From Candidatus Heimdallarchaeota archaeon (GTDB taxonomy: Archaea > Asgardarchaeota > Heimdallarchaeia > Heimdallarchaeales > JAJRWK01): a stretch of DNA of 34,389 bases. How positions within the stretch are numbered: position 1 is the stretch's first letter; every line of letters begins with the position of its first letter. The stretch lies in NCBI GenBank assembly GCA_027001645.1, contig JALTMP010000363.1:1-34389 (forward strand). The letters are read 5' to 3'. The position numbers were made by a program, and so were the translations under genes. Shown in pieces: positions 1-34,389 of this stretch. The notes below the pieces were generated by a model, which searched no databases, was not told the origin of the DNA, and saw nothing but the letters and a program-made list of their open reading frames with translations.

Positions 1-216
1 AAGAGTGATCTTCCACCCAAGGGAATTCGTGATTCTAGAATACGTCTTTTTGACAATGTTCTTCGAGTTATTTTCCTGATTTGCCGCCACATAGTCCACC
101 TAGTTAATAGCTGACTAATATTTCCACCATTTTATTAAAATATTTATGGTGATCTTATTCAATTCATTAAAGGTTTATATATTGCTGAGAAAAAAAATAT
201 AATTAGGAGATCGAAA

Positions 217-825
217 TTAGCGGAATAAAGAAGTGAGCTTTTTCCATAGCGATTTGTGGTTTTCCGACAAGGATGATGTAACTTCTTTGCTGATTTCAGA
301 ATCAAAATAAGGGGTTTCCTCATCAAACTGCTGATTGCTAAGCTTGCTTTTTCCATGATTTAGAGACATCTCGGTTTCATAAACTAAGTTGTCAATTATG
401 GGGCTAATGTCATAGGGATCAAATTCGAATGTTTCCGATCTCTGCTCATTCGCTTCAAAAGAGTGCATGAGTTCGAGAGAGGTCTCTAGGGCATCGAAAA
501 ACATCTCGATATGAGATTGCATTTCTTTAAGTGTTCTCTCATCAAGAGAGTTCTTTTCGACGATTAGTTCTGCAACGCAAATGAAATCATAAGAGTTGGA
601 AAAAAAGTATTGTCTGTTTTCAAACCCAATGTTTCTCAGTTTTTGATTGAGTGTGGTTTCACCAAATTTGTTGATTGCTGTCAAGAAACCCGAAATCAAT
701 TCAATGCTAGTGTTTTCTTCATTTGCTCTCTGGTACATTTTTGCAAAAACAGGAATCCCATCTTGATTAATGATATAAATCCCGCTGAAACCGTAAGAAA
801 TGCTGTCGGCTTTATCACTACTCAT
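217..825 (-). CDS. Longin/roadblock-like small domain protein with hydrophilic C-terminal tail
   Basis: 202-aa ORF; N-terminal GIYIINQDGIPVFAKMYQ...ELISGFLTAINKFGETTL...IGFENRQYFF resembles the beta-hairpin plus helix start of longin/roadblock-type domains common in Asgard archaea; fold-level guess. Confidence 0.5.
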   Translation of the reverse strand: MSSDKADSISYGFSGIYIINQDGIPVFAKMYQRANEENTSIELISGFLTAINKFGETTLNQKLRNIGFENRQYFFSNSYDFICVAELIVEKNSLDERTLKEMQSHIEMFFDALETSLELMHSFEANEQRSETFEFDPYDISPIIDNLVYETEMSLNHGKSKLSNQQFDEETPYFDSEISKEVTSSLSENHKSLWKKLTSLFR

Positions 826-1336
826 GCTCTCACTTCGATCCCGTTGAAGACTGGGGGGCCTATTAAAACGGGTCCTCTGCTGTTCAATTTATATTTTAGT
901 TTTTTAAGTAATCTGATATTCATCGCACAGTAAATTTGCTCCTACCTGATCTTTTTTTTGTATTTGATTCTGCGGCTGTAGTGAAAGAAAAAATGTTTAG
1001 TTTTATGAAGGATGTGATTTTCATATGTTTCTTCGTTTTGATGGCAGAAATTCACCTAGCTAACACGTCTTCTTCGCTGTTGATTTCTCGGAAAAAAACA
1101 AACATTTTTTTGGGTTGTTCCCCTCCTTTTTGTGAAAAAATGCTCACTTGTTTCATTGGTTGTCTAACCATCGACATGGCTGAAAGAAAAACATTCTTCA
1201 ATGCTCTGAATGCTTATCACGAGATTGGCAACGCGACTAAAACTTTTTCTTAAGATCCGACTATAGACTGCCCATAACGAATTGAGTCAAGCCAAATTCC
1301 AGCAAATACATAAGGATCATCTACCTCCTTCGAATC

Positions 1337-1687
1337 ATGGAGTTAAGCCACATTCAAGAAGAATTCACTCAATTCATCAAAAGACGAGGATGGGATAGAT
1401 TTCCTGCTACCCAAGTTTTTACCCACCTGATAGAGGAGATCGGGGAAATCGGAAAACACCTACTGTATGAAGAAGGTTATAAAATTAAAGGACTTGGTCA
1501 TGAGGGTGCAGGAACCTCAATTTCACAAGAATTCGCCCAAGCTTTCAATCTTCTGTTACAATTGGCTATCATTCACAATGTTGACCTTGAAAGCGCTTGG
1601 AAAGAAGAATTTTCAACAATGGAACAAAGATTCCCGGAGGATGAATGGCGTCTAGCAATGGGTATTGACGATGATATATTAGAATAG
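1337..1687 (+). CDS. MazG-like nucleotide pyrophosphohydrolase family protein
   Basis: 116 aa; ATQVFTHLIEEIGEIGKHL resembles the EExxE MazG helix, followed by a second acidic helix. Confidence 0.6.
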   Translation: MELSHIQEEFTQFIKRRGWDRFPATQVFTHLIEEIGEIGKHLLYEEGYKIKGLGHEGAGTSISQEFAQAFNLLLQLAIIHNVDLESAWKEEFSTMEQRFPEDEWRLAMGIDDDILE

Positions 1688-1700
1688 CTCATCCATCTAC

Positions 1701-1738
1701 GGAACGCGTTTTTGCGTTTCATAAGAAAATCTTATTTT
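1701..1738. terminator. Two back-to-back hairpins between convergent genes, followed by a T run
   Basis: GGAACGC(gttttt)GCGTTTC at 1701-1720 and ATAAGA(aaa)TCTTAT then TTT at 1721-1738, between mazG-like (+) and ABC ATPase (-). Confidence 0.45.
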
Positions 1739-1762
1739 GGAGTCAATCTGGGCATTTGCTAA

Positions 1763-2506
1763 CTAAATCAGTGTTAATGGCCGTTCAAGCTTTATAGGGT
1801 GCAAAGTGCCATTTTCAATTTTAACAATGGTATCGGCTTGCTTTGCTACTTTCATGTCGTGGGTAATCATGATAAGGGTTTGGTTCTCTGTATCGCTTAT
1901 GTCCCTCAGAAGCGATAAGATTACATTAGTTGATATTTCGTCGAGGTCTGCTGTGGGCTCATCTGCGAGGATAATTCGAGGACGGTTGGCTAGAGCCCTT
2001 GCAATGGCTACTCTCTGTTGCTCTCCTCCACTCAGTTCTGCAGGAATGTGGTGAGCACGATCAGATAACTCTACTTTTTCTAGTAACCCGGAAACTCGCT
2101 CTTCCCTTTCTTTTTTTGGGATACCTGTCAGTAGCATTGGCAACTCAACATTCTGGAATGCAGTTAGGACCGGGATTAAATTATGTTGTTGGAAAATAAA
2201 GCCAATTTCTTTTCTTCGAAGGTTGAGCAGTTCTTTTCCTTTTGCTTTGGTAATACTTTTTCCATTTAGGAGAACGGTGCCTGAGTCTGGTTTTTCTAAT
2301 GTTCCAAGAATTCTGAGTAATGTTGATTTACCCGCCCCGGATCGTCCAATGATACTGAAAAATTCTCCCTCATAGACATCAAATGAAACGTCTTTGAGTA
2401 CTTCGAGCGATCCTCTACTTGTCTCGTATTTTTTTGATAGTTTTTTGACTGAGATCAAAGGCATGCTCATGGAAGAAGCAAGTGAAGAGTCGCTTAATGA
2501 ATTCAA
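1763..2506 (-). CDS. ABC transporter ATP-binding protein, LolD/MacB type
   Basis: Walker A GRSGAGKST, LSGGEQQRVAIARAL signature, Walker B IILADEPTADLD, H-loop MITHD. Confidence 0.93.
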   Translation of the reverse strand: MNSLSDSSLASSMSMPLISVKKLSKKYETSRGSLEVLKDVSFDVYEGEFFSIIGRSGAGKSTLLRILGTLEKPDSGTVLLNGKSITKAKGKELLNLRRKEIGFIFQQHNLIPVLTAFQNVELPMLLTGIPKKEREERVSGLLEKVELSDRAHHIPAELSGGEQQRVAIARALANRPRIILADEPTADLDEISTNVILSLLRDISDTENQTLIMITHDMKVAKQADTIVKIENGTLHPIKLERPLTLI

Positions 2507-2573
2507 GGTGTCACCTCATCCCAATATCCATTGGATCTGATAATTGGCCTCGCCAAGTATGAGGGGCTTGGGA

Positions 2574-2981
2574 TCAATATGAAGATTCTGGTGCAACGAT
2601 ATTTGCAAGAACTAACCCTACCCCCACGAATGAGCTTAAACCACTAGTGATTGCCAGCCAGACAACCACACCTGCAGAAGGTGCGTCTTGAACTAGCGCG
2701 CTTGCCACTCGGTCTGTTAAGAAAAATAAGTAAAATACTCCTAAGATGATAATCGCACCCAGGAAGATAGAGGCATAAGCCAGATACTCTTGCCTATAGG
2801 TGTTTCTTGTTCTTGCTTTTCTACTATTGAGGTTACCCAAAGCTATTCCACCAAGAATTCCGAAGATCCAGAATAGTCCCAGCCAAAAATAGGAATTAGT
2901 GAAGAACATTGTAACTATTCCGGCGAGAAAGATGCTCGCGACTGTGAGTAATCCTCCAATTGCCGTTCCTACGCTACTCAT
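2574..2981 (-). CDS. Small multi-pass membrane protein, unknown function
   Basis: 135 aa with about four hydrophobic segments; start preceded by GAGGTAAGTAGT-ATG. Confidence 0.7.
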   Translation of the reverse strand: MSSVGTAIGGLLTVASIFLAGIVTMFFTNSYFWLGLFWIFGILGGIALGNLNSRKARTRNTYRQEYLAYASIFLGAIIILGVFYLFFLTDRVASALVQDAPSAGVVVWLAITSGLSSFVGVGLVLANIVAPESSY

Positions 2982-3122
2982 ACTACTTACCTCTTCTATT
3001 GAAATAACGGATTCGACTTTTAAGAACGTGTCGCAATTAAAAAAAAATGCGTCTAGCTTTGATCCAAAAGAATACCATTGTAACGAAAATGTTTTCCTTT
3101 AAGGTTCAAACTACATCATAGG

Positions 3123-3710
3123 TTGACCATGTCAAAGAGTCTAGACGATTTTTTTTCCGAGTCTGATGAGAAACAAGAACGTTCCAAAAAAAAGGAGAAC
3201 GAAAGCAACTCTCAGGAAGCATTAAGCGGATCTGCTGGATTGTCTGATTCTGATGGTCCTTCTGAAAAAGCTTCGTCTCTTAAAATGGCTACAAACAAGG
3301 CTCTAGCTGAAGCAGAGAACGATTACGACAAACAACCTCCGGTGGAAAAATCTGCCTCCAACCAAAGTCCGGAAGGAGAGCCTATCTCAGATTCTGCGGG
3401 TACAGGCAAGGAAAAAGATAAGTCAGAACAAACTGTAGCTTTCATCTCTTCTAATTCTGGAACTCGGCTTTCTCTCAGTTCTATTATCTTCAGACGCCCC
3501 GTCCAACCTAGCCGATTGAGACCAATTAACCCCCTGGAACTAATTGAAACGATTAGAAAAATCCCCGGCTATAGCAATCGATTAGTCTATGTTAAGGAAC
3601 ATGTTCTTCCAAAGAATCCCAACATTTCAAAGGAAGAGCTCTCCATTCTCCTAGCTATTACTGTTGGTGAGGCCGCTGTGTTATTATTCGATGCTAAAAG
3701 GACGTCTTGA
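3123..3710 (+). CDS. Uncharacterized protein: disordered acidic/Ser-rich N-terminal half, compact C-terminal domain
   Basis: 195 aa; starts MTMSKSLDDFFSESDEKQERSKKKE; C-terminal NPLELIETIRKIPGYSNRLVYVKEHVLPKNP...LSILLAITVGEAAVLLFDA looks folded. Confidence 0.65.
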   Translation: MTMSKSLDDFFSESDEKQERSKKKENESNSQEALSGSAGLSDSDGPSEKASSLKMATNKALAEAENDYDKQPPVEKSASNQSPEGEPISDSAGTGKEKDKSEQTVAFISSNSGTRLSLSSIIFRRPVQPSRLRPINPLELIETIRKIPGYSNRLVYVKEHVLPKNPNISKEELSILLAITVGEAAVLLFDAKRTS

Positions 3711-3728
3711 ATATGCCTCGCATGTTTT

Positions 3729-4202
3729 TTAGATCAAGTGCTCTTTCCCATTTCTGGGCTTGTAATCTAAGACAAATTTTTCCTGCACATAAGATTCAAT
3801 TGATCCCGGTCTTAAGGATCTGATTTTGGTTAATGCTTCTTTCGGCTTCATTCCATGAAACTCTATGAGATAGATCGCAAGCATTGTTCCGGTTCTCCCC
3901 ATACCATATTTACAGTGGATCCCTACCCTTTTTCCTTCTCTTTTGAATTTTGAAATAATATTCAAAAATTGTTCAATAGTTTCGTCGCCAGGAATACCCA
4001 TGTCCTTTATTGGCAAATGCTTAACTTGGATTTGGTATGCTCCAGCCAAGTCAGAATCAGCTGGAGTGTTACTAAGACTAATAATTACGTCAACTCCTTG
4101 CTCCCTCAGAAAGTGAAAGTGTTCTTCTGTCCATGGAAACGCAAATCCTGCTACAGTGTCATCTATCCACGAGAATCGAAATGAAAATCGAATCATATCC
4201 AT
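3729..4202 (-). CDS. Dual-specificity protein phosphatase, DUSP23/VHZ-like
   Basis: CX5R loop HCKYGMGRTGT; FSWIDDTVAGFAFP...EEHFHFLREQGVDVIISL...LRPGSIESYVQEKFV matches the DUSP23-type pattern. Confidence 0.9.
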   Translation of the reverse strand: MDMIRFSFRFSWIDDTVAGFAFPWTEEHFHFLREQGVDVIISLSNTPADSDLAGAYQIQVKHLPIKDMGIPGDETIEQFLNIISKFKREGKRVGIHCKYGMGRTGTMLAIYLIEFHGMKPKEALTKIRSLRPGSIESYVQEKFVLDYKPRNGKEHLI

Positions 4203-4341
4203 AAATTATTCGAAGATGTAACGAAAATAAATTCTCTTCTCTTCGGGGATTGTAAACGATCGTAAGTATTTGATGCTTGTTCAAGGATAAATATCTGAAA
4301 ATCCTTATAGGGCATGCGAGAGAAAAATCAATTGACGGCTT

Positions 4342-4908
4342 GTGCAAGGAAGTAGCTATTTTCTAAAAATTGTTCTCATGGGTGAAGGTGCCGTTGGGAA
4401 AACCTCTCTCCGCAACCGTTACATGGGAAAAGGTTTCAAAACTCAGCATCTCATGACTATAGGTGCTGATTTTTCGACCCATCGACAGGTTATTGACGGG
4501 AATGCTGTCACATGGCAAATCTGGGATTTGGCTGGTCAGCAAAGCTTCCAAAGCGTGAGACAAAGATTCTTTAAGGGTGCAATGGGCGGTCTGCTGGTTT
4601 TCGATGTTACTCGGCCGGAAACTTTCATGGCATTGCCCCAATGGATTGAGGAATTGTGGCGAAACAGTGGTAGAGGAGTCGTCCCAATGGTTCTGCTTGG
4701 CAATAAGGCTGACCTTAAACGCGCTGTATCCAAGAAACAAGCCGAAGAATATGCTAAACTGCTCAGTCGAACGGTTAAACAGTATGGATTTACCATGCAA
4801 TACCTCGATACTTCTGCCAAAACAGGGCTTAATGTGAAAGAAGCTTTTGAACTTCTAGGACGACAAATAATTCACGCAATTCAGTCAGGAAAACTAAATC
4901 TCGCTTAA
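4342..4908 (+). CDS. Rab/Ras-type small GTPase
   Basis: GTG start; P-loop GEGAVGKTS, switch I TIGADF, WDLAGQQ, NKADL, TSAK; about 20 kDa single G domain. Confidence 0.95.
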   Translation: MQGSSYFLKIVLMGEGAVGKTSLRNRYMGKGFKTQHLMTIGADFSTHRQVIDGNAVTWQIWDLAGQQSFQSVRQRFFKGAMGGLLVFDVTRPETFMALPQWIEELWRNSGRGVVPMVLLGNKADLKRAVSKKQAEEYAKLLSRTVKQYGFTMQYLDTSAKTGLNVKEAFELLGRQIIHAIQSGKLNLA

Positions 4909-4983
4909 GGCCCCAGAAACAAAAGAAAAAGAAAAACAAAAAAGAAGAGAGATACGTTTCAAGTATCCATGAGAACGGCTTCA

Positions 4984-5154
4984 CTATTCTCTTTCTAGCT
5001 GTATTTGTGATCTTCTGTACCAAAGCTCTTCCTTCAATAAGTCGCGAATTGCGACTCGAATCGCCTCGGATCGATTGGGATATTTTTGCATTCTTACTAA
5101 TTCGTCTAGGTCATGGAGATATTCTCCCGGTAAGTGTACGGTTACTAGCCTCAT
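4984..5154 (-). CDS. Ribbon-helix-helix (CopG/NikR N-terminal-like) DNA-binding protein, 56 aa; absent from supplied ORF track
   Basis: Hand translation of the reverse strand: MRLVTVHLPGEYLHDLDELVRMQKYPNRSEAIRVAIRDLLKEELWYRRSQIQLERE*; AAGGAGGT Shine-Dalgarno 9 nt upstream of ATG. Confidence 0.88.
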   Translation of the reverse strand: MRLVTVHLPGEYLHDLDELVRMQKYPNRSEAIRVAIRDLLKEELWYRRSQIQLERE

Positions 5155-5363
5155 CTTCCAATTACCTCCTTACCACTGTTGATCTCGAGAGAGTTTAAAA
5201 CCAAAGATAATACTGAGATGCTACTTGCTTATTTCGTTTCCACTGCAACTCTTGGAAACACTAAGCCTTGATTGGAACACACCGTATTATCCTCCGTATC
5301 GTTCCCGCTAACACAATCAAAATGCTTATCCCTTTTTCATAGCAACTAGTGACGGGATAGATT

Positions 5364-6311
5364 ATGCTATTTGAAGATGGAATCATCGAACGCATGTGGG
5401 GCTCAAGCCGAATTCGCCACGGCACAAATAGATTGAAAAGAGGCTTTGCCCGAATGGTCAAGCACGGTGCCGTGTTTGATGTCACAAACGCAGAACAAGC
5501 AGCAATAGCAGAAGATGCTGGTGCAGTTGCAGTAATGGTTCTGGATAAGCTTCCCGCTGATATTCGTGCTGCGGGCGGTGTTGCTCGCATGGCCTCTGTA
5601 GATGCCATTGAGGCCGTCATGGATCACATCACCATTCCAGTCATGGCAAAGTGCCGCATTGGACACACGGAGGAAGCTCTTTTGCTTCAAGAAATCGGAA
5701 TCGACATGATTGATGAAAGCGAGGTGCTTACTCCTGCAAATGAAGCTTCTCATGTATGGAAGTGGGATTTTACAGTGCCTTTCGTGAATGGCTGTAGGGA
5801 CCTAGGTGAAGCTCTCCGCCGTATTGAAGAAGGAGCAGCAATGATTAGAACCAAGGGAGAGGCCGGAACCGGAAATGTTGCAGAGGCAATCAGACATATG
5901 CGCATGGTCAATCTGGGCATTCGCCAACTCCAAGCAAACCTTGATGATCCACAAGAGCTCATGATCCTTGCTCGTGAAATGAGAGTGAGCTATGAGCTTG
6001 CTTTGGAAACAGCAAAGCTTGGACGACTCCCCGTTGTGAACTTTGCTGCAGGAGGAATTGCCACGCCCGCCGATGCAGCAATGATGATGAGAATGGGCGT
6101 TGATGGTGTTTTCGTCGGCTCTGGGATTTACAAATCACAGGATCCCGAAGTAAGGGCTGAAGCAATTGTTTATGCTGTAGCCAATTGGGAAGACGCAGAA
6201 AAGGTCTTGGAGGCTCAATCCATGGTATCAGAGAAGAAGAGCATGACTGGCATCGATATTCAGACCTTGGCAGAAGCAGAAAAAATTCAGTATCGCGGTG
6301 CTCAACTTTAG
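5364..6311 (+). CDS. pdxS: Pyridoxal 5'-phosphate synthase lyase subunit PdxS
   Basis: [91 protein letters not shown]. Confidence 0.97.
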
Positions 6312-6320
6312 GTGGTGCAA

Positions 6321-6923
6321 ATGGGTAAGAAAATAGGAATTCTCGCCTTGCAAGGCGCTCTTGAAGAACATGAAGCAGCAATAAGAACCGCTGCAGAGGC
6401 ACTTGATATTGATGTTAGCACTGTACGCATCAATCGCACAAGTCAGCTTTCAGACATTGACGCAGTTGTTCTCCCTGGCGGCGAGAGCACCTCGATGAAA
6501 AGCATTGGTCGAAAATTGGGTCTGTTCGAACCGCTTGCAGAGAAAATTCGCGATGGGATGCCTGCTTTTGGTACCTGTGCTGGAGCTATTCTTCTAGCAA
6601 AAGAAGTTCGTAGAAAGAAGGGAGAGCCCATCACGACAGGAGTTATGCCCATACTCGACATGGTGATAATAAGAAACGGCTATGGTAGACAACGGGAATC
6701 CTTTGAGGTTCCATTAAGCGTTCCAGAACTTGATCTGGAATTAGACGGTGTTTTTATTCGAGCCCCGATTATTGAAAAAGTAGAAGATGGCGTAAAGGTT
6801 CTAGCAACTTTTGAAGACCAACCTGTATTGGTCGAGCAAGAAAATGTACTTGCCTCAACATTTCACCCCGAACTGAGCAATACCACTGCTATACACAAGT
6901 ACTTTTTGAAGAAAATCCTTTAA
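6321..6923 (+). CDS. pdxT: Pyridoxal 5'-phosphate synthase glutaminase subunit PdxT
   Basis: IGILALQGALEEHEAAI, PGGESTSM, GTCAGAILLA, STFHPELS; ATG 6321 with aggtgg upstream preferred over GTG 6312. Confidence 0.96.
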   Translation: MGKKIGILALQGALEEHEAAIRTAAEALDIDVSTVRINRTSQLSDIDAVVLPGGESTSMKSIGRKLGLFEPLAEKIRDGMPAFGTCAGAILLAKEVRRKKGEPITTGVMPILDMVIIRNGYGRQRESFEVPLSVPELDLELDGVFIRAPIIEKVEDGVKVLATFEDQPVLVEQENVLASTFHPELSNTTAIHKYFLKKIL

Positions 6924-7154
6924 CCGCCATTCTACGAACCTTTGGCACTATTTTTCCCCTATTCTTTATTGATCCTTTTCATGGGCTTTTAGTCTGATAA
7001 CTTTCCGCTATTCGTGTTCCTAGGCCGTTCTTTTAACCAATCCTTAGTTTGCGTATTCTCCTCAATGTCTGATTAGAAGCGAAATGTTCTTCTCTCGTAA
7101 AAGTTAAATTGAATAGGTCTGTTTATTATCACGGCACCATTGGAGGTGTAGGCT

Positions 7155-7487
7155 TTGCCAATTAATGAGAACTTTAAGGAAGAATATATTAAATTGGACG
7201 AAAAGTATGAAGGAAAAATCTCTATCTGGGTCCCCAGTGAGGATTACTACAATCCACCTGAGAAACTAGGCATCTTTGGAGACGTTGTTGCTGTTGATGA
7301 GGACATCTGCATTGGAGACGGGGCTTGTATCGATGTGTGCCCTGAAAATGTCTATGATTGGGCAGAATTCCCTGGGCACCCGGCTAGCGACAAGAAAGCC
7401 GTTCCCATGCGAGAAGAAGATTGCATTGAATGCCTTGCTTGTGAAGACGATTGCCCTGTAACCGCAATCAAGATCTTCTCTGCATAA
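7155..7487 (+). CDS. Ferredoxin of the Sulfolobus (zinc-ferredoxin) family; CxxDxxC 3Fe-4S-like plus 4Fe-4S motif
   Basis: TTG start with GGAGGTG 6 nt upstream; CIGDGACIDVCP and CIECLACEDDCP; EFPGHPASDKKA insert typical of this family. Confidence 0.94.
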   Translation: MPINENFKEEYIKLDEKYEGKISIWVPSEDYYNPPEKLGIFGDVVAVDEDICIGDGACIDVCPENVYDWAEFPGHPASDKKAVPMREEDCIECLACEDDCPVTAIKIFSA

Positions 7488-7653
7488 ACCGTCAATGTGA
7501 TCATTTTTCCAAGGCAATTCTCAGCCTTGATTTAATCAAACCCCAAAAACTTCCCTATAATAATAGCAAATTCGATATTTTTGTGTCTTTTTCCGCCCTC
7601 TTAATGGGAACCATGGGTATTGCAAAAAGTCATTAATCAGAATAGTATGAATA

Positions 7654-8901
7654 ATGTTGGGACTATTTATGTTGTTATGGGATCTGACAGAACGAATCCC
7701 TAAATTTCTTGGGGACGAAACAGAATATGGAATCATCCTTGCCTATCTTAACAAATTAACTGATAAATTACTTCAAGAAGGAATGGAGGGAAATGTCGAA
7801 AGAAAGGTTCTGTCATATTTCGTACAGGGTCAAAGCTCGTTAATACAAGCAGAAAAGGCGTTCTTTGATAAACAGATGGATGTTGCACAAGAACACTTTG
7901 ATGAAGCCCGGAGAAAGCTAACCTTGTTTTTGAACTCTCGAGGAAACAGAAATGATTTAGTCGATTTTCTTGCTAAACAGTATCTACGAAGAGTGGAAGG
8001 AATGCTATTTATAACAAAAGCCGCGATCATTGACGATTCGCTAGCAAAAATGAGTTTTTACAGCGAAGGTCTCAAACGATTCAATGAAGAAGTAACCAAT
8101 TATACACAACGAGCAGAAACATACCCTGCCTATGTTGCCTTTTCTAGAGCCTCATTTGCTGAAGGTTTGTATTGGTTTTATCGAGGAGAAACTGAGCGAT
8201 CTAGGTCGACAGCAAGCGCTAAACGGTCCTTAATGAAAAGCAGAGGCTCATTCAGAAAAGCAGCGTTTATCGATAGACGTTTTGCGCCCTATCTTGAAGC
8301 TGCTTCTGAGGAACTTGATCTGCTCACCCAAGAAAGAATCATTACAAAGGCAGATGAAACATGGACAAAATCTCTCCTCGCCATTGATAAGGGAAACTAT
8401 GATGAGGCACTTAAGCTAAGTAAGCGAGCTAAAACGCTCTATACTCGGGCTGCTGAACTGAGCAGTGATGTCAGCAAGAAAAGAATTTTGATCGCAACCT
8501 CCACCATTCTTGACGCAGCTTATTACGAAGCTCTTGGGAATCTGGCCTTTAGAGAATTGAATCAGCTCGAAAAAGCCAGAAAACACTTCATCAAAGCAGA
8601 AACAACTGCAGATAAAGCTTTGGGGATGGTTGGAAATTTTGGTTCTGTTGCTCTAAAAGCCGGGTTTGAAGCTGAGCGAACATACTACAAAGCCATGACC
8701 ATCTTAATTGAAGGTATTATTATGTTTGATAACCAGAAATACGAAGAAGCAGAAAAGTTATTCATTAAAGCTATGGAGACATTCAAATCCGCAGAAAACT
8801 TTGCCAAAAAGGGCGAAAATGATATTATTTTGCAGTTTTGCCATCAAGCCATTAACGACTGTAGGGGATACTTAGAATTGTGCAATATTCTTGCTCAGTA
8901 A
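7654..8901 (+). CDS. Alpha-helical TPR-like repeat protein
   Basis: 415 aa; TPR-like helices such as WTKSLLAIDKGNYDEALKLSKRAKTLYTRA and AMTILIEGIIMFDNQKYEEAEKLFIKAMETFKSAENFA. Confidence 0.7.
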   Translation: MLGLFMLLWDLTERIPKFLGDETEYGIILAYLNKLTDKLLQEGMEGNVERKVLSYFVQGQSSLIQAEKAFFDKQMDVAQEHFDEARRKLTLFLNSRGNRNDLVDFLAKQYLRRVEGMLFITKAAIIDDSLAKMSFYSEGLKRFNEEVTNYTQRAETYPAYVAFSRASFAEGLYWFYRGETERSRSTASAKRSLMKSRGSFRKAAFIDRRFAPYLEAASEELDLLTQERIITKADETWTKSLLAIDKGNYDEALKLSKRAKTLYTRAAELSSDVSKKRILIATSTILDAAYYEALGNLAFRELNQLEKARKHFIKAETTADKALGMVGNFGSVALKAGFEAERTYYKAMTILIEGIIMFDNQKYEEAEKLFIKAMETFKSAENFAKKGENDIILQFCHQAINDCRGYLELCNILAQ

Positions 8902-9018
8902 TCTCTGGCTCTTACGTGTCGTTTTTTTCGCTTATTGTTTGCTGGGCACAGTTCACCATAATAGATAAAAAAGTCAAATCGGATGTTCCATTTGAAATAT
9001 TTGCCATTGGTGATATAC

Positions 9019-9378
9019 ATGTCATTCCAAGATGAAGCAGTAAGATTGTTCCAGGAAGGAAACATCGGAGTTGCAGTCCTAGTAGGAGAAGATAATCAGA
9101 TTTATTGGAAAATGGGTGAGTGGGATTTCGACCCAATTCAAGCAATTCAAGATTGGAAAGCGGGAACTTCCCCCGTATTTGTAGGCGGGCTCAAGTTTTC
9201 CGTTATTCGAAAAGAACCCGATCGGTTTGTTGCTACAAACTTGCAACAACAGGGGCATCTCATCATTGCTCAATGCCCATTCTGGCCAGGGTACTTAATT
9301 GCATGGGCTCCGTCAAGCGTTGGTCCTGATGTTGCCTATGCGGAAGTAGCAAAACTTGCCGCAATGGTTAAATCCTAA
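9019..9378 (+). CDS. Profilin homologue
   Basis: From ATG 9019: MSFQDEAVRLF...GVAVLVGEDNQIYWKMGEWDFDPIQAIQDW...SPVFVGGLKFSVIRKEPDRFVATN...GHLIIAQCPFWPGYLIAWA aligns by eye with plant-type profilin (MSWQxYVDxHL...AAIIGxDGxVWAQSxxFPxFKPEEIxxI...GGxKYMVIQGEPGxVIRGKK). ORF track start 8983 adds 12 aa. Confidence 0.85.
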   Translation: MSFQDEAVRLFQEGNIGVAVLVGEDNQIYWKMGEWDFDPIQAIQDWKAGTSPVFVGGLKFSVIRKEPDRFVATNLQQQGHLIIAQCPFWPGYLIAWAPSSVGPDVAYAEVAKLAAMVKS

Positions 9379-9503
9379 ACTAAAAATCAGCGATCTATTC
9401 TTACGGCAAGACAAACTTCTTTCAATCCTAGTTTAGTACTTCCGCCCCTCAGTTACTTGTCAGATGTTTCTTGCAGGTATTATTTCTTGAGAGTTCTCGT
9501 TGA

Positions 9504-9974
9504 TCACTCAATTAGCGGACCGGCATCTTCAAATCCTTGACGTATTCCTTTTCCGGCTCTTTTCTCGAGCCATTTGGGATTTATGAGGAGCATTACAGCG
9601 TTTTTAGTGTGATCTCTTGCTCTATTATGACACACCTTTGCCAATATCTTTGGATCATTGCTTTCATCCTCGTGAACGAACACTTCAATAACATGCTTTC
9701 TTGTCATTAGCTGTACCTGTTGCAATGCCTCAGATGCTACTTGTGCGGAAATCTTATCCACGGGCTTTGGTCCAGGCATTCCCATCGCAATTGCAATATC
9801 ACATCCCCTCTCCTCTAGTAATTTTAATGCGGCAACAGGTAAATCTTTGATGCCCGGAACGGTATATCTCTCCCAAGTGATTATTCCTGAGTATTCTTCC
9901 AGTACTGGTAGTGCAGATTTGAAAAAATCAAAACGAGCAAACATCGTGTCTGCAATTCCAATCTTTGCACTCAT
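9504..9974 (-). CDS. ribC: Archaeal-type riboflavin synthase
   Basis: KIGIADTMFARFDFF...TVPGIKDLPVAALKLLEERGCDIAIAMGMPG...QLMTRKHVIEVFVHEDE...GIRQGFEDAGP. Confidence 0.95.
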   Translation of the reverse strand: MSAKIGIADTMFARFDFFKSALPVLEEYSGIITWERYTVPGIKDLPVAALKLLEERGCDIAIAMGMPGPKPVDKISAQVASEALQQVQLMTRKHVIEVFVHEDESNDPKILAKVCHNRARDHTKNAVMLLINPKWLEKRAGKGIRQGFEDAGPLIE

Positions 9975-9975
9975 T

Positions 9976-10776
9976 CTACTCTTCCTCTCGTTCCGTTTTC
10001 TTTATTTCTTGTTGGGGAATCTTGAAGATGCTTCTCCACAACTTTAGGATTTCGCCACCACTTAGTAGTGGCAAATCATGTTCTTCTGCAATTTTTTTTG
10101 CTTTTTCAAGAGAAAGAGCTCTGTGTGTCTCACTATCTAACATCTCGACTAAGCTGATACTTTGAGGTTGCTTTGTTAGTTGAGCTAGAGCAATTCCCAA
10201 TTCAGTGTGCCCTTGCCTATTCCTCAGGAGTCCCGGAGAAGCTCTTAACAAGTGAACATGGCCTGGGCTTCTAAATGAGGTGCCGAATCTCCTAACAAGA
10301 TCCAATCCTTTCAGCTCGTTTTTTTCAAATTCCAGATGAAGCTTTCCCAGCTCGCGGATTGTTAGTGCGCGATCGATGTCAGTGATTCCCGTAAAGGAAT
10401 TGACATGGTTAACTGTTATTGAAAAGGACGATCTTGCTCCATATGGCAAAGAATGAGACGTCATTAGATTGATCACCGGATACCTCGAGCCAGTCATATT
10501 TAGAACCGCGCTCATGAATGGCAAGGAGATCTCATAACTAAAGTCATGGGTCAGTGCAGTACAAATCAAACCCCCTCCATAGGTTCTCATGAACGCAACG
10601 TGATCTGGATTAACAATGGCAGAAGGGATGACCAGATCAACTTCGTTTTCTCGTTTCTTGAAATCATGTATCATGACGAATTTTCCTTTTTCCCATGTTT
10701 CTTTGGCGAATTGTATCTTTTCAAACATGTCCTTGAGATCGTAAAACGAACCCTTGTTTAAATATTTGGAAGCCAC
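9976..10776 (-). CDS. ribB: 3,4-dihydroxy-2-butanone-4-phosphate synthase
   Basis: RENEVDLVIPSAIVNPDHVAFMRTYGGGLICTALT, ARSSFSITVNHVNSFTGITDIDRALTIREL, FRSPGHVHLLRA, GHTELGIALAQL. Confidence 0.95.
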   Translation of the reverse strand: MASKYLNKGSFYDLKDMFEKIQFAKETWEKGKFVMIHDFKKRENEVDLVIPSAIVNPDHVAFMRTYGGGLICTALTHDFSYEISLPFMSAVLNMTGSRYPVINLMTSHSLPYGARSSFSITVNHVNSFTGITDIDRALTIRELGKLHLEFEKNELKGLDLVRRFGTSFRSPGHVHLLRASPGLLRNRQGHTELGIALAQLTKQPQSISLVEMLDSETHRALSLEKAKKIAEEHDLPLLSGGEILKLWRSIFKIPQQEIKKTEREEE

Positions 10777-10890
10777 ATATTCCCGAATGCTTGCAGGATG
10801 AATTCAAAAAATTGCTAAACAAAATTAAATAAAAAGGGGTTTAGTGAGTCAGTGGACAGACTATTTCCTATGAACTAGGCTGGTGTTATT

Positions 10891-12177
10891 ATGACTCGTA
10901 TTAGATTTAGAGATGTCTTGAAGTTACCCCGGAACATATACTACACCTATTTGGGCATTTTCATGCTGAGACTCTTTTTCTATTTGAGCCTCGCAATTCT
11001 TCAAAACCCGCGATATCTTTCTGTATCCGGGCTTGAACGCTTCTTAATCTTTGTTCCCTACCCGGCTGCAGAACTGCTTACTGTTTCTTTTTTTGGTTCC
11101 TTATGTGACCGTATCGGTAGAAAACCTATTTTTGTGGTTTCCTTTCTGCTCGATGCACTAGCAATTTTCTTCTATGCTTTTACTAAATCACCAGTCTTAT
11201 TGCCTCTTATCTCTGCTCTTTTTGGAATGGGTGCTGCAGCCAGTGTTACTTCTAGTCTAGTCATCATCTCGGATATTTCTCCTCCTGAACTCCATGGAAG
11301 CACCATGGGTATTTATGATGCTATGGCTTTAGCCGGTTTAGGCGGGGGATTTGGTGGGGGCTTCATTCTAATGGAAGTTGCCCCCTCATATGCAAGGACT
11401 GCATTTCTCTTGGGGGCGTTTGTTTTGATAGGGATGGCCCTCTTCAGCTACCTGATTATTCAAGAGACTTTTGAAAACGCTCCAAAAAAGGAAGAAAATT
11501 TTGCCAAAGCACTTATCGACGACGTTGTTACTGTTTTGAAAGACAAAGATGTCCAGCATATTTTACCCGTTTGGATACCTGTTATATGCTTGTACGGGAT
11601 CGTTTTGAATTTCTCCGAACAACTTGCTCATGATCTAGAATTGAACAGCGAAGGACTCCCATTACTTATCGTGCTAGCTTCTATTGGTCTAGCCATTTTC
11701 GTTGGTTTTCCACTTCATGGCTATCTTTCAGACAAGTTTGGGAGGAAACCGTTTCTAATTCTTGGAATGTTCAGCTTTGCAGCATTCATTTCTCTTCTTG
11801 TATACGCATCTACCAATAACCTATTACTTCAGTTCGCTCCTCTTCTCTTTCTTCTCGGTTTGGGGTGTGGGGCGTTCCCGCCAGCAGCGTTAGCCCTTCT
11901 AGCCGATATTGTAGAAAAAGAACATGCTGGAGCGACGATGGGGAGCTATTCCGTTGTCTACGGGATTGGGCTAATCCTCGGCCCGTTTCTTGCAGGTGTC
12001 ACACTGGACAAAAAAATTCCGGGTATTCCCCCCTCCTATCAAGGTCTAACGGGTCTAATTATATTGGTGTGGTTGCTGGGAATTGTTAGCATAATTGGTA
12101 CCTTATATCTTCCAGACCACTTGGCCAAAAAACATGTTTCAAGCACATCTGTAACTTCTGTTCCCAGCCTCAAATGA
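10891..12177 (+). CDS. Major facilitator superfamily transporter
   Basis: 428 aa, many hydrophobic segments; MFS loop motifs GSLCDRIGRKPIF and GYLSDKFGRKPFL. Confidence 0.93.
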   Translation: MTRIRFRDVLKLPRNIYYTYLGIFMLRLFFYLSLAILQNPRYLSVSGLERFLIFVPYPAAELLTVSFFGSLCDRIGRKPIFVVSFLLDALAIFFYAFTKSPVLLPLISALFGMGAAASVTSSLVIISDISPPELHGSTMGIYDAMALAGLGGGFGGGFILMEVAPSYARTAFLLGAFVLIGMALFSYLIIQETFENAPKKEENFAKALIDDVVTVLKDKDVQHILPVWIPVICLYGIVLNFSEQLAHDLELNSEGLPLLIVLASIGLAIFVGFPLHGYLSDKFGRKPFLILGMFSFAAFISLLVYASTNNLLLQFAPLLFLLGLGCGAFPPAALALLADIVEKEHAGATMGSYSVVYGIGLILGPFLAGVTLDKKIPGIPPSYQGLTGLIILVWLLGIVSIIGTLYLPDHLAKKHVSSTSVTSVPSLK

Positions 12178-12233
12178 AATGTGCTTCTTCATTCTTTTCT
12201 CTTCGTTCTTCACCAGTTATTAGGTAGATCAAA

Positions 12234-12884
12234 ATGTCCTCCTTGGAAATTCACTCCCATATTATTGGTCCTCTTCAGACAAATTGTTACGTTATTATTG
12301 ATAAGGCCACTACCGATGCGATAATGATTGATCCCGGTTATCTGACAGCAATTGATTTGGCAACAAAACTAGCGAAAAGTGGTGTTGTTCTAAAATACAT
12401 CATTATTACTCATACACACCCCGATCACTTGGGGTGGGCTGAAGAGGTTGCCAAGGTTAGCGAAGCTGAAATAATTCTGCACGAGAATTCTGAAGCAGTA
12501 ATTGATACATATATGGAATTAGCTCGTAATTGGGGTCTTCCGGTTGGAGATAAGCCCTCTAACTGGAAGTCGGTGAAAGGAAAAACTTCACTCCATTTTG
12601 GCAGTGCTACGTTTAAAATTCTGCATACTCCAGGTCATAGCCCCGACAGCATTTCAATTTATTCCAAAAAGGAGAATATTGTGTTTACGGGAGATACTCT
12701 CTTTCAATCATCTGTGGGGAGAGCTGACTTGCCCTTTGGGGATTGGTCACAGCTGGTTACTTCCATTAGCGATGTACTTTACAACTTACCGGATGACACT
12801 GTTGTTTATCCTGGACACGGCCCTCGCACAACAATCGGGGTTGAAAAAAGGGAGAATATGTTTGTTAGGGCAAAAGGTACTTGA
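12234..12884 (+). CDS. Metallo-beta-lactamase fold hydrolase (glyoxalase II-like)
   Basis: ITHTHPDHLGW, LHTPGHSPDSISIY, FTGDTLFQSSVGRADLP, VYPGHGPRTTIGVEK. Confidence 0.95.
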   Translation: MSSLEIHSHIIGPLQTNCYVIIDKATTDAIMIDPGYLTAIDLATKLAKSGVVLKYIIITHTHPDHLGWAEEVAKVSEAEIILHENSEAVIDTYMELARNWGLPVGDKPSNWKSVKGKTSLHFGSATFKILHTPGHSPDSISIYSKKENIVFTGDTLFQSSVGRADLPFGDWSQLVTSISDVLYNLPDDTVVYPGHGPRTTIGVEKRENMFVRAKGT

Positions 12885-12891
12885 CCTGTTC

Positions 12892-13449
12892 CTAGAGAAT
12901 CTTTGTGTTTCGTAAGGAAAGCACATCCGATTTTATTATTCTCTCTAAATCAAAGGGATGCGATACTTCTTCGATGGTTGATTTGAAGACAGCTAGGGTA
13001 CGCGTTCTTTTTACAGGGAAATCAATCCTGATTTGCTCCAATAGATCACCCAACTCTTTGAGAGATTTTTCTTTGACCTTGATTATGATGTCATATTCTC
13101 CACTAACTCTATGAAGCTCTCGTATTCTTTGGGGGTATTTTTTTACCATCCCAAGTTCGATTTCTTCAAACCCCCCTTCACTACGGTCAATTTCAATTAG
13201 AACAAATGCTGTTGTACTCAACTCTATTTTTTCAAAATCAACTACCGCAGAAAATCCCCGTATCACTCCTCTTTCAATTAACCGATTGATTCGATCATTG
13301 ACTGTGCTTCGCTTCATTTGAAGCATTTTTGCCAACGTTGCTACATTCTCTCTTCCGTATCTCTGTAATGCCCGCAAAACCTTATAATGAGCTTCGTCAG
13401 GGAACTCTCTTTTTCTTCCCCTTTTTTCTTCCTCAGACATATGTGTCAA
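12892..13449 (-). CDS. Lrp/AsnC-family transcriptional regulator
   Basis: HTH ENVATLAKMLQMKRSTVNDRINRLIERGVIRGFSAVVD, then RAM-like HRVSGEYDIIIKVKEKSLKELGDLLEQI. Confidence 0.92.
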   Translation of the reverse strand: MTHMSEEEKRGRKREFPDEAHYKVLRALQRYGRENVATLAKMLQMKRSTVNDRINRLIERGVIRGFSAVVDFEKIELSTTAFVLIEIDRSEGGFEEIELGMVKKYPQRIRELHRVSGEYDIIIKVKEKSLKELGDLLEQIRIDFPVKRTRTLAVFKSTIEEVSHPFDLERIIKSDVLSLRNTKIL

Positions 13450-13512
13450 TCTGTACTCATTTATTTGACCTTTCTTACCCCTATGTTTTGTCTCTTTTTT
13501 GCTACTTTTCCG

Positions 13513-14643
13513 CTAGAACTTGATGCCAACCGTACTTAGGACATCTTTAAAGTCTTCTAGGACAACATGGGGCTTTTCTTTGCCTACTGCCTTAAGCAAG
13601 GCGCGAAGATGGTCACATAACACCCTCTTATGGTTTGGCTTTTCACAATACACCCTTTTTTCGCATCGATCAACAAAGACTTCGATCCCCTCACTAACCC
13701 CCGCGATCACATAAGGTGTCGCAACACGGATATTTGCTTCTAGATCCGTTTTTAGGACCTCATTCCAACCATTAGCTTTTTGTTCTCCAAAATAGGCGCT
13801 TAGCTGACCCATTTTTTCTCTGTGAAGTCTATGTGCAAGAATTGACGTGATTCGGTTTTCAAGTTTCCTAACCTGTTTCGAGATTTTTTCTCCCATCGCG
13901 CGCTTTGCATCAATTATATTTAGTGGAGCTTGCCCAAGAGGATGATTATTTGCGTCAACTATTATGGTGTTTTTACGAGAAGAAGCCATTCGTTGAATGA
14001 TGTAACTTATTTCTGGAGGTGGATAGTAATAGTCGTACCGTTCTCGTGCTTCTTCATGGTTATACCACTTGAATCGATTTCTTCCATGTAATCTAATGAA
14101 AACAATGTTCTGTGCATTTAAGCCAATGCTTGTGGCTCTCCCCGGGAGAGTTGATATTCGTGGCGTATCTGGAATTACGAGAATCGCTGGATCGATTTCT
14201 GTTGGCGGGAAATACCATGACTTATCTCTAAATTCTACAAAAACAAGAGAATTGCATTGCACTTGCTTGATTGCTGAGATTAGTTGCTTTGAACGACGCA
14301 CGGATTGGGGAAATTGGAGCAAGAAGCCCAGTAGTTTTTCTTGCAGATCCTGAAATTGTTCTGTCCACTGCGAAAACTCTTGTGCGTTGAAAGAGCGTCT
14401 GTGGGTAAATTCCTGATTTGCTTTTATCACAAATTTGAAGTTCGGAGGAGTTTCTTTATACCATCTTTTGACTAATCCCTCGCGGATTCTTTTTTGGTAA
14501 AAGGTTACGTTGATGTTTGTAAAATTGAAAATTCTCGAGTAATTGGCAAGCCATTCTCTTTCCTTTTGTTCTCTCGGATAGACCGGCCCTACCCAGTCGT
14601 GGTAATGCCATCCAGAGGTACCAAGATAGGCCCGCATCACCAT
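13513..14643 (-). CDS. DUF72 family protein with about 120-aa C-terminal extension
   Basis: YLGTSGWHYHDWVGPVYP...YSRIFNFTNINVTFYQ...PPNFKFVIKANQEFTH...LVFVEFRDKSW. Confidence 0.88.
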   Translation of the reverse strand: MVMRAYLGTSGWHYHDWVGPVYPREQKEREWLANYSRIFNFTNINVTFYQKRIREGLVKRWYKETPPNFKFVIKANQEFTHRRSFNAQEFSQWTEQFQDLQEKLLGFLLQFPQSVRRSKQLISAIKQVQCNSLVFVEFRDKSWYFPPTEIDPAILVIPDTPRISTLPGRATSIGLNAQNIVFIRLHGRNRFKWYNHEEARERYDYYYPPPEISYIIQRMASSRKNTIIVDANNHPLGQAPLNIIDAKRAMGEKISKQVRKLENRITSILAHRLHREKMGQLSAYFGEQKANGWNEVLKTDLEANIRVATPYVIAGVSEGIEVFVDRCEKRVYCEKPNHKRVLCDHLRALLKAVGKEKPHVVLEDFKDVLSTVGIKF

Positions 14644-14775
14644 GTGTTTAAATGTTTGAGGGTGATTAATTGTCTTCTTACTAGCATTCTCTTATTGTGT
14701 CGTTTTCATGGTTCGTACAATTGGGAAGTTTTCTTAAATAAGCAAAACTAGAATATTGTTGGTGCTTAGCAAGAC

Positions 14776-16830
14776 ATGGGAGCGACTGGATTAGAACTGG
14801 TTAATGAATTGAAAAGATATGTTCCAAAATCTACTGAGAATGCCCTAGTATGGCTTATTGGCAAACTAACCGTGGAGGGGAGCGTAGCAATTAAAGACGT
14901 TGCTTCCTATCTAGGGGTACCCATCGAAGAAGCTGAGATTTTTTTGGGAAAACTTCTCCAATACCAGGGCTTTCCAGCCAAATTCAGAGATGATCGCTTT
15001 GTCTTGACAAAATCAATTGCTTTTGCGACGTCCAATGCGGACAGTCTTAGCAAACAAGAAGAGGAATTTTTGGGATACCTTCGAGGAAGAGGTGCTTTTG
15101 TACCCAAAGAAATTGATTTTATCTTTGGTTGGAGCGAAAGAGAAGCTTGGCACAGATTTTACTCTTTGATCATAAGGGGCTATATTACTGCATCAGTAGT
15201 AATGGGTGTTGTTACTCCGAAAATCACCTTCTCTCCTGAACCCCTATCTCCAGAGGAAATTACTGATCAAGACGTCATTATTGTGGGAATGTTTCAATTA
15301 TTTCAAGAAGCAACAATTTCTCGAATTCAAGAACTAGTTCAATATCCTTATGAAACGATCATTAGAAGGTTATTTCTTCTTTCTTTTTACGAAGCAATTC
15401 AAGCAAAGTTTGTGTTTATTGAACGAATTATGAGATCTCCTTCTCTTGTTGTAAAACATGCAAAGTTTCTCATTTCATTTCCTCGGCGTTCTGTCACAAT
15501 CCTTCAAGAGAACGAGAAGCTAGTTATTGGCCTTGTTCTAATGATGCGAAAGGTTTCATACAAGCGGATTGCATTAATAATGGAAATTTCGGAAGAGGAA
15601 GTTTTACGAATTGCTGCTCAACTTACTGCCACAAAGGTTGTTCCCTTGGCCATGGATTCAGAAGGGAACATGTTCATGTCAATGCCTGTTGATTACCGCC
15701 CATATCGCTCCTTGGAACAAATTCAACGGCTTTCTCTATTCAACTATCATGTCTTGTTGGGACTGCTTGCCACTCATCGAACAATCAATCTAAAGGTTAT
15801 TGCTAAAAGAATGAATGAGCCCCCCTTCGAAGTCTTGCGCGGCATTATTGTCCTTGTTCTTGAAGGTTTTCTAGTCTGCCAAATGAACAAGAAATATGAT
15901 ATTACCCTAGAAGAAATCCGAACATATTCTGGAGTCGGAGAGAAAGCTGTTGAGAAATGGGAAGCTGTGGTTATCGGTGCCCTTCAACTGCATGGGTTTG
16001 TAGATATTTTGGAGATTTCCAAACTTTTGAAGGTTAGCAAACGTGTTGCATTAGAACTGGCCTATACCGTCGTTGCGCGTGGCTTAGTTAAGGCAAGGGT
16101 CAAATTAGATCGTGTTCTGCGAGCTCTCGAACCCGTGCATATTCCCCCCACTATCCACCCCTCTGAATTAGAACTTAGAGAGAGGCAGATCCTCGGATAT
16201 CTGTTTCTCAAGCGAGAAACGGATTGGAAAGAATTAAGGAAAGGATGGAGGCTAAATGCGCTTGAGGCTCGACAAATCATCTACATGTTATCGGGGTATG
16301 GTCTCGTAACTATCATCCTAAAAGGCAAGAAGCTTCATGTAATTGAGAAAGCGGATATTAAGCCTAATCGGTCCGTAGAAGAACTTGGCAAAAATGCCGA
16401 AAAAATCTACAACTCCCTAGACCGCCTTCCTGACGCCATCACCATTCGTGAACTTGTCAATGTTTCCCGTCTGAAACGTCATGAGGTGTTATACGCGTTA
16501 TATGAATTGGCCGCAGAGGGATTTGTCGTAGGTGAACTCGGCGTTGAACTATTCAAGAAATCCGCAATAAAGCGCGCGCCCCGGATTCCGCGATGTCTTT
16601 CGTGTAAGGAGGAATTGCCAGAACCTAACTCTGAGTGTCCTTCTTGTGGTGCTCCTCCGCCCACTTGTAGCGTCTGCAGGGGAGGGATCGATTCGCGAGA
16701 TCCCATTGCAAGATGTCCTTCTTGCAAATACGTTGCCCACGATTCCCACCTCAAAGAATGGCTCAAAATAAAAGGCGAATGCCCGGTTTGCAGGACCAAA
16801 CTGGCATGGGAAGAAGTTCTTCTGGAATAG
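14776..16830 (+). CDS. Winged-helix-like repeat protein with C-terminal zinc ribbon and RING-like finger
   Basis: 684 aa; repeated helix-turn-helix-like units (SVAIKDVASYLGVPIEEAEIFLGKLL; VDILEISKLLKVSKRVALELAYTVVARGLV; ITIRELVNVSRLKRHEVLYALYELAAEGFV); C-terminus CLSC-x11-CPSC then CSVC-x10-CPSC-x4-H-x2-H-LKEWL-x5-CPVC. Confidence 0.8.
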   Translation: MGATGLELVNELKRYVPKSTENALVWLIGKLTVEGSVAIKDVASYLGVPIEEAEIFLGKLLQYQGFPAKFRDDRFVLTKSIAFATSNADSLSKQEEEFLGYLRGRGAFVPKEIDFIFGWSEREAWHRFYSLIIRGYITASVVMGVVTPKITFSPEPLSPEEITDQDVIIVGMFQLFQEATISRIQELVQYPYETIIRRLFLLSFYEAIQAKFVFIERIMRSPSLVVKHAKFLISFPRRSVTILQENEKLVIGLVLMMRKVSYKRIALIMEISEEEVLRIAAQLTATKVVPLAMDSEGNMFMSMPVDYRPYRSLEQIQRLSLFNYHVLLGLLATHRTINLKVIAKRMNEPPFEVLRGIIVLVLEGFLVCQMNKKYDITLEEIRTYSGVGEKAVEKWEAVVIGALQLHGFVDILEISKLLKVSKRVALELAYTVVARGLVKARVKLDRVLRALEPVHIPPTIHPSELELRERQILGYLFLKRETDWKELRKGWRLNALEARQIIYMLSGYGLVTIILKGKKLHVIEKADIKPNRSVEELGKNAEKIYNSLDRLPDAITIRELVNVSRLKRHEVLYALYELAAEGFVVGELGVELFKKSAIKRAPRIPRCLSCKEELPEPNSECPSCGAPPPTCSVCRGGIDSRDPIARCPSCKYVAHDSHLKEWLKIKGECPVCRTKLAWEEVLLE

Positions 16831-16878
16831 GGAAAAGAATCCCGTTGTGCCTTTTTTTGCATCGAAGATTTTCCATTG

Positions 16879-19800
16879 CTAGGAGAATAATTCTCTTTGA
16901 AAGACATCTAATTGATATTTTGCTTTGCTCGCCGCCATGTATAATCTGGTAACGACGAGCTTCCAAATGTTGATTCTTTTTTCTCTAGCTAAAATATTCT
17001 GCTCTATTCTGATGGACGATGCAATCCCTAAGACCAGAATGTGTGTCAGCAAATAATCCCACACCTCTTTGCTAAACCAAAGCCTGTCGTTGAAGCGATT
17101 AACTCCAAGCAACATCTGAACCTCAGGATAATCAAATATTCCAAGTACCTCACTAATGATTTCATCTTGATCGTATTCTTCAACAAAGGCAGGAGTAAGT
17201 AGGAGTAAAACTTTGACAATTGAAAGCGATGTCTCTCTTTCGTCTTTAGGTAGCCTCACCGATTGCCACGCCTCTCTCAGAATGTCTCGCAAAAGCCATT
17301 CTTCATACCAGCTAATATTCACAATTGCCGCATCTTTCCATTGCTCTTCTTTCATTTTACCAATAGCGTGCAACATTGCCCAGCTGAACAAGTTGAAGCC
17401 GACTTGTTTTCTCCGCTTAGTTAATAATTGCTTACTTAGCTCCTCTAATTTCTCCGTTAAGCTGATTTCTCTTCTCTTTAGGGCTGTGAATGCAGAAAAA
17501 ATCTGAATTAAGGCATCTCTTATTCTCCTTGTGATCTGTTTCCTGTTCTTACTACTTTGTTCTTGTTTTTGGATTGTAATCATCACTCGTTCTTGTCCCT
17601 TCTCTACAGCATAAAAAACACTTTCTGGCACGTTTGCCATTCTCTCTTTCTCAATAATGTCTAGAAGCATTTCGAAAATAGATGGGCTCAAAGCTTCAAC
17701 AAATGCCTGATGTAAGGGAGCTAGAATGACTTCTTGTAACGCCCTTGCAATACTTGGAACGCCTCTCTTTCCCAAATAATCATACAATTGCTGGTAGTGT
17801 CTCCATTTGTTATCTTTAACTTGTCTAAACTCCCAGAAAACGTAGAATTGGTACGCTCTTAGTTCTAAGAATAGTCCTTGTCTTCTTAATTCTGTGTTCT
17901 TGCGAATGTATTCTAAGCCTGTAACATGATCGACAAACAAGACAAAATAACCCTCGGCAAGTTTCAGATCTAATGCCTCTGCAACATCTCGACTTATTAA
18001 CGGTGCATTTTCAGAATCAGTATTACGAATGGGAACTCCTTGTTGTATCTTTCCACTAGTTTCTTTGTAGGCATTATTATACACCACGAGGACCGCCTCT
18101 TCCCCGCATCTATTGCTATAAGCAATGACATCATGGTCTATTTCTCCGTTTTCTTTCACAAAGTCGTAGAAATTGAAATGGTCTACTTCTGAGAAGAGGA
18201 AACGCTTTTTCAAAAGCGGAAAGATTAATTCTTCGTGCCTCTTAATAAACTCTCTATCCTCATGTTCCTCCATTCGGGGTTTTCTAAACTCCATTCCGTA
18301 TTTCTCACGAAAGCCCTCTATCTGTCCGTGCCCAATCATTGGGAGTCCAGGGAGGGTCGCCAATAAAGTGAAAACACCAAAGTACTTGTCTCCCTTCCCA
18401 AACTGGACAACGGCTGTTTCTTCATCGGGATTATTCATAAAATTAACAAAGCGTTTGAGGATTCTTGGATCAAATTTTAGTGTGTTCTTAATCAGGGTTT
18501 TGTATTCAGCATTTTCCTCGGCTTTCAGCATGTTCATGAATGCGCTATTATACACTCTATGCATTCCCAGTACCCGCACGAAATATCCTTCTAGTAACCA
18601 AAAGGCCTCAGCAAGCAACAACGTGTCGGGGGCTTCTTCGACGACTCTATCAACAACTTCTCGCCAGAATTCTTTTGGCATGTGTCTATCAAACTCTTCT
18701 TTTGTCATGGCAAATTCCGCTCTTGAAGGAATATCTCCCCCTGATCCAGGAATTGGGAACCACAATCTCTGAAAATGCTTTTTTGTCAAAGTCATTGCAG
18801 CATCGAATCGGATGATTGGGAAGAGTTTCGCGATTTGTATGATCGTCTCAATGACTGCTTGTCGAACTTCTTCTAGCAAATAATTGAGTTGGGCAGTGTC
18901 ATTCCATGGCATCTGGGTTCCATCATTTCCATGATAAATGAAATTCTCCTGGCCCGTCTCCATGTCAACTCTTTTGAAAACTACAGCAGCATCTGTTTTA
19001 TCATAATAATGGTCTTCAAGGTAAATTGCAACTCTAGGATCGCTACTAAGGTTAGGCCCATTAAATGTGTAGGAGGGAAATGGCGGTCGTTCCACTTGAA
19101 TATACCACCCTGGATGTTCAATGATCCATTTTGCATCAATTCCAGTATGATTGGGCACCATATCTCCTGCTAGCCTAATTCCTCTCTGCTCTGCCCTTGC
19201 TTTTAGATTCTGAAACGCTTCAAAGCCCCCCAAATCTTGCGAAATAACGTATTCGTATATTGAATAAGCAGAGGATTCTGCATCATGCATTCCTGTTAGG
19301 TGCTTAATTCTTTTCGAGGCTGGACTTCTTTCCCATACTCCAATCAGCCATAAGGCGTTTATTCCACGTTTTCGCAAAAGGTCGAGCTCTTCATCCGGGA
19401 TTTGATCCAATCTTCTGATTTCTCTGCCATATTTTTTGCTCAGCTGGTATAACCAAACATAGGTAATCTTGGCAATCAGTACAACGTTTGGCATCCAATC
19501 TGTATCTCTGCTGTACGCCTCCTCAACGATCCCCTCATAATCATATGCTTTGACTTTGCCCTTTCCCGCTCCCCTAAGCTTCTGCTCTTCTCTGGCTATG
19601 TCTAATGCCTTCAGGATTTTGAGCAAAATTGGATTCACAATGTCTGCCCAGTTTTCAGCAATAAACTCGATTTGACCAATTATCGATTGGGGGTTAACCC
19701 TAACGGGTTCTTTCAGTAATTCAACGAGAGTTTTATTTTTCTCAGCGAACTTTGGCTGTTTTTCAAAGAGCTCCTCCATTTTCTGCATTAGCTGGATGTA

Positions 19801-20430
19801 TTTAGTAGTGACTTCAAGCTCTGAATCATCAAAAAGGTCTTTGAGTTTATCCAACGCCGGATTATTATTCTCTAGCCAAAGCAGAAGCATTTCTTCTAGC
19901 ACAATTTCCTTCCCTGATCTTCCATCGATTTCTTCGTTGAGATATTCTTCAATACTTTTTTCTCCTTTTAATATCGGCTGAGGGGGAAAATTCCTCAAGA
20001 AGGCACGAATGACGGCATTGAAATCTTCCTCATTGAGGAAATTCTCCAAATTCTTGCTCACTTCGTTTATCGCGTTTGAATTTATTTCCCTCAAATACTT
20101 CTCGATAATAAAGTGCCCTATTTCGTGAAGCAATCCCGTGGCGAAGAATTCGCTGATTTTTACGGCCAATTCCGGAAATTCTCTAACATTGCGCTTTTTG
20201 TTTATTGCAGACACTGCCTTATGTGTGGTGAATATGGTGTTAAAGACAAGCTCACCTTGACTGCTAAATAGTTCCTCTTCAATTCCATAAAGTATTCGAG
20301 CTTTTTTTGAGATTAACATTTCTTTTCGAGAATTCTTCCTTGCATTTTTAGGAGGTGCACTGCCTTTGCCTTCTTGTTCTCTTTGATCCCGTTTTTTCAT
20401 TTCTCTTTGCCACATCCGGTCAAAGCACAA
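16879..20430 (-). CDS. GH13 alpha-amylase-family protein with long N-terminal helical/HExxH region and C-terminal extension
   Basis: 1183 aa; GH13 elements RGINALWLIGVWE, GIRLAGDMVPNHTG, IIRFDAAMTL, LLLAEAFW, MIGHGQI; N-terminal LLHEIGHFIIEKYL. TTG start in track; ATG 20415 or 20400 also plausible. Confidence 0.85.
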   Translation of the reverse strand: MCFDRMWQREMKKRDQREQEGKGSAPPKNARKNSRKEMLISKKARILYGIEEELFSSQGELVFNTIFTTHKAVSAINKKRNVREFPELAVKISEFFATGLLHEIGHFIIEKYLREINSNAINEVSKNLENFLNEEDFNAVIRAFLRNFPPQPILKGEKSIEEYLNEEIDGRSGKEIVLEEMLLLWLENNNPALDKLKDLFDDSELEVTTKYIQLMQKMEELFEKQPKFAEKNKTLVELLKEPVRVNPQSIIGQIEFIAENWADIVNPILLKILKALDIAREEQKLRGAGKGKVKAYDYEGIVEEAYSRDTDWMPNVVLIAKITYVWLYQLSKKYGREIRRLDQIPDEELDLLRKRGINALWLIGVWERSPASKRIKHLTGMHDAESSAYSIYEYVISQDLGGFEAFQNLKARAEQRGIRLAGDMVPNHTGIDAKWIIEHPGWYIQVERPPFPSYTFNGPNLSSDPRVAIYLEDHYYDKTDAAVVFKRVDMETGQENFIYHGNDGTQMPWNDTAQLNYLLEEVRQAVIETIIQIAKLFPIIRFDAAMTLTKKHFQRLWFPIPGSGGDIPSRAEFAMTKEEFDRHMPKEFWREVVDRVVEEAPDTLLLAEAFWLLEGYFVRVLGMHRVYNSAFMNMLKAEENAEYKTLIKNTLKFDPRILKRFVNFMNNPDEETAVVQFGKGDKYFGVFTLLATLPGLPMIGHGQIEGFREKYGMEFRKPRMEEHEDREFIKRHEELIFPLLKKRFLFSEVDHFNFYDFVKENGEIDHDVIAYSNRCGEEAVLVVYNNAYKETSGKIQQGVPIRNTDSENAPLISRDVAEALDLKLAEGYFVLFVDHVTGLEYIRKNTELRRQGLFLELRAYQFYVFWEFRQVKDNKWRHYQQLYDYLGKRGVPSIARALQEVILAPLHQAFVEALSPSIFEMLLDIIEKERMANVPESVFYAVEKGQERVMITIQKQEQSSKNRKQITRRIRDALIQIFSAFTALKRREISLTEKLEELSKQLLTKRRKQVGFNLFSWAMLHAIGKMKEEQWKDAAIVNISWYEEWLLRDILREAWQSVRLPKDERETSLSIVKVLLLLTPAFVEEYDQDEIISEVLGIFDYPEVQMLLGVNRFNDRLWFSKEVWDYLLTHILVLGIASSIRIEQNILAREKRINIWKLVVTRLYMAASKAKYQLDVFQRELFS

Positions 20431-20480
20431 TTGCTAGAAAATCATATCACTCCCTATTCTGTTTTTTCGCATGCGTACTT

Positions 20481-21695
20481 CTATTCCATAAGCATGGAAA
20501 CAATTTGCTTTTGCAGATCTAAAATCACTTCCAGCGAATCATCAAATGATTCCTTTAATTCATCGTCACTATTTGATGATTTTACTGCCAAAGACGCGTT
20601 AATCGCAGCTTTTCGGAGCTGATCCAGCCCGTTTAGAATCATATTTGGTGAAAACCAAGGTCTTTTGGAAGCCCACCACTGTTGACAACTGTGAAGGCCG
20701 CGATCTGCCATTGTTCTTGCTATTTCCCAGTATTTTTTCCCCTCCTGTGTGAGGTTTGCATTTCTCGCACGGATTATCATCGATAGCGTGTGCATCATTA
20801 CTCTGTACTGCAAAACGTGAATACTGTTATCGGGATGGTACCATAGAGGATAAGCAACACCATGTTCGATATCTCCTATGGTCGTAGACCATGATGATGC
20901 TCTTGGGATGCTGTCCATTCTCTCGGGAAACAAGTCTAGCAATTCACTAATAGTTGTGAGTGCCACCTCCTCTTTTTTTTCCAACTTCTTAAGCAAGGGA
21001 TGCAAGAAATTCGAAAAAGCATCTTTTACGTGATGGCCATACGTTTCTCCGTCTTGAGCGATCACCACGAAGTAGTCCTTGTTTTTTCCTTGATACTGGA
21101 CTCTGTTTATGAACGCTTCTCCTGACAGTTTCTTAAAGGAGATCTCATTCGAAATGATATCATCCCTATATACGATGACCAATTCATCTTGAATCGTCTG
21201 GAAGTAGTCTGTTGGGAAAGTTTGTTGCTGATTTGCAATACCGCTCGCGACTATCCAATCATGTCCCGTTTTTGCGATGATTGGATATATCCGATCTCCT
21301 ATCGCGAGCTCTGGGGGGAAAAAACCTGTAGGATTGTAGGTATTGCCAAAGAATCGGCGATTCGTTTCTTTATTGAGCTCAATTTGTCGTAGGATTTCCG
21401 ACGGAGGTATTAATGGCAAAATTGCATGATATTTTGCAGAATTTGTGAATTCAATCTTTCCATTTTCAGAGAGCTCTGCAAAACCCGCGATTACATCATC
21501 TAACCCGTAATCATCCAATTGTTCGGTAAGTATTCCATTAATATTTAGGGTGAACTTTGCCTTCTCGAATTGCTTAGTTGTTTCAATAAGCGGGCGATAA
21601 GATTCATCTGCTATTTTGCTTACTATTGAAGGAATTTGGCCTGGAGGTTGGTAAATGTGGAAAAGGAAAGAGACGTAAACTACCATTCTGTGCAA
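20481..21695 (-). CDS. Glycoside hydrolase family 57 protein
   Basis: FLFHIYQPPG, TGFFPPELAI (nucleophile motif), VIAQDGETYGHH (acid/base motif), WSTTIGDIEHGVAYPLWYHPDN. Confidence 0.88.
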   Translation of the reverse strand: MHRMVVYVSFLFHIYQPPGQIPSIVSKIADESYRPLIETTKQFEKAKFTLNINGILTEQLDDYGLDDVIAGFAELSENGKIEFTNSAKYHAILPLIPPSEILRQIELNKETNRRFFGNTYNPTGFFPPELAIGDRIYPIIAKTGHDWIVASGIANQQQTFPTDYFQTIQDELVIVYRDDIISNEISFKKLSGEAFINRVQYQGKNKDYFVVIAQDGETYGHHVKDAFSNFLHPLLKKLEKKEEVALTTISELLDLFPERMDSIPRASSWSTTIGDIEHGVAYPLWYHPDNSIHVLQYRVMMHTLSMIIRARNANLTQEGKKYWEIARTMADRGLHSCQQWWASKRPWFSPNMILNGLDQLRKAAINASLAVKSSNSDDELKESFDDSLEVILDLQKQIVSMLME

Positions 21696-21712
21696 ACACC
21701 AATCATGGGTAG

Positions 21713-22933
21713 TTACATTGGCAAATATTTCTTTATGAGATTAAAGGGATATAGATCATCAAAATCAAAGCTAATAATTCTCTGAGTTATTGCTTTGTAA
21801 TCTTGGGTTACTTCGTCAACTATTATGCGTATGGCTTGTTCTTTTTCTGCATTGCCATCTTCAATAGTGATGATGGCATCCAAATCTGTTATCGGCTGTC
21901 CAATCGTTGAAACCAAGACTACGTTATTTTTGAGGCCGAGTTCTTCATGAATGCGCTTTGCGATAATTGAAGCCCAGACATTGTAAAAGTTTCCCACATG
22001 GTGACTTGGGTTCTTTCCTGCAACGGCTTCAAGGGTTTGGGGCCTAAATGGAGCTATTACTCCTAGCACCCTGTTGCCGCGCCCAATCTGTCCATCATCT
22101 CCTTGTTCAGCTGACGTCCCCGTAACTGTGATATACTCGATATCCTGCTCATAATCATCGGCCATATTGACAAATACACTCTCTTTTGGTATTCCAAATC
22201 GTTCCGCAACCGTTTCATGTAGGGTTTCCTTTTCATGTCTGTACTCTTGGCTTCCTGTGAGTTCAGGAGCAATAAACGCAGCTGCTATTGTGAGGATAAA
22301 GTCATTTTTTCTTCTTCTTCCCATGACTTTGATATCAGTCCCTAAGGCTTTATGTTCCCGCCTGAATTGGTCGTTTAGAAAGTCTTCTACTTCAAGCACA
22401 AGTTTTTCGAGAGGTGAAAGAGGTGCCCACGCTGTGGCAAAACTTGTGTCATTTGCCAAAGGAACATCATCTGCAGCTCCAAAATTGCTGATCAAGTCAT
22501 CACTGCCGCGCTTGACATTATTGGTATTGATCTTGTATTCTATTCTTTCATTTAGTGTTTGAAAGACCCGATCACTGGCATTTTTTCCTAACATGTAAAT
22601 TGGGATCCCAATAAGCCTGTTTTTTCCGGCCTCGAACATGTCTCGAACGGCTCTCCCAACAAAGTCTACTTGTATTGGTTCAATTATTTGTCCATCTCCA
22701 TAAGTAACAGACGCCCTACCTCCCGTTAGAGTAATCTTATCTATATTGTGATGCAAAATTTGCCCAAAGTACTTCTTGGTATAATGACTATAATTTGAAG
22801 AAATGATTGCACCAAGCATGTCGGTGATTGTGTCTGGATGGCCGAAACCTTTCCGTTCGACGATTTCTGCCGGCTTTAGTGTAACATCAACTTCTTGACT
22901 TTTTGAAATGATGATAGATGCCCCTTGCGTCAT
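21713..22933 (-). CDS. mat: Archaeal S-adenosylmethionine synthetase
   Basis: [106 protein letters not shown]. Confidence 0.96.
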
Positions 22934-23109
22934 ATTCTCTCTGTCCTTGTTTGATCCTTAGTGGTTTTCAGTATTCCTTTTCGGACAGATTATTTATGCC
23001 GATTAACTTGCTCTTTTTTCCTTACTCTTCAATACCATCCCAATGATTAATATGCACGACTACGCATGGAAACAATAGAAGAATAAAATTTCGGGGTTTG
23101 GTGATCTAC

Positions 23110-24891
23110 GTGGAATTTACAGCCCTATGCTCATATTTTGAGCAATTAGAGAAAACTGCTAAGCGCTTGGAGCTTATCGCAATCATACAAGAGTTGCTTT
23201 CTCAAACTCCCACCGAAGAGCTGGAGCCCGTAATCTACATGGTACTCGGTCAATTGGGACCAAAGTATGACGAGCCAAATCTCGGAATCGCCGAGAGAAT
23301 GGCGATTGAGGCTTTGAGGAATGCAGCTGGCGTGTCCTCAAAAAAAGCAAATGAAGTTCTAAACCAAGTTGGTGATTTAGGCGAAGCAGCAAGAATTCTA
23401 CTCTCCAAAGAGCGATCGAGTTCTTTAGAAATGTTTCTTGGGGGGGATTCAAGCGTTTACTCAGCTAAATTATCTGTAAGGCAAGTCTGGAATCGCTTGC
23501 TTGATATTGCTCTATTAACAGGAGAAGGCTCTGCTAAGATGAAAATTCGATCTCTGACCAAACTCCTTGTTGATTTGGATCCTATTGGTGCAAAGTATGT
23601 CATGAGGCTGGTTATGGGCAAAATGCGTCTTGGCGTTGCGGACATGACTGTTGTTGAAGCAATTGCGAGAGCATATCTCGGGGACAAAGAATTAAAACCA
23701 ATCGTTGAACAAGCGTACTTTAAGCGATCTGATCTAGCTGAGATTGCAATTATGGCAAAAGAACAAGGTGTTGAAGCACTGAAGTCTGTAAGAGTTGAAC
23801 CTGGTAGACCCGTTCAATGCATGGCTGCACAACGCCTCTCTGATCCCGAGGAAATTCTTGAAAAACTGGGTGGAAGCTGTCAAGTTGAATACAAGTATGA
23901 CGGCCTTAGATTTCAATATCACCTCGATAAGAATGGTCATGCAAGGCTTTGGTCTCGTCGGCAAGAAGATCTGACTCCAATGTTTCCCGATGTTATCAAC
24001 GCTTTGAAAAACGCATTAGGAAATGCCCCTATCATCGTAGAAGGAGAAATCGTTGCTTATGACTATGAAAAAGATCGGATCATTGAGTTTCAAACCTTAA
24101 TGCAGAGGAGGCGAAAGTACGGCATTGAAGCCAAACTCGAAGAAATTCCTTCAAAATCATTTCTTTTTGATATCTTATATGTGGATGGTAAAGACGTGAC
24201 CTCTCTTTCTCTTCCCAAACGACGCGAACTTTTGGCTAGGCATTGTTCATGTTCTAAGAAGACCGAGTTGTCAACCTCGGAAATCGTTTCCAATGTTGAT
24301 GACTTCAACGAATTCTTTGACCAAGCAATTGATGCCAATTGCGAAGGAATAATGGCTAAAGATATCTCTACGAAATCAGTTTATGAAGCAGGAGCGAGAG
24401 GGTGGCTTTGGATTAAGTATAAAGCAGATTACCGGTCTGAGCTTGCAGACACCTTTGACTTAGTGGTGGTTGGTGCATGGTTCGGAAGGGGACGTAGGGG
24501 GGGATATTATGGTACACTGCTCATGGCAGCATATGATCCCGAATCAGATACCTTTCCTACATTCTGCAAGCTTGGCAGCGGGTTGAACGATGAAGACTTA
24601 GAGTATTTGAAAACAGAATTAGAGAAATTACGAGTACCTGATAAACCAAAGAACGTTTCATCTGAGCTCGAGCCAGACATTTGGGTCGAACCTAAGTTAG
24701 TAATGGAAATAGTGGCTACTGAAATCACCCAAAGCCCCATTCACATGGTAACCGACGAGGATGGAAATCGTCTCGCTCTTCGCTTTCCACGTTTCACGGG
24801 ACGATATCGTGATGATAAAGATCCCTACGATATAACAACTGTCCAGGAAATCAGAGAATTAAAAAAGCTAAGAATCCAGAATAGGGATTAG
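23110..24891 (+). CDS. lig: ATP-dependent DNA ligase
   Basis: Adenylation motif VEYKYDGLRFQYHL, motif III FLFDILYVDGKDVT, EGIMAKDI, WLWIKYKADY; EFTALCSYFEQLEKTAKRLEL favours GTG 23110 over TTG 23098. Confidence 0.96.
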   Translation: MEFTALCSYFEQLEKTAKRLELIAIIQELLSQTPTEELEPVIYMVLGQLGPKYDEPNLGIAERMAIEALRNAAGVSSKKANEVLNQVGDLGEAARILLSKERSSSLEMFLGGDSSVYSAKLSVRQVWNRLLDIALLTGEGSAKMKIRSLTKLLVDLDPIGAKYVMRLVMGKMRLGVADMTVVEAIARAYLGDKELKPIVEQAYFKRSDLAEIAIMAKEQGVEALKSVRVEPGRPVQCMAAQRLSDPEEILEKLGGSCQVEYKYDGLRFQYHLDKNGHARLWSRRQEDLTPMFPDVINALKNALGNAPIIVEGEIVAYDYEKDRIIEFQTLMQRRRKYGIEAKLEEIPSKSFLFDILYVDGKDVTSLSLPKRRELLARHCSCSKKTELSTSEIVSNVDDFNEFFDQAIDANCEGIMAKDISTKSVYEAGARGWLWIKYKADYRSELADTFDLVVVGAWFGRGRRGGYYGTLLMAAYDPESDTFPTFCKLGSGLNDEDLEYLKTELEKLRVPDKPKNVSSELEPDIWVEPKLVMEIVATEITQSPIHMVTDEDGNRLALRFPRFTGRYRDDKDPYDITTVQEIRELKKLRIQNRD

Positions 24892-24897
24892 GTAATC

Positions 24898-25449
24898 ATG
24901 CCACTCTTCAAGCGTAAGAAAGAATCAGCATTTGCAGAATCTTCTTCTGTAATTAAAGATCTAAGAAAGATCATCCCTAACTACCGAGGATACGAAAATG
25001 TTGAGGACCGATTAGAAACGGATAAACTATTTCGCTCACATATTGTCGCTAAGCTCCGAAACATTTCCAATATTTTTGCGGAGATTGTTGGAAAGCTTAT
25101 AGAGATGCGTATGCTTAATGCATGGGGGGTTTGCGATCGTGCACTTCGAGAGCTGAAAGAGATAGAAGCAAAGGTACGGGAACCTGACTACAAGCACACG
25201 ACATTTTTTGACAATCCGACCCTCGAAGGGCTAGATGTTTCTGTTCTCTACCTCTTGGAATCAGAAGCTTTCGCTCTCCTGGAGGACATGAAAGTATTGA
25301 CCGAAGACATCCTAGGACGATTAAGAGAAGCTAATTTCGAAAATATCGATCAACTCGTTGCCAGATTAGTTCAATTGGCAAATTCCCTTGTTCAATTACT
25401 CAGTGATCGAATCGAGCTCATAGCTTCCTTCGAAATAATTGGCTTCTGA
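24898..25449 (+). CDS. Uncharacterized helical protein, co-oriented just after DNA ligase
   Basis: 183-aa ORF beginning 7 nt after the lig stop; predicted mostly alpha-helical by eye. Confidence 0.75.
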   Translation: MPLFKRKKESAFAESSSVIKDLRKIIPNYRGYENVEDRLETDKLFRSHIVAKLRNISNIFAEIVGKLIEMRMLNAWGVCDRALRELKEIEAKVREPDYKHTTFFDNPTLEGLDVSVLYLLESEAFALLEDMKVLTEDILGRLREANFENIDQLVARLVQLANSLVQLLSDRIELIASFEIIGF

Positions 25450-25466
25450 TCCTAAGTCTGCCTCCG

Positions 25467-25748
25467 TTAAGACATTCCTTGAAATAGTTTTTTTCTAGCT
25501 TCCCTTTCATCAATTCCCGCGATTCTTACTATCTTTTCTCTGGACTTTAATCCACTAACAATCTGGACCTGGGACTTAGCAACGCCGAAAAAATCTGAGA
25601 TGAGTTCTACAAGTTCTTTGTTTGCCTTTCCTTTATCTGGAGGAGAAAGAACACTTGCCTCAATAAGATCTTCTGAAACACTTAATGGAAAGATCGCCCT
25701 TGAAGCCTTGGGTTTGACCCAGATTTTCAATGTTGTTTCAGAAGACAT
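25467..25748 (-). CDS. DUF167/YggU family protein
   Basis: IWVKPKASRAIFPLSVSEDLIEASVLSPPDKGKANKELVELISDFFGVAKSQVQIVSGLKSREKIVRI; internal ATG 25748 (MSSETT) preferred. Confidence 0.92.
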   Translation of the reverse strand: MSSETTLKIWVKPKASRAIFPLSVSEDLIEASVLSPPDKGKANKELVELISDFFGVAKSQVQIVSGLKSREKIVRIAGIDEREARKKLFQGMS

Positions 25749-25858
25749 GTTTATTCGCCTCTGCTTAATTCTTTGACGTACAATTCTAAGCATTTATGTT
25801 CTAGCCGATATTTGGAAACTGCCCAAGAGTTATAATTCTGGGGTTGAATCTTTTATTG

Positions 25859-26380
25859 ATGTCATACGAGGAAGAAATTCAAGAGTTTCGCCGACAAAAG
25901 GATGATTTTTTCAAAAACGACCCCCGCTCTCCTCTGACTCCCGAGCAAAAAAAAGACTTCAAGGGTTTGAAGTATTTCCCTCCAAATGAAAAATATCGAT
26001 TTGTTGTTAGACTAGAAGAGAACAAGCGGAAACCTACTACGCATATTGTTACAAACACCGGCGATGCCCAAGAGTTCCTTAAATTTGGAATTGTCCGCTT
26101 CGAGGTTGATGGAATCCCCTGTAAACTTACCGTTTTCAAGGCGCCAGATTCGGATTATTACTTTATTCCATTCATGGATTTGACAACCGGTGAAGAAACG
26201 TACGGATCTGGGAGATACATCGATATTGAGCCAACAGGGAATCCAGGAGAATTCATTCTTGATTTCAATTTGGCCTACAATCCATATTGTGCTTATAACG
26301 AGAATTGGGTTTGCCCAGTTACACCAAGAGAAAACAGACTACCTTGTCGGATTGAAGCTGGTGAAAAGCGATTTAAGTAA
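25859..26380 (+). CDS. DUF1684 family protein
   Basis: FKGLKYFPPNEKYRFVVRLE...YYFIPFMDLTTGEETYGSGRYIDIE...LDFNLAYNPYCAYNENWVCPVTPRENRLPCRIEAGEKRFK. Confidence 0.93.
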   Translation: MSYEEEIQEFRRQKDDFFKNDPRSPLTPEQKKDFKGLKYFPPNEKYRFVVRLEENKRKPTTHIVTNTGDAQEFLKFGIVRFEVDGIPCKLTVFKAPDSDYYFIPFMDLTTGEETYGSGRYIDIEPTGNPGEFILDFNLAYNPYCAYNENWVCPVTPRENRLPCRIEAGEKRFK

Positions 26381-26488
26381 GCGGTGTGGGTCTTTAGAGA
26401 TTCTTCTAATCCATTCCCTCTTGTGAAGTGAATCATTCCATGTGCATAATCGTAAACCTCTAAGCAACTCGCCATAGAGGGGTCATCA

Positions 26489-27262
26489 ATGCATTACTGG
26501 AGGGGACATTCAGTCGAACAGAAGCTTTTTGCGATTGCAGATGCTTTTCTGCCTCCGCAAAACACAGAAGCACAAGTAAAGACGCTCCTGTCTGTTATCT
26601 ATGGGAAACAAGAGGAGTATGCTAATCATAGTTTTCTTGATGCATGGGCTCTGAATGAAAATTATATTCGTGAATTCACAACTAAGGGGCTGTTGGCTAG
26701 TGGGTGGTATCCCTATGGTCAAAACATAGGCACACTGATTGGAAACAACCTTCCTAACAACATTCAAGATGTTGACATACGAAGTGTAAACCCCGAATTC
26801 ATGGGGGATCTGCGTTATGATGTTGTTTTCTTCCCTCACAATTCGTTGTCTCTGTTTGGATCCCCCCAACTAATTAAATCTGCTCTACTCCATGCAAAGC
26901 AACTTCTCAAAGACAATGGTTCTATCGTTGTGCACGCCGTTAATTACAAAGTGCGAAAAGCCCTAGGCCGTTACTACCCGCTGAGAGAAACTCAAGTCGC
27001 CGATCAAAACATCATCGTCCAACGATTCTTGGACTTTTCTCCACAAATCTCTCTAAATGTCAACGTCATTTCAAAAATTGAAGAGAAATGGAAATATCTA
27101 GATAAGATGCAACTTACAATTCATCCTCTGAACCCTAAGAATCTGCATAACCTTGCAAACTCTGTTGGTTTACGGGTTCATGACATATTTGAAGCATACA
27201 CGTCAAAGAAATTCGACGAGAAAACATCAAAATCAATGCTTGCGTTGCTCCGTCGGCAATAA
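26489..27262 (+). CDS. Putative class I SAM-methyltransferase-like protein (uncertain)
   Basis: 257 aa; LRYDVVFFPHNSLSLFGSPQLIKSALLHAKQLLKDNGSIVVHAVN resembles post-motif II/III of Rossmann methyltransferases; a clean GxGxG motif I is missing. Confidence 0.45.
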   Translation: MHYWRGHSVEQKLFAIADAFLPPQNTEAQVKTLLSVIYGKQEEYANHSFLDAWALNENYIREFTTKGLLASGWYPYGQNIGTLIGNNLPNNIQDVDIRSVNPEFMGDLRYDVVFFPHNSLSLFGSPQLIKSALLHAKQLLKDNGSIVVHAVNYKVRKALGRYYPLRETQVADQNIIVQRFLDFSPQISLNVNVISKIEEKWKYLDKMQLTIHPLNPKNLHNLANSVGLRVHDIFEAYTSKKFDEKTSKSMLALLRRQ

Positions 27263-27286
27263 CACCGTGAATTCTAAAACCTTGAA

Positions 27287-28621
27287 TCAATTCTTCTTTT
27301 TTCCAAGCCCAATGCCACGATATCGTAACCCATGCTTATGAAATAGCTCTGGATTCCAGATCCTTCTACCATCAATTACAACATCCCCTTTCATTAAAGA
27401 TTTCAAATCAGAAGGGCTTAACTGTCTATATTCATCCCATTCAGTAACTAAGATCAAGGCATCTGCTTCTTTCAAAACATCATTTATCTTATCATAGTAA
27501 TTGATGTTTGGATGAGACAGAATTTTCTTAGCGTTCGGAATTGCTATTGGGTCCGTTGCTTTGACTCTTGCTCCCTCTTTAATCAATTGTTCAATTATTG
27601 GAATTGAAGCAGCTTCTCTCATGTCATCCGTATCTGGTTTAAAAGCTAGGCCCAGAATCGCAATTGTTTTTCCAGATAAATCTCCAACCTCTTCGCGGAG
27701 AAGCTCAACGGTTCTTAGAGGTTGTTGCTTGTTTACTTCCAGTGTTGATCTTAAGAGTATTAGCTCTCTGCCAAGTTGTTTGGAATGGGAATAAAGTGCT
27801 GCCACGTCTTTCGGAAAACAGCTTCCCCCGAATCCAGCTCCTGCTCGTAGGAATTTGGGAGAAATTCTTTCGTCGAGACCAATGCCTTGAGCTACATCTT
27901 TCACGTCGACGCCTAGAAGTTCACAATAATTAGCAATCTCATTGATGAAGGATATCTTCATAGCTAAAAAGCTATTTGCGGCATATTTAATGAGCTCAGC
28001 TGTTGTTGGCGATGTTTCAAGGATCGGGGCCTCTGCCCACTCGTATAATGCTTTTACCTCATTAAATGATTCGGAGTCAATCGCCCCAATTACGATTCGG
28101 TCTGGATCTAGAAAATCTTCAACCGCTTTTCCTTCCTTCAAAAACTCAGGATTCATTGCTAGTCCAAATCCTATTCCCCTTTTCTTCCCACTTTCTTCCT
28201 CGATTATTCTTCCAACAACTTTCTCTGTGGTTCCCGGGATAACTGTTGATTTCACAACAACTGTCTTTTTGTCTGTAACGTCTCTAATGGTCTTCCCGAT
28301 GGTGTGGCTCACTTCTTCAATAAATGACAAATCAATTGAACCGTCTTCTTTAGACGGCGTTGGAACAGCTATGAATATTAACTCTGCCTTTTTAATTGCA
28401 GAAGCTCCATCCAAGGTTGCTTCCAGACGCCCCTCTTTTCTTGCATTAAGTAATAATTCTTCAAGTCCTGGTTCGAATATTGGTGTTTTACCCTCATTAA
28501 TTTGTTCAACTTTTTCTGGTATTACGTCAACACAAGTTACATCATGGCCTTTGCTTGCAAAGCATACCCCTGTTACTAGGCCAACATAACCTGTTCCAAT
28601 CATCGCGACTTTTTTTGGCAT
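27287..28621 (-). CDS. UDP-glucose/UDP-sugar 6-dehydrogenase
   Basis: VAMIGTGYVGLVTGVCFASKGHDVTCVD, FVPTPSKEDGSIDLS-like segment, FLRAGAGFGGSCFPKDVAAL, ILGLAFKPDTDDMREAASI. Confidence 0.96.
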   Translation of the reverse strand: MPKKVAMIGTGYVGLVTGVCFASKGHDVTCVDVIPEKVEQINEGKTPIFEPGLEELLLNARKEGRLEATLDGASAIKKAELIFIAVPTPSKEDGSIDLSFIEEVSHTIGKTIRDVTDKKTVVVKSTVIPGTTEKVVGRIIEEESGKKRGIGFGLAMNPEFLKEGKAVEDFLDPDRIVIGAIDSESFNEVKALYEWAEAPILETSPTTAELIKYAANSFLAMKISFINEIANYCELLGVDVKDVAQGIGLDERISPKFLRAGAGFGGSCFPKDVAALYSHSKQLGRELILLRSTLEVNKQQPLRTVELLREEVGDLSGKTIAILGLAFKPDTDDMREAASIPIIEQLIKEGARVKATDPIAIPNAKKILSHPNINYYDKINDVLKEADALILVTEWDEYRQLSPSDLKSLMKGDVVIDGRRIWNPELFHKHGLRYRGIGLGKKKN

Positions 28622-28723
28622 CTTTTCTCAATTTCACGCTTTATTATTCTGTGATTAAGTATTTGGTGTTACCATTTTGGATCTTTACCATCGTTTTTAA
28701 GACACAAAAGTAAGAATGCGAAT

Positions 28724-29116
28724 GTGGATAGTCATCTCCGAATGGTTAGCGTTGATGAAGCCAGAAAGCTTCTACCCCTAGTTATACATGAATTATTTAG
28801 ACTTCAAGAAATACACGAAAAGTTCCATCACGCCTATGATGAATTAGTAAAGATCTCAAAGACTAGTACTGATGTTCATAAGATCTCCCGTGCCAGAATG
28901 ATTGTTGATTCCTTCGATGAAGCAACTTACAGGATCATTCAAGATCTTCAGGCTAAGGGCGTTGTTGTAAGGGATATTCAGACCGGATTAATTGATTTTT
29001 TAAGTGAACGCGGGGGTGAACCAGTATGGCTATGCTATCGACTTGGTGAAAAGGAGCTTAGCTATTACCATGAACTTCGTTCTGGATATTACGCCCGAAG
29101 ACCGATTGATTTCTAA
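28724..29116 (+). CDS. DUF2203 family protein
   Basis: VSVDEARKLLPLV...GVVVRDIQTGLIDFLSERGGEPVWLCYRLGEKELSYYHELRSGYYARRPI; GTG 28724 or ATG 28742 start. Confidence 0.88.
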   Translation: MDSHLRMVSVDEARKLLPLVIHELFRLQEIHEKFHHAYDELVKISKTSTDVHKISRARMIVDSFDEATYRIIQDLQAKGVVVRDIQTGLIDFLSERGGEPVWLCYRLGEKELSYYHELRSGYYARRPIDF

Positions 29117-29405
29117 TACAAGCCAATATGCGCTTTAAATTCGGCGGAGTTATCGGCGATCTTACCAGATAAATTAATTCTTTCTGTCTCTACTTCTGAA
29201 AACTTTAGCGATTTATTCAACAATCACATCTGAACAGAGTTCTTCTAACATCTTTGCTAGAGAAAGCATAAAATGAACGAGTAGTGTTTGAATCAGTTCT
29301 TTTACTTTTTTCGGAGTCCATAGGCCCTATTTTTTCTTGCTACATTTTATCTAGGAAAGACCAAGAAAGATAAGAATGCCTCGCAGATAACTTTCATGGG
29401 TTAAT

Positions 29406-31184
29406 TTGAGTACGGGTGAAGTCTACCAAGTCATTCTTGAGGCTAAGCGTTATTGGCACTACTATCTCCTTTCCTTGCTGTTCATGATTGTTAGTGTTGG
29501 CTCTGACCTTTGGATCCCACTCGTAATCCGAGAGATTATTGATGAAACTTTTGTTCTTCAAAATTACTCGCGTCTTACGTTCTCTCTTCTATTCATCCTT
29601 CTATTGGCCATCCTCTCTGGTGGAATGAACTTCTTTTCCCGTGTTACCTCGGAAATTGCGGCGCAAAAGACTGTGAAAGACATTCGAAACAAAGTTTTTG
29701 ACTCTCTCATCAAACAAGATGTGGCCTTCTTTTCACATCAGGAGACTGGGCAACTTCTTACGAGGGGAACTGCGGACGTCGAGGCCATTCGTCGGTTTCT
29801 TTCTATGGGCTCTCGGATTTCTATGCAAGGCTTGCTTGTTTATTTTGGTTTACTAGTCCTTTTGTGGAATATCGACCGAGTGCTTCTTTCTCTTGTTGTA
29901 TTCCTTGGTTTGCCTCTTGTGTTCATAATGGCAATGTTTGGCAGGAAGATTGGCCCCTTATTCATAAAGCAGCGAAAATTATTCGGAGATGTTTCTACTG
30001 TTGCGCAGGAAACGATTGAAGGAATTACTGTTGTGAAAGCATATCACGGTGAATCCATTCAAAAGAATATCTTCAAGAGTCAGAATCATCAGTACTTTGA
30101 TCTTCAGCTACAAATTGCTAAAGAAAGAGCAACTTATATCCCCCTGGTTTTTCTGACAATCGGGGTAATCACTGGCTTAGTCATTTATTTTGGAGGCATT
30201 ACGGTAATTAATGGCGTCATTTCAATCGGCACGTTTGTGGCTTTTATAACATACTTAGCGATGCTCGCACTACCCATTCGTTTTGTAGCTTGGTTTCTGG
30301 CGTTATATGAACAAGCAAAGGCGGGGAGCTCAAGAGTTTACGAAATTCTAAATCGAGAACCAAGAATTATTGAAACAGATTCCATTCCTATTCCAAAGTC
30401 GCTTCGGGGAGAAATTGTATTCGATAATGTTACTTTCTCCTACTCTGGTTCAACTAGACCCGTATTGCAAAATCTTAATCTAAAAATCAAGGGTGGAGAA
30501 AAAGTCGCCATTCTAGGCTCCATAGGCAGTGGCAAGACCACACTTGTTAATCTGATTCCGCGATTTTATGACCCTGATAAAGGCCGTGTTCTAATCGATG
30601 GTATTGATGTCAAGAAATATCACCTACATGAGTTGAGAAAGAAAATCGCCTTTGTCGGGCAAGACACATTTCTCTTTAGTACGTCTCTCAAGGAAAACAT
30701 TGCTTTTGCGAACCCTGGTGCTTCTATGGATGAAATCATTCAGGCCAGCAAAATTGCTCAACTTCATGATTTTGTAGAAACATTGCCCGAGGGATATGAT
30801 ACATTGGTCGGGGAACGGGGTGTTCGGCTTAGTGGAGGGCAAAGACAGCGCGTTGCAATCGCTAGAGCAATCCTCGCTGATGCCTCCATTCTTATCTTGG
30901 ATGACACAACGTCTTCCATAGATTCTCAAACCGAACAAGAACTGCATAAGGCTCTGGCAAAAGTCGTTGAAGGGAGAACTGTTATCATCATCACGCAACG
31001 CCTTGGGAATCTTCGCCTCGCTGATCGTATTCTTCTCCTAAAGAACGGCCGTATTGTTGAGGAAGGAACACATAATGATTTACTTGCTAGAAAAGGTCTC
31101 TATTGGGATATCTATGCATCAAGAACGATTGATCCTGAACTCGCGGAGACCATTCTTGAAAACATGACCCGGGAACGGAGATAA
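29406..31184 (+). CDS. ABC exporter half-transporter with degenerate catalytic site
   Basis: N-terminal TM domain; Walker A GSIGSGKTT, LSGGQRQRVAIARAIL, Walker B ILILDDTTSSID (D in place of catalytic E), ITQRL (Q in place of H). Confidence 0.95.
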   Translation: MSTGEVYQVILEAKRYWHYYLLSLLFMIVSVGSDLWIPLVIREIIDETFVLQNYSRLTFSLLFILLLAILSGGMNFFSRVTSEIAAQKTVKDIRNKVFDSLIKQDVAFFSHQETGQLLTRGTADVEAIRRFLSMGSRISMQGLLVYFGLLVLLWNIDRVLLSLVVFLGLPLVFIMAMFGRKIGPLFIKQRKLFGDVSTVAQETIEGITVVKAYHGESIQKNIFKSQNHQYFDLQLQIAKERATYIPLVFLTIGVITGLVIYFGGITVINGVISIGTFVAFITYLAMLALPIRFVAWFLALYEQAKAGSSRVYEILNREPRIIETDSIPIPKSLRGEIVFDNVTFSYSGSTRPVLQNLNLKIKGGEKVAILGSIGSGKTTLVNLIPRFYDPDKGRVLIDGIDVKKYHLHELRKKIAFVGQDTFLFSTSLKENIAFANPGASMDEIIQASKIAQLHDFVETLPEGYDTLVGERGVRLSGGQRQRVAIARAILADASILILDDTTSSIDSQTEQELHKALAKVVEGRTVIIITQRLGNLRLADRILLLKNGRIVEEGTHNDLLARKGLYWDIYASRTIDPELAETILENMTRERR

Positions 31185-31190
31185 TTCACC

Positions 31191-33014
31191 ATGAGTTTTT
31201 CGAGAAGATTTAGTCAAGATTCGAGTAGAAAGGAAAGGGAATTTTCCGACATGGAACTTCTACGATTCTTTGCCGGTTTTCTGAGGCCATATTCCAAATT
31301 AATTCTTGCCATTCTTGGGATTCTTGGGCTTGGTTCTCTCTTGGCCATCTTAAATCCCCTAATATTGAAGATCGCGATTGATAACTATATTATCCCAAAG
31401 CGTGAATCCGAGCTCTGGAAGATTACCGCAATTTTCCTTCTCGTGGTTTTTAGTACATGGGTGACAGACATCGCCAGAATTTTCCTCATTAGTTATCTTG
31501 GGCAACGAACTGTTTACGATATTAGAAATGATACCTTTGAAAAGCTCATTGATCTTTCTATGGACTTTTATGAATCTGAAGAATCTGGGCGTTTGACGAG
31601 CATCCTGACCAATGATATCGATACAATTGCTGATTTCTTAAGAAATGGTTTAACTGACATAATTGCAAATCTGATGCGATTAATTGGCTTAGTCGCCATT
31701 ATGCTCTGGCTGTCCCCTGGACTTACCGGGGTTACTTTGCTAGTCACCCCTCTTGTGGGAATTATTTTCTATTATCTTCGAAAATTTGCTCGAGAAGCTT
31801 ATCGGGCCATTCGCCAAAGTGTTGCTAAGCTCACCTCAAAGCTAGCAGAAACGATTAGCGGAATCCATGTGATAAAGGTTTATGCGCAAGAAGAAAGACT
31901 CAAAGATGAATTTGCCTTAATCAATGAAGAAAATTATCGTGCCAACATTAAGCAGAACGTCATTGTTGGGCTGATTCTGCCATCAATAAAGACTTTGAGC
32001 TCTACTGCGATTCTTCTAATCATTGCATATGCGTTGTGGCGGAATCAAATTGCTGGCCAAACCGAGATCTCCGTTGGATTAATTGTTGCATTCATTCGGT
32101 ATGAAGGAATGCTATTTGACCCCATTCTTTCTTTGACCATGTTTTATTCTCTATTCCAAAGTGCATTGGCCGCTCTTGAGAGAGTAAAACGGATTTCTAA
32201 CCAGGAAAGTAGCGTAAAAGAGTCAAAGAATCCCGTAATCCCAGATGAGCCCCAAGGAAAAATTGAGATAAATGATGTCTGGTTCTCGTATGATGGAGAA
32301 AAAACCTTTGCTCTCAAAGGAATTACTCTCCACATTGCTCCCGGTGAATCAATTGCCCTCGTAGGACATACCGGTGCTGGCAAAACAACTTTGGGAAAAC
32401 TCGTGCTAAGATACTATGATCCCACTCGAGGGTCTATTCGACTAGATGGAATTGACTTGAGGGACTTCTCCTTGGACTACATTGGGAAGCGAATCGTGCT
32501 TGTTCCTCAAGATCCCTTTCTCTTCAATGCTTCGATTATGGAAAATATTCGGTTCGGAAATCCGAATGCGTCAATGGAAGAGATTCTTCAAATTTCGAAG
32601 CTAATTGGTCTTGATAAGATTATTGAAAAACTTCCAGAAGGATACGACTCAATCGTTGGTCCTCGTGGAGTTCAATTATCACAAGGAGAAAAGCAACTAC
32701 TAAGCTTTGCGCGAGCTCTAGTTTCGAACCCTTTAGTAATTGTTCTTGATGAAGCCACAGCAAGCGTAGATCCCTTTACTGAGTATGAGATTCAGAACGC
32801 TACAGAAACTGTTCTTAAGCACTCAACAACTATTGTTATTGCCCATCGATTATCCACTTTGAAGAATGTTGACCGAATTATTGTATTGGAGGATGGGAAA
32901 ATCGTTGAAGAGGGAACTTGGTCTGAATTGATTCAACGGAAAGGAGCATTCTATGAGTATTATCGTGCTCAGGTCCTTTCAGAAATGAAAGGAATTATTC
33001 GAACTGATAATTGA
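31191..33014 (+). CDS. ABC exporter half-transporter with canonical catalytic residues
   Basis: TM domain; Walker A GHTGAGKTT, LSQGEKQLLSFARAL, Walker B IVLDEATASVD, IAHRLST; 6 nt after the preceding ABC gene. Confidence 0.95.
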   Translation: MSFSRRFSQDSSRKEREFSDMELLRFFAGFLRPYSKLILAILGILGLGSLLAILNPLILKIAIDNYIIPKRESELWKITAIFLLVVFSTWVTDIARIFLISYLGQRTVYDIRNDTFEKLIDLSMDFYESEESGRLTSILTNDIDTIADFLRNGLTDIIANLMRLIGLVAIMLWLSPGLTGVTLLVTPLVGIIFYYLRKFAREAYRAIRQSVAKLTSKLAETISGIHVIKVYAQEERLKDEFALINEENYRANIKQNVIVGLILPSIKTLSSTAILLIIAYALWRNQIAGQTEISVGLIVAFIRYEGMLFDPILSLTMFYSLFQSALAALERVKRISNQESSVKESKNPVIPDEPQGKIEINDVWFSYDGEKTFALKGITLHIAPGESIALVGHTGAGKTTLGKLVLRYYDPTRGSIRLDGIDLRDFSLDYIGKRIVLVPQDPFLFNASIMENIRFGNPNASMEEILQISKLIGLDKIIEKLPEGYDSIVGPRGVQLSQGEKQLLSFARALVSNPLVIVLDEATASVDPFTEYEIQNATETVLKHSTTIVIAHRLSTLKNVDRIIVLEDGKIVEEGTWSELIQRKGAFYEYYRAQVLSEMKGIIRTDN

Positions 33015-33035
33015 TGGTTGTAGTCGAGATTAGAA

Positions 33036-33120
33036 GGAGCTCAAGCTTGTCACGGGCTCGTCATTGCAACACTCCGGCTGGGATGGTGTCTATCATCGCT
33101 CCCAATTGCAAATGGGGGCT
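33036..33120. other. G+C-rich, hairpin-forming intergenic segment; candidate structured RNA
   Basis: GAGCTC/GGGCTC (33037-33042/33054-33059), ACACT/GGTGT (33069-33073/33085-33089), GCTCCCA/TGGGGGC (33098-33104/33113-33119); between convergent ABC and rnp2 genes. Confidence 0.3.
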
Positions 33121-33149
33121 CTCATTCCTAAACTTTCTGCTTCTGCAAC

Positions 33150-33491
33150 CTATTCCTCTCTGTCCATCTCTTCTAAACTCCTCTTCGCCCTATTAATCGT
33201 TGCACATGTAATCAGAGACGTTACAAGAACTTTTTTTCCATCTATTGATGTTATGCAAGCTAAAACTGATTCCAGCTCGTTTCGAAAGTTGTGAGCATAT
33301 CTTAGCAACCCTGTTTTGTAGTGCTCATCATATTCCATTAGATAAAACCCAGAAGCAGCCGCCCCAACAGCTCCCCATAATTCCCGAGTGACTCGCCAGA
33401 GATTCTGGATGAAGGCCTCCTTAGGAATAGTAACTGATTCGTCCTCAGTAATTATTCTGAATGCTAAATACCTTTGTCTTTCTTTATTCAT
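33150..33491 (-). CDS. rnp2: Ribonuclease P protein component 2 (Pop5)
   Basis: RYLAFRIITED, LWRVTRELWGAVGAAASGFYLMEYDEHYKTGLLRYAHN, IDGKKVLVTSLITCATINRAKRSL. Confidence 0.93.
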   Translation of the reverse strand: MNKERQRYLAFRIITEDESVTIPKEAFIQNLWRVTRELWGAVGAAASGFYLMEYDEHYKTGLLRYAHNFRNELESVLACITSIDGKKVLVTSLITCATINRAKRSLEEMDREE

Positions 33492-34191
33492 CCGTAACCA
33501 CCCAGATTCCTCCGCCTTGGTAACCGGGGGATAGCTTTTCGGTGTTCGTTTTCAAGATATCTCGTGGATATTTGGTTGTTGCATAGGGCGTTTGTTCTAT
33601 CGAAAGGCCAAAGGTCTTACTCAAGCCTCGTAATGCTTTTCCTCTTCGCATGAACCAAGGTCCTCGTGCCCCACTACTCAGAATTATTTGGTGGGTCCTT
33701 GGATTAAGTTTTTGGATTATTCTTCTGTACGCCCGAAGTATTCGAGATAGTTTGTCCTCTCGTTCAAGAAAGATTGGGCTGAGATCAATCTCAATCACTT
33801 TTTCGTGTTTTCTCAAAAGCGTCGAAACATTGAGTCCTGTTTCTTTTCCAGAGGCTCCATGAGAAATGAACAATCCGTCAACCATTGGCTCTAGTACTGC
33901 CCAGGTTGCTTGTTTGGCGTCCTCCGGTTCCACCAATACTATGTGATTGGAACGCCTCACTTGCTTTAATGATGCTTGGATTCTTCTTGTTTCCCCACGT
34001 AAAACTGTTTTCCGATAAATTGAAACTTCTTCAATAATTAATGGCTCTGGAAACCCATCGAATAAAACGCGGTCATGTGGATCCTGAATAACGATTGTTG
34101 AAATATCAAGAATTGGGGCAAGTCTTACCGCTTTTTGTAAATCCTGCGGAGAAGAAATCGTTAGATTAAATTCCACTGTCTTTTGAGGCAT
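33484..34191 (-). CDS. rnp3: Ribonuclease P protein component 3 (Rpp30)
   Basis: EKVIEIDLSPIFLEREDKLSRILRAYRRIIQKLNPRTHQIILSSGARGPWFMRRGKALRGLSKTFGLS; gene order with Pop5. Confidence 0.92.
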   Translation of the reverse strand: MPQKTVEFNLTISSPQDLQKAVRLAPILDISTIVIQDPHDRVLFDGFPEPLIIEEVSIYRKTVLRGETRRIQASLKQVRRSNHIVLVEPEDAKQATWAVLEPMVDGLFISHGASGKETGLNVSTLLRKHEKVIEIDLSPIFLEREDKLSRILRAYRRIIQKLNPRTHQIILSSGARGPWFMRRGKALRGLSKTFGLSIEQTPYATTKYPRDILKTNTEKLSPGYQGGGIWVVTDE

Positions 34192-34389
34192 TAGTAACCC
34201 TCTTCTTTTGAATCGATAAATTGGTACTGGCGTAGTTCATTGATGAATGGTGTGAGATCCTTAGTATACCTCACGAATTTGATAACCACTTTTATGGTAT
34301 TGCTTCCCTCTCCTAGTTTTAGTATTCCCTCCGCAGCTTTCATTTTGTCAAAGCGAAGATGAAAAGTATTGGAGTTCTTATCAATCATT
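34191..34389 (-). CDS. Partial (C-terminal) COG1325-like exosome-associated RNA-binding protein; runs off right edge
   Basis: Open to the window edge; TFHLRFDKMKAAEGILKLGEGSNTIKVVIKFVRYTK resembles the LRFDKQ-A-x-GELxL C-terminus of COG1325; overlaps the rnp3 ATG by one base. Confidence 0.7.
   Translation of the reverse strand, partial: MIDKNSNTFHLRFDKMKAAEGILKLGEGSNTIKVVIKFVRYTKDLTPFINELRQYQFIDSKEEGY

Follow-up and report, generated by a model that had tools for sequence, protein, structure and literature searches.

A profilin gene from a Heimdallarchaeia-type Asgard archaeon and its relation to eukaryotic profilins

Background

A short reading frame on a contig of Candidatus Heimdallarchaeota archaeon (JALTMP010000363.1; the window, that is, the whole stretch of 34,389 nucleotides analysed here) raises the question of whether it encodes a genuine profilin and, if so, whether that protein stands closer to the profilins of eukaryotes, and of plants in particular, than other Asgard profilins do. 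A first-pass annotation, made from the sequence, had proposed a profilin homologue that is unusually easy to recognise and begins with a plant-like N-terminus. Here we assess the gene, its fold, its relatives and its probable function.

Results

The reading frame and its start codon

The peptides quoted in the first-pass annotation all occur in a single plus-strand frame (Table 1). Compared with one species of the same genus the frame differs at 27 of 357 nucleotides and yet at no amino acid, while the other same-genus species gives pS = 0.85 against pN = 0.07. These values indicate a real gene under strong purifying selection and exclude a chance frame.

The mechanically called open reading frame begins at 8983, exactly 12 codons upstream of the ATG at 9019. 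A Shine-Dalgarno-like hexamer precedes this ATG, MSF starts are found throughout the order (with in-frame extensions that are mostly short and unrelated), and in a sister species with an identical protein a 1-bp insertion inside the 12-codon extension puts it out of frame. The ATG is therefore the true start, in agreement with the earlier remark that the ORF-track start lies 12 codons too early. Over the 75 bp upstream of the profilin gene, identity to the sister species G002 reaches 97%, compared with 39-78% for whole other intergenic stretches. A stretch of about 60 bp before a ferredoxin gene (7091-7154) is likewise 100% identical to G002, and both stretches are probably promoters and leaders under constraint. 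An Rfam scan of the window returned no match, and a scan for bacterial-type promoters, which is unsuited to archaea, gave no matches above chance.

Table 1. Features of the profilin locus and of other genes in the window
Feature	Coordinates	Strand	Description	Basis
Conserved upstream region	8944..9018	+	Putative promoter and leader	Identity to sister species G002
GGTGAT	9009..9014	+	Shine-Dalgarno-like, 4 nt before ATG	Sequence; GGTGA precedes ATG in many relatives
Profilin gene	9019..9378	+	119 aa plus stop	phmmer to 5ZZA, AF2, Foldseek, purifying selection
N-terminal helix	9025..9057	+	Residues 3-13	DSSP on model
GGLKFSVIR	9184..9210	+	Residues 56-64, predicted actin-facing strand	Alignment; contacts as in the bovine profilin-actin complex
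HLIIAQ	9256..9273	+	Residues 80-85, next-to-last strand	Model, alignment
YLIAWAPSSVGPDV	9289..9330	+	Residues 91-104, final strand and the loop leading into the C-terminal helix	Model, alignment
Dual-specificity phosphatase-like gene	3729-4202	-	Adjoins small GTPase gene	
Ras-family small GTPase gene	4342-4908	+		
RING-finger protein	14776-16830	+	684 aa	PF13639
DNA ligase	23098-24891	+	Same neighbour gene as in other families of the order	
183-aa protein	24898-25449	+	Position between DNA ligase and DUF167 kept in about 25 loci across the order	
DUF167/YggU	25467-25793	-	Same neighbour gene, about 16 kb from profilin	

Profilin identity by sequence and predicted fold

Significant phmmer matches of the window protein in the PDB are to Asgard profilins only, namely those of Odinarchaeota (5ZZA; E = 1.8e-10), Thorarchaeota (7PBH; 1.7e-9), Heimdallarchaeota LC3 (6YRR; 1.8e-8) and Lokiarchaeota (5ZZB, 1.4e-6; 5YED, 2.3e-5). 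A profile built from Asgard sequences only does reach eukaryotic profilins (E = 6e-4 to 3e-3 overall), among them Acanthamoeba profilin II (6e-4), the yeast protein (1e-3) and plant profilin-5 (2e-3). The Pfam model PF00235 aligns with the window protein over its full length (residues 2-117 to model positions 2-122; 16.8 bits, E = 0.0075) below its curated cut-off of 25 bits; this cut-off marks what a largely eukaryotic model can detect and is not a biological feature. Only 20 of the 29 Asgard profilins scanned match PF00235 at E up to 10, so membership of the Asgard family cannot be judged by it. The limit of the model is also seen in the archaeon's own genome, where a PF00235 search overlooked the window profilin entirely; an NCBIfam search with the window protein gave no match.

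An AlphaFold2 model built from 29 aligned Asgard sequences (mean pLDDT 94.8) is arranged as helix, two strands, helix, five strands and helix (DSSP: H3-13, E18-23, E28-32, H39-48, E53-55, E58-66, E69-74, E80-85, E91-97, H103-115). As modelled and as compared by Foldseek, the N- and C-terminal helices would pack against the same face of a sheet of seven strands, which is the profilin fold. Ranks 1 to 41 of the Foldseek search against the PDB are all profilins (5ZZA, TM = 0.82; yeast 1YPR, 0.76; Arabidopsis 3NUL, 0.72). The alternative that this is a roadblock/longin-type protein, resembling profilin at a few motifs only, finds some footing in the sheet flanked by helices that both folds share, and in a roadblock-type Ragulator chain that appears in the same search at rank 42 (E = 2.8e-3). 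However, that chain is the first of its kind and reaches a TM of only 0.49, against up to 0.82 for the 41 profilins ranked above it, and the significant sequence matches are profilins only. With phmmer, the Asgard-only profile and the Foldseek ranking all against it, we regard a roadblock/longin fold as ruled out for practical purposes. Sequence, profile and fold thus bear out the proposed homology: an HMM search finds profilins, comparison with solved structures puts profilins first, and the gene is a real profilin of a Heimdallarchaeia-type Asgard archaeon.

Assignment of the motifs

Two motif readings of the first-pass annotation have to be revised. LIIAQCP had been equated with the eukaryotic LIIGIYDEP element, but alignment and model agree in placing it on the next-to-last strand. 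The counterpart of LIIGIYDEP is instead YLIAWAPSSVGP, and YLIAWAPSSVGPDV is the true counterpart of LIIGIYDEP-TPGQ; the last strand and the loop before the C-terminal helix read YLIAWAPSSVGPD, with YLIAWAP (residues 91-97) as the strand, followed by SSVGPD. The 'plant-like N-terminus' amounts to four residues (MS-F/W-Q), and N-termini of the kind MSFQ, MSFE, MSFN and MSYQ are the norm in the archaeal class, where MSF and MSY are usual.

Comparison with characterized profilins

The Odinarchaeal protein 5ZZA aligns over the full length at about 30% identity, and both proteins are without an N-terminal extension and without the Loki-loop. Unlike 5ZZA, which belongs to a different class, the window protein has a shorter C-terminus and an insertion-like loop, PFWPG, that joins its last two strands. 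The LC3 profilin 6YRR shares the MSY/MSF start and YW on the second strand, and groups with a sister lineage of the same class. Identity to it is about 27%; its 23-residue N-terminal extension is missing from the window protein, and LC3 has F147 in the polyproline site whereas the window protein carries no aromatic residue near its C-terminus. The Thorarchaeal 7PBH has the same fold and aligns across the core (TM = 0.73), but its N-terminus is extended and identity in the fold alignment is 23%. The profilins of plants, yeast, Acanthamoeba and human (PFN1) resemble the window protein in fold (TM about 0.6-0.76) and in the order of the elements, and differ from it in that its polyproline pocket is largely missing and its loop between the second helix and the third strand is shorter.

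Closeness to eukaryotic and plant profilins

Full-length identity is 15-23% to eukaryotic profilins overall and 19-23% to those of plants. Scored against a profile made from eight eukaryotic profilins, the window protein ranks 10th of 92 (17.1 bits; best Asgard row, 24.4), while the 90%-identical sister protein ranks 31st (13.6 bits). Its mean identity to the same eight sequences (20.4%) is the second highest among 71 Asgard rows, in a narrow spread with a top value of 21.3%. By these measures the similarity to eukaryotic profilins is above average and unexceptional.

In the phylogenetic tree the window protein groups with its own genus (100/91) inside the clade of its order (99/99; 19 rows), and not with the plant profilins; the latter lie within a single group of the eight eukaryotic sequences (100/99), apart from the window protein. 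AU tests on the 120 alignment columns rejected none of six alternative groupings (p = 0.22-0.41) and showed no preference among the groupings tried for the placement of eukaryotes relative to Asgard groups; because every placement tried survives, they carry no weight for a grouping with eukaryotes. The tree as inferred gives no eukaryote affinity, although one could go undetected with 120 columns.

A profilin especially close to those of eukaryotes or plants, whether by common descent or by gene transfer, would accord with the MSFQ start, with the likeness of GGLKFSVIR to human GGQKCSVIR, with the second-highest mean identity and with AU tests that do not reject a grouping with eukaryotes (p = 0.22-0.36). 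Against it stand the placement within its own order with the eukaryotes separate, the modest profile rank together with the far lower rank of so similar a sister, and the indifference of the AU tests to the placements tried. Neither profile score nor tree supports a special affinity and the AU tests are without power, so that we give this explanation only a very slim chance. The description as unusually recognisable and plant-like is accordingly not upheld: plant identity is low, PF00235 falls below its cut-off, nine Asgard rows score higher against the eukaryotic profile, and the tree points elsewhere. In a previous study the eukaryotes were nested among Heimdall profilins with a support of only 76, the LC3 protein being among the nearest (Survery et al. 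2021; PMC8410842). Our tree places the LC3 protein in a different lineage of the class from the window protein. A reading in which this genus has retained, in its profilins, an actin-facing strand closer to that of eukaryotes (GG-K-SVIR, as in human PFN1), and in which its order is the archaeal lineage nearest to the profilin inherited by eukaryotes, seems to us very unlikely.

Distribution, copy number and gene neighbourhood

Profilin matches were obtained in 202 of the 228 Asgard genomes searched and in 50 of 57 near relatives. The protein is 100% identical in the MAG 'archaeon isolate Dive96_bin2.176', 90% identical in the MAG 'Candidatus Heimdallarchaeota archaeon isolate PIR-30_metabat2_scaf2bin.046', and about 42-53% identical in other families of the order. 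A search of the archaeon's own draft with the window protein gave one match only. A weak PF00235 match elsewhere in that genome (L001) was considered as a second profilin and rejected: the ORF there, of 134 aa, lacks the motifs of profilin and may be of roadblock type.

Paralogues do occur elsewhere in the phylum: genomes of family f5, a sister lineage in the class (L081, L082, L083, L120 and L121), encode a second, divergent profilin-like paralogue with a WWHTG motif besides the LC3-type protein. In many genomes of family f19 there are 2-5 profilin paralogues, and several of these have C-terminal tails and occupy open frames about 210-290 codons long.

At roughly 21-26 of the loci examined from the order's other families, profilin is followed by DUF167/YggU, a convergent protein of about 190 aa without known family, and DNA ligase. 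The window has these three genes too (Table 1), about 16 kb away from profilin. For the corresponding 183-aa protein of the window, neither Pfam nor NCBIfam gave a match. In the window's genus, profilin lies near a TPR protein instead. In one relative (G007, L025), TPR, profilin, DUF167, the ~190 aa protein and ribB all lie together, so that the different arrangements seem to have arisen by reshuffling of a single ancestral neighbourhood and support vertical descent. A dedicated profilin partner among the neighbours was also considered; DUF167 is a widespread family, and the association is read as conserved gene order.

Two further observations concern the window itself. The RING-finger protein, a eukaryotic-type RING protein in an archaeon, carries its finger at the C-terminus (residues 630-673; PF13639 just over cut-off) and has a sub-threshold PCI match. 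The dual-specificity phosphatase-like gene adjoins the gene of a Ras-family small GTPase.

Actin and gelsolin

The window contains no actin gene, as had been noted, and the archaeon's own draft (3.09 Mb, 430 contigs, 88% complete) likewise gave no actin match with either the Pfam model or a same-genus actin as query. Of 57 near relatives, 51 have actin; the two same-genus species are among them, with E-values of about 1e-136 and 3e-135. A single open frame of 233-251 codons encodes two gelsolin domains in the archaeon's own genome and likewise in both sisters. The missing match might be taken to mean that the profilin acts on a non-actin target in an organism without actin. We consider this highly improbable, given a draft that is 88% complete in 430 contigs, actin in both same-genus species and gelsolin domains kept in the genome itself; the absence of actin from the draft is probably an assembly gap. 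In the sister G002 the actin gene (L040, C275) has one in-frame TAG, at codon 130 of the matched stretch, while the copy in the same-genus G001 is open; sequencing error, pseudogene and recoding are all possible.

Discussion

Slower nucleation or elongation of actin has been reported for the profilins tested from Odin, Loki, Thor and Heimdall LC3/LC2 (PMC8410842, PMC9433394). By analogy with them, the window protein most likely functions as an actin-monomer binder that restrains nucleation. It would bind monomeric Asgard actin via a face that includes the GGLKFSVIR strand, hold back spontaneous nucleation while allowing barbed-end growth, and probably be regulated by lipids. Residues K59, S61 and R64 occupy the alignment positions of human K69, S71 and R74, which we take to be actin contacts as in the bovine profilin-actin complex; R88, N124 and Y128, which also belong to the actin face of the human protein, are not conserved.

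The canonical aromatic polyproline pocket (W3, Y6, W31, H/Y133 and Y139) is not present as such: W31 is kept as W30, W3 is replaced by F3, Y6 by E6 and H133 by M116, and Y139 is absent. Because these residues are missing, we predict that polyproline binding is weak or absent, with moderate confidence only, since the LC3 profilin binds via a partly different site; without its extension, that protein bound polyproline at 0.3 mM through a partly different pocket (PMC8410842), which makes a forecast of complete loss, drawn from the residues, a weak one. The missing pocket residues suggest that the window profilin may serve as a basic actin-monomer regulator, rather than as a delivery factor coupled to formin or VASP.

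Taken as a whole, we are highly confident in explaining the gene as a single-copy, vertically inherited Asgard profilin that would bind actin monomers, with probable lipid regulation and weak or no polyproline binding. The family is already known from almost all Asgard archaea, and the protein is an added member that leaves the picture unchanged. Asgard profilins are part of the evidence for a regulated actin cytoskeleton before eukaryotes, and the window profilin, without an N-terminal extension or most of the polyproline pocket, would provide a test case for ancestral polyproline binding in the class.

Follow-up and report, generated by a model that had tools for sequence, protein, structure and literature searches.

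A candidate scaffold-type RING E3 ligase with eight winged helices in Heimdallarchaeales

Introduction

Nse1, which works inside the Smc5/6 complex, carries two winged helices followed by a variant RING-like domain. A RING E3 has been proven in the archaeon Caldiarchaeum subterraneum, where srfp, a small RING-finger protein encoded in an operon with the cascade, works with archaeal ubiquitin, E1 and E2 (PMC5654768). So far only such a small, operon-encoded RING E3 has been shown to work in an archaeon. In Arkadia (RNF111), Trp972 contacts the E2 and Arg983 is the linchpin, and a Lys at the linchpin impairs activity (PMC9954413). UFL1/DDRGK1 (UFBP1), the E3 of UFM1, contains tandem PCI-like winged helices. 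Eukaryotic UFL1 has neither a RING nor another known E3 domain (PMC9627666). UFL1 and DDRGK1 are stated to have arisen in Asgard archaea, and UFM1 and UFC1 to be confined to eukaryotes (PMC10183829). IFT-A WDR19 and subunits of GATOR2/SEA combine beta-propellers and an alpha-solenoid with a C-terminal zinc ribbon and RING; the ribbon-RING tandems of SEA/GATOR2 act as structural joints, and no ubiquitin-related function has been established for them (PMC9646525, PMC12477443).

Here we describe a 684-aa protein encoded in a window of 34,389 nucleotides, the whole stretch of Candidatus Heimdallarchaeota DNA that was analysed. The organism belongs to Heimdallarchaeales, the order of Candidatus Heimdallarchaeum endolithica, within the group of archaea nearest to eukaryotes. 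Like srfp it is an archaeal RING protein, but it is large, lies outside a cascade operon and brings its own scaffold. It shares tandem winged helices with UFL1/DDRGK1, and a C-terminal ribbon followed by a RING with WDR19 and GATOR2/SEA, whereas eight winged helices stand in place of their propellers and solenoid. Winged helices and a RING-like end are also common to Nse1, which is absent from the listed matches of the window protein. We read the protein, with somewhat better than even confidence, as a scaffold-type RING E3, whose RING would engage the ubiquitin-charged E2 (E2~Ub) and whose PCI-like winged-helix array would hold the substrate or partner proteins.

The reading frame and its zinc fingers

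The preliminary description of this locus had placed here a 684-aa reading frame with about 600 aa of repeated winged-helix-like units in front of cysteine-rich fingers. Coordinates and strand hold (Table 1), the start codon is ATG, and the units proved to be eight mutually homologous winged helices by AlphaFold2 (AF2) modelling and hhalign. In the AF2 model the eight units span residues 21-77, 93-150, 164-231, 245-301, 324-381, 394-450, 467-525 and 539-598. The finger pattern given there was also right, except that two loops described as x11 and x10 are in fact x10 and x12. The ribbon reads C607-x2-C610-x10-C621-x2-C624 and the RING C631-x2-C634-x12-C647-x2-C650-x4-H655-x2-H658-x10-C669-x2-C672. 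Every one of the 10 Cys and two His in the last 84 aa is a ligand, and the other 600 aa contain a single Cys. Pfam zf-RING_2 matches residues 630-673 (E 2.6e-6, 28.0 bits, cut-off 27.3). A loose RING pattern turned up 20 times when the last 84 aa were shuffled 20,000 times, and never in as many shuffles of the whole protein.

The 26 orthologs are 22-48% identical to the window protein. Most of them share only 22-27% of their residues with it, yet the 12 zinc ligands, W662 and P670 are invariant (26/26), and a RING is matched in each ortholog at E<=0.1. Position 633, the remaining predicted E2 contact, is V or I in all 26. The linchpin position 673 is always basic (K in 22, R in 4); the window protein has R673.

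Table 1. Coordinates of the coding sequence and of the predicted domains in the window
Feature	Position	Strand	Basis
Whole CDS, protein of winged-helix array, zinc ribbon and RING	14776..16830	+	ATG start, 684 aa
Winged helix 1, residues 21-79	14836..15012	+	AF2 secondary structure, hhalign to other repeats
Winged helix 2, residues 91-152	15046..15231	+	AF2, hhalign
Winged helix 3, residues 162-233	15259..15474	+	AF2, hhalign
Winged helix 4, residues 243-303, weak Pfam PCI match in window protein	15502..15684	+	AF2, hhalign
Winged helix 5, residues 322-383, among most conserved repeats	15739..15924	+	AF2, hhalign, conservation
Winged helix 6, residues 392-452, best conserved of the repeats	15949..16131	+	AF2, hhalign, conservation
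Winged helix 7, residues 465-527	16168..16356	+	AF2, hhalign
Winged helix 8, residues 537-600, where DDRGK1 aligns in profile search	16384..16575	+	AF2, hhalign
Cys4 zinc ribbon (C607, C610, C621, C624)	16588..16653	+	Invariant in 26 orthologs; co-aligned with RING to WDR19 and GATOR2 structures
RING finger (C631, C634, C647, C650, H655, H658, C669, C672)	16660..16803	+	Pfam zf-RING_2, alignment, Foldseek
Predicted E2-contact residues of the RING V633, W662, P670 and linchpin R673	within 16660..16803	+	Residue counts in orthologs

Structure of the ribbon-RING module

A full-length AF2 model was built with the 26 orthologs (mean pLDDT 89, pTM 0.73). In it eight winged helices follow one another and lead to the ribbon and finally the RING. 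A second model covers the ribbon-RING alone (24 sequences, pLDDT 88). The RING adopts the beta-beta-alpha fold, with strands at residues 644-646 and 653-655 and a helix at 656-666. Foldseek superimposes the C-terminal model on RNF165 from its complex with UbcH5b~Ub (1.0 Å over 46 columns, TMt 0.83), on Rad18 (1.2 Å over 55 columns) and on Prp19 (1.4 Å). The top matches of the module are the C-termini of IFT-A WDR19 and of SEA/GATOR2 subunits, in alignments long enough to span ribbon and RING together. Because of these alignments the modelled finger is assigned to the cross-brace-type RING/U-box fold and the upstream Cys4 ribbon to a separate, additional domain. Two independent rubredoxin-like ribbons, against which the RING assignment was to be checked, are ruled out by the zf-RING_2 match and by the Foldseek and profile matches to RINGs.

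In a PDB profile search with the ribbon-RING the best matches are the active RING E3s Arkadia/RNF165 (ARK2C) with E 2.7e-9; WDR19 follows the query from position 4 to 83 of 85 (E 2.3e-6). The HxxH and CPxC variant of the finger resembles, by sequence, catalytic RING-H2 E3s of this kind, since it retains all E2-contact residues. The RING fold, a V/I after C1, the helix Trp, the Pro of the last Cys pair and a linchpin of basic character are common to both sides. The window protein differs in having C-x2-C in the middle and H-x2-H, where Arkadia/RNF165 have C-x1-H and H-x2-C, and in the fusion of its RING to eight winged helices and a zinc ribbon.

Since the SEA/GATOR2 tandem serves as a structural joint, the reading that competes most with a ligase is a role as scaffold only. 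Like their counterparts in GATOR2/SEA, ribbon and RING would then form a dimerisation joint, and the rod of winged helices would assemble a complex, ESCRT-like or transport-related, with no ligase activity. The co-alignment of both fingers with WDR19 and SEA/GATOR2 is in line with this, as are the habit of PCI-like winged helices to build complexes and the structural part that the SEA RINGs play (PMC9646525). Nevertheless, E2-contact and linchpin-type residues, which a pure joint would not need, are kept throughout the orthologs, the RING is closer in sequence to active RING-H2 E3s than to GATOR2, and neither a propeller nor a solenoid is present. We therefore regard a purely structural role as unlikely, though worth keeping in view, and prefer a scaffold-type RING E3.

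The winged-helix array

Pairwise comparison of the eight repeats by hhalign gave probabilities of 38-98%, mostly >90% (28 pairs). Pfam PCI is the commonest winged-helix match of the family, which at E<=0.1 is present in 21 of the 26 members, with a best E of 8.9e-10. The best PDB match of the array in Foldseek is the UFM1 ligase UFL1/DDRGK1 (E 3.9e-6), and DDRGK1 is also its best profile match (E 0.0045). Because of the PCI matches and of this structural match, the units look PCI-like. The likeness to UFL1/DDRGK1 in particular may be generic similarity between winged-helix arrays, because TM-scores over the full length stay low, at about 0.1 of the query. Foldseek also returned TFIIIC tauB, SelB and RPC62 for the array, and winged-helix matches of the TrmB/IclR type were found in single family members.

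The array has a pI of about 9.3, and its net charge ranges from +4 to +33 in the orthologs, so that it could possibly bind nucleic acid. It would then contact DNA or structured RNA like TFIIIC tauB, RPC62 and SelB, and the RING would modify or hold proteins there, a reading with which the matches just named agree. However, the recognition helices are near neutral or acidic on average, with mean net charges from -2.0 to +1.7, and scarcely better conserved than the rest of the repeats, and PCI outnumbers the other winged-helix matches. Despite the basic array overall, the near-neutral recognition helices therefore favour contacts to protein rather than DNA, and we consider a nucleic-acid-associated role quite improbable.

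Family and distribution

A search with the winged-helix array alone recovered the family in 35 of the 37 genomes of Heimdallarchaeales, with essentially one copy each. Distant relatives occur in two other Asgard lineages: genome G231 encodes one of 732 aa with the full array (E 6.5e-63) and genome G183 one of 666 aa, and G170 gave a weak match. In the tree the window protein pairs with its congener from G032, and the G231 protein pairs with that of G183; the placement of the latter two is uncertain because the branches are long. A pattern scan of 85,462 GTDB species yielded 27 loci, whose record titles read Heimdallarchaeota, Asgard group archaeon or archaeon; as the scan used one short peptide pattern, distant relatives elsewhere could be missed. 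The combination is not general across Asgard archaea: among RING proteins sampled outside the order, only those of L097 and L098 matched the winged-helix repeats. The preliminary description had named no family for such a protein, and we found no description of the architecture in the open-access literature.

Several genomes of the order also encode paralogues of 515-698 aa with some winged-helix repeats and a ribbon-RING (L084 2713-6999 in G000:C145, L101, L102, L100). The gene next to them encodes a membrane-type protein that has a zinc ribbon at its N-terminus.

Ubiquitin machinery and gene neighbourhood

The genome of the window encodes a ubiquitin ending in GG-YED (on G000:C185) and an E2 (G000:C382, 8071-8439) in which an HPN motif precedes the active-site Cys. 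It also has several ThiF-type proteins, JAB proteins and nine RING matches. Within Heimdallarchaeales an E2 was found in 37/37 genomes and a detectable ubiquitin in 34/37, so the family does not reside mostly in genomes without a ubiquitin-like system. Across 232 Asgard genomes, 165 have both RING and E2, 1 only the RING, 10 only the E2 and 56 neither, where the RING count means matches to the window protein, mostly via its RING, and unlisted genomes were assigned from genome numbering. The corresponding Fisher p of 4e-42 ignores phylogeny and shared ancestry and is descriptive only. In 47 genomes of one Asgard family (G184-G230) searches for RING, E2 and ubiquitin gave no match.

An E1-like/JAB pair on contig C225 was considered as ubiquitin machinery and rejected. 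The locus (L081 3411-6390, G000:C225) encodes a MoaD-ThiF-rhodanese fusion, a JAB protein and a cysteine-synthase-like protein, and judging from these sequences probably serves sulfur-carrier chemistry rather than ubiquitylation.

The RING gene is not linked to genes of the ubiquitin/E1/E2 cascade in its neighbourhood, a point against the ligase reading. In Heimdallarchaeaceae it is usually followed by a MazG-like gene, at a distance of <20 bases in most loci, and then by an ABC-ATPase gene, a linkage confined to this family; small membrane-protein genes follow it there as well. In the window, these MazG-like, ABC-ATPase and small membrane-protein genes lie at 1337-2981, about 12 kb upstream of the RING gene. 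A Ras-family small GTPase is encoded at 4342-4908, and a similar-looking GTPase adjoins a different RING protein in another genome (L103 2-547, G040). The reading frame at 16879-20430 encodes a 1183-aa protein whose sole assigned domain is a central alpha-amylase (residues 347-709). For five window ORFs of 131-257 aa (26489-27262, 24898-25449, 217-825, 3123-3710 and 8983-9378) there was no Pfam match at E<=0.001.

Proposed function

Features of a RING-type E3 found here are the eight ligands in RING order, the beta-beta-alpha fold, the E2-contact and linchpin residues, and a genome that also encodes ubiquitin and an E2 that looks active. The suggestion made beforehand for such a fusion in an Asgard-type genome, an E3-like or scaffold protein, gains support from the RING fold and the ubiquitin context. 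From architecture, fold, conservation and genome context we infer E2 binding, ligase activity and recruitment of substrates by the winged helices.

Because of the E2-contact residues, the basic linchpin and the best PDB profile matches to Arkadia/RNF165, the RING is predicted to recruit E2~Ub. V633, W662 and P670 would dock the charged E2, and R673, replaced by K in most orthologs, would favour the closed E2~Ub state. By analogy with Arkadia, the Lys of 22/26 orthologs could mean attenuated activity. The zinc ribbon may lie packed against the RING, an arrangement known from the tandem modules of IFT-A and GATOR2. With its eight PCI-like winged helices the rod would bind a substrate or a partner complex and place the substrate at the E2 active site, and ubiquitin would be transferred without a covalent E3-ubiquitin intermediate. 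The protein is thus probably an E3 ubiquitin ligase of large size and ancient origin, in which an unusual arm holds the substrate.

If this is true, substrate-selective, multidomain ubiquitin ligases predate eukaryotes, given an order-wide RING protein of about 690 residues with a built-in winged-helix scaffold. The window protein offers a concrete, expressible candidate, together with the E2 and ubiquitin of its own genome. It also bears on the origin of the UFL1-type winged-helix ligases and of the ribbon-RING tandems in eukaryotic coat complexes.

Relation to UFL1 and a UFM1-like cassette in Asgard archaea

Neither Pfam UFL1 (PF09743) nor DDRGK (PF09756) matches the window protein or any protein of its own genome. 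Three orthologs reach DDRGK at E<=0.1, the best with 25.0 bits, below the cut-off of 27.8. UFM1 was found in 0/37 genomes of the order; a UFC1-like E2 is present in four other genomes of the order and was not found in that of the window. An archaeal member of the UFL1/DDRGK1 lineage acting with a UFM1-like modifier, to which the array matches, the Pfam UFL1 score of an Asgard relative (see below) and the UFM1-, UFC1- and UBA5-like genes of some Asgard genomes might point, is very hard to credit: Pfam cut-offs and the missing UFM1 and UFC1 rule out membership, UFL1 lacks a RING, and the TM-scores are low.

The relative in question (L098 1776-3773, G183) combines a winged-helix array, a coiled-coil-like part, a zinc ribbon and a RING and scores 25.5 with Pfam UFL1 (cut-off 23.2); this signal may be generic, because the protein also matches the winged-helix models RPC82 and TFIIE. 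A shared origin of the window protein family and UFL1 is possible. It would be a bold conjecture, and an improbable one, that Asgard proteins of this type preserve an intermediate, a scaffold E3 with PCI-like array and RING serving one ubiquitin E2, of which eukaryotes retained two separate parts: in UFL1/DDRGK1 the array, with the RING lost, and in IFT-A and GATOR2 the ribbon-RING, with the array lost. In lineage family f19 (L104-L123), proteins of about 800 aa match both the DDRGK and the UFL1 model and carry N-terminal zinc fingers. A C-terminal RING had been expected in them and is absent from those examined, where the cysteine pairs are N-terminal.

In H. endolithica (L156 985-5784, G009) a conserved cassette with UBA5-, UFM1- and UFC1-like genes was observed, and further ones at L157-L159 and L160-L178; none was found in the genome of the window. 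The E1 of the H. endolithica cassette has UBA5 as its best PDB match (1.1e-60, against 1e-27 for MoeB), and its UFC1-like E2 lies above the Pfam cut-off. An 89-aa protein ends in INRGVVGL (INRGVVG in two relatives); its sole Pfam match is UFM1, at E 0.04-0.06 and below the cut-off, and a PDB profile search with it did not return UFM1. The name UFM1-like is therefore given on weak sequence scores and gene context. We found no description of such an Asgard cassette in the open-access literature, and it conflicts with the statement that UFM1 and UFC1 are eukaryote-only (PMC10183829). The same cassette encodes a JAB protein, an ESCRT-II protein of the EAP30/Vps36 family and an SPFH protein, and in Heimdallarchaeaceae cassettes the EAP30 and SPFH genes come after the UFC1-like E2. 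The UFM1-like modifiers of the cassette end in RG[VI]VG. A UFC1-like E2 was detected in 20 of the 232 Asgard genomes, and elsewhere in Asgard archaea UFM1-like and UFC1-like parts adjoin each other or share one reading frame.
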